A DNA stretch of 64,000 nucleotides from Verrucomicrobiales bacterium (GTDB lineage: Bacteria; Verrucomicrobiota; Verrucomicrobiia; Verrucomicrobiales; DEV007), in the NCBI GenBank assembly GCA_030730365.1, contig JANQVJ010000036.1, forward strand, positions 1-64,000. Direction: 5' to 3'. Positions 1-64,000 of the stretch are shown here, in pieces (position 1 is the first letter of the stretch; every line of letters starts with the position of its first letter). The notes beneath the pieces were generated by a model. It did no database searches. It saw only the letters and a program-made list of their open reading frames with translations, and was not told the origin of the DNA. The position numbers and the translations under genes are program-made.

Positions 1-1479
1 GGCTTTTTCTCGAACTACTTCGATCCCGCACTGGAGCACAATGGTGTCACGGCAGCGCGGAAAGGTTACATCACCGATGTCCTCGCGGACGCGGCGATGA
101 CCTTCATCGAGAAGCACCGGTCGGAGCCGTTCTTCTGCTACGTGCCCTTCAATGCCCCGCACTCGCCCATGCAGGCGCCGGAGGAACTGTTTGCCAAATA
201 CAGCGCCCTGGGCTTCGAGCCGAAGACCGCAGCCGTTTACGCGATGATTGAGAACCTCGATGCCAACGTGGGCCGGATCCTTGCGAAACTCGACGCGCTC
301 GATCTCGCGGAGAACACCATCGTCATGTTCTTCAGCGACAACGGGCCGAACACGGCGCGTTTCAACGGAGGCATGCGGGGCGGCAAGGGCAGCCTCTTTG
401 AGGGTGGGCAGCGTGTGCCCTGCTTCATTCGCTGGCCGGGAAAATTGGAAGCCGGCAAGCGTGTGACCCGGATCGCCCAGCATGTCGATGTGCTGCCCAC
501 CCTGCTCGATCTCGCAGGAGTGCCTTTGCCCGAGACTCCACCCCTCGACGGTCTAAGCCTGACACCCTTGCTTAGGGGCGAAGAAGTGGAATGGCCCGAG
601 CGACTGCTCTTCGAGATCAGCGGTCGCGGCGGCAAGAATGGCGCACCCATCGCCAAATACCCCGGCACCGTGCGCAGCGACTCGCACCGCTGGGTGCATG
701 ACAACAAGCAGGAGATGCTCTTCGACCTGCGGAGCGATCCCGGCGAAAAAAACAACCTCGCCGCGCAGCAGCCGGAGATCGCCGCGACACTTTCCAGGGC
801 CTACGAGGCCTGGTTCGCCGACGCCATTGCCTCCACGCAGGGCACGGTGCAGCGTTTTCCCATCAACCTCGGCGAAGAAACCGAGTTGCTCGCCCCTTTC
901 GCCACACTCGAAGGCGGAGCGAAGTTTTTCGGGCAGGGCTGGGACAACGACTGGGCTGTCTTTCCCACAGCAACCGCCACCATGACATGGGATCTGGAAG
1001 TGCCGCAGGCCGGAACGTATGAAGTCACCGCGATGCACACCGCCGGAGAGCCTGGCGGAAAGATCAAAGTTACGGCCGGTGAGCAAGTCATCGAAACCAC
1101 CCTCACCGCCGCGCACCATCCGCCGGAAATCCCGCGCCCCGACCTCGTGCCGCGCTGGGAGGTGCCGGACAAGTCCTTTGCGCCACTGAAGCTTGGCACC
1201 TTGATGGTTCCCGCCGGATTGCAAACGCTCCGCGTCAGCGCCACACCGGGCATCGAGATTCAGTCAGTGCGGTTGACGCGCGTGCAAAAGGAAATCGCAT
1301 CTCTCTGGCTTCCCTCCATCTTCTCCGACCACATGGTGCTTCTATGCGAAATTGCAGCCCCTTTACGGGGCTTGGCGGTCAATCCTGCCAGCAACATTCA
1401 TAGCACACCCGATCTACCCGCGCCACCCTCCCGCCCGGATGAATTTCCCAGCCTCACCGAAAACAAAAGTCGACCCTAA
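1..1479 (+). CDS. Sulfatase, C-terminal part (5' truncated by window)
   Basis: This is the C-terminal part of a type I sulfatase, a secreted enzyme class that removes sulfate esters from polysaccharides. The frame is open from base 1, so the N-terminal catalytic part with the formylglycine site lies outside the window. The sulfatase core remains visible in FSDNGPN and GGMRGGKGS followed by PCFIRWPGK, and in LPTLLDLAGVPLP. Residues after about 260 form a beta-rich accessory region (TWDLEVPQAGTYEVTAMH) like the C-terminal sandwich common in PVC sulfatases. The last 55 or so residues are odd: LWLPSIFSDHMVL matches the start of sialate O-acetylesterases, and the rest looks non-native. The substrate cannot be told. 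Confidence 0.85.
   Translation, partial: GFFSNYFDPALEHNGVTAARKGYITDVLADAAMTFIEKHRSEPFFCYVPFNAPHSPMQAPEELFAKYSALGFEPKTAAVYAMIENLDANVGRILAKLDALDLAENTIVMFFSDNGPNTARFNGGMRGGKGSLFEGGQRVPCFIRWPGKLEAGKRVTRIAQHVDVLPTLLDLAGVPLPETPPLDGLSLTPLLRGEEVEWPERLLFEISGRGGKNGAPIAKYPGTVRSDSHRWVHDNKQEMLFDLRSDPGEKNNLAAQQPEIAATLSRAYEAWFADAIASTQGTVQRFPINLGEETELLAPFATLEGGAKFFGQGWDNDWAVFPTATATMTWDLEVPQAGTYEVTAMHTAGEPGGKIKVTAGEQVIETTLTAAHHPPEIPRPDLVPRWEVPDKSFAPLKLGTLMVPAGLQTLRVSATPGIEIQSVRLTRVQKEIASLWLPSIFSDHMVLLCEIAAPLRGLAVNPASNIHSTPDLPAPPSRPDEFPSLTENKSRP
1297..1476 (+). pseudogene. Remnant of a sialate O-acetylesterase N-terminus fused to the sulfatase
   Basis: Within the sulfatase frame, after KEIASL, the residues WLPSIFSDHMVL appear. 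Sialate O-acetylesterase family proteins typically begin their mature part with LPxxFSDxMVLQ. After MVL the similarity stops and a proline-rich, unstructured tail runs to the stop. The simplest reading is that an esterase gene once followed the sulfatase, and that a deletion or frame change removed it and joined its first codons to the sulfatase. This is inferred from one short motif. Confidence 0.45.
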
Positions 1480-1506
1480 TCATTTAATCCTGAACCAGAC
1501 CACCCG

Positions 1507-4500
1507 ATGAAACCTCTCTTCCTTTTCCTTCTGCTTCTTACGAGCTTGACCACCCCGCTGACGGGAGCCGATCTCTTCGACAAACCCAACCTCGCGGCCT
1601 GGTGCATCGTCCCCTTTGACGCGCAGAAGCGCTCCCCCGAGGCCCGGGCCGAGATGGTCGCGAAGATGGGTCTCACGAAGATCGCCTACGACTGGCGGAA
1701 GGAGCACGTCGCGGAGTTCGAACGCGAGATCCTCGCCTATCAGAAACACGGGATCGAGTTCTTCGCCTTCTGGGCGCAACACGAGGAGGCCTTTGCCCTT
1801 TTCAAAAAATACCAGCTCAGCCCGCAGCTCTGGATCATGATGAAAGAGCAGGGCGCAACGCAGGAGGAAAAAATCAAAAACGCCGCCGAGGGGCTTCTCC
1901 CCATTCTCGAAAAGGCGAAAGGGCTCGGAAGCAAGGTCGGCATCTACAACCACGGCGGCTGGGCCGGCGAGCCGGAGAACATGGCCGCCGTCTGCGACTA
2001 CCTGAAAAAGACCCATGGCACGGAGAACGTCGGCATCGTCTACAACCTCCACCACGCTCACAGCCATCTCGACCGGCTTCCCGCGGCGATCGAGCTGATG
2101 AAACCGCATCTGCTCTGTTTCAACCTCAACGGCATGGATCTCGAGGGCGACAAAAAGGGCCGCAAGATCCTGCCGCTCGGCGTCGGCACCGAGGACGTGA
2201 AAGTCCTCCGCCAGATCCGGGCGAGCGGCTACGGCGGGCCCGTCGGCATTCTCAATCACACCAACGAAGACGCCGAAGGCCGCCTCCTCGACAATCTTGA
2301 CGGACTGAACTGGCTCCTTCCCCAACTCGACGACGCCCCGCCTGCGGCAAAACCGAAATACCGGACCTGGAGCGAGGCGAAGCCGAAGACACCTTCCCCC
2401 GCTCCGGTCGCGGCGAGCAAAGCCGAACCGGTCCCGTCTCTCAGTGAGGAATTCGGAATGGCCCTCTCCGGCGGGCTGCTCGTCGATGGCAAAGGCGAAT
2501 ATCACACCCTCCCTTTCACGATCGAGTGCCGCACCAGGCTCGAGAGCAAAGACCGTTTTAACATCCTCGTCGCCTGCAATCCCAAGTCCGCCAGCACCCA
2601 CTGGGAGCTCTACACCCACGCCGGACGCGGCACCCTCGCTCTTTACCTGCCGGGGCGCGGAGGCGACTACGATTCGGGCGTGAACATCTGCGACGGTCAG
2701 TGGCACAACCTCGTCGCCAGCGTCAGTGAAGAGATGGTCACCCTCTGGGTCGATGGAAAGATAGTCCTCGAAAAACCGACCGCTCCCGCCGGACCGGTGC
2801 GCCCCGCCAAGGTCGAGTCCCTCGCCTTCGGTCGTCTCGTCGAGGGCACGATCGGCTGTGACGGCATCATCGACGACGCGCGCCTCTCCCGCGGCGTCAT
2901 GAAACCGCGCCCCGGCAACGCGCCGCGTCTGCGCATGGACAACACCCTCGGGCTCTGGTCCTTCGACGATCTTGAATCCGTTGCACCCGCCGTCAAGGCT
3001 CCCGAGCCTGCTCCCTTCACCCCCGATCTCCCGCCCTTTAGCAAGGCGGACAACGAACACTGGGAGGAGTTCGTCAACCGCGAGCGCGTCTTCGACTACT
3101 ACGGCAAGCAGGCGCTGGCCTTCATGAAACAAAAGCCGCTCCCCGAACTCATCCCCGCCTTTCCCGGGATGGATGGCGGTCAGCAGGGGCACTGGGGCAA
3201 TCAGAACGACCAGGTCACCTGGCGCGACGGGCGCTGGGCCGCGAGTGATCTCGGGAGCCTCTTCTGCGGGGTCTTCAAAGGCGGCGGCATCACCGTGCCG
3301 AAGGGCATCTGCGTGCGGTTCGATGACAAAGCGGCCGTTTTTGATCCGGAACGCATGGCATGGCGTCTCGAATGGACGGGCGGATTTCTCAAGCTCAACG
3401 AGAACCGCCACGGTTTTATGGCCGGGGCTCCCATGGACGGCCAGATCATTTCAAAGGAGGAAAAGAAGCTCGCCGGCACCTTTCGCGGACTGTTCCGCCG
3501 GGGCAAAGAAGTGACCATCATCACCAGCGAGACTCCGCTGCCCGCACCCGCCGCCGCGCAATGGCCGCAGTGGCTCGAGACAAAAGGCGAGCTCGGCACC
3601 CAGACTCCTTTCGCGACCGACCGCCTCACGATCCCTTTCGACAATCCCTACGGCACCCTTTTCTTCATCACCGCCCACGACTTTTTCAGCGACGGCACCG
3701 CCGCCATCGCCACGATGACCGGCGAGGTCTGGCTCGTGAAGGGCATAGACGAAACTCTCGGGACGCTGCGCTGGAAACGCTTTGCCACCGGCCTGCATCA
3801 GTCACTCGGGGTAAAGGTTGTGAAAGATAACCTCTATGTCCTCGGGCGTGATCAGATCACCCGCCTGCACGATCTCAACGGTGATGACGAAGCGGACTTT
3901 TACGAGTGTGTCACCAATGCCATGCGGACCTCGCCGGGCGGGCACGACTTCATCGTCGGACTCGAGAGCGATGCCGAGGGACGCTGGCATTTTGCCTCGG
4001 GTAATCAGGGCATTTGTCGCGTGACGGGAAATGACCAGCTCGAAGTCCTCGCGACCGGTTTCCGCAATCCCAACGGGCTCGGCATCTCCCCCGACGGCCG
4101 TTTCATCACCACGAGCGTGCAGGAAGGCGACTGGACCCCCGCGACGAGCATCTGCCAGATCGAGCTCGGCAAAAACGAGGGTGCCCACTTCGGAGCGGGC
4201 GGTCCGAAGGATGGCGGCACGCCCGAGCCCGTTCTCATGTATCTGCCCCGCGGCGAAGACAACAGCGGGAGCAGCCAGGCCTTCGTCTCAGGAGAAAAAT
4301 GGGCTGCCCTCCAAGGCGACGGCAACCTCGTCCATCTTTCCTCCGGCGGCGGCAGTGCGTGGCTCGTGATGCGGCAGAATGTCAAAGGTCTCTGGCAGGG
4401 CGCGGCGGTGCGTATCAGCGGCAACTTCGATTCCGGCCCGCAGGCGGCACGTTTCAACCCGAACGACGGCCACCTCTACATCAACGGCATGCAGGGCTGG

Positions 4501-5364
4501 GGCAGCTACACGCCGAAAGACGGGGCCTTCCAGCGAGTGCGCTTCACCGGCGGCGGCAAGCCCGTCCCGATCGCATTCGAAGCGCGCGACAACGGGGTCC
4601 TCGTGCGCTTCAATGAACCCGTCACCGGAGTGGATGCCTCCACCACCTTCGCCCAGTGCTGGAACTATCTCTACAGCGCCGCCTACGGATCGCCCGAGTA
4701 TTCGGTGCGCTACGCCGACACTCCCGGACACGACCCCCTCGAAGTCCGCAGCGTGCAAACGCTCGAGGGAGGAAAGGCGCTCTTCATTGAGATCCCGCAG
4801 CTCATCCCTGCGGGCCAGGTCCATCTCCATCTCAGCACGGGCCAAGACATCTTTCTGACCGCGCATCGGCTCGACGAAGCCTTCACCGATTTTCCCGGTT
4901 ACACGCAGATCACGAAAACGAACCACGCCGCCCAGATCGGCATGACCGCACCCGTCGCGAGCAAACCCAACCCCTGGGCCGGAGGCGGGAGCGGACGCAC
5001 CGTCGTCGTCGAGGCGGCGCTCGGGTTGCAGTTTGTGCAGAAGACCCTAAAAGCAAAGGCCGGCGAGCGGATCACCCTCGTCTTCAAAAATCCCGACGTC
5101 GTCCCGCACAACTGGATTCTCGGCAAACCCGGCACCCTGCAGAGCCTCGGCGAGAAGTGCAATCTCATGATCGCCGACCCGAAGGGCCTGGCAAATCACT
5201 ACGTGCCCGAGTCCGACGACGTCCTCGTCTACACCGACATGGTCAACGCGAAGGGCGAATTCACGATCCATTTCAACGCCCCCGAAGAGCCCGGCGAGTA
5301 TCCCTACCTCTGCACCTTTCCGGGGCACTGGATGGTGATGAATGGAGTCATGACGGTGGAGTGA
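1507..5364 (+). CDS. Large secreted multidomain protein: TIM barrel, LamG-like, beta-propeller, cupredoxin
   Basis: This is a 1285-residue exported protein with a signal peptide (residues 1-21, ending LTGA). Residues about 25-275 look like a sugar-isomerase or AP-endonuclease-type TIM barrel (KIAYDWRKEHV, VGIYNHGGW, VGIVYNLHHAHSH). Residues about 310-485 resemble a LamG/concanavalin-like sandwich (GQWHNLVASV). A middle region then leads into a PQQ-dehydrogenase-like propeller at about 700-1050 (GLHQSLGVKV, ATGFRNPNGLGISPDGR). The end, about 1165-1285, is a plastocyanin-type domain with apparent copper ligands in VPHNW and CTFPGHWMVM (His, Cys, His, Met). No heme-binding CxxCH was seen. It starts 27 bases after the sulfatase and may be co-transcribed with it. 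A role in polysaccharide or sugar oxidation is inference. Confidence 0.75.
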   Translation: MKPLFLFLLLLTSLTTPLTGADLFDKPNLAAWCIVPFDAQKRSPEARAEMVAKMGLTKIAYDWRKEHVAEFEREILAYQKHGIEFFAFWAQHEEAFALFKKYQLSPQLWIMMKEQGATQEEKIKNAAEGLLPILEKAKGLGSKVGIYNHGGWAGEPENMAAVCDYLKKTHGTENVGIVYNLHHAHSHLDRLPAAIELMKPHLLCFNLNGMDLEGDKKGRKILPLGVGTEDVKVLRQIRASGYGGPVGILNHTNEDAEGRLLDNLDGLNWLLPQLDDAPPAAKPKYRTWSEAKPKTPSPAPVAASKAEPVPSLSEEFGMALSGGLLVDGKGEYHTLPFTIECRTRLESKDRFNILVACNPKSASTHWELYTHAGRGTLALYLPGRGGDYDSGVNICDGQWHNLVASVSEEMVTLWVDGKIVLEKPTAPAGPVRPAKVESLAFGRLVEGTIGCDGIIDDARLSRGVMKPRPGNAPRLRMDNTLGLWSFDDLESVAPAVKAPEPAPFTPDLPPFSKADNEHWEEFVNRERVFDYYGKQALAFMKQKPLPELIPAFPGMDGGQQGHWGNQNDQVTWRDGRWAASDLGSLFCGVFKGGGITVPKGICVRFDDKAAVFDPERMAWRLEWTGGFLKLNENRHGFMAGAPMDGQIISKEEKKLAGTFRGLFRRGKEVTIITSETPLPAPAAAQWPQWLETKGELGTQTPFATDRLTIPFDNPYGTLFFITAHDFFSDGTAAIATMTGEVWLVKGIDETLGTLRWKRFATGLHQSLGVKVVKDNLYVLGRDQITRLHDLNGDDEADFYECVTNAMRTSPGGHDFIVGLESDAEGRWHFASGNQGICRVTGNDQLEVLATGFRNPNGLGISPDGRFITTSVQEGDWTPATSICQIELGKNEGAHFGAGGPKDGGTPEPVLMYLPRGEDNSGSSQAFVSGEKWAALQGDGNLVHLSSGGGSAWLVMRQNVKGLWQGAAVRISGNFDSGPQAARFNPNDGHLYINGMQGWGSYTPKDGAFQRVRFTGGGKPVPIAFEARDNGVLVRFNEPVTGVDASTTFAQCWNYLYSAAYGSPEYSVRYADTPGHDPLEVRSVQTLEGGKALFIEIPQLIPAGQVHLHLSTGQDIFLTAHRLDEAFTDFPGYTQITKTNHAAQIGMTAPVASKPNPWAGGGSGRTVVVEAALGLQFVQKTLKAKAGERITLVFKNPDVVPHNWILGKPGTLQSLGEKCNLMIADPKGLANHYVPESDDVLVYTDMVNAKGEFTIHFNAPEEPGEYPYLCTFPGHWMVMNGVMTVE

Positions 5365-5408
5365 GGCGGGGGGCGATTCCCACGCCCTTCGGGAAGCACC
5401 TTGACAAT

Positions 5409-5425
5409 TGATAGCAATGATATCA
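5409..5425 (+). promoter_or_regulatory. Inverted repeat upstream of fitA-like gene (possible autoregulatory operator)
   Basis: TGATA (5409-5413) and TATCA (5421-5425) form a 5-base inverted repeat with a 7-base spacer, overlapping a TTGACA-like -35 at 5401. FitAB-type complexes bind such repeats in their own promoter. The site is 11 bases before the antitoxin start codon. Confidence 0.4.
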
Positions 5426-5435
5426 GATTCCCCTT

Positions 5436-5687
5436 ATGGGACAATTGCTCGTTCGGGACATTGAGGATGCCCTTGTGGCCAAATTGAAGCGGAGCGCGGC
5501 CTCGCAGGGGCTTTCCGCCGAGGAGTTGCACCGACGGATTCTTCGTGAAGCGCTCTCCCGGTCCGCGAACCGAAAGCCATCTCTTATCGAGTTTCTTTCC
5601 TCTTCCGGCGGAGAAGTGGCTCCCTGGATTGAACTGGACCTGAAGCGGTCGCGAGAATTGGATTCCCGTGAGATCGATCTCAGCTAA
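5436..5687 (+). CDS. FitA-like ribbon-helix-helix antitoxin
   Basis: This 83-residue protein starts MGQLLVRDIEDALVAKLK, the beta-strand and first helix of FitA/StbC-type ribbon-helix-helix antitoxins, followed by LSAEELHRRILREAL. The C-terminal part (SLIEFLSSSGGEVAPWIE) would be the toxin-binding tail. It is followed after 5 bases by a PIN-domain toxin in the same direction, the standard vapBC/fitAB order. The predicted role is to neutralise that toxin and repress the operon. The pair lies between a sugar-enzyme gene and a duplicated gene fragment, consistent with acquisition. Confidence 0.85.
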   Translation: MGQLLVRDIEDALVAKLKRSAASQGLSAEELHRRILREALSRSANRKPSLIEFLSSSGGEVAPWIELDLKRSRELDSREIDLS

Positions 5688-5692
5688 GTCCG

Positions 5693-6100
5693 ATGTACTT
5701 GCTCGACACCAACGTTCTTTCCGAGCTACGCAAAGGGCGACGCACCCACCCGGGAGTCCGGGCATGGGCCGCATCGACCGCCGGCGAACGGCATTTTATC
5801 AGCGTTCTCTCCCTCGGAGAGATTCGCAAGGGGATCGAAATCCTGCGTCGCAAGTCTCCCGACCAGTGTGCCGCTTTCGAACGCTGGATCACCCGGCTCG
5901 AGCAGGACTATGAGCAGGATATTCTCCCGATTAGTTCCTCTGTCGCCGAGCGCTGGGGTCGACTTACCGCGGCGCGTTCGCTCCCGGTGGTCGATGGTCT
6001 GCTCGCCGCCACCGCCCTCGAGTATCGTCTCAAGGTAGTGACGCGAAACACGGTCGATTTTACCGGGACCGGCATAGAGGTGGTGAATCCTTTCGAGTGA
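5693..6100 (+). CDS. FitB/VapC-like PIN-domain ribonuclease toxin
   Basis: This 135-residue protein begins MYLLDTNVLSEL, carrying the first acidic residue of PIN nucleases. SVLSLGEIRKGIEIL supplies the conserved Glu, and LPVVDGLLAATALEY with VTRNTVDF supplies the distal acidic residues. Length and motifs fit VapC/FitB enzymes, which are Mg-dependent endoribonucleases that cleave RNA, often tRNA. All acidic positions appear intact, so it is probably active when freed from the antitoxin encoded just upstream. Confidence 0.88.
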   Translation: MYLLDTNVLSELRKGRRTHPGVRAWAASTAGERHFISVLSLGEIRKGIEILRRKSPDQCAAFERWITRLEQDYEQDILPISSSVAERWGRLTAARSLPVVDGLLAATALEYRLKVVTRNTVDFTGTGIEVVNPFE

Positions 6101-6112
6101 GCCGGTGACCCG

Positions 6113-6343
6113 CCCCCCCAAAACAACCGCGCATACCGGTCCACCTCCCACTGCGAGACGGTCTGGTGATACTGCCGCCACTCTTCCGCCTTGTAGGTGA
6201 TGAACTCGTCCCGCAACTCCTGTCCGAGGACCTTCGTGATGAAGGGATCGGCGGCGAAGGTTTTGACGGCTTCGTCGAGGGTGCGGGGCAGCTCTTCGAT
6301 GCCGGCGGCGGCGAGTTGTTCGGGAGTGTATTCGTAGAGGTTG
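6113..6343 (-). pseudogene. Duplicated 3' fragment of the type III glutamine synthetase gene
   Basis: About 230 bases here match the 3' end of the intact ligase gene at 7675-7906. I count 8 mismatches over about 225 aligned bases, and only two change an amino acid (Ala to Thr, Ile to Val). The fragment encodes the last 75 or so residues ([14 protein letters not shown] to QWEVDRYARLF), but the stop codon is lost, so the frame reads on. It has no start. Together with the intact copy it forms a direct repeat around the DUF4143 ATPase gene, as expected if an element entered at the gene's 3' end or a segment was duplicated. Confidence 0.85.
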
Positions 6344-6359
6344 CCTCGCACGCTCGCTT

Positions 6360-7511
6360 TCAAACTCCGCCCAGCTCCCCGCACACGCGGGACAAGGGTA
6401 GGACGCGGATGTTTTCCGCCAGCGGGTATTCCCGCGTACCGGGGTAGGCGACGAGCAGTTCCTTCAGCCCGAGATCCTCCATGGCGATGCGCATGGATCG
6501 GGTCAGCTTCGGGGCATCCTGGAATTTGACTTCGATGCCGGTTTGCGAGGCGGGGAAAAACAAGTCGAGTTCGGAGCCGCTGTGGATGGCGTAGAAATAG
6601 GCATCCTCGCCGCGGCGGGAATGCAGAATCTGCTCCACCGCGAAGCCTTCCCACGAGGCCCCGAGCTTCGGATGCACCATGAGTTCCTCCAGTCCGCCGA
6701 TTCCCAGCAGCGCGTGAAAGATGCCGCTGTCGCGGAAATAGATCTTCGGAGTCTTGACCAGCCGTTTGCCTACGTTGGCGTGCCATGGCAGCAGGCGGCG
6801 GATCATGAAGGTCTGCTCCAGCGCGTCCAGATAGGTGCGGGCGGTGGTGGGTGATACCCCCATCGACGCGGCGATCTCGTTCCCGTTCCAGAGCTGTCCG
6901 TGGTAGTGGGCGAGCATGGTCCAGAACCGCCCCATCGCCTGCGGCGCCATGCCAAAGCCAAGCCCGGCGAGATCGCGCTCCAAAAAGGTGCGGATGAAGT
7001 TTTTCCTCCAGGCCAGGCTGTCGGTCGCATTCCGGGCAAGAAACGAGCGGGGAAAGCCGCCCCGCAACCAGAGCGCCTGCCGATCCTGGGCCTCAAGTTC
7101 GGCAAGTCCGAATCCGCTCATCTCGATGATCTCCACCCGGCCCGCCAGCGACTCGGACGACTGCCTCGACAGTTCGGGCGAGGCGCTGCCGAGGACCAAA
7201 AAGTTGGCGGGTTGCCCCTCGCGGTCAGCCAGAACCCGCAGCACCGGAAACAGGTGAGGCGCGCGCTGTGCTTCGTCGATGACTACCATCCCGGTCAGAG
7301 CTGACAAAATGCTCATCGGGTTGTCCAGTGAGAGCGAAGTCGCGGGGTCTTCCAGATCAAAATAGCCAGCTTCTTCAGCGCCCATCAACTGCCGGGCCAG
7401 AGTCGTCTTTCCACACTGACGTGGTCCGATCAATGCCACCACCGGCCCGCGGCCCAGCCCTGTCCGGACCTCTTCCAGGTATCCATCGCGTGTGATCATA
7501 GTTGAAAACAT
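6360..7511 (-). CDS. AAA-family ATPase with DUF4143 C-terminal domain
   Basis: This 383-residue protein has a P-loop near the N-terminus (ALIGPRQCGKTTLARQL, residues about 27-43) and a Walker B segment GMVVIDEAQRAP, followed by sensor-like LVLGSASPEL. The second half is DUF4143: FLERDLAGLGFG, winged-helix-like GVSPTTARTYLDALEQTFMIRRL and the PD-(D/E)xK-like ending SELDLFFPASQTGIEVKF. These proteins are common, patchily distributed accessory ATPases of unproven function. Some have been linked to toxin-antitoxin-like or DNA-associated roles. The gene lies between two copies of a glutamine synthetase 3' end, which marks it as cargo of a duplication or insertion. Confidence 0.88.
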   Translation of the reverse strand: MFSTMITRDGYLEEVRTGLGRGPVVALIGPRQCGKTTLARQLMGAEEAGYFDLEDPATSLSLDNPMSILSALTGMVVIDEAQRAPHLFPVLRVLADREGQPANFLVLGSASPELSRQSSESLAGRVEIIEMSGFGLAELEAQDRQALWLRGGFPRSFLARNATDSLAWRKNFIRTFLERDLAGLGFGMAPQAMGRFWTMLAHYHGQLWNGNEIAASMGVSPTTARTYLDALEQTFMIRRLLPWHANVGKRLVKTPKIYFRDSGIFHALLGIGGLEELMVHPKLGASWEGFAVEQILHSRRGEDAYFYAIHSGSELDLFFPASQTGIEVKFQDAPKLTRSMRIAMEDLGLKELLVAYPGTREYPLAENIRVLPLSRVCGELGGV

Positions 7512-7618
7512 GCAGTGAAGTTGGAGGATTTCAAGTTTTTGGCTCCGTTCCGGGCAGTAGCCGCGTCGGCTGCTGCCGGTCCGGGGACGTTGGCGTCATG
7601 CGGTTCCAGGTTTGAAAA

Positions 7619-7667
7619 GATGCCCGCTGTCTCGCCAGCGCACGAGCGAAAGCGACACGCGGGCGTC
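7619..7667 (-). terminator. Stem-loop downstream of the ligase gene
   Basis: GATGCCCGC...TCGC (7619-7635) can pair with GCGACACGCGGGCGTC (7652-7667), forming a long GC-rich stem just beyond the stop of the gene at 7681. There is no clear U-tract on the minus strand, so this may be a processing or barrier hairpin rather than a classical terminator. Confidence 0.35.
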
Positions 7668-7680
7668 CAGCCATCCCCCC

Positions 7681-9042
7681 TCAAAACAGCCGCGCATACC
7701 GGTCAATCTCCCACTGCGAGACGGTCTGGTGATACTGCCGCCATTCCTCCGCCTTGTAGGTGATGAACTCGTCCCTCAACTCCTGTCCGAGGACCTTTGT
7801 GATGAAGGGATCGGCGGCGAAGGCTTTGACGGCTTCGTCGAGGGTGCGGGGCAGCTCTTCGATGCCGGCGGCGGCGAGTTGTTCGGGAGTGTATTCGTAG
7901 AGGTTGTCCTCCTGCGCCGGACCGGGGTCGATCTTTTCGCGGATGCCTTCGAGTCCGGCGGCGAGGACGAGGGTCGCGGCGAGGTAGGGATTGCAGGCGG
8001 CATCGGCATTGCGGGCCTCGACGCGTCCGCCGCCCATGGGAACACGGAGGGCGTTGGTGCGGTTGTTTTTACCGTAGCTGTTGAAGACGGGCGCCCAGCT
8101 GTAGTAGGCCATCAGCCCGCGACGAACGAGCCGCTTGTAGCTGTTCACGGTCGGAGCAAAGGCGGCGCAGAGGGCCGGGCCGTGTTTGAGGACACCTCCG
8201 AGGAAGTAATAACCGAGCTGCGTCAGACCGAGACCGCGCGGATCGTCGGCGGGATCGCAGTTGAAAAGATTTTCCTTCGTCTCGAGGTCGTAGAGCGACA
8301 TGTTGAAATGCGCTCCGGTCCCGGTGCGTTCGGCAAAGGGCTTGGGCATGAAGGTCGCGATGAGCCCTTCCTCGGAGGCGTACTGCTTCGCCATCATGCG
8401 AAAGAAGATGAAGCGGTCACACATGGTTAGGGCGTCGGCGTATTTGAAGTCGAACTCGAATTGCGAGTTCGCGTCCTCGTGGTCGAGTGAATAGAGATCC
8501 CAGCCGAGGTCATTGATCGTCGTCGAGACCTTGTCGATCCAGGTGTAGCGATCGAGGAAACGCTTCACGTCGTAGCAGGCCTTGACGAGGTTATCGTCGT
8601 CGTTGGGGATCTCGAGTTTGCCCTCTTTGGTGAGCCGCAGGATATAGACTTCGGCTTCGATCCCGAGGTTCATTCCGAATCCCATCTCCGCCGCCTCGGC
8701 GAGGACCTTTTGCAGGGCGACGCGCGTGTTGATCGGGTAGGGTTCGCCGTGGAAGGTGTTATCAGCCGGATAAAAGGCGACCTCTTTGTTCCAGGGTAGA
8801 ATGACCCCGCGCTCGAGATCAGGAACCGAGGCGATCTCATCCTCGTTCGGGCTCTGGCCGAGGCCGTCGAGGGCGTAGCCGGTGTAGAGTTCGGAGCCTT
8901 CGGCAAAGTGGACGAAGTGGTCGATGGGGACAAACTTGCCCTTGGGCACGCCGTGGATATCGACATAGGCGCCGACGCAGTATTTGACGCCCTGGGCTTT
9001 GAGGTCGTCGCGGATGGCGGAGAGTTCTTCGGTGGATTTCAT
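7681..9042 (-). CDS. Type III glutamine synthetase-like ligase (GlnT/GmaS family), copy 1
   Basis: This 453-residue ligase belongs to the glutamine synthetase superfamily (ATP-dependent amide formation on the gamma-carboxyl of glutamate). The N-terminal beta-grasp has [12 protein letters not shown]. The catalytic barrel shows [44 protein letters not shown] and CNPYLAAT, so ATP, glutamate and metal sites look intact. It lacks the adenylylation-loop layout of GlnA. Relatives include gamma-glutamylmethylamide synthetase, so the co-substrate may be an amine rather than ammonia. It is the last gene of a minus-strand cluster, 171 bases after a Rieske oxygenase gene. Its 3' end is duplicated at 6113-6343. 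Confidence 0.82.
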
Positions 9043-9200
9043 AAATGGTTTGGTGGGGGTGATTGGAGAAGATTTAGCAGAGCGGTTTCAACAAGCTGGA
9101 TTTGCGAAAATTTAGAATTTTCACGAATGAATAAGTAAATGTTAGTCTAGTGAGAACGAGAGAGGTCTTTCCTGTATCGAACAGGATTGGTTGACCGAAC

Positions 9201-9217
9201 TGACAGGGTTAAGTCAC
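9201..9217. repeat. 17-base dispersed repeat, copy A
   Basis: TGACAGGGTTAAGTCAC occurs here, overlapping the stop codon of the Rieske gene, and again at 26080-26096. Both copies sit at the 3' side of minus-strand genes. Two exact 17-mers in 64 kb are unlikely by chance, but the role is unknown. Confidence 0.5.
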
Positions 9218-10572
9218 GCCTTCTGTGACGGCGCGCCGGGCCGATCCATCGTCGGCCAGGTTCCGCGTCCGCGGGCGGCGAGGAAGCGCTGAATGAGCCA
9301 GATCGGCATCTCGAGGTGACTGAGGCGTCCGCGCTGGTAGCCGGCGGTAAAGAGGCCGCGCTGCACCGCCATGCAGACCTCCATGTCCTCGAGGTGGAAA
9401 TCGATCGCCGCCTGCGTCGCAACTTGATTCATCTCTTCAAAATTCGGGTCCTCAGTCGTAGACCTCGGCACGAGGATGGTCGTGAGGAGCTTCAGATGAT
9501 CGGGCCCCATCGGGAGGATGCGGTACCAGATGACCGAGTCCCCCGTGAGGACGAAGGTAAAGAGCGGGAAGCCGAGAACGAGGCCCCACTCAAGGCGCTC
9601 ATTTTCGGGGAGGGTGGCGATAGGCGGGTAGGTCTCCCAGTGGCGCCCCTGCGCATCGATCTCGCGAATCTCGGCGCGGAGTTCCTCCTTCATCGGCAGG
9701 TGGCAGCGGATGTGAAAGGGTTTTTCCTCCTCGGTCCAGGTGTCGCGGGCGGGCATCATGGGCTGGAGCGTTTTGCTGTGGGCTCCGGCGTGGTGGTAGG
9801 ACTCCATGAAGTTCTCGGTGAGGATCTTCCAGTTGAAGGCGCAGTCCCATTCGTTTTGCGCGACCATGACCATGTCGGCGATCTGCCAGGGGGCGACCTG
9901 ATCGCTCAGAGTGGCGTATTGCTCGGCCACGGTCCTCGTCGCGGTGCCGTCGAGGTTAACGAAGACAAATCCGTTCCAGACCTCGGAGCAAAAGCTGCGC
10001 AGACCCCATTCGTCGCGGTTGAAACCCTCGGCCTGTCCCATCTCCGCGCACGCCTTGAGTTTGCCGTCGAGTTCGAAGGTCCAGAAGTGATAAGGACAAA
10101 GGAGAAAGCGGGTGTGACCGCAGCCGGGCTCGCCCTCCTTCGCCTCGGCGGGACCGTGACCGTCGTAGCCGAAGCCCGGAGGCATGATGTCCATGGCGCG
10201 GTGCGGGCAGACGCGCGAGAGCACGTTGATTCCGTTTTCCTTGTCGCGGACGACGACGACGGGTTCGCCGAGGACTTCGACATTGAGGAAGTCGCCGATG
10301 TTGGGGATTTGGGAAACGTGGCCAAGACAGATCCAGTCGTTTTTGAAGAGGTTGTCGATTTCCCAATCGAAGAACTCCTGACTGGTGTAGGCCTGGGCGG
10401 GGAGGGTTTCGCTCCGCGAGAGCGGCAGGTCGGCGATGCGCTCAAGTTCGGCTAGGATTTCGGCAACGGACATGGGCGGCTGGCCACTGCGGATGGAGCC
10501 GCGGGCGCTCTTGAGCGGATCGGGGGCGGGGAGACAGGCGCGGCGGATATCGGATTCGGAAATGGCATTCAT
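9214..10572 (-). CDS. Rieske non-heme iron oxygenase, alpha-subunit type
   Basis: This is a 452-residue protein if it starts at MNAISESD (10572). A longer in-frame upstream extension lacks similarity and is rejected. A Rieske [2Fe-2S] site is visible as RVCPHRAMD and LCPYHFWTF. The mononuclear iron site is visible as TENFMESYHHAGAH, the usual ExYHxxxxH arrangement. Homologues include carnitine, choline and betaine monooxygenases and ring-hydroxylating dioxygenases, which use NADH-derived electrons for hydroxylation or N-demethylation. No reductase, ferredoxin or beta subunit lies nearby, so electrons must come from elsewhere. Being sandwiched by glutamyl-ligase genes suggests it acts on a nitrogenous substrate or its glutamyl conjugate (inference). 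Confidence 0.85.
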   Translation of the reverse strand: MNAISESDIRRACLPAPDPLKSARGSIRSGQPPMSVAEILAELERIADLPLSRSETLPAQAYTSQEFFDWEIDNLFKNDWICLGHVSQIPNIGDFLNVEVLGEPVVVVRDKENGINVLSRVCPHRAMDIMPPGFGYDGHGPAEAKEGEPGCGHTRFLLCPYHFWTFELDGKLKACAEMGQAEGFNRDEWGLRSFCSEVWNGFVFVNLDGTATRTVAEQYATLSDQVAPWQIADMVMVAQNEWDCAFNWKILTENFMESYHHAGAHSKTLQPMMPARDTWTEEEKPFHIRCHLPMKEELRAEIREIDAQGRHWETYPPIATLPENERLEWGLVLGFPLFTFVLTGDSVIWYRILPMGPDHLKLLTTILVPRSTTEDPNFEEMNQVATQAAIDFHLEDMEVCMAVQRGLFTAGYQRGRLSHLEMPIWLIQRFLAARGRGTWPTMDRPGAPSQKA

Positions 10573-10836
10573 GAGGTGGAGAAGTAGAGAATCAAAGAAG
10601 TAGAGAAGCAGAGTAGGCATTGTGCTAGTGTCAGGGTCGCGGCGACGGGCCGGGTCCTGATGCGGGAGGGGAATGGAGAGCCGCCTCAGCAGCCGAGGAA
10701 GACGAAACTGCAAAGCGTGATCCCGAGCTGACGCATGAGGTCGTGGAGCGGGAAAGAGAGGCGGGAGAGGGACTTTCGCACTGCGATGCCGGAGAACGAC
10801 CTCCCCCGACGTTTCGGATTCAGAGGTGGGTACGTA

Positions 10837-10857
10837 GCATGGGCATCCTGCCCATGC
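10837..10857. repeat. GCATGGGC palindrome 1
   Basis: GCATGGGC, a 5-base loop, then GCCCATGC: an 8-base perfect stem. It is the same unit as at 10970-10990 and a near copy of 11103-11123. Such intergenic palindromes are REP-like; I recall similar ones in PVC genomes but cannot verify it here. Confidence 0.75.
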
Positions 10858-10969
10858 ACCTTCGGAAGACGCCGTTCGCCGGGGGCCGGTATTTCGCTGC
10901 AAGACCTCCGCCGGTTCGGAATGAAAGAGTGAGTGGACTTTATTCCTCCGTCGAAAGTCCCGTCACGAT

Positions 10970-10990
10970 GCATGGGCAAGATGCCCATGC
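10970..10990. repeat. GCATGGGC palindrome 2
   Basis: GCATGGGC-AAGAT-GCCCATGC, again an 8-base perfect stem followed by TAC. It shares stem and length with palindrome 1, whose loop is ATCCT. Confidence 0.75.
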
Positions 10991-11102
10991 TACAGGGAAG
11001 ACGCGGAACTGCGAATAGACAATTCCCCGCGGGTCGATCGCGGAAGAAGCCACCCGGAAGAGCGGATGAACCGACACACGTAGTCGGCATCAATCCCGAG
11101 GT

Positions 11103-11123
11103 GCATGGGTTGGAAGCCCATGC
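11103..11123. repeat. GCATGGGC palindrome 3 (variant)
   Basis: GCATGGG-TTGGAAG-CCCATGC: a 7-base stem and 7-base loop, followed by TAC as in palindrome 2. It lies 48 bases beyond the stop codon of the ligase gene at 11171. Confidence 0.7.
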
Positions 11124-11170
11124 TACATCCCGAAAACTACCGTGATTTCCGTGAGTCATCATTTCTCGGT

Positions 11171-12595
11171 TTACAAATGCGTGAGGAAGTCGCGGAGTTG
11201 CTGATCGTGGATCGTATAAAAGGCTTTTTCCCACTCGCCGCGTTTGTGCTTCAGGAAGATGCCTTTCATTTCTCCGAGGACTTTTTCGGCAAAGGGATCG
11301 GCCTCAAGGGCGTCGAGGGCGTGGCAGAGGGTCGGCGGGAGAAACTGGATCCCTGAAGTGGCGAGGCTGCCACGGCTCTGCGAGTAGATGTTGTCATTGA
11401 CCGGCTCGCCGGGGTCGAGCTGCTCTTCGATGCCATCGAGTCCGGCGGCGAGGTGGAGCGCGGCGGTGAGGTAGGGGTTGTTTGCCATATCGGGCGCGCG
11501 GTTCTCAACGCAGTAGCGATTAAGCGGGAGACGCATCATCGCGGAGCGGTTGTTTTTCCCGAAGGCGACGAGGACGGGGGCCCAGCTCACGTCAGGCATG
11601 TCGCCCTGGGCGATGAAACCCTGATAGCTGTTAAAGGTCGGCGAAGAGACAGCGGTGATCGCGGGAGCGTGGCGCAGGATCCCGGCGACGAACTGGAAGG
11701 CCATCTTCGAAAGGGGAATCCCGAAGCGCTCAGCGTAAGGATTCGAACCCGGCTCGGGAGCAAAGAGGTTCTCACCCGTCTCAAGGTTGGCGAGCGACAT
11801 GTTGTAGTGGCAACCCGAGCGGAAGTCGGTCGCGAAGGGCTTTGGCATGAAGGTCGCGATCGCTCCGATGGATTCAGCGACGCGTTTGGCCATGAGCCGC
11901 AGGAAGGTGAGCCGGTCGGCCGTGGTGAGGGCATCGGCGTAGTTGAAATCAAATTCATACTGGCCGTGTCCGCCTTCCTGATCGAAGGAGAAAAGTCCCC
12001 AGCCGAGCTCGTCCATGTAATTGGACATGGGCTCGAGGAACTCCATCGATTCCATCGTCTGATTGACGTCGTAGGCGGGACAGGTGCCGCGGTAACGATG
12101 GGTCGCGAGCGGTTTCCAGCGTCCTGTCTTTTCATCTTCGCGGAGCACGTAGAACTCAGGCTCGACGCCGAGATTGAACTTCAAGCCCATGGAGGCGGCC
12201 CGCTCGATCTGGCGTTTGAGGATCTGGCGCGAGTCGTTGGCGTAGGGCGCGCCGTGGTAGTAGAGGTCGCCGAAGAAGTAGGCAAAGCGTTTGTCCCAGG
12301 GACAGATCGTGGCGGTGTCGAGATCGGGCACGGCGGCGCATTCGTCCTCCTGCGGACCGACGAGGCCCATGCCTTCCATCGCTCCGACGGTGAAGAGCTC
12401 GGAGCCCTCGGCCATTTTTTCAAGGCAGTCGATCGGATTGACCTTGGCCTTGGGGATACCGTGGATGTCGACGTAGCTGGAGAGCAGGTATTGCACACCG
12501 GCCGCTTTCAGATCGGCTTTGAGCTGAGCGGCCTTTTCGTAATCCACCTGGAAGTTCTCTGGAACGGCAAAGACGGGCTTGTGAGAATCGGACAT
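11171..12595 (-). CDS. Type III glutamine synthetase-like ligase, copy 2
   Basis: This 474-residue glutamine synthetase-family ligase is only distantly similar to copy 1. It has the N-terminal SSYVDIHGIPKAK, catalytic NLGVEPEFYVL, YEFDFNYADAL, SGCHYNMSL, GKNNRSAMMRLP and NNPYLTAAL. Start MSDSHKP (12595) was chosen because it follows the creatininase stop by two bases; an upstream in-frame ATG would overlap that gene. The tight linkage to an amidohydrolase and an ABC importer suggests it glutamylates the imported amine or recaptures released ammonia. Two diverged type III enzymes in one cluster argue for different substrates (inference). Confidence 0.82.
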   Translation of the reverse strand: MSDSHKPVFAVPENFQVDYEKAAQLKADLKAAGVQYLLSSYVDIHGIPKAKVNPIDCLEKMAEGSELFTVGAMEGMGLVGPQEDECAAVPDLDTATICPWDKRFAYFFGDLYYHGAPYANDSRQILKRQIERAASMGLKFNLGVEPEFYVLREDEKTGRWKPLATHRYRGTCPAYDVNQTMESMEFLEPMSNYMDELGWGLFSFDQEGGHGQYEFDFNYADALTTADRLTFLRLMAKRVAESIGAIATFMPKPFATDFRSGCHYNMSLANLETGENLFAPEPGSNPYAERFGIPLSKMAFQFVAGILRHAPAITAVSSPTFNSYQGFIAQGDMPDVSWAPVLVAFGKNNRSAMMRLPLNRYCVENRAPDMANNPYLTAALHLAAGLDGIEEQLDPGEPVNDNIYSQSRGSLATSGIQFLPPTLCHALDALEADPFAEKVLGEMKGIFLKHKRGEWEKAFYTIHDQQLRDFLTHL

Positions 12596-12597
12596 GT

Positions 12598-13374
12598 TCA
12601 GCAATAGGGTTTCCAAAATTCATCGGGAAGGGCCGGCTCTTCAGTCGCGGCCGTGACAAAGACGGCCGCGAGAGCATCGCCCATTTCGTGAAAGAGTTGT
12701 TCGCCCCGCGCGGCTTCGCCGAGGGAGGGCCGACCGGTGACACCGTTGAGGCTCGTCTGGGAGACGGGATGGCTCAGCACGGTGCCGGCGGTGCGGTCGG
12801 GATCGTCCTCGACCGCGTCCATGCGCACGTCTTCGGGCACGAGGTGTAACATCAGATCGGTCTCGGCTCGGTTCGCATGAAGATCATCGCCGTCGGAGAC
12901 GAAATAGGAGCGGATCGATTCGGTAAGGAGAAAAGTGGTCTTCAGTCCGACCTGGAGCACGCCGAGATGCTCGAGCCGGATGCGCTCGACCGCGACACGG
13001 AGCGAAGCGTCATTTCCAAAGTGGCTGTTGACGATGAGGAGCCGTTTCCAGCCGGTCAGGGCGGCCCAGCGGGCGATCTCGCAGACGGACTCGATGAAGG
13101 TAGTGTGGCTCAGCGAAAAGGTCCCCGGCCATTTCGGGGTGTGACCCGATGAGACCGTGATGGAGAGAGCAGGCAGCAGAGGGATGCCCGTTTTGGCCGA
13201 GGCGTATTCGCAGAGACGCGTGGCGATGACGGTGTCGGTGTTGACAGGGAGGTGCGGACCATGCTGCTCGGTCGCACCGACAGGCAGAACGAGGAGACCG
13301 CTGCCCCCATCGCGCAGGGCTGCGATCTCAGGCCAGGGGAGAGATTCAATTTTGAGCGGGGCAGACATGGTCAC
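12598..13374 (-). CDS. Creatininase-family amidohydrolase
   Basis: This 258-residue member of the creatininase superfamily has metal-site motifs [11 protein letters not shown] and VNTDTVIA near residues 30-50. [11 protein letters not shown] replaces the more usual NGHGGN segment, and [10 protein letters not shown] supplies the later Glu. The family hydrolyses cyclic or linear amides (creatinine, formamides, mycofactocin peptide). The context of an importer upstream and a glutamyl ligase downstream suggests it opens or releases an amide in a nitrogen-scavenging route. The true substrate is not visible. Its start overlaps the ATPase stop by 4 bases; an alternative Met lies two codons in. Confidence 0.8.
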
Positions 13375-14276
13375 TCGACGTCGTCGCCCTGCGGGGTCAT
13401 GCGGGGAAAGGGAAGGGTGTCCTCGCTCCCGCCGTGATTAGGATGAATGAGTTGGTCGATATGGTATTTCGTCGCGACGAATTCAGGGGTGATAAACTGG
13501 GACGGGGTGCGCGGTCGCGGCACGGGCACTTCGATGATCTCGTTCACCTCCCCGGGATTAGCCTTGAGCACGAGGATACGATCCGCGAGGAAGGCAGCCT
13601 CGTCGAGATCGTGGGTGATGAAGAGAATGGTGAGATCGAGATTTCTCCAGATCTGGAGCAGGTAGCTCTGCATCTGGCTGCGCGTCTGGGCATCGAGCGC
13701 CCCAAAGGGCTCATCCATGAGGAGAATGCGGGGCCGATTCGCGAGGGCCCGGGCGATTGCGACGCGTTGTTTCATGCCGCCGGAGAGGTGATGCGGGTAG
13801 CTGTTTTCGAACTTCGAAAGCCCGACGAGATCAATCCACTGGCGCGCCTCGGACTCGGCGCTGGTGCCGCGCTGACCGCTCATGCGCGGACCGAACATCA
13901 CGTTCTGCTTCACCGTGAGCCACGGGAAAAGAGTGTAAGACTGGAAGACCATGCCGCGGTCGGGTCCGGGGCCGGTCACGGGATTGCCGTCGAGGAGAAC
14001 TTGTCCGTCACTCGAACTCTCCAGCCCGGCGAGGATGCGGATGAGGGTGGACTTGCCGCAACCGGAAGGGCCGATGACGCACATGAACTCGCGCCGGTAG
14101 ACATCAAAGCTCACGTCCTTGAGCGCAGTGACGGCCCCGGTCTGGCATTCGAATTCTTTGTAGAGGTGCTGCACCGAGAGCACGACGGGCCGCTTCTTCA
14201 ACGCGGCGAAGCGCTCGCTCACGTCCGGACGCTGCACGAGATACTGAAGAGGGTCGGGTTCCTGAATCGCAATCAT
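13371..14276 (-). CDS. ABC transporter ATP-binding protein (SsuB/TauB/NrtD type)
   Basis: This 301-residue cytoplasmic ATPase of a NitT/TauT-type importer has Walker [11 protein letters not shown]-loop [10 protein letters not shown], signature [16 protein letters not shown], Walker [13 protein letters not shown] and the H-loop FITHDLDEA. An N-terminal extension of about 30 residues and a C-terminal region of about 60 extend beyond the core. It overlaps the permease stop and the next gene's start by 4 bases each, implying translational coupling. Confidence 0.92.
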
Positions 14277-15697
14277 GCCTGTTTCGGGGAAGTGGAGTCC
14301 GGGTGGTAGGGAAGACGCTCATTGGCCGCCCCTTTGAAGAAACGCGGAACGAAGAGGAGGCCCTTCGCGAGCGGGTTCGACGCGGCGGCGGCTCCGTCAG
14401 AAGTCCAGGGGAAAAAGATGCCGCGGAGGAAGGAGAGAATCTGGTCGGTGAAGAACCCGATCAGGCCGATGAGAATGATGACAGGGTAGACACTGTCAAA
14501 GTTCCTCCAGCGCCCCTGCGTCTCGATGAACTCGGTGAGACCGCTCTTCACCCCGACGAGTTCGGCGATGACAAGCCAGGTCCAGGCCCAGCCGAGGAGG
14601 ATGCGGAGGTCATTGTAAAGGTTAGGCAGGATGCCCGGGATAACGACTTTCGTGAGGAGCTGTAACTGATTCGCCCCGAGCGTCTGCGCCGCCTCGAGCA
14701 GCGGCAGATCGAGACGGCGGGTCGTGTTCGCGACGACGAGGACGAGCTGAAAGATCGTCCCGATAAAGACGAGGGCCATCTTCGGCGCGTCGTTGGCGAG
14801 GAAGACAACGACTAACAAAGTGCTGAAAGTCGGCGCCGGCATGTAGCGAAAGAAATCGGTGAAGGGCTCGATCAGTTTGGAAAAGAAGGAATAGGTCCCG
14901 CAAATCACCCCGATGGGGACCCCGACGAGCGCGGCAAGGAGAAAGCCGCCGAAGACGATGCGCATGGAGTGCCCGACCCGCTGCCACATCGAGGGGCGCT
15001 CGGCTTCGGCCGGTTTTGAAAATTCTTTGTATCCTGAGATGAGAACTTCGTGCGGAGCGGGGAGGTAATCGGGATTAGCCGGCCTCCCCTGCGGGATGAG
15101 ACTCAAAAGAGGGCGAGAGACGAAATTATCGGAATCGTAGACATCTGAATAGGCACTCATCGCAGCCCAGTTGCGGCGGATGATCTCAAGATTTTCATGG
15201 GAAAGGCGGGGCCGTTCCGGCAGCCGTGCCCCGGTCGCGATCTCTTTCCAGGCGGCGAAAATGGCGGCATCGTCTTTGGTCTGCTCTTCGGTGAGCCAAC
15301 CGTTTTCCACGAGGAGCGAAGCGAGGTGGCGAAGGACCTTCTTGTTTGCACGCCGAATTGAGGCTTCGCTCCCGGCTTCGACAGGTTTGAGGAGGGACAT
15401 GAGCGGTTCGACCTGACGATTCTGCTCACGGACGGCTTCTTCGAACTGGGGGAAAAACTCTTCACTGACGCGGTCTCCGGGCGTGTAAACCGTCGTGACA
15501 CCCTCACGGTCAGCGGAGATCTTGAGCTCCACATCGGGGTGCCAAAGGAAAGGGAGATAGCTGACGGCGCACCAGATCAGGAGCGGCAGAGAGAAGGAGA
15601 AAACCGTCAAGACGGCGGCCCGTTTTGCAGAGAGCTCGCGTCTCGCGGCAAACCAGGGTTCGCGAGGGACGGCGGCTTTCTTCGTGTCGGTTTTCAT
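14273..15697 (-). CDS. ABC transporter permease with large extra loop (NitT/TauT type)
   Basis: This 474-residue inner-membrane permease is considerably longer than the usual 250-280. The first membrane segment ([20 protein letters not shown], about residues 28-50) is followed by roughly 180 mostly hydrophilic residues predicted outside the membrane. The canonical transmembrane domain then follows, with the cytoplasmic coupling motif near [24 protein letters not shown]. The extra segment could contact the binding protein or the substrate. It is co-transcribed with the ATPase (4-base overlap). Confidence 0.88.
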
Positions 15698-15729
15698 CAG
15701 TGGGGGAAAGAGGCGAACCGGAGAGCCTG

Positions 15730-15755
15730 CCGGGAGGGGATAGGACCCTTCCCGG
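15730..15755 (-). terminator. Hairpin between binding-protein and permease genes
   Basis: CCGGGAGGGG and CCCTTCCCGG form a stem around a short loop in the 72-base gap. Hairpins here commonly protect or partly terminate the transcript, giving more binding protein than permease. No strong U-tract was seen. Confidence 0.4.
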
Positions 15756-15769
15756 GAGAGGAAGGGGCA

Positions 15770-16801
15770 TTACTTCGCCATTTCCGCGAGCACCTCGAGG
15801 GTAAGGCTGGGATCAAGATATTTCTCCGTCTCGAGAGCTTTCTCGTAGACTTCAAAGTTCACGTTGAACTCGTTTGAGATCGTGCTCGATCCATAGACAG
15901 AGCCGAGACCCTCGGCTTTTTCCCAGATGGGTTTCACTTCTTCACCGGTGAGGATGAAGGTACCACCCAGGAAGGGCTCGTATTCGTCGGGTGTGACGGA
16001 GACACGCGAGGAGAGGATCTGGAGGACCTCGTCGAGATTGTCCTCGTCTTTGATGAAGGCGACGACCTTATACCAGACTTTGATGACTTTCTTCCAGTCC
16101 TCGCGGCGCTTCTCAAGGCTCTCGGGCGACACATAGAGATTGTCGTAGATGAGGCCCGGAGTATCCTTCGAGGTGAAGATGGGTTTTGAGCCCGAAACCA
16201 CCTTGAGGGCCTGACCCGAACTCGGCTGCCATGCGGCGACGGCATCGACGGCCCCCGAGGCGAGAACCTGGGGCGTCTCGTTCGTCGGGGTGTTCACGAT
16301 TGTCACGTCGTCGGGCGACATGCCGTTCATCTCGAGCGCTTTGAGCAGGAGAAGGTGAGTAACGAAGCCCTCTTCGAGACCGATCTTTTTGCCCTTGAGG
16401 TCTTTGACTGATTCGATTCCGGGCTTGGCGACGATCATGTCATTCCCGTTCGAGAAATCATTGATGAGAATTCCGACAGACGGCTTCCCCGTTGCCCCGG
16501 TGACGAGGGCATCACCGTTGGTCATGCCGACCCCGTCCAGCTGTCCCGCGGCGTAGGCATCCATGGACTCAACGTAGTCATACCATTCGAATTTTACGTC
16601 GACGCCTTCTTCTTTAAACCAGTCCTTTTTGATCGCGATCTCCCAGGCGACCCATCCCGGCCAGTCGCTGTAGCCGATCTTGAGAGGCTCGGACTGGGCC
16701 ACGCCGATGGAGGCGAGGAAAAGGAAGGCCGCGCTCAAGCGAGCCGCAAACGTCCTCCGTGAAACTGAAAAGCGCTGAGTGGATTGTTTTATCTTCTTCA
16801 T
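15770..16801 (-). CDS. ABC transporter substrate-binding protein (NMT1/SsuA-like)
   Basis: This 343-residue exported binding protein has a signal peptide at about 1-38 with a Tat-like SRRTFAA start, followed by a hydrophobic stretch ending AQS. The mature protein starts [17 protein letters not shown], typical of the NitT/TauT/THI5 binding-protein group, with [11 protein letters not shown] and [15 protein letters not shown] in the second lobe. It is the first gene of the cluster and is preceded by a sigma-54 motif. The ligand is not deducible; an amine, guanidino or amide compound is suggested only by the downstream enzymes. Confidence 0.88.
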
Positions 16802-16838
16802 AGTTAGACCGTTCTGTTTTACGTGCGGTGATTCTTCG

Positions 16839-16865
16839 TAATACCAAAGCTTTGGTTTCGTATTA
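16839..16865. promoter_or_regulatory. Palindrome TAATAC-N15-GTATTA in the leader of the ABC operon
   Basis: TAATAC (16839-16844) and GTATTA (16860-16865) flank a 15-base spacer containing the perfect 12-base palindrome CCAAAGCTTTGG. It lies 38-64 bases upstream of the binding-protein start, inside the probable mRNA leader. Read on the minus strand it contains TTGGTATTAC, identical to the left half of the operator at 48436-48465. It could be an operator or an RNA hairpin. Confidence 0.55.
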
Positions 16866-16890
16866 TCCTAACCGGCAACTACTTATAAAA

Positions 16891-16906
16891 AGCATCTTCC
16901 ATGCCA
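16891..16906 (-). promoter_or_regulatory. Sigma-54 promoter motif of the ABC/amidohydrolase operon
   Basis: On the minus strand TGGCAT-GGAAG-ATGCT matches the sigma-54 consensus TGGCAC-N5-TTGCW with GG and GC exactly 10 bases apart. Transcription would start near 16880, leaving a leader of about 80 bases before the binding-protein gene. Confidence 0.6.
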
Positions 16907-17027
16907 AGAGTGATCCTGCGAAATGGATAGGGTGTGACTGACTCCCGCTGAGGCAGTGACGACGGCGGCCGAAACGCTTTGCGGGCTTGCTTTCATGACG
17001 CTCCCGAGTTTGGTGAGGAGCCTCCGC

Positions 17028-18074
17028 ATGTCCCCTCTCCTCGCCACCTACGTCCACCATCTCGACCCCTTTGCGATCCAGTTTACGGAGACCTTCGGGA
17101 TACGCTGGTACGGACTGGCCTATGTCGGGGGATTCGTGGCCGCCTTTTTCCTGATCCGGTGGTTTGTCAGGATCGGTGCCTCGGAGTTGAAGGAAACGCA
17201 GGTCGCCGACTTCATCACCATCCTCGCGGTCTTCGGGGTGATGCTGGGCGGACGTCTCGGCTACATGCTGCTCTATAACTTCGACGAACTGGTCGCGAAC
17301 CCGCGCAGCTTCCTCGACGTGCTTGGCGGCGGCATGTCGAGTCACGGCGGCATCGCCGGGATGACGATCGTGGCTTGGATCTACGCACGCTACACGAAGA
17401 CATCGTGGGCAGGACTGGGCGACAATCTCGTGACAGTGGCTCCGCTGGGCGTTTTCTTCGGACGCCTCGCAAATTTCGTGAACGGCGAACTCTACGGCCG
17501 CCGCACCGACCACGCTCTTGCGATGAAGTTCCCCGAAGAGCTACACGAAGTCGTGAAGACTCCGACGGGATTCGAATGGATGTTCCCCACCGCGCAGCTC
17601 AAGGAACTCGCCGAGAAGGCGGGCGAAGCGGCTCCCGGTCTCGCTGCGAAAGTCGATTCGGCCATCTCTATGGCTCTCGCGAGCGGTCACGACGCGCACC
17701 GCGCCGTCGCCGGCCTGATCCAGGAAGCCTCCCTCGAGAGCCCTGCCTTTAGAGCCATGTTAGGGTCTATCCTGACGCCGCGGCATCCCTCGCAACTCTA
17801 CGAGGGGCTCGTCGAGGGGCTCCTCCTTTTCGGGATCATGCTCGCGGTGAGACTGAAATGGAAAAATCTCTACCATGGCGTCCTCACGGGGATGTTCTTC
17901 ATCCTTTACGCGATCGGCCGCATCGGCGTGGAGAATCTGCGCGAGCCCGACTCAGGTCATATCGGCAGCCTCACGAAAGGCCAGTTCTACTCGACCTTCA
18001 TGATCGTGGTCGGGATCGCTTTCCTCGTCTACGGCTTTACGCGGAAGCGTCAGAATCGACTGCCGTCGGCCTAG
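17028..18074 (+). CDS. lgt: Prolipoprotein diacylglyceryl transferase
   Basis: This inner-membrane enzyme transfers diacylglycerol from phosphatidylglycerol to the lipobox Cys of prolipoproteins. Starting at MSPLLATY (preceded by GAGGAG) gives 348 residues; an upstream start would add 24 poor residues. Conserved segments are IRWYGLAYVGGF, GGRLGYMLLYN, GGMSSHGGIAGM, FFGRLANFVNGELYGRRTD and the late HPSQLYEGLVEG. A hydrophilic insertion of about 80 residues (about 165-245) sits between the NGELYGR and HPSQLYE parts, making it longer than the E. coli enzyme. Lipoprotein genes with suitable lipoboxes occur at 33.6-34.3 and 39.7 kb. Confidence 0.93.
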   Translation: MSPLLATYVHHLDPFAIQFTETFGIRWYGLAYVGGFVAAFFLIRWFVRIGASELKETQVADFITILAVFGVMLGGRLGYMLLYNFDELVANPRSFLDVLGGGMSSHGGIAGMTIVAWIYARYTKTSWAGLGDNLVTVAPLGVFFGRLANFVNGELYGRRTDHALAMKFPEELHEVVKTPTGFEWMFPTAQLKELAEKAGEAAPGLAAKVDSAISMALASGHDAHRAVAGLIQEASLESPAFRAMLGSILTPRHPSQLYEGLVEGLLLFGIMLAVRLKWKNLYHGVLTGMFFILYAIGRIGVENLREPDSGHIGSLTKGQFYSTFMIVVGIAFLVYGFTRKRQNRLPSA

Positions 18075-18080
18075 ATTTTT

Positions 18081-18974
18081 CTAACCGGGACGGGCCGGCC
18101 AGTGTGCGGGCACGACAAAGACGCGGGCGCTTTCCTGCGTCGCACCTTCATGCGCGAGACTGAGGAGGACAGGTCTGTCCGTCGTGCGCGAATCGGCGAA
18201 GTGCACCTGCAGTGTGCGGTGTAGCTCAGCGATGGGTTTGGCTGCCTCGGCGCCATCCGAGGACCATCCGCTCAGCCAGCGCGGCTTTGTCATGATGATC
18301 CCGCGACTATTGCGTGCCCACGGTTCCTCGACGAGGCGGGAGATCTCATCGGCACGTATCCAGATGCCGCGCCGGTGCGCCGGATTCATCGCGGCGGGGA
18401 GGAGGGCGGGCGGTTCCTCGCCGGGCCGGTAAAAGACAGTGCCTTTGACGAGGGCGTGGCTCGTCTCGATCTCCGGGAAATTGGCACGTCCGAGCGGGAG
18501 CTGGTGCGTGACGAGTCTGTCGCGTTTTTTTTCGAAGTTGTCCGTTGCGTTCGGGCCCGGAAAATGGCTCATGTCGGCTAGGGACGGGCCAGCCGGATGC
18601 GGATGGTGGAGGTAAAACTTCAGGGCGACCTCGAGATGGTGGCGGCTGCCCTGATGGGTGAAGAGAAAATCGAGCTCTCCCATGGTGCGTTTGCCTTCAC
18701 TCAGCAGGATTCCCTGCCCGATCGCGGTGACTCCCGGCGTCAGCTCGAGCCAACATCTCACGAGCCTCTCGACGTAGGCACCGACCCGGTGCGTCGAGGA
18801 CGCGTCGGACGACTCGCGCTGCGACACGACCGGTTCGGGAGAGAGCGGCACGAGGGGACAGGGCGGCGTCAGCTCCATCAGGTCGGGACCTTCGGCGAGC
18901 CAGAGCAGGTCACGCCACTCCTGCGCCGTGAGCGCTGAAATCATCGCCGCATCGAGAGACGAGGGCGACATCAC
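18081..18974 (-). CDS. DUF1853 family protein
   Basis: This 297-residue cytoplasmic protein of the DUF1853 family has unknown function. Visible conserved features are LGELDFLF-like MGELDFLFTHQGSRHHLEVALKF (a PD-(D/E)xK-type pattern of Asp, Glu-x-Lys) and the GPNATDNFEKKRDRL segment. The pattern suggests a nuclease-like fold, but this is inference. Its start overlaps the stop of the upstream TPR gene by 4 bases, so the two are co-translated. Confidence 0.8.
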   Translation of the reverse strand: MMSPSSLDAAMISALTAQEWRDLLWLAEGPDLMELTPPCPLVPLSPEPVVSQRESSDASSTHRVGAYVERLVRCWLELTPGVTAIGQGILLSEGKRTMGELDFLFTHQGSRHHLEVALKFYLHHPHPAGPSLADMSHFPGPNATDNFEKKRDRLVTHQLPLGRANFPEIETSHALVKGTVFYRPGEEPPALLPAAMNPAHRRGIWIRADEISRLVEEPWARNSRGIIMTKPRWLSGWSSDGAEAAKPIAELHRTLQVHFADSRTTDRPVLLSLAHEGATQESARVFVVPAHWPARPG

Positions 18975-20848
18975 TGCGGCAGCGTCTCTTTCGGGGCGTC
19001 GGCGGGAACAGGGGCGGGGCTCGCAGCAGGCGTTTCCTTTGGAGCGGGCGTGCCGTCTTTTGGGGCGGCTTCCGACCCGGCGGGAGGAAGTCGTTTGGCA
19101 GTGCCGTCACGGAACTCCTTGAGGCGGTTAGTAAACTCTTCTTTCCCGGGTTCGAGCGCGACGGCTTTCCCCATGTATTCGACCGCCTTTTGCTGATCGC
19201 CCAGCTGATAAAAAGCCTGGGCAATGTGATCGAAAATGACGGCGTCCACCTCCTCCAGGAGGCTCTCGGCGCGCAGAAGTTCATCGCGAGCCTCTTCGAA
19301 CTTGCCTTTTTTGAAGTAAAACCAGCCCAGGCTGTCGGCAATGGCCCCGCTCTCGGGCTGGAGATCGGCGGCGATCTTGATGAGCTCGCCGGCCTCGTCG
19401 ATGTTCATGTCGTTCTCGATCCACATGTAGCCGAGGTAGTTGTAGACGGTGGCGGTGAACTCGACGTTCTCACCATTCGGATCATTCCGGGTGATCAGCT
19501 CCAAGGTCTTGCGGAAGAGTCCCTCGGCTTCTTTGAAATTCCCGAGACGCTCATGCGCGGCAGCGTAGCGGAAGTAAAAACCCTCGTTGAGCAATTGCGG
19601 CTGGGCATCTTTGGAAAGGGCGATGGTGGCTTTGAACTGCTCGATGGACTCTTCCCATCGCTCGAGATTACCGAGGGAAAAGGTCAGGAGAAAGGGGAAG
19701 TCGGGCGACTCGGGGAAGAGGTAGGCGGCCTGGGTGAGAAACTTCACCGAGACTTCATGCTCCTTCGCCTCGATCATCATGCGACCGAGGGCCCCATACT
19801 CGGTGGCGCTGCCCTTGGTGATGGCGAGGGCGGACTGGAGATGCGGGATCGCTTCTTTGAATCGCTCGGTCCGCATGTAGATGCCGGCGATCTGCTTGTG
19901 CACATCGGCGTTCTGGGAGTCAATCCCGACGATCTCTTTGAGTGTCTCGAGCACTTTTTCCCCGTCGCCCTTGCCCCCGTAAGCGCGGGCGAGTTTTTCA
20001 CGGAGCTCGAGCCGGTCGGGCTCGGCAGCGATGATCTGCACGTAGGCGGCGATGGCGCGGTCGAACTGGCTCGTGGCGTGATAATAGTCGGCGACCTGCT
20101 CGGTGATGGAGTGATCGGTGCCGGCAAGGCCGAGGGCTTTAGCGTAGATCGCATTGACCACTTCCGCATCGGCCGGGGCGGCACCCTCTCGGATCGCCCA
20201 GACCTGAGCGGCGAGTCGGCCGAGCCGGAGCCAGTAGGTCGGATTGGAACTCTCCCGGGCAGCCGCCCCGTTGATGAGCTTCCGTGCGTCTTCGCGGCGG
20301 TCGGCAGAGAGGTAGAGCTTCACAAGGTGCTCGTAGACGGCGGGTTCGTCGGGAAATTGCGAGACGGCCTTTTCAATGACGTCGAAAGCCCGCTGACGGC
20401 CCGCCGGATCGTTCGCCTGGTAGGTGGCGAGAAATTCCGAGAGAGTGATGTGGGCGTAGGGCTGGTCGGGATTTTTGGCGAGGCTCTCCTCGAGCAGGGT
20501 GAGCGCCTCACCCTGATCGCCGGAGCGCGCGATAAGGTAGGCTGTTTTTCGGGCAAGGAAAAACTGATCGGGCTGATTCTCTAGCACCCGGGTGTAGGCC
20601 TCGATCGCCTCCTGATTGCGTCCGCGGGCCTCATAGCCGCGCCCGAGAGCATAATGGGCGAGAGCCTGGCTCTTCTTTTCCGCGTCTTCCGAGAGGATAA
20701 GGTCCTCGCCGGGCTCGAAAAACTCGTTTATATAAAGTTGAGCGAAGTCCTCAAGATTCCGACTCTCCTCGGCGCAAAGCGGACTGAGGAGCATCAACAG
20801 GGAGAAAAAGACCGGGGCGTACGCAACAATGCAGCGGTGAACCAACAT
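18971..20848 (-). CDS. Exported TPR-repeat protein
   Basis: This is a 625-residue protein if it starts at MLVHRC (20848), which has AAGGTGG at a good distance; a start 10 codons earlier is also possible. A signal peptide (FFSLLMLLSPLCA) is followed by many tetratricopeptide repeats, such as ALAHYALGRGYEARGRNQEA and ADVHKQIAGIYMRTERFKEA. The end is low-complexity and rich in Pro and Ala. It probably serves as a periplasmic or envelope-associated assembly scaffold; the partners are unknown. Confidence 0.85.
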   Translation of the reverse strand: MLVHRCIVAYAPVFFSLLMLLSPLCAEESRNLEDFAQLYINEFFEPGEDLILSEDAEKKSQALAHYALGRGYEARGRNQEAIEAYTRVLENQPDQFFLARKTAYLIARSGDQGEALTLLEESLAKNPDQPYAHITLSEFLATYQANDPAGRQRAFDVIEKAVSQFPDEPAVYEHLVKLYLSADRREDARKLINGAAARESSNPTYWLRLGRLAAQVWAIREGAAPADAEVVNAIYAKALGLAGTDHSITEQVADYYHATSQFDRAIAAYVQIIAAEPDRLELREKLARAYGGKGDGEKVLETLKEIVGIDSQNADVHKQIAGIYMRTERFKEAIPHLQSALAITKGSATEYGALGRMMIEAKEHEVSVKFLTQAAYLFPESPDFPFLLTFSLGNLERWEESIEQFKATIALSKDAQPQLLNEGFYFRYAAAHERLGNFKEAEGLFRKTLELITRNDPNGENVEFTATVYNYLGYMWIENDMNIDEAGELIKIAADLQPESGAIADSLGWFYFKKGKFEEARDELLRAESLLEEVDAVIFDHIAQAFYQLGDQQKAVEYMGKAVALEPGKEEFTNRLKEFRDGTAKRLPPAGSEAAPKDGTPAPKETPAASPAPVPADAPKETLPQ

Positions 20849-20895
20849 AATCGGACCACCTTGCTGCACTGCTTTCATATTGCCAAGATCAATGA

Positions 20896-21000
20896 TTAGC
20901 TCTTGTAACGCAAACGCTTCTTGTGGCGGTTAGCCTTCATGCGCTTACGTCGCTTGTGCTTATTGATCTTGGTCTTCCTTTTCTTTTTAAGGGAACCCAT
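20896..21000 (-). CDS. AURKAIP1/COX24-domain small basic protein
   Basis: This 34-residue, extremely basic protein begins [20 protein letters not shown] and continues [14 protein letters not shown]. It matches the pattern of the short bacterial AURKAIP1/COX24 family (related to the mitochondrial mS38 ribosomal protein), often found in Bacteroidota and PVC genomes. It is probably a small ribosome-associated protein. About half the residues are Lys or Arg. It lies in the gap between hisG and the TPR gene, on the same strand. Confidence 0.85.
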
Positions 21001-21070
21001 AATCAAAAATTCTATTCAGGTTTAGCCCGGCTTGAACCCCTGTTCGAACCGGACGGGTCGCGAGTATCGG

Positions 21071-21958
21071 TTACTCAATGACTTTATTCAAGGGGTATTC
21101 GATGATTCCTTCCGCACCCAGCTCTTTAAGCCGGGGAATCAATTCCCGAACCTGGAGCTCGGTGAGGACCACTTCGAGGGCGACCCAGCCGTCCGTGGCG
21201 AGGCGCGAGACGGTCGGCTTGCGCAGTGAAGGGAGCAAATTCAGAACCTCATCAAGAGATTCGTCATGCAGATTCAGCTTCAGTCCGACCATGTCCCGGG
21301 CGGTGAGCGCTCCCTTCAAAAGGACCGCGAGACGCTCGATCTTGGCGCGTTTCCAGGGATCTTCCCACGATTCCTTCTTCGCGATGAACTGCGGGTAGCT
21401 CTCCATGAGCACATCGACGATGCGGAGATTGTTCGCCCGCAGCGAGGAGCCTGTCTCGGTTATATCGACGATGGCATCGACGAGTTCGGGCACCTTAACC
21501 TCGGTCGCGCCCCAGCTGAATTCGACCTCGGCTTTGACGCCGTGTTTTTCGAGATATTTTTCCACGATGCCGATGGCCTCGGCCGCGATGCGCTTGCCTT
21601 CGAGGTCATAGACCGACTGGATGGGGGAGTCGTTCGGCACGACGAGGACCCAGCGGGTCGGGTTCGAAGTGGCGCGGCTGTATTTCAAATCACAGACGAC
21701 ATGAACGTCGGCGCCGTTCTCGGCGATCCAGTCCATTCCCGTGATCCCGCAGTCGAGGAAGCCGTGATCGACATAGCGACCGATTTCCTGAGCGCGGATG
21801 AGGCGGACCTGGAGCTCCGGATCGTCGATGGTGGGACGGTAAGAGCGATCGGCGCCGTGGATATGGTAACCGGCCTTCTCAAAAAGATTCAGCGTGGGCT
21901 CGAAGAGGCTCCCTTTCGGCAAACCTATCTTGAGGAAGTTGTCTGGTGTATCAGCCAT
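21071..21958 (-). CDS. hisG: ATP phosphoribosyltransferase, long form
   Basis: This enzyme catalyses the first step of histidine biosynthesis, joining ATP and PRPP. At 295 residues it is the long HisG form with a C-terminal regulatory ACT-like domain (residues about 220-295), so it does not need HisZ. Motifs include [11 protein letters not shown] near the start, [10 protein letters not shown], and the PRPP-binding region [18 protein letters not shown]. The stop is followed by the small basic protein gene. Confidence 0.95.
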
Positions 21959-22086
21959 GGTGGGGCCTATATTGCGCCGAAAAGGGCGTCTGTCATGTCA
22001 GTTTTTCACCGAGCCGCTTTCCAATGACCGCTTGATTAGGGACTCAAATGCGCCAAGTATTGCCCCCAAAGGAACCTAGAAATACC

Positions 22087-24078
22087 ATGAGCGCCCTCAA
22101 TAAAGAAGCCCTTTCCCAAGCCGCCAACGAAGCCCGCGGCCTCGCCATCGACGCCGTCCACGCATGCAGCTCCGGCCACCTCGGCCTGCCTCTGGGCGCT
22201 GCCGAAATCGGAGCGGTCCTCTTCGGGAGCGACCTCCGCTACCTCCCCGAACAGCCGAAATGGCTCAATCGTGATCGTTTTATCCTCTCCGCCGGTCACG
22301 GCAGCATGTTCCTCTACGGGTGGCTTCACCTCGCGGGATATGATCTCCCGCTCGGGGAAGTAAAGAACTTCCGCCAACTCCACAGCAAGACTCCCGGCCA
22401 CCCCGAGTTCCACGAGACCGACGGGGTTGAGGCCACGACCGGTCCGCTCGGCCAGGGCGTCGGTAACGCGGTCGGCTACGCCATGTCAGCAAAGATGGCG
22501 GCGAAAAAATACAACACCGCCGAGCACACTCTTTTCGACCAGACGATCTTCTGTCTCGCCGGTGACGGCTGTCTGCAGGAAGGCGTCGCCAGCGAAGCGA
22601 TCGCTTTTGCCGGCCACACGGGACTGGATAATCTCGTCCTGATCTATGATTCCAACGACGTCACCCTCGACGCCATGGCCGAGGTGACGCAGAGCTACGA
22701 CGCCTGCAAACGCTTCGAAGCCTTCGGGTGGGACACTATCCAGGTCGACGGTCACGATCTCGACGCCCTCCACGCCGCCATCACCGCTGCGAAAAGCAAT
22801 CGCAACGGCAAACCCAAGCTGATCGAGGCCAAAACGATCATCGGCAAGGGCATCGCCGAAGTCGCCGGAACCGCTGCCGGGCATGGCGAAGGCGGGGCCA
22901 AGTTCTCCGAAGCCGCGAGAAAAGGTCTCGGACTTCCAGAAGAGCATTTCTTTGTCTCCGACGCGACGAAGTCTTATTTCTCCGCCCATCACGCGGAGCT
23001 TGCCGCCGCCTACGGCGAATGGGAAAAGACCTTCAGCGCGTGGAAGTCGGCCAACCCGGCCCTCGCGAAGCAGCTCGATGACGCCGTCACCGGCACCCTC
23101 CCTGAGAACCTTCTCGATCTCATCCCCGAGTTCCCCGCTGATTACAAAAACGCCACTCGCGCCGCCGGGGGCGATGTCATCCAGGCCATCGCGGCTGCGG
23201 TGCCGAACTTCATCACCGGCAGTGCCGACCTTTTCGGATCAACGAAAAATTACCTCAAGGGCGGCGGCGACTTCGGCCGTAAAGACCCCGGCGGCCGCAA
23301 TGTCTGGTATGGCATCCGCGAGCATGCCATGGGAGCGATCTGCAACGGCGTGGCCTACGACGGTCTCTTCCGCGTCACCGGCGCGACCTTCGCGGTCTTC
23401 GCCGACTACCTGCGCCCCTCCATTCGCCTCGCCGGTCTGGCCGGTCTCCCCGTCGGTTATATTCTCACCCACGACTCCGTCGGCGTCGGTGAAGACGGTC
23501 CCACTCACCAGCCCGTCGAAACCGTAAGCGGTCTTCGCGTCATTCCCAATCTCGACGTGATGCGTCCGGCCGACCCCGAAGAAACCGCCGGTGCCTTCGC
23601 CGCGATGCTCGAGCGCAAGGACGGACCGACCGCCCTTTTCCTCACCCGTCAGAATGTCGCGACTCTCAGCAGCGTCCCCGCAAAGCTACGCCGCGAAGGC
23701 GTCTTCCACGGGGGCTACATCGTGAAGAAAGAGACTGGTCCCCTCACGACCATCCTCCTCGGAACAGGCAGTGAGCTGCAGCACGCGGTCAAGGCCGCCG
23801 AAGAGCTTGGCGACGGCGTTCGGGTCGTCTCAATGCCCTGTCTCGAGCGCTTCGACCGCCAGTCAGCCGAGTATCGCGAATCCGTCCTCCCCGCCGCGTG
23901 CACGAAACGAGTCGCGATCGAAGCCGGAGTGAGCGGGCTCTGGTGGAAGTATGTCGGCACCGCCGGCGACGTCGTCGGGATCGACCGCTTCGGCATCAGC
24001 GCCCCCGGTGACACCGTCATGGCCGAGCTCGGAATGAATCCGGAGACGCTCGTTAAAGCGGTGAAGGCTCTCGGCTGA
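22087..24078 (+). CDS. tkt: Transketolase
   Basis: This thiamine-diphosphate enzyme of the pentose phosphate pathway transfers two-carbon ketol units. With start MSALNKEA (22087) it has 663 residues, the usual length. The ThDP motif is [22 protein letters not shown]. Other conserved parts are [45 protein letters not shown] and [17 protein letters not shown]. It is monocistronic, ending in a strong terminator. Confidence 0.96.
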
Positions 24079-24108
24079 GTTGCGATTTTCGAAAGACCGA
24101 TTTAGGGC

Positions 24109-24141
24109 AGGCCCCCGCCGAAAGGCCGGGGCCTTTGCTCT
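24109..24141 (+). terminator. Rho-independent terminator of tkt
   Basis: AGGCCCCC and GGGGCCT flank CGCCGAAAGGCC, followed by TTTGCTCT. The stem is strong and lies about 30 bases after the tkt stop. Confidence 0.75.
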
Positions 24142-24342
24142 ACCCGGAAGAGCCGCATTTCTGCCCAAATGCAGAGAGGGAGGATGTCACCTCCACTGCC
24201 GAAAAACCGTTTTCGCGGGAAAATGAGGCCGTGACGGTCGGTTTCGAACGTCTTCCCCCCTCTCCGGTCAAGAAAAGGGCCCGTCCCTCTTCGAGGAGTA
24301 TTCTTTTGTGGAAATCGTAATAGGTCTAATTTATACTGAAAT

Positions 24343-25077
24343 ATGAAATATTTTCTCGTTTCCCTCCTCTGCCTCTTCGGGGTCAAGGGTTTTGCTAACG
24401 CCTTTGAGCTACCGGCCGAGTCTTCCCAGATCATTGTGGGCACGGCGGACGGATGGAATGCGACCCACGTCACTCTCACCATCCACGAACGCACGCAGAG
24501 CGGACCCTGGAAAGCGGTCGGGCCGAGCTGGACGGGACGCCTCGGCAAAAATGGTCTTGTCTGGGGACGCGGACTGCACCCTGTCCCCGCCGGAACAAAA
24601 ATGAAAGTCGAGGGCGACCGCCGCGCCCCGGCCGGAGTCTTCGACCTCGGCGGCGCCTGGGGCTACGCCCCCTCCATTCAGAAAGCGCCTTCACTCAGCT
24701 ACGTTCAGGTCACGACACGCGATCTTTGGTTCGAGGACGTGAACTCGCCGCTCTACAATCAGTATCTCCGCATCAACCACGAGCCACGCACGGCCGAGGA
24801 GAAAAAAGCGCAGATGAAGCAGGGCGACCACGCCCATTCCCTGAAGCTCTTCATCGCGCACAATGCCTACCCGCGCATTCAGCCCGGGGCCGGCTCCTCG
24901 ATCTTTTTCCACATCTGGCGCAACGGCGGCAACGCCACCACCTTCGGCTGTACGACGATGTCCGAAGAGAATCTGAAGCGACTCATTGCCACGATCGATC
25001 CCACACGCCGCCCCGTCTACGTCCTGCTGCCAAAGGTCGAGTATGAGCAGTATCGCGCCGCCTGGAAGCTGCCGTGA
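24343..25077 (+). CDS. L,D-transpeptidase (YkuD) family protein
   Basis: This 244-residue secreted protein has a signal peptide (MKYFLVSLLCLFGVKGFANA) and a YkuD-type catalytic domain. The signature is FFHIWRNGGNATTFGCTTMS, giving the His and catalytic Cys. RAPAGVFDLGGAWGYAP is the typical upstream strand. It probably crosslinks or remodels peptidoglycan or attaches proteins to it. A TATACT-like -10 element lies close before the start codon, and the spacer to any -35 is non-standard. Confidence 0.85.
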   Translation: MKYFLVSLLCLFGVKGFANAFELPAESSQIIVGTADGWNATHVTLTIHERTQSGPWKAVGPSWTGRLGKNGLVWGRGLHPVPAGTKMKVEGDRRAPAGVFDLGGAWGYAPSIQKAPSLSYVQVTTRDLWFEDVNSPLYNQYLRINHEPRTAEEKKAQMKQGDHAHSLKLFIAHNAYPRIQPGAGSSIFFHIWRNGGNATTFGCTTMSEENLKRLIATIDPTRRPVYVLLPKVEYEQYRAAWKLP

Positions 25078-25087
25078 GACTGCCGAT

Positions 25088-26014
25088 TCAAACCGTGCAG
25101 ATCCCGACGGCCTGCTTCAGCGAAGCAATCTTGTCCTCGCGCTGCGGGATGAACTCCTGCGCGACCCAGCCGGTGAAGCCGGTCTCGACGATGGCACGCA
25201 TGATCGCGGGGTAGTAGAGCTCCTGCGTCTCGTCGATCTCGGCGCGACCGGGCACTCCACCGGTATGGTAGTGGCTGAAATACTGGTGACGGTCCTTGAT
25301 CGTCGCGATGATGTCGCCCTCCATGATCTGCATGTGGTAGATATCGTAGAGCAACTTGAACCGCTCGGACCCGACCTTGTCACAGAGGGCAGCCCCCCAC
25401 GAGGAGAGGTCGCACATGTAGTCGGCGTGGTTCACCTTGGAATTGAGCAGTTCCATTGTAAGCGTGACGCCGAGTTTTTCGCAGAGCGGCATCAGCTTCT
25501 TCAGCCCGACCGCGCAGTTCTCGAGGCCCTGTTCGTCGTCGAGTCCGTCGCGATTACCTGAAAAGCAGATCACATTATTGAATCCCGCCGCCGCGCTTTC
25601 CTTGAGGAGCGGTTCGTAAATCGCGACAAGCGTGTCGTGATGCTCGAGCCGGTTGAAGGCGTGCGGGATGGAACCGATCTTCTTTTTGACCCCGCCGATC
25701 TCGACCTCGGCCGAGGGGAAGCTGACCATGGGGCAGTGCATCTCGTGCTTCTTCATCGTCGCGAAATCCGCCGGATCGAGCAGGTCGATGGCGTGGAGGC
25801 CGAACGGTTTCCCCGCTGTGCAGAGATCGTCGAGGGAGATACCCTTGTAACACCACTTGCAGGCCGAGTGATTGATCTTTCCGCTGACACCGGCTTTGGC
25901 GGCAGCTTCTTCAGCTAGGGCAAAACGCTCATTCATTGATGCCGCTACCGCAGCTACCGAGGCAGTGCAACCAGTCACGAAAGAACGACGCGAAAAAGGG
26001 GCGGGAGTTTTCAT
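25088..26014 (-). CDS. Tat-exported xylose isomerase-like TIM-barrel protein (hydroxypyruvate isomerase-like)
   Basis: This 308-residue protein has a twin-arginine signal (FSRRSFVTGCTASVAAVAAS). The barrel follows the AP-endonuclease-2/hydroxypyruvate isomerase pattern: GLHAIDLLDP, VICFSGNRDGLDDEQGLEN, TLTMELLNSKVNH, KLLYDIYHMQIMEGD, HYHTGGVPGR and WVAQEFIPQ. The Glu, Asp, His and Glu metal or acid-base residues are present. Such exported isomerase-like proteins are numerous in PVC bacteria and the substrates are mostly unknown. It converges with the L,D-transpeptidase gene. Confidence 0.85.
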   Translation of the reverse strand: MKTPAPFSRRSFVTGCTASVAAVAASMNERFALAEEAAAKAGVSGKINHSACKWCYKGISLDDLCTAGKPFGLHAIDLLDPADFATMKKHEMHCPMVSFPSAEVEIGGVKKKIGSIPHAFNRLEHHDTLVAIYEPLLKESAAAGFNNVICFSGNRDGLDDEQGLENCAVGLKKLMPLCEKLGVTLTMELLNSKVNHADYMCDLSSWGAALCDKVGSERFKLLYDIYHMQIMEGDIIATIKDRHQYFSHYHTGGVPGRAEIDETQELYYPAIMRAIVETGFTGWVAQEFIPQREDKIASLKQAVGICTV

Positions 26015-26079
26015 GCCGGGAAGTTACCCGCCCGGCCATATTCCGACAGCAAAAGAAAATCCCGAAATCGCGGCGGGTT

Positions 26080-26096
26080 TGACAGGGTTAAGTCAC
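26080..26096. repeat. 17-base dispersed repeat, copy B
   Basis: This is identical to 9201-9217. Here it is the left arm of a larger hairpin, TGACAGGG...CCCTGTCA, in the spacer after dtd, so it may belong to a transcription-end structure. Confidence 0.5.
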
Positions 26097-26125
26097 CGAC
26101 CTGCCCCTGTCAGGTCGGGCGCTCT

Positions 26126-26578
26126 TCACTCGCGGTTTCGCGAATCGAGCCAAATCGTGACAGGGCCATCGTTGATAAGGCCGACCTGCATCATCGCGCC
26201 GAACTCACCGCTCCCGACCGGCTTTCCGAGACCGGCGGCAAAGGCGGCGAGGAATTGCTCGTAGAGGGGTATGGCCCGCTCGGGCCGGGCCGCCCGTTCG
26301 AAGCTGGGGCGGGTGCCCTTTTTGACCCGGGCGTGAAGGGTGAACTGACTCACGATGAGCGCCTCGCCGCCCACGTCGAGGAGGGAGAGGTTCATCTTTC
26401 CATCGGGGTCTTCGAAGATACGCAGAGAGAGGACCTTGCCGACGAGCCATTCGATGTCAGCGGTTTCGTCCTCGCGCTCGATTCCGAGTAGGATGAGCAT
26501 CCCGCGACCGATGCGGCTTTTTTCTTGGTCCGCAATCGTGACGGAGGCTTCGCTGACGCGCTGGAGGAGTAGTCTCAT
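26126..26578 (-). CDS. dtd: D-aminoacyl-tRNA deacylase
   Basis: This 150-residue enzyme hydrolyses D-aminoacyl-tRNA (and Gly-tRNA-Ala), protecting translation. It begins [13 protein letters not shown] and has the two active-site signatures VSQFTLHA (around residue 80) and [13 protein letters not shown] (around 135, the GP motif). Length and order are canonical. It is transcribed divergently from rseP. Confidence 0.96.
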
Positions 26579-26693
26579 GTGACAGGCTTGTTGCGTATAA
26601 AGATCGTATTTTCTAGACTTTGCGCCTTTCGAGAGAAGGTGATAGATTCCCTCCTCCCGCTCAGAACGTAATCCCTTCGTTTAACCAATCTAC

Positions 26694-28154
26694 ATGGAAG
26701 TCCTGATTTCAATCCTCCGCTTCATCGGCGTCCTTTTCCTCGTTATCATGATGTTTAACATTATGATCGTCGTCCACGAGTGGGGGCACTTCCTCGCCGG
26801 TCGCTGGCGCGGGCTCCATATCGACCGTTTCCAAATCTGGTTCGGCAAGCCGATCTGGAAAAAGACTTACAACGGCGTGCAGTATGGGCTCGGGTCGATT
26901 CCGGCGGGCGGCTTCGTCTCGCTGCCTCAGATGGCCCCGATGGAGAGCATCGAGGGCAAGGTGGACGGAGAGACGCCGAAGAAGCAGCTCCCTCCCATCA
27001 CCCCGCTCGACAAGATCATCGTCGCTTTTGCCGGTCCGCTCTTCAGCTTTCTCCTGGCGGTAGTCTTTGCGGTGATCGTCTGGGTCGTGAAGAAACCCGT
27101 CACGGAATCGGTCGGCACCACGACGATCGGTCATGTCGAGGCCGAGTCGCCCGCGGAACGAGCCGGACTCAAGCCCGGAGATCTTATCACCTTTGTCGAC
27201 GGGCAGAAAGTGGAGCGCTTTCAGGGGATGGAGAGTTCCATCATGTGGACCATCATCTCTAGCACCAATCAGAACATCGAGGTCGACTTTGTCAGACCGG
27301 ATGCCGGCGAGATGTCCGTCATTGTGGAGCGCCCCGCCGAAGCTACCCCGAAAAAAGTCGAGGGCTCCTGGTTCAGACAGGCCTGGAACTATGTTAGTGC
27401 GCGTCCTGCTCTGCGCACGATCGGCATTTACCCGCAGATCTCTCCGGTGGTAGGTAGGGTAATGGATAACAGTCCTGCGAAAATCGCAGGCCTGCACACC
27501 GGCGATATCATTAAAACGATCGACGGGACCGGGGTTGTCTCGACCGGTGATGTCAGGAACTTCAACTGGGAAGTCGGGAAAACTTTTCCTCTGACCTATC
27601 TGCGCAAAGATAAGATTTACGAAACTGAAATCACTCCCCGTGTCCCTGAAGTAGGGGGGACAAAAGCGCTCATCGGAGTGGAATGGGACATGGACGGGAT
27701 CCGTACTCTGGTGCGTGAGAACCCCGTGACCCAAGTGCTGAACAGTGTGAAGTCGATCGTAAAAACCCTCCAGGCGGTCTTCTCCCCCAAGTCGGACGTG
27801 AAGGCGGGCCACCTCAGCGGTCCCGTCGGCATCATGGGTCTCTATTACGATCTTTTTCAGCACACCGACGGATGGCGTCTCGCTCTCTGGTTCAGCGTGC
27901 TGCTCAATGTGAACCTAGCCATTCTGAATCTGATGCCTTTCCCCGTCCTCGATGGCGGACACATCGTGATGTCGACCGTCGAGTGGGTGAGCCGCCGTCC
28001 GATTCCTTTCAAATTCCTCGAAATTGTGCAGACGGCCTTTGTTCTTCTGCTCCTCGGCTTCATGGCCTTCGTCACTCTGAAAGATGTCGGAGACCGTATT
28101 CCCAACGGGGATCCAATTGCCGAGACCGCAAAGTTCCTGCCGCTCGAGAAGTAA
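26694..28154 (+). CDS. rseP: RseP-like site-2 metalloprotease
   Basis: This 486-residue inner-membrane zinc protease acts in regulated intramembrane proteolysis. The zinc motif VVHEWGHFLAGR lies in the first membrane helix, two PDZ domains follow (around VEAESPAERAGLKPGDLI and VMDNSPAKIAGLHTGDII), and the third Zn ligand is in NLMPFPVLDGGHIV. Four membrane segments are visible. ispG starts 5 bases after its stop, so the two form an operon, a frequent arrangement with isoprenoid genes. Confidence 0.92.
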   Translation: MEVLISILRFIGVLFLVIMMFNIMIVVHEWGHFLAGRWRGLHIDRFQIWFGKPIWKKTYNGVQYGLGSIPAGGFVSLPQMAPMESIEGKVDGETPKKQLPPITPLDKIIVAFAGPLFSFLLAVVFAVIVWVVKKPVTESVGTTTIGHVEAESPAERAGLKPGDLITFVDGQKVERFQGMESSIMWTIISSTNQNIEVDFVRPDAGEMSVIVERPAEATPKKVEGSWFRQAWNYVSARPALRTIGIYPQISPVVGRVMDNSPAKIAGLHTGDIIKTIDGTGVVSTGDVRNFNWEVGKTFPLTYLRKDKIYETEITPRVPEVGGTKALIGVEWDMDGIRTLVRENPVTQVLNSVKSIVKTLQAVFSPKSDVKAGHLSGPVGIMGLYYDLFQHTDGWRLALWFSVLLNVNLAILNLMPFPVLDGGHIVMSTVEWVSRRPIPFKFLEIVQTAFVLLLLGFMAFVTLKDVGDRIPNGDPIAETAKFLPLEK

Positions 28155-28159
28155 TCTCC

Positions 28160-29950
<1,791 letters not shown>

Positions 29951-29954
29951 ATCC

Positions 29955-31175
29955 TCACTTCCTCTCCAGCGTCACGACACACTCTAGGTGGCGGGTCTGG
30001 GGAAAAAGATCGAAGGGCTGGATCTTCGTGATCTCGTAGTGGTCCTTGAGGATCTCAAGGTCGCGGATCTGAGTGGCCGGGTTGCAGCTCACGTAAACGA
30101 CGCGGCGGGGGGCAAAGGCGATGAGCTGATCGAGGAACTCGCGGCTGCTGCCCTTGCGCGGCGGATCGATCACAACGGCGGTTTTGGACGGGGGGAAGCT
30201 GACTTCAGCGAAGATATCGGTGGCATCTCCGTGAATGAAGCGGCAGTTCGTGATCGCGTTTCGGTCGGCGTTGCGCTTCGCCCAGTCGATCGAGGATTCG
30301 CTGATCTCGATTCCGGCGGCCTCCTGAAAGCCGCTCGCGGCGGTGAGACAAAAGAGCCCCGAACCACAGTAGGCATCGACGAGGTGGGTGACGCCGCCGT
30401 CTCCGAGGGCTTCGCTTTTCACGTGGGCGGCAAAGTCGGGGAGGATGTGGGGATTGTTCTGAAAAAACTCGCCGGCGTGGAAGGAGAAGGTGAGCTCGCC
30501 GACCTCCTGCTCGCACATCTCGGTCGGATCGGTGCAGACGTAGCCATCAAGCGAATCGCGCAAGAGAAGAGTGGCGCCTTTTTTGTAGTTTCGGGCATTT
30601 CGCACGACCTCGCGGCGCACTTCCGTGAGTTTTGCATTGATCGTCTCCGAGGCGATGGGGCAGTAGGGCACGTCGAGGACCTGCTGCATGCGCCCGTCGA
30701 GGAGGAAGCCGATCGCGCCCATCTGCCCGTTTTTCGGCTTTTGGAAATGCGGGGTAATCTTCGACCGGTAGCCGTAGGTGACCGGCGAGGGGTGCACCGC
30801 CGAGACGGGGACCTCGATGCCCGCCATGCGCTGGAGCAGCTCGCTGACCTGGCCGCGCTTCCACTCGAGCTGGGCGGGATAGGAGAGATTCTGATACTGG
30901 CATCCGCCACATTGACCGAAGAGCGGGCACTGCGGCTCGACCCGTTCAGGGCTCGGACGGATCACCGAGACGAGGTCGGCTTCGGAAAAGCTCGCACTGT
31001 TGCGGAAGACCCGTGCGAGGACACGCTCTCCGGGGAGGGAATGCGAAACGAAAACGACCCAGTCATTGACTCGACCGACCCCTTTCCCGAGGTTGGTTAA
31101 GGAATCGATTTCGATCTCCAGTTCCTGGTGATACGCGAAGGGGATGGGGTTGAATCGGTGGGGTGTTCGGGACAT
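29955..31175 (-). CDS. RlmD/TrmA-type RNA uracil-C5 methyltransferase
   Basis: This 406-residue S-adenosylmethionine-dependent enzyme methylates C5 of uracil in rRNA or tRNA. An N-terminal TRAM domain (EIEIDSLTNLGKGVGRV) is followed by the Fe-S motif CPLFGQCGGCQYQ. The SAM pocket is DAYCGSGLFCL, with VVIDPPRKG and the catalytic-Cys motif YVSCNPATQIRDL. The Fe-S cysteines favour the RlmD/RlmCD group over TrmA, but the exact target site is unknown. It converges with ispG with only 4 bases between. Confidence 0.9.
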   Translation of the reverse strand: MSRTPHRFNPIPFAYHQELEIEIDSLTNLGKGVGRVNDWVVFVSHSLPGERVLARVFRNSASFSEADLVSVIRPSPERVEPQCPLFGQCGGCQYQNLSYPAQLEWKRGQVSELLQRMAGIEVPVSAVHPSPVTYGYRSKITPHFQKPKNGQMGAIGFLLDGRMQQVLDVPYCPIASETINAKLTEVRREVVRNARNYKKGATLLLRDSLDGYVCTDPTEMCEQEVGELTFSFHAGEFFQNNPHILPDFAAHVKSEALGDGGVTHLVDAYCGSGLFCLTAASGFQEAAGIEISESSIDWAKRNADRNAITNCRFIHGDATDIFAEVSFPPSKTAVVIDPPRKGSSREFLDQLIAFAPRRVVYVSCNPATQIRDLEILKDHYEITKIQPFDLFPQTRHLECVVTLERK

Positions 31176-31259
31176 GGCACTGAAGCTGCTAAAGCCAAAC
31201 TACCCGTTTCGCGGAAGCCTGCTTTCGAAAAATCACTTTTAGTCTTACACTGACTCGTT

Positions 31260-33467
31260 ATGTCGTCTCTTCCAAGCACTTGCAGTTCCGATCCGAACGA
31301 GATTTCTTTGATTTTAAGTGCCTCACACGGAGACCCTTTCGGCTTTCTCGGTCTGCATCGCAACCCTGCGGGCGAGGGCATGGTGCTGCGGGTTTTTCGC
31401 CCTTACACGTCCTACGTCCATGTCACGCCCGATGGCGACGAGACGGTCGAGATGACCTGTCTGAAGCGCGAGGGTTTCTACGAGTGCCTCTTCCCGGATC
31501 GTCCGGAACGGTTCTCCTACACCCTTTCGTTTAAGTTCGGCGACGTGGTGACCGATCCTCTTCGGGATCCGTATTCGTTTGGTCCGGTCCTCGGGGAGCA
31601 GGATGTTTATTTCCTCGGCGAGGGCACGCACCGACGCCTCTGGAAAACGATGGGCGCGCACACCCGGGCGCATGAGGGCATTGATGGGGTTACCTTCGCG
31701 GTATGGGCGCCGAATGCCTTTCGTGTCAGTGTTGTGGGTGACTTCAACGGCTGGGACGGTCGGGTTCATCCGATGCGGAATCACAATGGGATTTGGGAAA
31801 TCTTTATTCCGCATCTTGTCCCGGGTGATCATTACAAATTCGAGATCGTCGGGGCGGGCGGCGGGCTCGTCGTGAAGAGCGATCCCTTCGCTTTCTTCTC
31901 CCAGCACGGACCCGAGACCGCGAGCATCATCTACGACCTCAATCGCTACGAATGGAAGGACGGGGACTGGATGGCGAGGCGGGCCAAGGCCGATCCGTAT
32001 CACGGCCCCATGTCCATTTACGAGGTGCACCTCGGTTCGTGGAAAAGGCGCGTTGACGAGGGAAACCGCTTTCTCAGCTACCTCGAACTCGCCGACGAAC
32101 TGATCGACTACGTCGCGGACATGGGCTATACCCACATCGAGCTGATGCCGGTGGCAGAGTTCCCTTTCGACGGTTCATGGGGCTACCAGGGATGCGGTTA
32201 TTTCGCTCCGACGAGCCGCTTCGGCACCCCTGACGAGTTCCGCCAGTTTGTCGATCGCTGCCACCAGCGCGGCATCGGCGTGATCGTCGACTGGGTCCCG
32301 GCGCACTTTCCCAAAGACGCCCACGGCCTTGCCCGCTTCGATGGCACCGCCCTCTACGAACACGCCGATCCCCGCCAGGGGGAGCACGCCGACTGGGGCA
32401 CGCTCATTTTCAACTTCGGTCGCAACGAGGTGCGCAATTTTCTCATCAGCAATGCCATGTTCTGGCTGCAGGAGTTCCACATCGACGGCCTTCGCGTCGA
32501 TGCGGTCGCCTCGATGCTTTACCTCGATTACTCGCGCGAGCACGGCCAGTGGGTCCCGAACCAGTATGGTGGTCGCGAGAACATCGAGGCGATCGAGTTC
32601 GTGAAGCAGCTCAACCGGATCTGCTACGAGGAAAATCCGGGCATCATGACCCTCGCCGAGGAGTCGACCGCCTTCCCCGGTGTCTCGCGTCCCGTCGATA
32701 CGGGCGGACTCGGCTTCGGGTTCAAATGGAACATGGGCTGGATGAATGACTCGCTCAGCTACATGAGCCACGAGCCGGTCCATCGCAAGTACCACCACGG
32801 CAAGGCGACGTTCTCGATGATCTATGCCTATCACGAGAACTACATCCTCGTCCTCAGTCACGACGAAGTCGTGCATGGAAAGGGATCACTCATTCAGAAG
32901 ATGCCGGGTGACCGCTGGCAGCAGATGGCCAATGCCCGCTTTTTCCTCGCCTGGATGTTTGCCCATCCCGGCAAGAAACTGCTCTTCCAGGGCATCGACA
33001 TCGGCCAGTCCGAGGAGTGGAACTATTCCCAGAGCCTCCCCTGGCACCTCCTCGATTACCCCGAGCACAGCGGATTCCAGAGACTCGTCCGCGACCTCAA
33101 CCGCCTCTATGTCTCCGAGACCTCCCTGCACGAACTCGATCACGAGCCCGGCGGTTTCGAGTGGATCGATCACAATGACGCCAAGCACAGTCTTTTTTCC
33201 TTCATCCGGTGCAGCCGCGACGGCGAGAGCATCGTCGTGATCGTAAATGCGACGCCCGTTCCCCGCACCGGCTATCGTCTCGGTGTGCCCGAACCGGGAT
33301 TTTACGAAGAGATCCTCAACAGCGACTCGAGCCTCTACGGCGGCTCGAATATCGGAGCCGGCGGCGGTATCCCGGCGCAGGAGCAGCTCGCTCACGGACG
33401 GGCCTATTCGATCCAGATTGAAGTTCCACCGCTCGCGACGGTCTTCTTTAAACGCCGTGTCGTCTGA
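31260..33467 (+). CDS. glgB: 1,4-alpha-glucan branching enzyme
   Basis: This 735-residue GH13 enzyme makes alpha-1,6 branches in glycogen. Two N-terminal beta-domains ([12 protein letters not shown] and [24 protein letters not shown]) precede the barrel. Catalytic segments are [29 protein letters not shown] (nucleophile Asp), [15 protein letters not shown] (acid-base Glu) and [13 protein letters not shown]. The length is typical of the two-N-domain type. It is divergent from the methyltransferase gene and ends in a strong terminator. Confidence 0.96.
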
Positions 33468-33587
33468 GACCCGGAAGGTGAAGTGGTCAAGCCGGATTCC
33501 CTCAACCGACCGATTCGCTCCCTTCGTGGTTCCTTTCAAAACTCCAGGCGACAGGGCGATTCGCCGGAGCTGCGCGTTCCGCAGACT

Positions 33588-33620
33588 AAAAAAGCGGGAG
33601 GTGTCTCTCCTCCCGCTTTT
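33588..33620. terminator. Bidirectional terminator between glgB and a lipoprotein gene
   Basis: AAAAGCGGGAGG pairs perfectly with CCTCCCGCTTTT around the loop TGTCTCT, with A and T runs on both sides. It serves the two convergent genes. Confidence 0.85.
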
Positions 33621-33637
33621 CAAAGTGCCGGTCTCAC

Positions 33638-33961
33638 TCAGTAACCCCTGCCGCGATAAGGATACTGGTTCCGGTGATATCCTTCCTGATAGGGGGGATT
33701 CCGGTAGCCGGGAGGAGGACCGTAGTTCCCCTGATGATAATAATGATTCCGGGCCGCTCGGTTCTTGGAGATCTCCGATCCGGCAATGGCTCCGATCGCG
33801 CCACCGACGAGAGCGCCGGTTTCATTCCCGATAAGAGCGCCCGTCCCGGCACCGAGAGCACCGCCAATGAGCGCACCTTTTTCTCCCGGTGTGCAGGAGG
33901 TGAGAGAGGCGGCAACCATTACCCCGAACAAGAGGAAGCATGACTTCGAAGATAGTTTCAT
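33638..33961 (-). CDS. Glycine-zipper lipoprotein A
   Basis: This is a 107-residue protein from MKLSSKSC (an earlier Met adds 17 poor residues). It has a lipoprotein signal with lipobox ASLTSC, then CTPGEKGALIGGALGAGTGALIG and a second GALVGGAIGAIAG, i.e. a double glycine zipper that forms a membrane hairpin. The C-terminus is rich in Tyr, Gly, Pro and Arg (GYRNPPYQEGYHRNQYPY). The core is nearly the same as the adjacent paralogue at 34084, so this is a tandem duplication. It is likely an outer-membrane-associated protein of unknown role. Confidence 0.8.
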   Translation of the reverse strand: MKLSSKSCFLLFGVMVAASLTSCTPGEKGALIGGALGAGTGALIGNETGALVGGAIGAIAGSEISKNRAARNHYYHQGNYGPPPGYRNPPYQEGYHRNQYPYRGRGY

Positions 33962-34083
33962 AAGAGCGAATAGGTTTTTTGGTAAATGGAAGCGATTCCT
34001 TCCAACTACCAAGACGAATAGGAAGCTCCCCTTATGGAATTTTCTTCTGGCTACTTGCCCCCCCTGCGAAGGGATAATTAACC

Positions 34084-34311
34084 TTAATAGCCGTTGTTGC
34101 GGGCGGCACGGTTCTTGGAGATCTCGGATCCGGCGATCGCGCCGATGGCACCGCCGACGAGAGCACCCGTTCCATCACCGATGAGAGCACCCGTACCCGC
34201 CCCGATCGCACCGCCGACAAGTGCGCCGCGTTCTCCTGGGGTACATGAGGTCATGGTCGAAGCAGCGAGGAAAGTAAGAGCGAAGAAGGAGAGTTTCAGT
34301 GGATTTTTCAT
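34084..34311 (-). CDS. Glycine-zipper lipoprotein B
   Basis: This 75-residue lipoprotein has lipobox STMTSC and the same core as lipoprotein A (TPGERGALVGGAIGAGTGALIGDGTG, then AIAGSEISKNRAARN). It lacks the Tyr/Pro-rich tail. The 122-base gap between the two genes suggests each can be expressed alone. Because the shared core remains so similar, the duplication may be recent or kept uniform by conversion. Confidence 0.8.
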   Translation of the reverse strand: MKNPLKLSFFALTFLAASTMTSCTPGERGALVGGAIGAGTGALIGDGTGALVGGAIGAIAGSEISKNRAARNNGY

Positions 34312-34591
34312 GCTTTATCTTGGTGGTAGGGTGTTGTGGTTGCCGTCAAAAGACCTCATCAGACCGATCCTGTGCGACTGATTATGCTAACTTTGTACGA
34401 AAAAGTCCGCAATGAAAAGTTAGAGAGCATCACGACGGCCGACATTCGCGCCTGACCCGCAAAAGCCTTCCGCCGCTCTTTTCGCGGCTCGCTTTTACCT
34501 CCTGGTGGCGGGAAATCAGAGTCATTTATTAAGTTGTATTAAATAACCCGTGGCCGTATCCTCGATCAGCTAATCCCCCCTCTTTCCCGCC

Positions 34592-35317
34592 ATGGCCGAC
34601 TTCGTATTTGCAGATGACTACAACCTTGGTCAGAACAGCACGCGTCGCTTTTACGAGCAGTTTCTGAAGGGCTATATTCACAAGCACAACAACCTCATGG
34701 GTGTCATCCAGGGCTTTTCGAGCCTTATCCTTTACGATGACACCATCAACGAGGAAGTCCGTGAAAGTGCCGAGCAAATGCAGTCCTCGGCCAAAGTCGC
34801 GACGGAACTCAATCGCGAGATCATGGGCGCCTCGGGCTGCGGACGTGTCGAGGTCGGGGTGGTCAAACTCAGCGATGTGCTTCCCTACTGGAAGGGGAAG
34901 TGTGAAGAAATCTGCGCCGCCTCGGAGGTGAACTTCACCCTGACCGTCCGCGAAAATTTGCCCCCTCTCGCCGCCGATTCCGGCAAGCTCGGTGAGTTGC
35001 TCTTTCACCTCGTTCGCAACGCAGCCGAGTCCGCCAAAGATTTTTCCCAGGGCTCGGTCGCGATCGATCTCTTTCCTCCCGGCGAAGCGAGCCCCGGCAC
35101 GAACGTCGATCTCTTCATCCGCAACACCAGCGCCGATCTCGGGCCTGAGGCCCTGCAGCGCGCCTTCGTTCCCTTCGAGACCTCAAAAGGCAGCGAACAT
35201 TTCGGGATCGGCCTCACCGCCGCCGCCGTCCTCGCCGGAGACATGGGCATGCGCCTCGGCCTCCGCTGCGCCGACGGCACCATGACCGCCTGGCTCGCGA
35301 TACGATCGGCAGGGTGA
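34592..35317 (+). CDS. Sensor-less histidine kinase-like ATPase
   Basis: This 241-residue soluble protein has a His-containing helix, YIHKHNNLMGVIQGFSSL, similar to the HxxNN dimerisation motif of histidine kinases. An HATPase domain follows, with N-box LFHLVRNAAESA and G-box SKGSEHFGIGLTAA. There is no membrane segment or PAS/GAF sensor. The D-box is weak (VDLFIRNTSADLG). It may phosphorylate an unlinked regulator or act in partner switching. No receiver gene is adjacent; candidates in the window are the NtrC-type gene at 43.9-45.3 kb and the STAS/RsbU pair at 37.6-39.6 kb. Confidence 0.7.
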   Translation: MADFVFADDYNLGQNSTRRFYEQFLKGYIHKHNNLMGVIQGFSSLILYDDTINEEVRESAEQMQSSAKVATELNREIMGASGCGRVEVGVVKLSDVLPYWKGKCEEICAASEVNFTLTVRENLPPLAADSGKLGELLFHLVRNAAESAKDFSQGSVAIDLFPPGEASPGTNVDLFIRNTSADLGPEALQRAFVPFETSKGSEHFGIGLTAAAVLAGDMGMRLGLRCADGTMTAWLAIRSAG

Positions 35318-35362
35318 TATCTCCAGGTCGGCGGTGAACGCTGCACCCTACTGGCGAGGCGT

Positions 35363-35580
35363 TCACTCCTTCCGCCGAAACAGCTTCTTGAACAAGCCCT
35401 TCTCGACCTCGTCGGGATTGGATCTTGCAGCGGGGTCGGGAGTGGTCACGGGCAGGGCGACGGCATGGGAACGTTCCCAGCCGCCTCCGATCGCCTTGAT
35501 GAGCGAGCAAGCCGGAGCGAAGCGGCGACGGCCTGCCCGCAGGGCGGCGAAGGCGGCAACTCGCAGCAGAAGCGATTCCC
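35363..35580 (-). pseudogene. Remnant of an RND-type outer-membrane factor gene (NodT/OprM-like 3' end)
   Basis: On the minus strand one frame reads SLIKAIGGGWERSHAVALPV and ends VEKGLFKKLFRRKE-stop. LIKAIGGGWE is the usual C-terminal motif of TolC/NodT-type efflux channels (LYKALGGGW). The upstream sequence quickly loses the frame and shows no helical barrel or start codon, so only the 3' end survives. No efflux pump genes lie next to it. Confidence 0.6.
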
Positions 35581-35740
35581 GCCGAACGGTATGAGAAATG
35601 CAGGTTAGCCATCTTTACACCGACGCGAAACCCGACGACGGTCGCGCCGCCGATGATGCGCTGTCGTTTTTGAGAAAAGCCGAGCCCTCCACCGACGACG
35701 GGAAACAATACGGTCGAAAACGACCACCCTGACAAAACTC

Positions 35741-36907
35741 TCAACCTGTGAAGAAACGCTTCGCCTTTTCGAAGAAGCTCCCCCCGACGGGGTGATTCTT
35801 CTCGGTGACGGTGCCAGCGAATTCCTGGAGCAGCTTCTCCTGCTCGCGGGTGAGCTTCACCGGGACCTCGACCTGGACATTGACGAGGAGATCGCCCTTG
35901 CGACCGCTCTGCAAATCGGGGATGCCCTTGTCACGGAGCCGGAAGGAAGTGTTCGTTTGGGTGCCTGCAGCTACCTTGATCGAGGCCTGGCCCTTGAGCG
36001 TCGGGACGAGCAACTCCCCCCCGAGCGCCGCGAGGGTGAAAGGCAGGGGAACCTCGCAATAGAGATCCGACCCGTCGCGTTCGAAGACTTCGTGCTCTTT
36101 CACATGGACGACGACATAGAGATCGCCCGAGGGTCCGCCCTGTTGGCCGGAATCGCCATGGCCGACGGAACGCAGGCGTCCTTCGTCGATCATGCCCGGA
36201 GGGATTTTCAGCTTGATGCGGCTGCTGCCTTTGGCGCGCCCCTCGCCGGAACAATCCCGACAGGGATTCGAGATCGTCTCGCCGTTTCCGCCGCAGGCCG
36301 GACAGGCTTGCTGCACCTGGAAAAATCCGCGGCTCGTGATGACCTGACCGACACCCCCGCAAGTCGAGCAGGATCGCACATTGGCACGCCCGCCCTGGGC
36401 GCCGCTGCCTGTGCAGGGTTCGCAGGGGACGAGTCGCTCGATCTTGAGTTCTTTCTCCACACCGTCAGCAGCCTCTTCGAGCGTGATCTGGAGATCGTAG
36501 CGCAGGTCCGAGCCGCGCTTGCGACGTTCGCCGCGTGAACCGCGCCCGCCTCCGCCGCCGAAAATTTCGTCAAAGATACTGCCGCCGCCGCCGCCGCCGC
36601 CTCCACTGAAGACTTCCCGGAAAATATCGAAAGGATCAGCAGCACCGCCGAAACCACCCCCGGCCGAGGGACCGGTCCCCTGACTGAAGGCGCGATGACC
36701 ATAGCGGTCGTAGGCGGCGCGCTTCTGATCGTCCATGAGAATCTCGTAAGCTTCCCCGAGCTCCTTAAATTTATCTTCAGCATCCTTGTCGTCAGGGTTT
36801 TTATCGGGGTGATACTTCACCGCGAGCTGGCGATAGGACTTCTTGATGTCGACCGTCGCGGCGCTGCGGCTCACGGCGAGGACTTCATAATAACAACGTT
36901 TTTCCAT
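35741..36907 (-). CDS. dnaJ: Chaperone protein DnaJ
   Basis: This 388-residue co-chaperone stimulates DnaK ATPase. The start at [10 protein letters not shown] was chosen because the J-domain begins there; HPD lies in KYHPDKNP. A Gly/Phe-rich region follows, unusually rich in Gly runs ([22 protein letters not shown]). The zinc domain has four CxxCxGxG repeats ([32 protein letters not shown]). It is downstream of grpE with a 47-base gap. Confidence 0.96.
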
Positions 36908-36954
36908 GTCAGGTCTCTCGGAACAGAGTATGCGGCCCATCGGCCGGGAGGGAT

Positions 36955-37527
36955 TCAGGAGACCTCTTCGGGTCCGGAGGATACGACCACATTGGCCGCG
37001 CGGAGGATGCGATCCTTGAGGCGGTATCCGCGGCGCATCGTGTAGATAATATGTCCTTCGGAAACGGTGCTACTCGGCTCCTGCTTCAGGGCTTCGTGCA
37101 CATTGGGATCAAAAGCGAGACCATCCGACGGGACGATTTCGACACCCTGGTCGGTCAGGAAATCACCGATTTGCTTAAAGACCATGGACATGCCCTGAAG
37201 AATAATCGACGAGTCGCCTTCGGCCGAGCTTGCGGCCTTCAGCCCCATTTCGAAATTGTCGATGATGGGGAGGAGCTGTTCGAGCAGATTACGGTTCGCA
37301 TACTGGATCGCCTCGGACTTCTCCCGTGCCATGCGCTTGCGGAAATTGTCGAGATCGGCCTGGGCACGAGCCGCGACGTCCTTCCACTTGTCGAGTTCAG
37401 CGGCAGGATCCTGCGCCCGGGCTTCCTCTTCCGGAGCAGCGCTATCGATCACTTCTTCTTCGATGACTTCCTCACCGTTATTGGGTTCCACCGGATCGGG
37501 ACCTCCGTTATCTTGTGTATTTGTCAT
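36955..37527 (-). CDS. grpE: Nucleotide exchange factor GrpE
   Basis: This 190-residue protein releases ADP from DnaK. The N-terminal 45 residues are acidic and disordered ([11 protein letters not shown]), followed by a long coiled coil and the conserved beta-domain ([42 protein letters not shown]). It sits between an RsbU phosphatase gene and dnaJ in the same direction. No CIRCE element was seen upstream. Confidence 0.95.
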
Positions 37528-37594
37528 TGTTGGCGAAAATTTCGTGCCTCCTCTGCGGGCAAAAGCCGGGCCGCAGGTCGAGGGGCGGGACTAT

Positions 37595-39034
37595 TCACCT
37601 TTTCTCAATGGCAATCAAGGTGATGTCGTCAGTTTGCGCCATTCCCGCGGAAAACTGTGACACCTCGGCCGTGATGAAATTCACGAGATCCTGAGAAGAT
37701 CGCTCGCTGTTCTCCGCAATGAGACGGCAGAGGCGATCCATCCCGAACTCGTCCCCTTCCTCATTCTCGCACTCGATGACCCCGTCGGTGTAGAGCAGCA
37801 GGATGTCGCCCGAGTCCATCTTGAAACGGTAGTCTTTCACCGATCGCTTGAAGACAGGCCCTTCGTCGATCCCGGCAGCCAGCCCGGGTGGCTCGATCAC
37901 TTCGATCTTACCGGTAGACCGCCGGAAAAGAATAGGCGGTTCGTGTCCAGCCCGCGCCATCGTGATCTCGTTCGATCCGCGTTCGACGATGAGATAGAGC
38001 AGGCTCACGAACATGTCCTCTCGTATATCCGGGAAGATAGAGTGATTGACCGAGTGCAGCACCGAGGCGGGCGAGAGGTTATCGGGAGCACGGCTGCGCA
38101 GATTCGACCGGCACATCGCCATGATGAGCGAGGCCGCGATGCCCTTCCCGCAAACGTCACCAATGGCGATGCCGTAGCGGTCCTCGTCCACGCGGATGTA
38201 ATCGTAGTAGTCTCCGCTAACAAGCCGTGCGGCTTTGTACTCCGCCGCCACCTCATAATCCGACAGGGCCGGCGCCGAGCGGGGCAGGAGAACCCGCTGG
38301 ATTTCGCTGGCCTGCGTGAGCTCACGCTCAAAACGCCGCTTTTCCGCCGCCTCGACATGGATGATGGCACTGCCCAGAGCAAAGGAACTCTGCTCAGCGA
38401 CACTGCCGAAGACTTCCTCATCGTTCTGGCTGAACGGATCACCGCCTTTTCTCGTAACGACGAGGACTCCGACCTTCTTCCGGGCATAAACCAGCGGAGC
38501 AGCGAGAAGCCGCACGTCCTGATGAAACACGCTCGCTCCGGCCGCAAAGTCGGCATGCTCGATAAGATTGACGACACAGACAGGCTTTTCCTCCCTGAGA
38601 ACCCGGCTGATGAAGGAACTACCCTTGTCAAGCGTCGAGAGTCGAATGTAGCTGCGGTATTGGCTCTCCGCCTCGGCGTGGTCCTCCACCGCCTTGATCT
38701 CTACCGGGACCAGGAGCACCGGTGAAGTGTTCGCCGACTGGTAGATCGGGACGAGATGCCCGGTCTCGCCGTCGAGCAGGTAAAGCACCCCCGCGTCACC
38801 ACTGATGACATCCGCAACCCCGTCGACGATGTAGCGATGCATGTTCGAGGGGGAATGATCATCCTGCAGCTTCTCCCCGAGACCGTGGAGAAAGTCGAAC
38901 ATGCGGCGCTCTTCGATCTCGATCGCATCGCGCTCGCGGGCGACGCGGGTGAGGGCGCGGCGCTCGCGCAACCACACGAAAACAGCGGTGGCAATGGCCA
39001 GCGTCAAGAGGACGGCATACACGAAATGTTCCAT
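37595..39034 (-). CDS. RsbU-type PP2C phosphatase with GAF domain
   Basis: This 479-residue protein has one N-terminal membrane helix (YAVLLTLAIATAVFVWL), a GAF-like sensor region at about 50-215 and a SpoIIE/PP2C phosphatase domain at about 230-479. Metal-site motifs are AIGDVCGKGIAASLIMAM, LLLYTDGVIECEN and QTDDITLIAI. Such enzymes dephosphorylate STAS anti-anti-sigma proteins, and a STAS gene lies just upstream (20-base gap). It probably senses a cell-envelope or small-molecule signal. Confidence 0.9.
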   Translation of the reverse strand: MEHFVYAVLLTLAIATAVFVWLRERRALTRVARERDAIEIEERRMFDFLHGLGEKLQDDHSPSNMHRYIVDGVADVISGDAGVLYLLDGETGHLVPIYQSANTSPVLLVPVEIKAVEDHAEAESQYRSYIRLSTLDKGSSFISRVLREEKPVCVVNLIEHADFAAGASVFHQDVRLLAAPLVYARKKVGVLVVTRKGGDPFSQNDEEVFGSVAEQSSFALGSAIIHVEAAEKRRFERELTQASEIQRVLLPRSAPALSDYEVAAEYKAARLVSGDYYDYIRVDEDRYGIAIGDVCGKGIAASLIMAMCRSNLRSRAPDNLSPASVLHSVNHSIFPDIREDMFVSLLYLIVERGSNEITMARAGHEPPILFRRSTGKIEVIEPPGLAAGIDEGPVFKRSVKDYRFKMDSGDILLLYTDGVIECENEEGDEFGMDRLCRLIAENSERSSQDLVNFITAEVSQFSAGMAQTDDITLIAIEKR

Positions 39035-39054
39035 GAGATGCCGGCACCGGAGTG

Positions 39055-39588
39055 CTATCGGTCGGCCGGCTGCGCCTCCAGTTCCAGTCTCAGGAATTCG
39101 ACCACGTCGCAGAAACGACTCCGGTTTTCCTCATTCGCCGCGATTAGCGCCTCGTGGGCGTCGAGGACGAATTCAGTGTGCTCGGCCTTGCTGAGGGTGG
39201 GGCAGGGGAGCGGCTTGTCGAGGTTCTGCGCGACCAGCTCGCGCTCCCGCGACCAGCGTGAGCCCTCTAGATCGAGCTTGATAAGTTTGTCGAGACCGAG
39301 CTTGCAGATCGACTTGGCATTGCGCTCGCCGGGATTGATGATCTCCACGCCTCCGCAGGCATCGGCTTCGGTCACCCGTGCGGCGAGGCGGTAGAGCATC
39401 CCGATAAAGGTCGAATCTATCCCGCGACAGTCAGCTAGATCGATAACAAATCGTCGCCAGCCTTTATCGAAGCGTCCCGAGAGAAACTCCTTGATGCAGG
39501 GAGCATTCTCGTGGTTGGCCGAACCGGTCACCTTAACCCAGGCCACCGATCCCAGGCACCCGACTTGAATGGATCCTTCAGCACTCAC
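39055..39588 (-). CDS. STAS-domain anti-anti-sigma factor-like protein
   Basis: This 177-residue protein has a STAS domain at about residues 8-105. The loop DLADCRGIDSTFIGMLYRLA carries the Ser/Thr normally phosphorylated in SpoIIAA/RsbV proteins. A C-terminal tail of about 70 residues is extra and predicted helical. It is the first gene of a STAS-RsbU-grpE-dnaJ series on the minus strand. It probably is the substrate of the RsbU-type phosphatase next door, in a partner-switch controlling a sigma factor or another output. Confidence 0.85.
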   Translation of the reverse strand: MSAEGSIQVGCLGSVAWVKVTGSANHENAPCIKEFLSGRFDKGWRRFVIDLADCRGIDSTFIGMLYRLAARVTEADACGGVEIINPGERNAKSICKLGLDKLIKLDLEGSRWSRERELVAQNLDKPLPCPTLSKAEHTEFVLDAHEALIAANEENRSRFCDVVEFLRLELEAQPADR

Positions 39589-39722
39589 GTATGAATAAGT
39601 TTTCTCCCGCAGATGATCTGCAACCCGGACTGACTGCGGGCCCCTTGAGCCGACCCGGTCGGGAATTCAAGGCGAGAAGAGTGAAACCAGCCTGATGACT
39701 CATGCGTCGTTCGGTGACAAAA

Positions 39723-40205
39723 TTAATTCCAGAGGTAAGACTTGTATTCAGCGACAACCGCCCCGTCTTCCACAATGGACGCTTTCCATTGCGTGACTTT
39801 ACCGTCCCTAAGATAGGTGTCCGCCGTCACTTCGAATTTCGTTACGTTGCTGTGCTTCGGTTCTGATACCACCACTTCCTGACTGTGTATTTTTAATCCA
39901 GTGCTACCCTGACGATATTCGAAACGCACGGTCGCTGGCGCCTTCGTTTTGGACTTCCAGAAAATCGTGAAATAGTTCCCGTAGAGTTCAGCCAGCTCCG
40001 AGTTCTCGATCGCTCCCTTGACATGACGGCGCTGCTCGAAATCGAGCATGGGATCCTCGGTCTTCACAGAGGAGCCACTCTGCAGGTGATAAGGGTTCAC
40101 CTTCGTGATCGCCACCGGGCCGCTGCCGGTCGTCGTACATCCAGTGAAGAGCGAAAACGCGCCGCAGGCGCTTACTTGGAGGAGTCTCGTAATTCCCGGT
40201 GTCAT
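39723..40205 (-). CDS. YcfL-like (DUF1425) lipoprotein
   Basis: This 160-residue lipoprotein has a signal ending at lipobox LFTGC, then a beta-rich domain resembling YcfL/DUF1425, often paired with LpoB-type proteins. Residues LAELYGNYFTIFWKSKTKAPATVRFEYRQ fit the fibronectin-like strands. The function is unknown and the family call is from overall pattern. It stands alone upstream of the STAS gene on the same strand (134-base gap). Confidence 0.6.
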   Translation of the reverse strand: MTPGITRLLQVSACGAFSLFTGCTTTGSGPVAITKVNPYHLQSGSSVKTEDPMLDFEQRRHVKGAIENSELAELYGNYFTIFWKSKTKAPATVRFEYRQGSTGLKIHSQEVVVSEPKHSNVTKFEVTADTYLRDGKVTQWKASIVEDGAVVAEYKSYLWN

Positions 40206-40362
40206 CCGAATGCGTAGGGGGTTAGCTTTCGTTCGCTTGAAATACTTGTCACGCGGAAAGTGAACAGGTTAGTAAAAAGATAGGCTCGATTTGTCCGGAG
40301 CGAAAACGAAAAGGTGAGTTTTCGCGCCCTTCTTCGAGCGAAACCGTCTTATCCGGCGGGAC

Positions 40363-41211
40363 TCACGGAGTTCGCCCCGCCTTCACTTCGTCCCAGGCCG
40401 CGTCCATTTCCCCGAATGAGGCAGACTCTAGAGTCAGACCCGCCCCGCACAGCACATCCTCGACGGCCTGGAGGCGCTTCACAAACTTCCCATTCGCCGC
40501 GTGGAGCAACACCTCCGCCTCGTGCCCGGCCTTGCGGGCCAGATTGACCACCGCGAAAAGCAAGTCCCCGATCTCCTCCGCCACCTTCTCATCGCAGCCC
40601 GAGGACATCGCCTCGACCACTTCGTCGATTTCTTCCCGCACCTTACCGATCACCGGTGGCAGATCCGGCCAGTCAAAGCCCACCGTCGCAGCCTTGCCCT
40701 GAATCTTTCCCGCCGCCATGAGGGCGGGGAGCCCGTCGTTCGCCTTCTTAATCAGATATTCCGGCACGACCTGGCCCTCTTTGCTCTCCAACCCGTCCAG
40801 GTTCAATGAGCCCTTTTCCGTCGCCTTGATCAGCTCCCACTGCGTCAGGACGGCGTCGGGCGAGTCGGCGGTGGCGTCACCAAAGACGTGCGGGTGCCGC
40901 CGGATCAGCTTTTCACAGATCGCGGTCGCGATGTCGTCGAGATCGAAGCCTCCCTCTGCCGCGCCCGAGGCGATCTCGGCGTGAAAGACGGGCTGCAGGA
41001 GCAAGTCGCCCAGTTCGTCAATGATCTCATCGCGATTACCCCCGCGAATCGCCGCAGCGACTTCGTAGGCCTCTTCGATGAGGTGCTTCACGAGACTCTC
41101 GTGCGTTTGCTCGGCATCCCAGGGACAACCGCCCGGAGCCCTCAGCAAATGCATGATGCGGCGCAGGCGATCGACCGGCGGCAGTTCGGTGGAGGGAATA
41201 TCGTGAGGCAT
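40363..41211 (-). CDS. mazG: Nucleoside triphosphate pyrophosphohydrolase MazG
   Basis: This 282-residue protein hydrolyses (d)NTPs to NMP and PPi. Two MazG domains are visible. The N-terminal one has GGCPWDAEQTHESLVKHLIEEAYEV and DELGDLLLQPVFHAEIA. The C-terminal one has EEIDEVVEA and VAEEIGDLLFAVVNLAR. EExxE and ExxD metal motifs are intact. It is divergent from rsmE. Confidence 0.95.
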   Translation of the reverse strand: MPHDIPSTELPPVDRLRRIMHLLRAPGGCPWDAEQTHESLVKHLIEEAYEVAAAIRGGNRDEIIDELGDLLLQPVFHAEIASGAAEGGFDLDDIATAICEKLIRRHPHVFGDATADSPDAVLTQWELIKATEKGSLNLDGLESKEGQVVPEYLIKKANDGLPALMAAGKIQGKAATVGFDWPDLPPVIGKVREEIDEVVEAMSSGCDEKVAEEIGDLLFAVVNLARKAGHEAEVLLHAANGKFVKRLQAVEDVLCGAGLTLESASFGEMDAAWDEVKAGRTP

Positions 41212-41305
41212 GAGAGCGGGGAATCGAGAGTGGACAAAACGGCGGGGGAAGGTTTACTCCCCTCACGGACACACCGTGCCGACCAAACTCACGCCTTTTT
41301 CCCCC

Positions 41306-42058
41306 ATGGCAAAGCATCGATTTTACCTTCCCGCCCCCGCGTGGAATCTCGAACACCTCGTTCTCACCGGCGAGGAGGCCCATCACTGCCTCGACGTGAT
41401 GCGCTGCCGCGAGGGAGACCGGGTCATCGCCTTCAATGGCGCCGGGGCCGAGGCCGAGGCCGAGATCGTCGCCACCGCAAAAGGGAGCGTTACCCTGCAG
41501 GCAAAACTCGTCAGCGAGACCTCGCGCCCGCCCGCGCGCATCACCCTCGGCCAGGCCGTGCCGAAGGGGAAAAACATGGATCTCATCATTCAAAAAGCCA
41601 CCGAACTGGGCGTTTCGATCATCGTTCCACTGCTCTCCGAGCGAACCATTGTGCAACTCGACGGGGAAGATCTCGGGAAAAAGCAGCAAAAATGGCAACG
41701 CATCGCGATCGAGGCCTGCAAGCAGTGCGGGCAGAACTGGGTCCCCGAAGTGACGAATCCGATGAAAGTCGAGGCCTTTGCCCGCCAGTCCCGCGACCCG
41801 CTCAAGCTCATCGCTGCGATCAGTCCCGAGGCGCAAAATCTGAAAACCATCCTCGCCACCCGCGGGCAAGATGGCGCTCCGCTCGCTGCCGCCGCCAGTC
41901 TCATGATCGGACCCGAAGGCGACTTCACCCCGGCCGAGTTGTCGCAGGCTTTCTCCCACGGTTTCGCCCCGCTCTCTCTCGGCCCCATTATCCTCCGCAG
42001 CGAGACCGCCGCGATCTACGCGCTCAGCATCACCGGGCACGAGCTGATGGGCTCGTGA
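41306..42058 (+). CDS. rsmE: 16S rRNA m3U1498 methyltransferase
   Basis: This 250-residue SPOUT-class methyltransferase acts on U1498 of 16S rRNA. The start at MAKHRFYLPAP was chosen because the N-terminal PUA-like part begins there; an in-frame upstream Met adds unlike residues. Motifs are GEEAHHCLDVMRCREGD, QKATELGVSIIVPLLSERT, IAIEACKQCGQ, the knot MIGPEGDFTPAE and LGPIILRSETAAIYAL. Its stop directly abuts a fragment of another gene. Confidence 0.95.
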   Translation: MAKHRFYLPAPAWNLEHLVLTGEEAHHCLDVMRCREGDRVIAFNGAGAEAEAEIVATAKGSVTLQAKLVSETSRPPARITLGQAVPKGKNMDLIIQKATELGVSIIVPLLSERTIVQLDGEDLGKKQQKWQRIAIEACKQCGQNWVPEVTNPMKVEAFARQSRDPLKLIAAISPEAQNLKTILATRGQDGAPLAAAASLMIGPEGDFTPAELSQAFSHGFAPLSLGPIILRSETAAIYALSITGHELMGS

Positions 42059-42247
42059 AAGACCAGCGGGCTCGGCGTCGTCTTCGCGATCGGCGTCGGG
42101 TCGGGCAAACTCATCGAACCGCATCGCCTCGCCCCCGAACCAAAACAGCTCCACATCGTCCCCGCAGGCTACCATTACAACATCCTCGCCGAAGGCGGCG
42201 ACGACCTCTATCAGGAAATGATCAAGTTCTGCCTCGACCAGAGCTGA
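42059..42247 (+). pseudogene. C-terminal remnant of an alpha/beta hydrolase
   Basis: Immediately after the rsmE stop, an open frame without a start encodes 62 residues: VGSGKLIEPHRLAPEPKQL, then HIVPAGYHYNILAEGG and MIKFCLDQS before a stop. This resembles the end of serine hydrolases (loading of the late strand, the catalytic His region GYHYN, last helix). The catalytic Ser part is missing. A deletion has probably joined it to rsmE. Confidence 0.55.
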
Positions 42248-42280
42248 ACCCTTCAAATCCTTAATCCCTGAACCCCTTCC

Positions 42281-43342
42281 TCACGGCGTCGCGACGACGT
42301 GAAGCAACCGTATCGTCGTCGTTTGCTCAACCGGGACAGGCGTCGCCGAGGCACCTTCAGGACCGGGAAGAGCGAGGGCCAGGGAAATGCGCTGCTCGCT
42401 GAAACGCAGCATCCTGTCGAGCGGATCATAGAGCAGGCGTCCCGTCAGGCCATGACCCTGCACGCCCATCACTCCAGCATCGGGGGCACCTTCCGCCGCT
42501 GCCGGGAGGGGGACGTCGCCGCTGAGATGACCGGCGAACTCAATGTTGAGACACTGATTTTCCTCAAACGTCACCGGACCGGTAAAGCGGTAGGTGATCT
42601 CAAACGTAAGCGAACCGGCCGATCCGACGCTGCGCATCCCCTGCAGCGTCCAGGTGTCGCCGGGGTGAACCGGCTTCGCCGGAAATCCCTGCGGGATCGT
42701 GCCCACGAGTTGCTGCAGCTCGTCTGGCCCAAACTGCGGCAGGCCCGGCAGAGGAGTCTCGGGACCGATGCGGCCGCCCTCTACCGCAGAGGCGACGCGG
42801 AGATCTTCATTGAGCGTAAAATCGACCGAGCGATAGAGCGCTGCCTCAAAATGACGCCCCACGAGGGTGCCGCGGTCTTCGGGCTTGAGCGAATGGTAGG
42901 TGATCGTCCGGCCACCCGATTGCAGCTGCACGTCGAGCCGCTCGGACCGCGCCTTGATCACGATCCCCTTTTTCCCGTCGACCCGCACGCCGGCATCAAG
43001 GCGCGCCTGCTGCTCGACGAAGGCATTTCCCGCCCCGCCGAGCGAGGTCCGCAGCTCTGTACGGGTAACGAAACGATAGGTGTGACCAGGAAGAAACTCG
43101 GGAAGAATCATAATTGCCTTGCTCCCGGGCGGCCTTAACGGGCGCTCCTCCTCTTTGAGAGCCGGCGGAGCTGGAATCGCCGTCGGCACCTGCTCCACCG
43201 GCGCGGCGACGGGGGGACTACCCAGGGAAATCTGTGCCCGACCAGACTCGCAAAAAGCGAAGAGCGTCAGCAGAAAGGCTGAAGTAGGAGTGAGAAGCGG
43301 GGAAATAGAAGGGAAAAAAGGCACACCACGAGGAGAACACAT
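42281..43342 (-). CDS. Secreted protein of unknown function (DUF6263-like)
   Basis: This 353-residue protein has a hydrophobic N-terminus (SAFLLTLFAFCESGRA) acting as a signal, then a Pro/Ala-rich linker and a beta-rich body. GHTYRFVTRTELRT, the FPAKPVHPGDTWTLQG segment and the repeated strands resemble secreted DUF6263-type proteins. No catalytic motif was recognised. The first 15 residues may be non-native and a later start is possible. It converges with the hydrolase remnant. Confidence 0.55.
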   Translation of the reverse strand: MCSPRGVPFFPSISPLLTPTSAFLLTLFAFCESGRAQISLGSPPVAAPVEQVPTAIPAPPALKEEERPLRPPGSKAIMILPEFLPGHTYRFVTRTELRTSLGGAGNAFVEQQARLDAGVRVDGKKGIVIKARSERLDVQLQSGGRTITYHSLKPEDRGTLVGRHFEAALYRSVDFTLNEDLRVASAVEGGRIGPETPLPGLPQFGPDELQQLVGTIPQGFPAKPVHPGDTWTLQGMRSVGSAGSLTFEITYRFTGPVTFEENQCLNIEFAGHLSGDVPLPAAAEGAPDAGVMGVQGHGLTGRLLYDPLDRMLRFSEQRISLALALPGPEGASATPVPVEQTTTIRLLHVVATP

Positions 43343-43623
43343 TCCGGCAGCGGGATCAATGCCGGAAGAAGAAAGACCATCACGCCTGAATGTCCATCCC
43401 CCGGGTCACGTCCGTGACATTCCGTGCTTTCAGCGGGCCAATCCCGCGTCAGCCCTTCGCATCGACGGGAGGGCCAACGTCGCCCGCGCACCCGCGTGGC
43501 CGCTCGGGCCGGGCTCCCCTACCTCCCCCGATGTCGGGAGCGCGCGGTATTTTGAGCAAATCACCGACCTCCCGCTCTCACATTTCCCTTTCCCATTCCC
43601 TGACGCGCCGCCATCTTCTCCCC

Positions 43624-43863
43624 ATGTCCGAACCAAAGATCGCCGCCACCACGCCCTGCAAAGTCGTCCTCGAAGCCGGGAAAACGTATTACTATTGCAC
43701 CTGCGGCCATTCCGCCAACCAGCCCTGGTGCGACGGCTCGCACAAGGGGACAGGCTTCGCCCCGAAACCCTTCACCGCCGAGAAAGACGGGAATGCTTTC
43801 CTCTGCCAGTGCAAGCACTCGGGGAACGCGCCCTTTTGTGACGGATCCCACTCCTCGCTCTAA
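43624..43863 (+). CDS. Double-CDGSH iron-sulfur protein
   Basis: This 79-residue protein has two CDGSH zinc-finger-like motifs, YCTCGHSANQPWCDGSH and CQCKHSGNAPFCDGSH. Each coordinates a [2Fe-2S] cluster by three Cys and one His (all present). The start at MSEPKIAATT was chosen because upstream in-frame sequence is low-complexity. Small bacterial CDGSH proteins have roles in redox or Fe-S transfer. It is convergent with the NtrC-type regulator gene. Confidence 0.92.
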   Translation: MSEPKIAATTPCKVVLEAGKTYYYCTCGHSANQPWCDGSHKGTGFAPKPFTAEKDGNAFLCQCKHSGNAPFCDGSHSSL

Positions 43864-43875
43864 GCGCCGCCTCGC

Positions 43876-45282
43876 CTAAGCCTTTTTCGGCTTCGTCACG
43901 AGGTGCCCGAGCATCTCGTCGACCGAGAGGTGAAGAAGCCGGGCAGCCTTCTCGGCACTACCGGTATCGCGCTGAGCCGTCTCGACGAGCAGCCGCATCG
44001 CCAGCTCGACCGGCGATTCTCCTGAAATCTGCGCGGCCCGCAAAAATCGTTCCGCCGAACGCTCCAGCACAGTACGCTCGTTATCGCTCCCGCCGCTTTG
44101 ATCAAAGGGCAAATCTCCGGGCAGGAGAACATTCCCCGTGGCCAGCACGCAGGCCCGCTGAACCAGATTTTCGAGCTCGCGGACATTGCCGGGCCAGTGA
44201 TAGCCCTCGAGCATCTCGACGGCTTCTTTGGAAAACTGCATCGCCCGGTTTTTCCCCATCTCGGTACGCTTTTGCAGGAAATACTCGGCGAGCAGCCGCA
44301 CATCCTCGACCCGTCGCCGGAGCGGCGGGATGTGAATGCGCACGACATTAAGACGGTAAAAAAGATCTTCGCGGAAGAGGTTGTTCTCCACCTCCTCCTC
44401 AAGGCGCTTGTTGGTCGCGGCGAGGATGCGGACATCACTGTGGAGGGTCTGATTGCCCCCGACACGCGAAAACTCGCCGCTCTGGAGCACGCGTAGCAGC
44501 TTGCTCTGCACCTCGAGCGGCATGTCCCCGATCTCGTCGAGGAAAAGAGTGCCTCCATCGCACTGCTCGAAACGTCCCACCCGCTGATTCACCGCCCCGG
44601 TGAAAGCGCCCTTCTCATGACCGAAGAGTTCGCTCTCAAGAAGATTGCTCGGGATCGCGGCGCAGTTGATCGCGACATACTCAGCCTTGGCCCTGCGGGA
44701 AAATTTGTGGATCGCATTCGAGACGACCTCTTTGCCGACCCCGCTCTCGCCCGTGATGAGCACCGGAGCGTCGGCACGGGCGACGCGGCCGATCAGTTTG
44801 TAGACATCCTGCATCGCAGGGGAGCGCCCGATGATGAGATCGTCGGTCGGCTGTGGCGGAATGATAGGTTCGGACTTCGATCTGTCCTCTGCCGCCCGCA
44901 TCTGTTCCGCGGCCTGGAGGGCACGCTCCGCGACCTGGCGGAGCTCGAAATTGACCGATTCCCGGCGCAGCACGTCGAAGGCCCCCAGTCGCATCGACTC
45001 GATCACCGCATTGGTCGAGTGAACGAGCCCGTTGAGAATCACCATCGCATTCGGATTCGACATGCGGATGCGCTTGAGCAACTCCACCCCGTCGAAAGGA
45101 CGGAGGTGGAATTCCGCAATAAGGAGATCGGCACGGCGATCCGTGAAAAGCTTCAGCGCCTCATCCGAGGAACGAGTCGTTAGAACTTCCACCGTGTCTG
45201 CCTCCAAATGCTTGGACGCCCATTCGAGGAAATCCGGGTCGTTATCCGCGATAACGACCGTTTGTTTTTGGGTATCTTCCAT
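43876..45282 (-). CDS. NtrC-family sigma-54 activator with atypical receiver
   Basis: This is a 468-residue protein from MEDTQKQ (an upstream in-frame Met adds 27 poor residues). The receiver-like domain (1-120) has the acidic pair DNDPD, but the expected phospho-Asp is Glu in [13 protein letters not shown], and the late Lys seems to be Arg (DVLRRES). The AAA+ domain is complete: GESGVGKE, the sigma-54 loop [19 protein letters not shown] and the arginine-finger region [11 protein letters not shown]. The C-terminal helix-turn-helix is weak ([19 protein letters not shown]). It could drive the sigma-54 promoters found in this window (inference). Confidence 0.88.
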
Positions 45283-45385
45283 ATAGGGTTGAACCTTAGT
45301 GCGCAAAGGCTGGACACTGGCCTTGTCTACGCCGCGGGGGGCTGGATAATAGCACAATCCCATATTTTTTCTGAGATTTTAGCAA

Positions 45386-46702
45386 ATGAAATACCTCGAA
45401 ATTCCTTCGGATCTCTTTATCAAAAACCGGGAGCGCCTCTCCCTATCCCTTCCCGACTCCACCCTCGCCGTCCTCCACTCGGCCGACATCCCGTGGCGCA
45501 GCGCCGACGGGTCCATGCCCTTTATCCAGAATTCCGACCTCTTTTACCTCACCGGGATCGATCAGGAAGAGACCATCCTCCTCCTCTGCCCCGGGCATCC
45601 CGACCCCGAACTGCGCGAGGTCCTCTTCGTCCGCGAGACCTCCGAACTCATCGCGATCTGGGAAGGGCACAAGGTCACTCTCGAGGAAGCCACGAAGCTA
45701 TCAGGCATCCGCAGCGTCAAATGGACAAGCGAGTTCGACGCCGTCTTCCGCCGCATGACCCGCGTCGCCGACACGATCTTTCTCAATCACAACGAGCACG
45801 CCCGCACCGGAGCGCCGGTCAACTTCACTCTCGACGACCGATTCAGACGTCTTTGTCAGGATAAGTACCCGACACATCGCTACGCCCGGCTCGCACCGCT
45901 CCTTCATCGCCTCCGCATCGAAAAGTCACCGCACGAGATCGCCCTGACACAAACCGCCTGCGACATCACCGCAAAGGGATTCGAGCGGATTCTTGGTTTT
46001 GTCAGGCCCGGTGTCCTCGAATACGAGATCGAGGCCGAACTGCTCCACGAATTTGTTCGCCACGGCTCGCGCGGCTTCGCCTACCAGCCCATCATCGCCT
46101 CGGGCGGCAACGCGAACATCCTCCACTACATCACGAACGATCAAGTCTGTCAGGATGGCGACCTCATCCTCCTCGACGTCGCCGCCGAGTATGCGAACTA
46201 CAACGCCGACCTCACCCGCACCATCCCCGTGAACGGGAAGTACACCCCGCGGCAGCGCGCCGTCTACGAGGCCGTCCTCCGTATCCTGCGGCTCTGCATC
46301 GACGAACTCATCGTGCCCGGCAAACACATGAAAAAAGAGTTCCATCCCGAGATGGCCCGTGCCCTCGAGGAGGAACTCATCGCCCTCGGGCTCATCGATG
46401 CCGGGGTCGTCGCGACCGAGCGCGCTCAGGACGATCTCCCCGAGGAGAAACGCGCCTACCGCAAGTACATGATGCACGGCGTCTCTCACAGCCTCGGGCT
46501 CGACGTCCACGACGTCACCCCGACCGAGGCCGTCTTTGTCGAGGACATGATCGTCACCGTCGAGCCCGGCATCTACCTGCCCGAAGAAGGCTTCGGCATC
46601 CGCCTCGAAAACGATATCGTCGTGAAAAAGAACGGCAACATCGATCTCATGGCCTCCATCCCGATCGAGCCGGATGAGATTGAAGCGCTCATGAACCGCT
46701 AA
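45386..46702 (+). CDS. pepP: Xaa-Pro aminopeptidase (aminopeptidase P, M24B)
   Basis: This 438-residue metallopeptidase removes N-terminal residues before proline. The N-terminal creatinase-like domain (NSDLFYLTGIDQEETILLL) precedes the pita-bread domain. Metal ligands are in LLDVAAEYANYNADLTRTIP (two Asp), MHGVSHSLGLDVHDV (His), VTVEPGIYLP (Glu) and FGIRLENDIV (Glu). It is divergent from the NtrC-type gene and followed by an enolase-superfamily gene after 23 bases, possibly one transcript. Confidence 0.93.
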   Translation: MKYLEIPSDLFIKNRERLSLSLPDSTLAVLHSADIPWRSADGSMPFIQNSDLFYLTGIDQEETILLLCPGHPDPELREVLFVRETSELIAIWEGHKVTLEEATKLSGIRSVKWTSEFDAVFRRMTRVADTIFLNHNEHARTGAPVNFTLDDRFRRLCQDKYPTHRYARLAPLLHRLRIEKSPHEIALTQTACDITAKGFERILGFVRPGVLEYEIEAELLHEFVRHGSRGFAYQPIIASGGNANILHYITNDQVCQDGDLILLDVAAEYANYNADLTRTIPVNGKYTPRQRAVYEAVLRILRLCIDELIVPGKHMKKEFHPEMARALEEELIALGLIDAGVVATERAQDDLPEEKRAYRKYMMHGVSHSLGLDVHDVTPTEAVFVEDMIVTVEPGIYLPEEGFGIRLENDIVVKKNGNIDLMASIPIEPDEIEALMNR

Positions 46703-46725
46703 CCCTGACAAACTCGCAATTTCTT

Positions 46726-48123
46726 ATGTCCGCCTCCACCAAAAACGCCTCCATCCGCGAAGTCGCCCTCTACTATCTTCCCGTCGAAATGCGGATGCCG
46801 CTCAAGTTTGGCAATCAGATCGTCGAATCCGTCACCTGCGCCCGCGCCCGCATCGTCGTCGAGGGCACCGATGGCAAAACCGCAGTCGGCTGGGGCGAGA
46901 CCCCCCTCGCCGTCGCCTGGGTCTGGCCCTCGTCGCTCACCTACGAAGAGCGCCACACCGCGATGAAGGACTTCACCCTCCTCATTGCGAAAACGCTCAA
47001 CGAATGGCGCGAGACCGGGCATCCCCTCGAGCTCGGCTTCGACTTCATCGAGCACCGTCTCCACGCCTTGCAGGATAAATTCAATTCTACCCGCCCGGCC
47101 CAATCCGCCCTGCCTCACCTCGCCGCGCTCGTCTGCTTTTCGCTCTTCGACATCGCCGTCCACGATGCCTACGGGCAGCTCCACGAGTGCCGCACCTACG
47201 ACACCTACCACGCCGACTTTATGTCCCGCGACCTCGGCGACTTCATTGAGCCGCTCGAGGGAATTGCTTCGTTCAAAGGCAAATACCCGTCCGATTTTCT
47301 CATCGCCAAGCCGCAGCTCCAACTCCCCGTCTGGCACCTCGTCGGAGGACTCGATCCGCTCGACGACGGCGAACTCACCGGCAGTGAGCCGCAAGATGGT
47401 TACCCCACTACCCTCATCGACTGGATCACCCGAGACGAACTCGATTGTCTGAAGGTGAAACTGCGCGGCAACGACGCTGCCTGGGACTACGATAGACTTG
47501 CTAAGATCGGCCGCATATCACGTGAAATGAATGTGACCTGGCTCACGACCGACTTCAACTGTACCGTGACCGATCCCGCTTACGTGAATGACATCCTCGA
47601 CCGACTGAAACTCGAAGACCCCGTCACCTATCAGAAGATCCTCTACGTCGAGCAACCCTTCCCCTACGACCTCGAAGCGAACCGCATCGACGTGCGCAGC
47701 GTCAGCGCGCGCAAGCCGCTCTTCATGGATGAAAGCGCGCACGATTGGCGCTTTGTCAGGCTTGGCAGAGAGCTCGGCTGGACCGGGGTCGCGCTTAAGA
47801 CCTGCAAGACCCAGACCGGAGCTCTTCTCAGCCTTTGCTGGGCCAAGGCCCACGGCATGACCCTGATGGTGCAGGACCTCACCAACCCCATGCTCGCCCA
47901 GATTCCGCACTTCCTCCTCGCCGCCCACGCCGGCACGATCATGGGAGTCGAGTCCAACGGGATGCAGTTTTACCCCGAAGCCAGCACCCCGGACCGGCTC
48001 GTCCATCCCGGCCTTTACCGGAGGAAAGGAGGGATCCTCGACGGCTCGACCCTCTCCGGTCACGGTTTCGGGTATCGGGTCGAGGAGGTCGGGAGAGAGT
48101 TGCCGGAGGCGGTATCCTGTTAG
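46726..48123 (+). CDS. Enolase-superfamily (mandelate racemase/muconate lactonising type) protein
   Basis: This 465-residue enzyme has an N-terminal capping domain and a barrel with the catalytic set visible: LKVKLRG (KxK base), TTDFN (Asp ligand), YVEQPFP (Glu ligand), LFMDESAHD (third ligand pair) and GVALKTCKTQTG (second Lys). It is longer than usual (360-400) because of an insertion around residues 85-210. It probably racemises, epimerises or dehydrates an acid sugar or dipeptide; the substrate is unknown. Confidence 0.85.
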   Translation: MSASTKNASIREVALYYLPVEMRMPLKFGNQIVESVTCARARIVVEGTDGKTAVGWGETPLAVAWVWPSSLTYEERHTAMKDFTLLIAKTLNEWRETGHPLELGFDFIEHRLHALQDKFNSTRPAQSALPHLAALVCFSLFDIAVHDAYGQLHECRTYDTYHADFMSRDLGDFIEPLEGIASFKGKYPSDFLIAKPQLQLPVWHLVGGLDPLDDGELTGSEPQDGYPTTLIDWITRDELDCLKVKLRGNDAAWDYDRLAKIGRISREMNVTWLTTDFNCTVTDPAYVNDILDRLKLEDPVTYQKILYVEQPFPYDLEANRIDVRSVSARKPLFMDESAHDWRFVRLGRELGWTGVALKTCKTQTGALLSLCWAKAHGMTLMVQDLTNPMLAQIPHFLLAAHAGTIMGVESNGMQFYPEASTPDRLVHPGLYRRKGGILDGSTLSGHGFGYRVEEVGRELPEAVSC

Positions 48124-48434
48124 GGTGGCTTCCAGAGAGAATCGCATCCTAGACGAGAGGCGGATAAGCCGTTCCAAAGAACATCGTATCTGCCCTCCAT
48201 CGATCGCCCCTTTGTTGTTCCGGAATACCTCATGATCATTTGATTGGAATCCTGGTTCGCTGGTGATTCATGGAGTGGATCTCGTAACGAAAAATGCTGC
48301 CGACTTCGCTGCGTCAGGAGTAAACAAGATCAATCCCTGGATCTGAATTCTTCGCGAATTTGGGTAGGACCGCGCATCTAGTCCAAAAAATCGGAGTCAC
48401 AAAAAATCCAAAAATTCATCCTATTCCCCCGGCT

Positions 48435-48450
48435 TGGTATTACTTTTGCT
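48435..48450 (+). promoter_or_regulatory. Sigma-54 promoter motif of the guanidine/urea operon
   Basis: TGGTAT-TACTT-TTGCT has GG and GC separated by exactly 10 bases and a full -12 TTGCT. The -24 part deviates at two positions from TGGCAC. The start point would be near 48461, leaving only about 9 bases before the ATG at 48470, so the message would be almost leaderless. Confidence 0.5.
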
Positions 48451-48465
48451 AAGAAAGTTAATACC
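48436..48465. promoter_or_regulatory. NikR-geometry operator GTATTA-N16-TAATAC
   Basis: GGTATTA (48436-48442) and TAATACC (48459-48465) form a perfect inverted repeat. The inner hexamers are 16 bases apart, the same architecture as the E. coli NikR operator GTATGA-N16-TCATAC. It ends 4 bases before the NikR-like start codon and covers the sigma-54 motif, so autorepression is likely. Confidence 0.7.
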
Positions 48466-48469
48466 TAGT

Positions 48470-48937
48470 ATGTCCGAATCCGACCCCATCAAGAGCGAAG
48501 GCGTAAAGCGCATCAGCGTTTCTTTGCCTCCCGCGGTCTTTAACGAGCTCGACCGGCTCGTCGTGACGCGGGGATTCGAGAATCGTTCGCAGGCGATCTC
48601 GGAGATGATCCACCAGAGTCTCACCGAACATTATCAGGACCAGGGGGACAGGCTCATGGCGGGGACGATTACCCTCTTTTACGACGAATCGAAGCCCGGT
48701 CTGCTCCAGGCGCTCGCGGAAATCCAGCGGGCCCACATCGACGAGGTCATCAGCTCACAGCACGTGCTCCTCGAGGACGATCACACCATGCAGGTCATCC
48801 TCGTACAGGGGCCCGCGACGCGGCTAAAGCTCATCGCGGACGAACTGATCACCTGCAAAGGCGTGCGCTCGGGGAAACTCACGATCTCGTCAGCGATCCT
48901 TCCGCCCATCCACGGACGCGATTTTAAAGACTCATGA
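48470..48937 (+). CDS. NikR-like ribbon-helix-helix regulator without the nickel site
   Basis: This 155-residue protein has an N-terminal ribbon-helix-helix ([19 protein letters not shown], then [13 protein letters not shown]) and a C-terminal ACT-like domain as in NikR. ISSQH matches the STQH of E. coli NikR (His76). The following strand that carries HxH and Cys (His87, His89, Cys95) is about 11 residues shorter here and has neither, while [24 protein letters not shown] aligns well again. High-affinity nickel binding is therefore unlikely. Start ATG 48470 was chosen; a TTG further upstream lies inside the operator. Its stop overlaps the next gene's start (ATGA), coupling it to nitrogen genes. 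It may sense guanidine, urea or another small ligand. Confidence 0.85.
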
Positions 48938-49650
48938 AGACCCTCTACGAAAAAACTCTCTCCGGAGGCGGCATGTGGTCGCAGACTATCGGCCGCGGCA
49001 AAGTCCTCCGACTCACCGATCTCGAAGGAGGGGCCAATATAAGCGCGCTTCTCTACAATGCGGCGGAGCCCATCGAGCGCTACAACATGCCGGACACTCT
49101 GAAGGGCCAACACACCTTCCAGCTCACTGCCGGGCACTGCCTCCACTCGGACATGGGGCGCCTCTTCTGCTCACTCATTCACGACACCGCCGGCTGGCAC
49201 GACACCGTCTGCGGCTGCACCGATGCTGCTCTCGTCGCAGAAAAATTCGGGACTCTCTCTTATCAGGAAGCCCGCAACGATTTCTATCGAAACGCCCGCG
49301 AGAACTTCCTCATCGAACTGGCCAAACACGGTCTCGGAAAACGAGACATCGTTCCGAACCTGAATTTCTTTTCCAAAGTCGTCGCCGACGAATCCGGTCA
49401 GCTCACCTGCGTCCCCGGCGCCTCTCCGGCCGGCGCCGTCCTCGAGCTGCGCTTCGAGATGGACACGCTCGTCGTCCTCACCGCCTGCCAGCATCCCCTC
49501 GACCCCGCCACGACCTATGCACCCAAGCCGGTTTTGCTAAGCGTCTCTGCCGCCCCGCCCATCACTCCAGACGACCTCTGCATCCACTCCTGTCCCGAGA
49601 ACGAAAGAGCCTATCAGAACACTATCGACTACTACGCGCTGCGCGCCTGA
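48934..49650 (+). CDS. cgdA: DUF1989 protein UAAP1 (carboxyguanidine deiminase subunit)
   Basis: This 238-residue DUF1989 protein is of the kind named urea-amidolyase-associated protein 1. UAAP1/UAAP2 pairs were later shown to be the two subunits of carboxyguanidine deiminase, which converts carboxyguanidine to allophanate and ammonia. Metal-binding-type motifs [27 protein letters not shown] and [13 protein letters not shown] are visible. It is translationally coupled to the NikR-like gene. The assignment of A rather than B is from length and order. Confidence 0.8.
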
Positions 49651-49711
49651 AAGCGAGGAGCTAGCAGGAACTTGGAACCTGAAACCTAAAACCTGAAACT
49701 TTTCTCTGAAA
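49651..49711. repeat. Degenerate CCTGAAA repeats between the two DUF1989 genes
   Basis: The 61-base spacer contains GGAACCTGAAACCTAAAACC and a further CCTGAAAC, i.e. three imperfect 7-9 base units. It resembles the CCTGAACCCC units at 57120-57196. No hairpin was obvious. Confidence 0.45.
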
Positions 49712-50347
49712 ATGCTCACCGAATCCACTCTCGACCCGGCCGCGGCCTTCTACCGCAAAGTCATCGCGGCGGGGGACCACTGGGTCCATCTCGTCAAAGC
49801 GGGACAGCATTTCCGAATCCTCGATCTGGAAGGCAATCAGGCCGCCGATACGCTCTTCTACAACGCGCACGATCCCGAAGATCGCTACGCCGCTGATGTC
49901 ACGATACGCCGCCAGGGCAGTCTCTACCTCACCACCGGTAGCAGCCTGATGTCCACTGGTGGCACGACCCTGCTCACGATCGTGGCCGATACCTGCGGCC
50001 GCCACGACACCCTCGGCGGAGCCTGCTCGCGCGAATCAAACACGATGCGCTACGCCCTTGAGAAAGAGCCCATGCACGCCTGCCGCGACATCTTTCTCTG
50101 CGGCATCCACGAGTGGGGCAACGGTCTCGGGAAACGCGACATTACGAACAACATCAACTTCTTCATGAACGTCCCCGTCACTCCGGACGGAAAGCTCACT
50201 TTCGCCGACGGCATTTCCGCCCCAGGTCGCTACGTCGAGATGCGCGCCGAGTGCGACGTCATCGCCCTGATCTCCAACTGTCCCCAGCTTAACAATCCCT
50301 GCAACGCCTACAACCCGACTCCGGTCGAAGTCTTCCTCTGGGACTGA
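49712..50347 (+). CDS. cgdB: DUF1989 protein UAAP2 (carboxyguanidine deiminase subunit)
   Basis: This 211-residue paralogue of the preceding protein is the UAAP2 type. It shows [34 protein letters not shown] (Cys/His metal motif), [18 protein letters not shown] and [20 protein letters not shown]. It probably forms a heteromer with UAAP1. It ends 14 bases before the carboxylase start, so all three would be made together. Confidence 0.82.
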
Positions 50348-50361
50348 ATCTTTTTCCTGAC

Positions 50362-53300
50362 ATGCTCACCAAAGTGCTCATTTCCAATCGCGGCGAGATC
50401 GCCTGCCGCATCATCCGAACGCTGAAAAATCTCGGCATTTCCTCCGTCGCCGTTTACTCCGAGGCCGACCGTGACGCGCCCCATGTCAGCATGGCGGACG
50501 AGGCCTTTCTCCTCGGTCCCGCCCCCGTTGCGGCCTCCTATCTGAACACGGCCCGCATTTTTGAAGTGGCGGCCATGACTGGATGCGACGGCATTCATCC
50601 TGGATACGGACTGCTTTCGGAAAACGCCAACTTTGCCGAGGCCTGCGAAGCCCGCGGGATCGCCTGGATCGGACCGACCCCCGAGCAACTGCGCCGCTTC
50701 GGGCTCAAGCACACTGCCCGTGCCATCGCCAAAGAGACAGGGGTCCCTCTCCTTGAGGGCACGCCCCTGCTCGCGAATGCGGAAGAGGCGGTCGTTGCCG
50801 CCACGGCCATCGGATTCCCCGTCATGCTCAAGAGCACCGCGGGCGGTGGCGGCATCGGCATGGAAGTCTGCCATGATACAAAAGGGTTGGTCGAGGCATT
50901 CAACAGGGTTGCCTGGGCGAGTCAGGCAAACTTCGGCGACTCGGGAATCTTTCTGGAAAAATTCATCGAGCGCGCCCGCCACGTCGAGGTGCAGCTCTTC
51001 GGTGACGGGGAGGGCATGGTCGTCGCGCTCGGGACACGCGACTGCTCGGCGCAGCGGCGCAATCAGAAGGTCATCGAAGAGACGCCCGCCCCCGGGTTTT
51101 CGCGGAGCGAAGCGCCCGGCCTCTTCGAAGGAGCCGCGCGGATGGCCGCCTCGCTGAATTATCGCTCTGCCGGCACGGCCGAGTATCTCGTCGATGCCGC
51201 GACGGGAGATTATTATTTCCTCGAGATCAACACGCGTCTCCAGGTCGAGCACGGTATCACCGAGGCGGTCACCGGTGTCGATCTCGTCGAGTGGATGGTG
51301 AAACTCGCCGGTGGCGAGCCCATCGATTATTCCTTCAGCGAGTCGGGCCACGCGATGGAGGTGCGGCTCTGTGCCGAAGATCCCGGCAAAGATTTCCAGC
51401 CCTCGTCGGGGCTGCTCACCGAAGTCATCTTCCCCGACGAGGTGCGCTGCGATCACTGGATCTCAAGCGGCAGCGAGGTGCCGGCGAACTACGACTCGCT
51501 CATCGCCAAGCTCATCGTAGAGGCCCCGACCCGCGAGGAGACTCTGCAAAAAATGATCACCGCTCTCGCGGCGACGTCCGTCGCCGGGATCGAGACGAAT
51601 CTCGAATACCTGCGCCAGGTCATTTCGTCGGAGATCTTTTTCCGTCCCGGGGCGATCAGCACGGGTTCGCTTGCCACCTTCAGCTACGACGCGCCGACCA
51701 TCGATGTGCTTGCCTCGGGGACGCAGACGACGGTGCAGGACTACCCCGGACGCATCGGCTACTGGGAAGTCGGGATCCCGCCGTCGGGTCCGATGGATCA
51801 TCTTTCCTTCCGACTCGCGAATCGGCTCGTCGGCAATCCCGAAGGCTCTGCCGGTCTCGAGATCACCGTCTCGGGCCCGACCCTGAAGTTCAATCGTGCG
51901 ACCGAGATCGCCCTGACAGGTGCACCACTGCCCGCTACGCTCAACGACGGAACCGTCGCACACGGCGTGCCGGTGAAGATCGTCGCTGGGGACATTCTCA
52001 AGATCGGATCAGGCGGCAGCCAACCCGGTGTGCGGGCCTATCTCTCGGTCAAGGGCGGGCTCGAGGTGCCCGATTACCTCGGGAGTAAATCGACCTTCAC
52101 CCTTGGTCAATTCGGCGGTCACGGCGGTCGCGCCCTCCGCACCGGCGACGTGCTTCATCTCGCGGAAGCGCCAAGTGGACCGTCCAGTTCCGCGCCGGCA
52201 GGGCTGCTCCCGGCGCTCGGACGGCACTGGGACATCGCCGTGCTCTACGGTCCCCACGGAGCGCCCGAATTTTTCACCGTCGAGGACATCGCGATGCTCT
52301 TTTCGACCGATTGGAAAGTGCACTACAACTCCGCCCGCACGGGAGTGCGCCTCATCGGACCCAAGCCGACCTGGGCGCGAGAGGATGGCGGCGAGGCGGG
52401 GCTGCACCCTTCGAACATTCATGACAATGCCTACGCCGTTGGCACGATCGACTTCACCGGCGACATGCCGGTCATCCTCGGGCCCGACGGACCCAGCCTC
52501 GGCGGCTTCGTTTGTCCCGCCACCATCATCGAGGCTGACCTCTGGAAGATCGGTCAGGTCGACTCGGGTGACACGGTGCGCTTTTATCCCGTAGCGGAAA
52601 AAGAGGCACGTCTTTTGCGCGAACGTCAGGATCAGCTCGTCGCGACCTTGTCCCTCCCACCCGATACCCACGAACCTGTCGTCGAGCCGATTCCGGCGAC
52701 CACCGCGATCCTCGAGGAACTGCCCGGCGTGACGATTCGCGCGAGCGGCGAGAGTTTTATCCTCGTCGAATATGGTCCGATGAAACTCGACCTGAACCTG
52801 CGCTTCAAGGCTCACGTGGTCTACCAGTGGTTCAGAGATCGCGCCGTCGCGGGCATCCTCGATCTCACCCCGGGGATACGTTCGCTCCAGATCCATTTTG
52901 ACAGCCGCCGGCTCCAGCGTGAGGAAGTCCTCGCTCTCGTGCGCGAGGCCGAGGGGGCGATCACCGATCTTGAATCCATCGAGGTGCCCGCGCGCATCGT
53001 GCATCTACCGCTCTCGTGGGACGACCCGAGCACCCAGGAGGCCATACAGAAATACATGCAGTCGGTCAATCCCGAGGCGCCCTGGTGTCCAAGCAATATT
53101 GAATTTATCCGCCGCATCAACGGGCTCGAGTCCATCGAACAGGTGAAGGAAATCGTCTATTCCGCCGCCTACTGCGTGATGGGACTGGGCGATGTCTACC
53201 TCGGCGCGCCCGTTGCGACGCCGCTCGATCCGCGGCATCGTCTCGTCACCACGAAGTACAATCCCGCCCGAACCTGGACGCCCGAGAATGCGGTCGGGAT

Positions 53301-53943
53301 CGGCGGGGCCTACCTCTGCATCTACGGCATGGAGGGACCGGGCGGGTATCAGTTCGTCGGACGCACTGTGCAGATGTGGAATCGTTTTCACGTCACCGAG
53401 TCCTTCACCAAAGAAGAGCCCTGGCTGCTGCGTTTTTTTGACCAGATCCGCTTCTACGAAGTCTCGACTGAAGAGCTGCAGCAACTCCGCGCCGATTTTC
53501 TGATTGGCCGTTGGAACCCGCTCATCGAGGAGACGAGCTTTTCCCTGCGGGACTACAACCGCTTTCTCGAGGAAGAGGATGCGGAGATCAGCGCCTTCCG
53601 CGAAACACAGCAGTGTGCCTTTCAGGCCGAGCGGACCCGCTGGGAGGAGGCCGGTATTTTCAAAAAGGTCATCGAGACCGCCGAGGAAGTCATCACCGTG
53701 GTCGAGAGCATCGTCCCCGAAGGCTGCGAAGCGGTCGAGGCCGCTGTAGCCGGCAATGTCTGGAGGCTCCTCGTCGAACCCGGCGCAACCGTCACCGCCG
53801 AGCAACCCGTCCTCATCCTCGAAGCAATGAAAATGGAGATCGCGATTTTTGCTCCGGGCGAGGGGATCGTCGCGGAAGTCTTTGTGACGGAAGGCAGCTC
53901 CGTGAAGCCCGGTCAGGCGTTGATGGCGTTGCGGATGGGGTGA
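50362..53943 (+). CDS. Urea/guanidine carboxylase (biotin-dependent)
   Basis: This 1193-residue biotin enzyme carboxylates urea or guanidine. Domains in order: biotin carboxylase (1-450; ATP lid [20 protein letters not shown]), carboxyltransferase parts of the AHS2 and AHS1 type (about 455-760 and 790-1090; [66 protein letters not shown]) and a biotinyl domain with Lys1157 in EAMKME. There is no fused allophanate hydrolase, unlike yeast Dur1,2. Because UAAP1/UAAP2 precede it, guanidine is the more likely substrate; many bacterial enzymes labelled urea carboxylase prefer guanidine. Confidence 0.93.
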
Positions 53944-53954
53944 GGGGCTAAAAG

Positions 53955-53995
53955 TCGTTCAAGAGAAATCTTGTTTTCCAGGAAGCCTTGAACGA
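53955..53995. terminator. Inverted repeat after the carboxylase gene
   Basis: TCGTTCAAG (53955-53963) and CTTGAACGA (53987-53995) form a perfect 9-base stem with a 23-base loop, followed by AAAATC. It may weaken read-through into the hicB and allophanate hydrolase genes, consistent with a separate promoter for the latter. Confidence 0.4.
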
Positions 53996-54006
53996 AAATC
54001 AGTCTC

Positions 54007-54213
54007 ATGGAAATTGTCTTCAGCGTGACGCAAGAGGGTGACGGCGGTTATGTCGCAGAGTGCCTCTCTCATGATATTTTCACAGAAGGAGATTCATGGG
54101 ATGAGTTGCGAACAAATGTTAGGGAAGCGGTTTCCGCATTCTTCTTCGATCAACCTAAACCCGACGCCATTCGTTTGCATCTTGTTCGGGATGAGCTGCT
54201 GACGGGTGCATGA
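54007..54213 (+). CDS. HicB-like antitoxin
   Basis: This 68-residue protein has the HicB partial RNase H fold: GGYVAECLSHDIFTEGDSWDELRTNVREAV, matching the GGYVAxxPxLxGxxTxGDTxEEAxxN pattern. The C-terminal DNA-binding part is very short. Normally it binds the HicA mRNA interferase. Here the following hicA reading frame is broken, so the antitoxin is orphaned. The pair interrupts the order carboxylase-allophanate hydrolase. Confidence 0.8.
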   Translation: MEIVFSVTQEGDGGYVAECLSHDIFTEGDSWDELRTNVREAVSAFFFDQPKPDAIRLHLVRDELLTGA

Positions 54214-54290
54214 AGTTGCCTCGAGATCTGAGTGGACATTCTGCGTTCTGTTTCGGAGGTGAAGGGAGTAGGGAAAGAAGAAATTCTTAG
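54210..54290 (+). pseudogene. Truncated hicA toxin gene
   Basis: The ATG at 54210 overlaps the hicB stop (ATGA). It encodes MKLPRDLSG, the typical first residues of HicA/YcfA toxins, but the next 17 residues (HSAFCFGGEGSRERRNS) are unrelated and end in TAG. The catalytic His of the double-stranded RNA-binding fold is missing, so no toxin is made. Confidence 0.65.
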
Positions 54291-54333
54291 ATCGCGATAG
54301 ATTCCCACACTTTCCCCGCTTCCCCACCGCGAA

Positions 54334-54349
54334 TGGCACGGGCCTTGCG
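54334..54349 (+). promoter_or_regulatory. Sigma-54 promoter of the allophanate hydrolase gene
   Basis: TGGCAC-GGGCC-TTGCG is an exact match to the sigma-54 core TGGCAC-N5-TTGC with GG and GC 10 bases apart. Transcription would begin near 54360, giving a leader of about 25 bases before the ATG at 54386. Confidence 0.7.
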
Positions 54350-54385
54350 TTCCGTCCTAAGTTCTTCTGAACGAACGGAATCCCC

Positions 54386-56143
54386 ATGTCTCCTGACCTC
54401 TCTCTTACCTCTCTCCGGTGCGCCTACAGCGACGGATCTCTCACGCCCCGCGCTCTCGTGTCGCAGCTTCAGGAAAAGATCGCCGGCTCTGATCCGAAGA
54501 TCTGGATCGCCCTGACGCCGGGCGCACGGCTCGAGGAAATTCTTTCCCGCCTCGACGAGGCCGCTCCCGATTCGCTGGCGCTCTACGGCGTCCCTTTCGC
54601 GATCAAGGACAACATCGACCTCGCCGGGGTCCCCACGACCGCCGCCTGCCCTGACTATGCCTATGATCCTGACAAAGACGCCACCGTCGTCTCGCGACTG
54701 ATCGCGGCGGGGGCGATTCCGTTGGGGAAAACGAACCTCGATCAGTTCGCGACCGGTCTCGTCGGGGTGCGGTCTCCCTACGGCGTGCCGGAGAATCCCT
54801 TTAACCCCGCCTTCATTCCCGGCGGTTCGTCATCCGGTTCCGCCGTGGCGGTGGCGCGGGATCTGGTGAGCTTTTCCCTCGGCACAGACACGGCCGGATC
54901 GGGTCGCGTCCCCGCCGGTCTCAACGAACTCGTCGGCCTGAAACCCAGCCTCGGCCTCCTCTCGACCTCGGGCGTCGTCCCCGCCTGCCGCACGCTCGAC
55001 TGTGTCTCGATTTTCACGAAAAGTGCCGCCGACGCCGACGCCGTGTTGAAGGTCGCCGCCGGATACGACGCTGACGATGCCTACTCGCGCGTCCCGACGC
55101 AGTCGCCCTGGTGGCGGCCCGATGCCTTCACCTTCGGCGTGCCCGCGCCGGATCAGCTCGAGTTCTTCGGCAACAGCGAGGCGGCGAGTCTTTTTGAAGC
55201 CGCCGTCGCACGGCTCGAGTCCCTCGGGGGAAAGAAGGTCACAATAGACTTTGCCCCTTTTCTCGAGTCGGCCCTGCTCCTCTACGAAGGCCCCTGGGTC
55301 TCGGAGCGCTTTGCGGTGATTGAGGAGTTCATGCGGGAACATCCCGAGAGCCTCCATCCCGTGACGAAGTCCATTATTGCGAAGGGCGGTGCTCCCCGCG
55401 CCGTCGACGGGTTCCGTGCCCAATACAAACTCCGCGACCTGAAGCGTCGCGCCGAGGCGGTCATGAGTGCGATCGACCTCATCGTCACGCCCACGGCGGG
55501 GACGGCCTACACGATTGCTGAAGTCGAGGCCGAGCCGGTCAAGCTGAACTCTAATCTCGGTTACTACACCAATTTCATGAACCTGCTCGACCTCAGTGCT
55601 TGCGCCATTCCCGCGGGTCGGCTCGTAGCCTCGGGCATGCCCTGGGGCATCACGCTGATCGGTCCGGCCTTTGCGGAAAAAGCGCTCCTAGGCCTCGCCG
55701 GACGATTCATGGACGAGCCTGCCGTTGAGACGAGCCTGCCGACAGATTGGATCGAGGTCGCGGTTTGCGGGGCTCACATGCGCGGTCTGCCGCTCAACTG
55801 GCAACTCGCGGATCGCGGTGCGGTTTTTCTCGCTACGGATGAGACCGCCCCGGCCTATCGCCTGCTCGCGTTGCCTGCCGTCGGCGGCCTGCCGCCTCGT
55901 CCGGGCCTGATCCGCGAAGAGAACGGCGTCGGAGCTTCCATCCTTCTCGAGCGCTGGGCCGTGCCCGCGTCGCAATTCGGTTCTTTTGTCGCGGGGATTC
56001 CCTCACCGCTGGGCTTCGGAAAACTCGAGCTGAAGAGCAGACGCTTCGTCACCGGTTTTCTCTGCGAGTCCGCCGTTCCCGAAGGATCGCGCGAGATCAC
56101 CGAACTGGGTGGATGGCGCGCCTTTCTTGCGGAAAAGTCGTAG
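54386..56143 (+). CDS. Allophanate hydrolase
   Basis: This 585-residue amidase-signature enzyme splits allophanate into CO2 and two ammonia. The catalytic Lys is in GVPFAIKDNIDLAG, and the Ser-cisSer-Ser core is in GGSSSGSAVAVA and TDTAGSGRVPAG. A C-terminal domain (about 460-585, starting WIEVAVCGAHMRGLPLNWQL) is the separate domain of AtzF/Dur1-type enzymes that helps decarboxylation. It completes the route from the carboxylase upstream but has its own sigma-54 promoter. The gap to the next gene is 80 bases. Confidence 0.93.
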   Translation: MSPDLSLTSLRCAYSDGSLTPRALVSQLQEKIAGSDPKIWIALTPGARLEEILSRLDEAAPDSLALYGVPFAIKDNIDLAGVPTTAACPDYAYDPDKDATVVSRLIAAGAIPLGKTNLDQFATGLVGVRSPYGVPENPFNPAFIPGGSSSGSAVAVARDLVSFSLGTDTAGSGRVPAGLNELVGLKPSLGLLSTSGVVPACRTLDCVSIFTKSAADADAVLKVAAGYDADDAYSRVPTQSPWWRPDAFTFGVPAPDQLEFFGNSEAASLFEAAVARLESLGGKKVTIDFAPFLESALLLYEGPWVSERFAVIEEFMREHPESLHPVTKSIIAKGGAPRAVDGFRAQYKLRDLKRRAEAVMSAIDLIVTPTAGTAYTIAEVEAEPVKLNSNLGYYTNFMNLLDLSACAIPAGRLVASGMPWGITLIGPAFAEKALLGLAGRFMDEPAVETSLPTDWIEVAVCGAHMRGLPLNWQLADRGAVFLATDETAPAYRLLALPAVGGLPPRPGLIREENGVGASILLERWAVPASQFGSFVAGIPSPLGFGKLELKSRRFVTGFLCESAVPEGSREITELGGWRAFLAEKS

Positions 56144-56223
56144 CAGGGCCGTGACGTCGGGCGGAGTCGCCCCATCCTTTTTCTTGCACTGGGGCAAAGA
56201 AAAGTCGTCACTGAGCCCCTACC

Positions 56224-57087
<864 letters not shown>

Positions 57088-57097
57088 AGGAAGGGAT

Positions 57098-57196
57098 TCA
57101 GGGGTTCAGCTTTTCAGGTATTAAGGAAAGCCTGAACCCCTGAACCCCTCCCTTTACCCCTCAACACCTGAATGCCTGAATCCCTGAACCCCTTCC
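57098..57196. repeat. CCTGAACCCC repeat cluster with inverted repeat between aguB and aguA
   Basis: AGGGGTTCAG on the left pairs with CTGAACCCCT on the right around a 20-odd base loop. The right side then continues with further CTGAACCCCT-like and CCTGAATG units up to the aguA start. The 18-mer AATCCCTGAACCCCTTCC at 57179 is repeated exactly at 42263-42280. The role is unknown; the hairpin may affect expression of aguA relative to aguB. Confidence 0.55.
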
Positions 57197-58221
57197 CTTA
57201 CAGAATGCCCGCCGAATGGGAAACTCAGACCGCGGTCTGGCTTTCCTGGCCTTCGGGACACCCCGACTGCTGGCCCGAAACTCTCGAGAAAGTCGAGGCC
57301 GTTTTTGCCGAAATCGCCGCCGCGATCAGTCGCTACGAGCCGGTCCGCATCAATGCTCCGGCTTATCGGCACGAGGCGATCCGCCAGCAGATCCTCGTCG
57401 CGGGGCCGCAGGCGGATCATCTCGAGCTCTACGACCATGCCAATGACGACGTCTGGTGCCGCGACCATGGCCCGCTTTTTGTGAAACACCGCGAAAGCGG
57501 CGAGATCGCGGTGACGAACTGGGGCTTCAACGGGTGGGGCGACAAATTCGGTCCCTACGATCAGGACAACGAGATCCCCGCCCACATCGCGAACACCCTC
57601 GGGATGGAGCGCTTCGACGCCGACATGATCCTCGAGGGCGGCTCGATCGAGCAAAACAGCCTCGGGCAAATCCTCACGACCGAAGCCGTCCTTCTCAACC
57701 CGAACCGCAACCCGCATCTCTCCCGCGAAGAGATCGAGGATCGCATCAAATCGCTCCTCGGGATGAACGAAATTTTCTGGCTGCGCTCCGGGATCGAGGG
57801 CGACGATACCGACGGGCACATCGACGACATCGCCCGCTTTGTGAACGACCGCACCATCGTCATCTCACAGGAAAAAGACGGCAAAAATCCCAATCACCGC
57901 GTCCTCCGCGAGAACCGCGAGCGCCTCGGCGACTTCCGCCTTCCCGACGGTTCGCGGCCCGAGATCATCGAGCTAGACATGCCCGACGCCTGCCTCGCTC
58001 CCGACTGGCGTCTCCCCGTACTCCCCGCGAGCTACGTGAACTTCCTCATTCTCAACACCGCCGTTCTCGTCCCCGTCTTCGGGCAGAAAAAGCGCGACAC
58101 TGCCGCCGTCGGCTTGCTCGGCGAGCTCTTCCCCGGCCGCGAGATCGTGCCGATCAATGCCCTCGACATCGTCCGCGAAGGCGGGGCGATTCACTGCATC
58201 TCCCAGCAGCAACCCGCCTGA
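57172..58221 (+). CDS. aguA: Agmatine deiminase
   Basis: This 349-residue guanidine-group-modifying enzyme converts agmatine to N-carbamoylputrescine and ammonia. Conserved segments are FLPAEWxxH-like RMPAEWETQTAVWLSWP, NDDVWCRDHGP (Asp ligands), ILEGGSIEQN, DTDGHIDDIARFV (catalytic His) and GAIHCISQQQP (nucleophile Cys342). The upstream ATG at 57172 lies in a repeat, so the real start may be MPAEWETQ at 57205. It works directly with aguB upstream. Confidence 0.94.
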   Translation: MPESLNPFPYRMPAEWETQTAVWLSWPSGHPDCWPETLEKVEAVFAEIAAAISRYEPVRINAPAYRHEAIRQQILVAGPQADHLELYDHANDDVWCRDHGPLFVKHRESGEIAVTNWGFNGWGDKFGPYDQDNEIPAHIANTLGMERFDADMILEGGSIEQNSLGQILTTEAVLLNPNRNPHLSREEIEDRIKSLLGMNEIFWLRSGIEGDDTDGHIDDIARFVNDRTIVISQEKDGKNPNHRVLRENRERLGDFRLPDGSRPEIIELDMPDACLAPDWRLPVLPASYVNFLILNTAVLVPVFGQKKRDTAAVGLLGELFPGREIVPINALDIVREGGAIHCISQQQPA

Positions 58222-58325
58222 GACAGCCTCCATCGCCCTACCGGAGCCCCCAAAGCACGCTGCAAAAACCTGCTGCGTCCCCGCCATAGTGGCGATACAC
58301 TCCCGCCCACTCAAAAAGACAGATC

Positions 58326-60884
58326 ATGGCCGAGCAACGCAAGAGTTTCCCCTTTAAAGATTTCGAACCCAAATGGCAGGGCCACTGGGAAGCGAACAAA
58401 ACCTTTACTGTCCCCAACCCGGGTGACGCGGGATTCGACGCCTCGAAGCCGAAGTATTTTGTCCTCGATATGTTCCCCTATCCCAGCGGATCCGGCCTCC
58501 ACGTCGGCCACCCCGAGGGCTACACCGCGACGGACATCATCACCCGCTACAAGCGCATGCGTGGCTTTAATGTCCTACACCCCATGGGCTGGGACGCCTT
58601 CGGCCTGCCCGCCGAGCAATATGCGATCAAGACCGGCCAGCACCCGCGCGTCACGACCGAGGCCAACATCATCAACTTCCGCCGCCAGCTCAAGGCGATC
58701 GGCTTCGCCTACGACTGGGACCGCGAGGTCAACACGACCGACCCCGGCTACGTCCGCTGGACCCAGTGGATCTTTCTCCAGCTCTATCATTCCTACTTTT
58801 GCGAAGAGACGAAAAAAGCTCAACCCGTTACCCAACTCGAGGCCAAAGGCTGGACCCGCGAGCAGATCGACGCCGTGCGCCTCGCCTTCGTCCACGAAGC
58901 GCCCGTGAACTGGTCGCCCGACCTCGGCACTGTCCTCGCCAACGAGGAAATCGAGGAATGGAAAGCCAAAGGCCACACCGTCGAGCGCCGCCCCCTGCGC
59001 CAGTGGATGCTGCGCATCACCAGCTACGCCGAGCGTCTCATCGACGAACTCGAACCGCTCGACTGGCCCGAGGGCATCAAGCTGCTGCAGAAAAACTGGA
59101 TCGGGAAAAGCGAGGGCGCTGAGGTCGACTTCGACGTCGAGGGCCATAAGGTCACTGTCTTCACGACCCGGCCCGACACCCTTTTCGGAGCCACTTACAT
59201 GGTCCTCGCGCCGGAGCACCCGCTCGTCGCCACGATCACGACCGCCGGGCAGCAGGCCGCCGTCGCCGCCTACGTCGAGAACTGCGCGAGCAAGTCCGAC
59301 ATGGACCGCGGCGACCTCAACAAGGACAAGTCCGGCGTCTTCACCGGAGCTCACGCCGTCAACCCGGTGAATCAGGAAAAGATCCCCGTCTGGATCGCCG
59401 ACTACGTCATGATGGGCTACGGCACCGGAGCGATCATGGCCGTGCCCGCGCACGACGAGCGGGATTTCGAGTTCGCGAAGAAGTTCGACCTGCCGGTGAT
59501 CCAAGTCGTTCAGCCGAACGACGATTCCGACTGGCAGGGCTACACGAATCCCGGCACCGCCGTCAGTTCCGGTTTCCTCGACGGCCTCCCCACCGCCGAA
59601 GCCAAGGCGAAAATCATCGCCTGGCTCGAGTCCGAAGGTCTCGGCAAACGCCGCATCCAGTTCAAGCTGCGCGACTGGCTTTTTTCGCGTCAGCGCTACT
59701 GGGGCGAGCCTTTCCCCATCATTTGGGAAAACGGTCAACACGCCGCCATTCCCGACAGCGAGCTGCCGCTCCTTCAGCCCGAGCTCGAGGACTTCAAGCC
59801 CACCGGAGACCCGCGCGGTCCGCTCATCAAGGCGACCGACTGGATCGCTTACAGCCCCACCGCGCAGCGCGAGACAAACACGATGCCGCAGTGGGCCGGC
59901 TCGTGCTGGTATTACCTGCGTTACTGCGATCCGAAAAACACGGAACGCTTCATCAGCAAAGAAGCCGAGGCCTACTGGCTCGGCGGCGGCACTAAACCCG
60001 GTGCGGTCGATCTCTACGTCGGCGGCACCGAGCACGCCGTGCTCCACCTCCTCTACGCCCGCTTCTGGCATAAGGTCCTCTTTGACCTCGGCCACCTCAG
60101 CACGACCGAGCCCTTTCAAAAGCTCGTCAATCAGGGCCTCATCCTCGGCGAAGACGGGCAAAAAATGTCCAAGTCCGTCGGCAACGTCGTCAATCCCGAC
60201 GACGTCATCACCGAATACGGAGCCGACTCGCTGCGCCTTTACGAGATGTTCATGGGACCGCTCGAGCAGGTCAAACCCTGGTCGATGAAGGGCGTCGAGG
60301 GCGTCTACCGCTTCCTCGCCCGCGTCTGGCGGCTGGTCATGGAAACGAATCAGGAAGGCGAATGGGCCCTCAACGCCAAGCTCGCCGAGATCACTCCTGA
60401 CAAAGCCACCAACAAGGTCGTCCACGCGACGATCAAAAAAGTCGGCGAGGACATCGACGCGATGAGTTTCAACACCGCCATCGCCCAGATGATGGTCTGC
60501 ACCAACGAGCTCACCAAACTCGAGTCCGTCCCGGTCCCGTCAGTAGTGCTGCTGTTGCAGGTCCTTAATCCCTTTGCTCCCCATCTCAGCGAAGAGCTCA
60601 ACGCCACCCTCGCCGCCGCTTTCCCGGGCGTGACCAAAGCCGATCTCGCGAACCAGCCCTGGCCCATTTTTGATCCCGCCTCTCTTATCGAAGACGAGAT
60701 CGAGATCGTCCTTCAGGTCAACGGCAAGGTGCGCGACAAACTCTTCGTCGCCAACGGTGCCTCGAATGAGGAAGTCGAGAAGCTCGCCCTCGACAGCGAA
60801 AAGGTGAAGGCCTTCATCGACGGTTTCACCGTGCGAAAGGTCATCGTCGTCCCCGGCCGACTCGTTAATGTGGTCGCGAACTGA
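58326..60884 (+). CDS. leuS: Leucyl-tRNA synthetase
   Basis: This 852-residue class I synthetase charges tRNA-Leu. The HIGH-type motif is [15 protein letters not shown] and the KMSKS loop is [12 protein letters not shown]. The CP1 editing domain (about 225-430) contains [19 protein letters not shown] and [16 protein letters not shown]. Length and order are canonical for the bacterial enzyme. It is convergent with the glycosidase gene (11-base gap). Confidence 0.97.
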
Positions 60885-60895
60885 CCTATAACCGG

Positions 60896-62188
60896 TCACT
60901 TCACCAGAAAGGGAAGATTGTCCGCACTAGCCCCGCCTTTGCCATCGCGAACGTAGAGAAAAACCCGATAAGCTCCGGGCCTCTTCGGGGCGACGAGTTC
61001 GGCACGACTGCCGGCTACCTTGACGATGCATTCCGGAAATGAGGGCGGGACGGCTTCGCGGTCGCCGCCTTCCCGCCGGTCCGTACTTTCGGCGACAATT
61101 TGCCAGTCGTAGGTGAGTGAATCGTTTTCGGGGTCACTCACCTCGGCCGAGACCGCCAACGAACTTCCCGGTAACACCTCCTCTTGCGCAAAGTCAGCGG
61201 AAAGACCGGCAATGAGGGGGCTGCGATTTGTCGGCCATTTCCCGGTCCAGGCATGCGCAACCGCGTCCACTGTCGGGAGCTTTTCGCCCGAGGCCAGAAA
61301 CATGCCATACCACGTGGCGGTCGTTTCCTGTTTGTGCCCCCAAATAAAGACAAAAGAGCCGAGGCATCTTCCCTGACCGTCAGCCATCACGGCGCGCAGA
61401 ATAGACCCGTAGCGATCCGCCTTTTCGCGGCTGAAGGGCTCGATCGGCGCACCCCAGTTCGTTCGTCCCACTTCCCAGTGACCGAGCGGCCCGAACTCCG
61501 AGAGGATGAAAGGTTTCGTCCATCCTGCGGCGGTCACCGCCCGCCCCACGTCGGCTGCGCCGCCGTAGGCGTTGATCCCAAGGATGTCGAGAGCGGTGTA
61601 TTCCTTGATGAGCGATCGCAGTTTCGTCTCGGCAGCGCCCGCGATCACAGTACAAACCGGATGATCCGGGTCCTCCTCCTTTACGAGACGGGCGAGCTGT
61701 TCCAGCTCCCGCCAGACTCGCTGGTCTTTCCCCTCTGCCCCCGGTCCTTCCATTTCATTCCCGAGTCCCCAGATAAGCAGGGCAGGATGGTCTTTGTACT
61801 TCCGCACCGCTGCCCGAACGGTCTCGCGCTGTTTATTCACCTGATCCGGATCGGAGTAATTAAATCCATGTCGTTCGTGCTGCACCCAGATCCCCGCCAT
61901 CACCGTGAGGCCACGCTCATGGCAGCGGTCGAGCAGGGATTTCCCTTCGATCTGCTCATCGAGTTTTTCAATGCCCCAGGTCCGAATTGTCGTGCCGCCC
62001 AGTTCTTTCAGCAGGTCAAGCTGAGTGTCGCCGCCCACCCCCCGCAGCTCATACGCTTCCCCATTCCGGGTCAGGCTCCAGCCGCCATCGCCCGCGGGCA
62101 CCACTTTCACCACCGACGGTGCAGCCACGGCGAAAGAGGCGAGCCCTGACGAGACAACAAGAAAGCGGAAAAGAGAAAGAAGTGTCAT
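60896..62188 (-). CDS. Exported GH2-type TIM-barrel glycosidase-like protein
   Basis: This 430-residue protein has a signal peptide (FLVVSSGLASFAVAA). It holds a TIM barrel related to glycoside hydrolase family 2 and clan A enzymes: ELRGVGGDTQLDLLKELGGTTIRTWG, LIWGLGNEMEGPG with the acid-base Glu, and PFILSEFGPLGHWE with the nucleophile Glu. About the last 100 residues form an Ig-like domain (DPENDSLTYDWQI). It probably hydrolyses a beta-glucan or similar; the substrate is unknown. Confidence 0.85.
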   Translation of the reverse strand: MTLLSLFRFLVVSSGLASFAVAAPSVVKVVPAGDGGWSLTRNGEAYELRGVGGDTQLDLLKELGGTTIRTWGIEKLDEQIEGKSLLDRCHERGLTVMAGIWVQHERHGFNYSDPDQVNKQRETVRAAVRKYKDHPALLIWGLGNEMEGPGAEGKDQRVWRELEQLARLVKEEDPDHPVCTVIAGAAETKLRSLIKEYTALDILGINAYGGAADVGRAVTAAGWTKPFILSEFGPLGHWEVGRTNWGAPIEPFSREKADRYGSILRAVMADGQGRCLGSFVFIWGHKQETTATWYGMFLASGEKLPTVDAVAHAWTGKWPTNRSPLIAGLSADFAQEEVLPGSSLAVSAEVSDPENDSLTYDWQIVAESTDRREGGDREAVPPSFPECIVKVAGSRAELVAPKRPGAYRVFLYVRDGKGGASADNLPFLVK

Positions 62189-62365
62189 GGAAGAGGAGTA
62201 AGGGGCGACTCGCGTAAAATCTGCTAATTAATCGACCTGGTTCAGAACGCCAGCTTAGAGTTCGCGGGATGCGAATTCAACGGCCTCTCCTGCATCTTGA
62301 AGTCGAAGAAGCTACAGCACCCAACCCTCTTTACTCGACGACCTAACCCTGATAGCTTGTGCGTC

Positions 62366-64000
62366 ATGCAACGACGCGACTGGATCAAGGGCACCTCGGC
62401 TACCGCACTGGCACTTCTCAGCAACCGATGGATTGCGACCGCGCAGGCGGCGGATGCGCTGACGAGCCGTTTTCCGGCCCTCGCCGATCTCGCGCTCGCG
62501 AAGGCGACCGAACTCGGCGCGTCTTTCGCCGACCTGCACCTCATGCAGACCGATCGCGAGTCGCTCTTCGTGCGGGAAGAGATGGTCCAAGGCGTCGACG
62601 CCGGTTCCTCTCTCGGCTGCTCGGTCCGCGTCCTCGTGCAGGGGGCCTGGGGTTTTGCCGCAAGCGGAGAGATCACCGAAAAACGCGTCCTTCAGCTCGT
62701 CGAATCCGCCATCGCCATCGCGAAGGGCCAGGCCGGATGGCGAAAACAACCCATCGAGATCGAGCCTCTTCCCGCCTACACGGGACGCTGGGAGATGCCC
62801 GTCAAAGTCGATCCCTTCACCATTCCCCTCGAGGAAAAGGTCGAGCGGCTCCTCGAGATCAACCGCGCCGCTCTCGGCAAAGGCGCGAGCTATTGCAACT
62901 CCCAGGTATCCGCTGTGCGCGAGCGTAAGTGGCTCGCCAACACCTTCGGAACCCGCATCGAGCAATCGCGCGTGCGCCTCCATCCGGGCTTCAGCATTAC
63001 CCTCGTCGATCCGAAAAAGGGTGGGTTCGCCTCCCGCGCCAGCATGCGTCCTCCGCGCGGAGCCGGCTACGAACACCTCAGCGAGTGGGACGCCGCCGCC
63101 GAAGCCGCCCTCGCCGTCGAGCAGGCCCGTGAGAAGATGGCCGCTCCCTCGGTCACACCCGGAAAGATGGATCTTGTCATTGCTCCCAGCAATCTCTGGC
63201 TCACCATTCACGAGACCGTCGGCCATCCCACCGAACTCGACCGCGCCCTCGGCTACGAGGCAAACTTTGCCGGCACCTCCTTCTGCACGCCTGACAAGCT
63301 CGACTCGCTCCAGTATGGCAGTGAGATCGTGAATCTCATCGCCGACCGCAGCGCCAGCGGAGGGCTTTCCACCGTGATGTGGGACGATGACGGAGTGCAG
63401 ACCGCGGGGAAAGAATTCCCCATCGTGAAAGACGGCGTTTTCCGCAACTTCCAGATGGCCCTCGGCCAGGCCGCCCTCATCGGACGCGAGGGAGGCTCGA
63501 ACGGCTGCGCCTATTCCGACAGTTTCGACGCTTTCCCGATCCAGCGCATGCCGAACATTTCCCTGCAGCCCGGTAAAGACGTGGCCGTCACCGCCGAGAA
63601 CCTCATCGCCGATGTCGAGGACGGCATCTACATCGACGGCAACGGGAGCTGGAGCATCGATCAGCAGCGCTACAACTTCCAGTTCACCGGTCAGGTCTTC
63701 CACCGCATCCGCAACGGCAAACTCGACGGCATGTTCCGCGACGTCGCGTATCAGGGGAACTCGGTCGACTTCTGGAAAGCCTGCGACGGCCTCGGCGGTG
63801 CCGACACCTATGAACTCGGCGGCGCCTTCAACTGCGGCAAAGGCCAGCCCCAGCAGGTCGCCCCCGTCTCCCACGGCGCCGTGCCCGCGAGGTTCCGCCA
63901 GATCAACGTCCTCAACACCGCGCAGGAGTCAGGCAAAGACATCGCCTCCGCCATCCAGGGCCTTCCCGCCCAAAGCGGCGACTGCAGCGGCGCGAGGGAC
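62366..64000 (+). CDS. Tat-exported TldD/PmbA-family metalloprotease (3' truncated by window)
   Basis: This TldD-type protein runs off the right edge with 545 codons present. It starts MQRRDWIKGTSATALALLS, a twin-arginine signal, so it is probably exported or surface-bound rather than cytosolic like E. coli TldD. The zinc motif HETVGHPTELD is intact, preceded by IAPSNLWLTI. TldD/TldE pairs hydrolyse unfolded peptides, and a TldE/PmbA gene would be expected just beyond the window. Confidence 0.85.
   Translation, partial: MQRRDWIKGTSATALALLSNRWIATAQAADALTSRFPALADLALAKATELGASFADLHLMQTDRESLFVREEMVQGVDAGSSLGCSVRVLVQGAWGFAASGEITEKRVLQLVESAIAIAKGQAGWRKQPIEIEPLPAYTGRWEMPVKVDPFTIPLEEKVERLLEINRAALGKGASYCNSQVSAVRERKWLANTFGTRIEQSRVRLHPGFSITLVDPKKGGFASRASMRPPRGAGYEHLSEWDAAAEAALAVEQAREKMAAPSVTPGKMDLVIAPSNLWLTIHETVGHPTELDRALGYEANFAGTSFCTPDKLDSLQYGSEIVNLIADRSASGGLSTVMWDDDGVQTAGKEFPIVKDGVFRNFQMALGQAALIGREGGSNGCAYSDSFDAFPIQRMPNISLQPGKDVAVTAENLIADVEDGIYIDGNGSWSIDQQRYNFQFTGQVFHRIRNGKLDGMFRDVAYQGNSVDFWKACDGLGGADTYELGGAFNCGKGQPQQVAPVSHGAVPARFRQINVLNTAQESGKDIASAIQGLPAQSGDCSGARD

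Follow-up and report, generated by a model that had tools for sequence, protein, structure and literature searches.

In the window, the whole 64,000-nt stretch of Verrucomicrobiales DNA analysed here, the gene of a NikR-like regulator is preceded by an inverted repeat and followed by genes of nitrogen metabolism (Table 1). What would a protein of the NikR fold control at such a place, through which promoter, and in response to which signal? An initial annotation had proposed that the repeat is a NikR-type operator lying on a sigma-54 promoter.

Table 1. Features of the regulator locus, with their positions in the window
Feature	Coordinates	Strand	Basis
NtrC-type enhancer-binding response regulator, 3 kb away	43876..45363	-	Sigma54_activat + Response_reg; below NtrC cut-off
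Sigma-54 -24/-12 element TTGGTATTACTTTTGCT, GG-N10-GC spacing	48434..48450	+	Consensus match, spacing scans, one rpoN in genome
Operator (predicted), inverted repeat GGTATTA-N16-TAATACC	48436..48465	+	Sequence match; conserved in window and seven near relatives
NikR-like ribbon-helix-helix regulator, 155 aa	48470..48937	+	Pfam NikR_C 6.8e-24; NCBIfam NF003381; P. horikoshii NikR alignment
UAAP1 (DUF1989), presumed carboxyguanidine deiminase subunit	48934..49650	+	TIGR03425 334 bits, cut-off 206
UAAP2 (DUF1989), presumed carboxyguanidine deiminase subunit	49712..50347	+	TIGR03424 324 bits, cut-off 285
Guanidine-type carboxylase (annotated urea carboxylase)	50362..53943	+	TIGR02712; 3va7 alignment
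Second sigma-54-like element TGGCACGGGCCTTGCG, near-consensus, directly before allophanate hydrolase gene	54334..54349	+	Pattern match
Allophanate hydrolase	54386..56143	+	TIGR02713 741 bits

A predicted operator and a sigma-54 promoter element share the same DNA

As the initial annotation had stated, GTATTA-N16-TAATAC forms a perfect inverted repeat at 48436-48465 (GGTATTACTTTTGCTAAGAAAGTTAATACC), directly before the NikR-like gene, whose ATG (48470) lies 5 nt downstream. Around this 6-nt core the arms extend to 7 nt. Without mismatch, the repeat occurs once in the window and once in the 3.86-Mb genome (pattern scan); when up to two mismatches are allowed, 14 genome sites are found, against 31 for a reversed control pattern. 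A regulon elsewhere in the genome was considered and rejected, there being no excess of weaker operator sites. The half-site spacing had rightly been likened to that of NikR: GTATGA-N16-TCATAC is given as the E. coli NikR operator in passages of PMC7055735, and this exact sequence is present in several relatives (L043, L047 and L049, for example).

The sigma-54 element, TTGGTATTACTTTTGCT, has its GG at 48436-48437 and its GC at 48448-48449, and the left arm and centre of the repeat are common to both sites. Its predicted +1 falls near 48461, nine bases 5' of the ATG. In scans with the -24/-12 consensus of sigma-54 promoters, written TGGYAYN5TTGCW, it is the sole match without mismatch in the window, where six matches are found at up to one mismatch (2.3 expected). 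The genome holds one copy of rpoN; the element combines the GG-N10-GC spacing and consensus of a sigma-54 promoter with conservation and the presence of the cognate sigma factor gene. No sigma-70-type promoter was found in 48100-48500, a weak null since shuffled sequences are expected to give only 0.7. No operator was seen beside the second element, TGGCACGGGCCTTGCG (54334-54349).

Matches in a single genome are not decisive alone; operator and promoter are judged real because they are conserved and stand up to spacing controls. Among eight near-relative loci, the window included (L013, which is cut off, was left out), the 33-nt site of the window's nearest clade shows 84% mean pairwise identity, and the 60 nt upstream 36%. 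L007/L101, a MAG of the Akkermansiaceae, belongs to the same genus as the window. Further afield, relatives of the regulator (E <= 0.001) occur in 70 of 288 genomes of the order, and a phylum-wide draw gave a regulator relative or a canonical NikR in 137 of 387 genomes.

When no half-site was assumed, 7-nt arms spaced 14 nt apart were found in 35 of 67 upstream regions, for a shuffle mean of 9.2 and a maximum of 15. Scanning of related genomes with defined half-sites showed that the repeat is conserved before orthologues: inverted half-sites are separated by N16 in 44 of 94 non-redundant upstream regions, by N17 in 9 of 94, and by any other spacing in 0-1. The letters of these half-sites, which also served for the count of 78 operators below, were taken from the sequences after inspection, unlike the dyad scan (35/67), so that only the comparison between spacings is meaningful. 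Similarly, GG[CT]-N8-TGC[AT] is present with the correct spacing in 47 of the 94 upstream regions, with wrong spacings in 0-9 and on the reverse strand in 10. The two sites also go together: a sigma-54 element lies within 60 nt of the operator, on the same strand, for 55 of 78 non-redundant operators from Verrucomicrobiota and Proteobacteria (wrong spacings 0-6, reverse strand 10). The strict forward pattern is absent at the remaining 23, some of which have weaker or other-strand elements and some none visible. The 94 regions were thinned from 172 that were long enough, and the 78 operators from 155 sites. Non-redundant means sharing few 12-mers; relatives remain and some genomes were counted twice under different locus ids, so these counts are not independent events.

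A loose form of the dyad is nothing unusual in 64 kb (at up to three mismatches there are 6, with 2.05 expected). A chance origin of the palindrome or of the sigma-54 match is nevertheless ruled out by conservation and the spacing controls, its residual probability being negligible. The interpretation of the initial annotation, that a repressor of the NikR fold would block a sigma-54 promoter directly, is supported at the level of sequence.

The operator takes several positions around the promoter

That the repeat covers the sigma-54 element holds for the window (48434-48450); elsewhere, overlap is limited to the nearest clade and the genus of L064. These account for 4 of the 55 paired operators. 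In 16 cases the operator begins 29-33 nt before the GG of the -24 element and ends 1-5 nt before it, while in 24 it begins 15-34 nt after the GG and thus extends from just past the -12 element to over or beyond the start site. Eight begin 53-55 nt before the GG; seven of these are the outer pair of three half-sites, and the eighth, in L067, ends about 25 nt before the GG. The operator of L023 begins 41 nt before the GG, and in L123 and L078 the nearest sigma-54 match lies 49-59 nt before the operator.

In the commonest verrucomicrobial arrangement, seen in 35 of 46 operator-promoter pairings, the operator stops 1-5 nt short of the GG. This arrangement is also that of the window's genus outside the nearest clade (e.g. 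L015, L016, L021 and L024), from which it follows that the overlap in the window is a local variant. An operator past the -12 element is the proteobacterial arrangement (Thiogranum, Parvibaculum, Halothiobacillus and others), where most of the operons open with a transporter gene located 3-5 kb ahead of the regulator; it is found in Verrucomicrobiota too, for instance in Haloferula (L139), 3.9 kb upstream of the regulator. In Puniceicoccaceae, by our reading, the sigma-54 element is divergent and faces away from the operator, which lies upstream of it at a distance of about 24 nt.

Seven loci (L015, L016, L017, L021, L022, L024 and L051) carry three half-sites in a row before the sigma-54 element, the extra one being GTATGA/GTATCA-like and placed 16-17 nt in front of the operator pair. 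Since it was the outer pair that survived thinning, the promoter distance counted for these loci refers to that pair; their inner pair stands directly next to the promoter.

Would a protein bound at these sites help the polymerase or exclude it? An activator or DNA-bending helper of the sigma-54 promoter could find polymerase contact or bending within reach from the abutting position of the 35 pairings, and the third half-site further upstream in some loci would suit it. The same operator is however found on the promoter in the window clade and L064, and in Proteobacteria and others it covers the start site or lies beyond it; a single activating geometry cannot fit all three positions, which makes this explanation quite improbable. 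The scatter of the operator around the core promoter argues rather for occlusion, and the positions fit those of a steric repressor. The arrangements of L067, L123, L078 and the Puniceicoccaceae are less consistent with plain occlusion.

A strict sigma-54 match is present within 156 nt upstream for 63 of 131 non-canonical proteins and absent for 68; for some of the latter the promoter lies before a transporter gene kilobases away, and in others none was found. L176/L195 has two composite sites, one before the transporter gene and one 575 nt after the regulator's anchor codon. Such composite sigma-54 and operator sites after the regulator gene, apparently before UAAP1, are found at +569 in L182 and at +575 in L176/L195. 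Most measured loci with a match have their predicted sigma-54 start some 0-9 nt ahead of the first in-frame ATG/GTG, and nearly leaderless messages would result.

A NikR fold without nickel ligands

The window protein has the NikR fold, with E-values of 6.8e-24 for NikR_C (Pfam) and 1.9e-28 for P. horikoshii NikR, and NF003381 accepts it narrowly (109.5 bits for a cut-off of 105). Canonical NikR binds nickel through His76, His87, His89 and Cys95 (passages of PMC7055735). At these positions, alignment to P. horikoshii NikR places Arg, His, Leu and Thr in the window protein. The protein therefore shares with NikR the fold and an operator of two half-sites 16 nt apart, and lacks the four-ligand set. 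Its operon (UAAP1, UAAP2, carboxylase, allophanate hydrolase) does not correspond to the nickel uptake or nickel enzyme genes that are NikR targets.

This loss extends beyond the window. Ligands were compared in 151 proteins from the loci, a protein being called linked when a UAAP or carboxylase match stood anywhere in the locus stretch, a link that short stretches can miss. The His-His-His-Cys set is found in none of 116 guanidine-linked relatives, compared with 18 of 35 unlinked ones (17 of 35 lack it). The ligand Cys is missing from all 116 linked proteins, several of which keep the three histidines (HHHT in 9, HHHY in 5). Looked at from the other side, the non-canonical relatives number 133, of which 116 have such a link; of the 17 unlinked ones, some come from short stretches and some from operons of a transporter and glutamine synthetase III type. 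Twenty distant relatives divide in the same way: the 15 unlinked all have the nickel set and the 5 linked all lack it. In a tree of 87 proteins (20 canonical, the 17 other unlinked ones in full and 50 drawn at random from the 116 linked, with the ligand columns kept), the 20 canonical rows stand apart from the rest with a branch support of 100/99. In L165, on a contig titled Verrucomicrobiaceae, the regulator groups with proteobacterial ones, which reflects either gene transfer or a misbinned contig. A change at the low-affinity metal site (Glu30 and Asp34 of E. coli NikR) was considered as a mark of the subfamily and rejected, since Gln stands at the first of these positions in 11 of the 20 canonical rows as well.

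An ordinary nickel-responsive NikR could be imagined to shut this nickel-free nitrogen route when nickel is plentiful, urease and guanidinase being used instead. Such a scheme makes attractive metabolic sense, the fold and the operator resemble those of NikR, and the NF003381 cut-off is passed, if narrowly. But three of the four ligands are replaced in the window protein, neither the full set nor its Cys occurs among the 116 linked proteins while 18 of 35 unlinked ones have the set, and the canonical rows split off on the tree, so this reading is highly improbable. Judged by its residues, the regulator does not belong to the known type of nickel sensor. If its relatives are also named by NF003381, the name of nickel regulator is likely to be wrong for more than 100 of the compared proteins.

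The first strand of NikR contacts DNA. In the canonical rows this strand is RFSIS-like, and here it is RISVS/RITVS-like. A similar operator precedes 6 of 18 canonical NikR genes of the phylum (L094, L198, L200, L204, L206 and L212), where it begins 47-57 nt before the anchor codon. A strict sigma-54 match is found upstream of none of these 18 genes, versus 63 of the 131 others. The operator is thus ordinary for the fold, the sensor and the promoter being what has changed. We conclude from these comparisons that the finding is real and has a wider setting: as far as sequence can tell, a NikR subfamily blind to nickel is associated, in two phyla, with the sigma-54 promoters of guanidine operons.

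The operon is of the guanidine type

The carboxylase of the window, a biotin carboxylase, has Asp697 where the Kluyveromyces urea carboxylase (structure 3va7) has Asn, the selecting residue, which we take to be N1330 of the yeast enzyme. Asp is conserved at this position in 87 of 87 carboxylases beside the regulator (L006-L180, some genomes counted twice). According to passages of PMC12186494, Asp rather than Asn marks a guanidine carboxylase, and by this published rule Asp697 identifies the window enzyme as one. Together with the presumed carboxyguanidine deiminase and the allophanate hydrolase, it would allow the operon to turn guanidine into ammonia.

Riboswitches, common though not universal in guanidine carboxylase operons, point to the same substrate. 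Guanidine-I or -II riboswitches lie within the same clusters, downstream of the regulator, in 8 of 23 loci scanned, all eight proteobacterial (L131, L137, L169, L162, L177, L183, L184 and L188), which supports guanidine as substrate. In the window, Rfam gave no guanidine riboswitch at the gathering threshold, and riboswitch control of its operon was accordingly rejected; none was found either in 13 verrucomicrobial loci, nor in the verrucomicrobial L095, L121 and L126. This suggests that in Verrucomicrobiota the regulator may do the job done elsewhere by guanidine RNA.

Two proposed signals at one promoter

Our main reading, to which we give roughly three chances in four, is that the NikR-like protein is an autoregulated repressor covering the sigma-54 promoter of its own operon, and that the guanidine operon is thereby under two-signal control. 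The 30-bp repeat would be the operator of the protein encoded 5 nt downstream. Bound there, the repressor would cover the core promoter and keep sigma-54 RNA polymerase off. The first signal would be nitrogen shortage, acting through an NtrC-like activator and sigma-54; the second would be a small compound of the guanidine route, guanidine perhaps, which on binding at the former nickel place causes the repressor to leave the DNA. The sequence itself shows the site and its conservation, the sigma-54 spacing, the loss of the nickel ligands and the gene content of the operon; binding of the protein to its site, repression and the identity of the ligand are what we infer here. A ligand-switched NikR subfamily repressing nitrogen-controlled guanidine use is the best reading of these data taken together.

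Nitrogen control is supported by rpoN: of 46 genomes chosen among those with the regulator, 45 have this gene, and the exception (G137) is a 96% complete draft. When sites were scored with the NtrC consensus, 12 of 13 proteobacterial loci (the 13 are gammaproteobacterial bar L195; the miss is L191) had their best NtrC-like match, a weak one, 71-116 nt ahead of the GG, and only 2 of these 12 scores beat every mononucleotide shuffle. No NtrC-like site was found in the three alphaproteobacterial and 14 verrucomicrobial loci scored. The NtrC-type gene 3 kb from the operon was considered as the cognate activator, a role that the data do not support.

The repressor could bind its site and answer to something unrelated to guanidine, such as general nitrogen status or another metal: the regulator is found without a guanidine carboxylase in some locus stretches, and three histidines are kept in several proteins (the HHHT and HHHY forms above). 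This is unlikely, if by no means far-fetched, given that UAAP or carboxylase genes accompany 116 of the 133 non-canonical relatives and that guanidine riboswitches stand inside the clusters of 8 loci. Three proteobacterial cases (L160, L190 and L151/L191) have the regulator, the operator and a type III glutamine synthetase, with no guanidine carboxylase in the stretch, whence the inducer may be a related guanidino compound and not guanidine. L190 and L191 also carry an NMT1-type transporter gene, to which L191 adds a gene of the creatininase family.

The wider proposal, put forward tentatively and at somewhat less than even odds, is that a NikR scaffold has become the sensor of guanidine or of an intermediate by reuse of the nickel pocket. 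Taking the place of the riboswitch in Verrucomicrobiota, such a sensor would be the first transcription factor made of protein to respond to guanidine, and its family would repress by covering sigma-54 promoters in two phyla. Under the main reading, the regulator is a candidate protein switch for the use of guanidine as a nitrogen source, with a predicted operator mapped in many species, and the family offers natural variants in which the repressor site stands before, on or after a sigma-54 promoter.

Relation to known systems

E. coli NikR is alike in fold and half-site geometry (operator in passages of PMC7055735) and unlike in that here the nickel ligands are lost, the operon serves nitrogen and not nickel uptake, and the promoter is of the sigma-54 type. 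The NikR sites predicted in delta-proteobacteria, GTGTTAC-N13/14-GTAACAC (passages of PMC545781), form a 27-28-bp repeat with very similar half-sites, but precede genes predicted to encode nickel transporters and hydrogenases. Guanidine riboswitches I and II likewise control guanidine-carboxylase operons, inside some of the same clusters, but are RNA and were seen neither in the window nor in the 13 verrucomicrobial loci. CdbA of Myxococcus (PMC7156744) is another ribbon-helix-helix DNA-binding protein with an organic ligand (c-di-GMP), and has a different role.

The deiminase subunits belong to DUF1989, presumably the same family as COG3665. Sigma-54 control of COG3665 genes in Proteobacteria has been predicted in a regulon survey (PMC12316311), in the main text of which nickel and CopG are absent and the passages of which contain no such operator. 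In a search of the open-access PMC literature, no description was found of NikR joined with guanidine carboxylase, urea amidolyase or urea carboxylase, of NikR with guanidine and a riboswitch, or of NikR with a sigma-54 promoter as its direct target; the initial annotation had likewise not recognised the arrangement as a described one.

Other genes around the operon

A small ORF (54007-54330) splits the carboxylase gene from the allophanate hydrolase gene and interrupts the operon; it had looked HicB-like by eye, an assignment that was dropped as Pfam gave no family. In L101, the 97% relative, no counterpart was found of the enolase-superfamily gene that precedes the operon in the window. After the operon, between 56224 and 58221, come carbon-nitrogen hydrolase and agmatine-deiminase-like genes, which score below the NCBIfam agmatine cut-offs and may form a second route for guanidino compounds beside the first.
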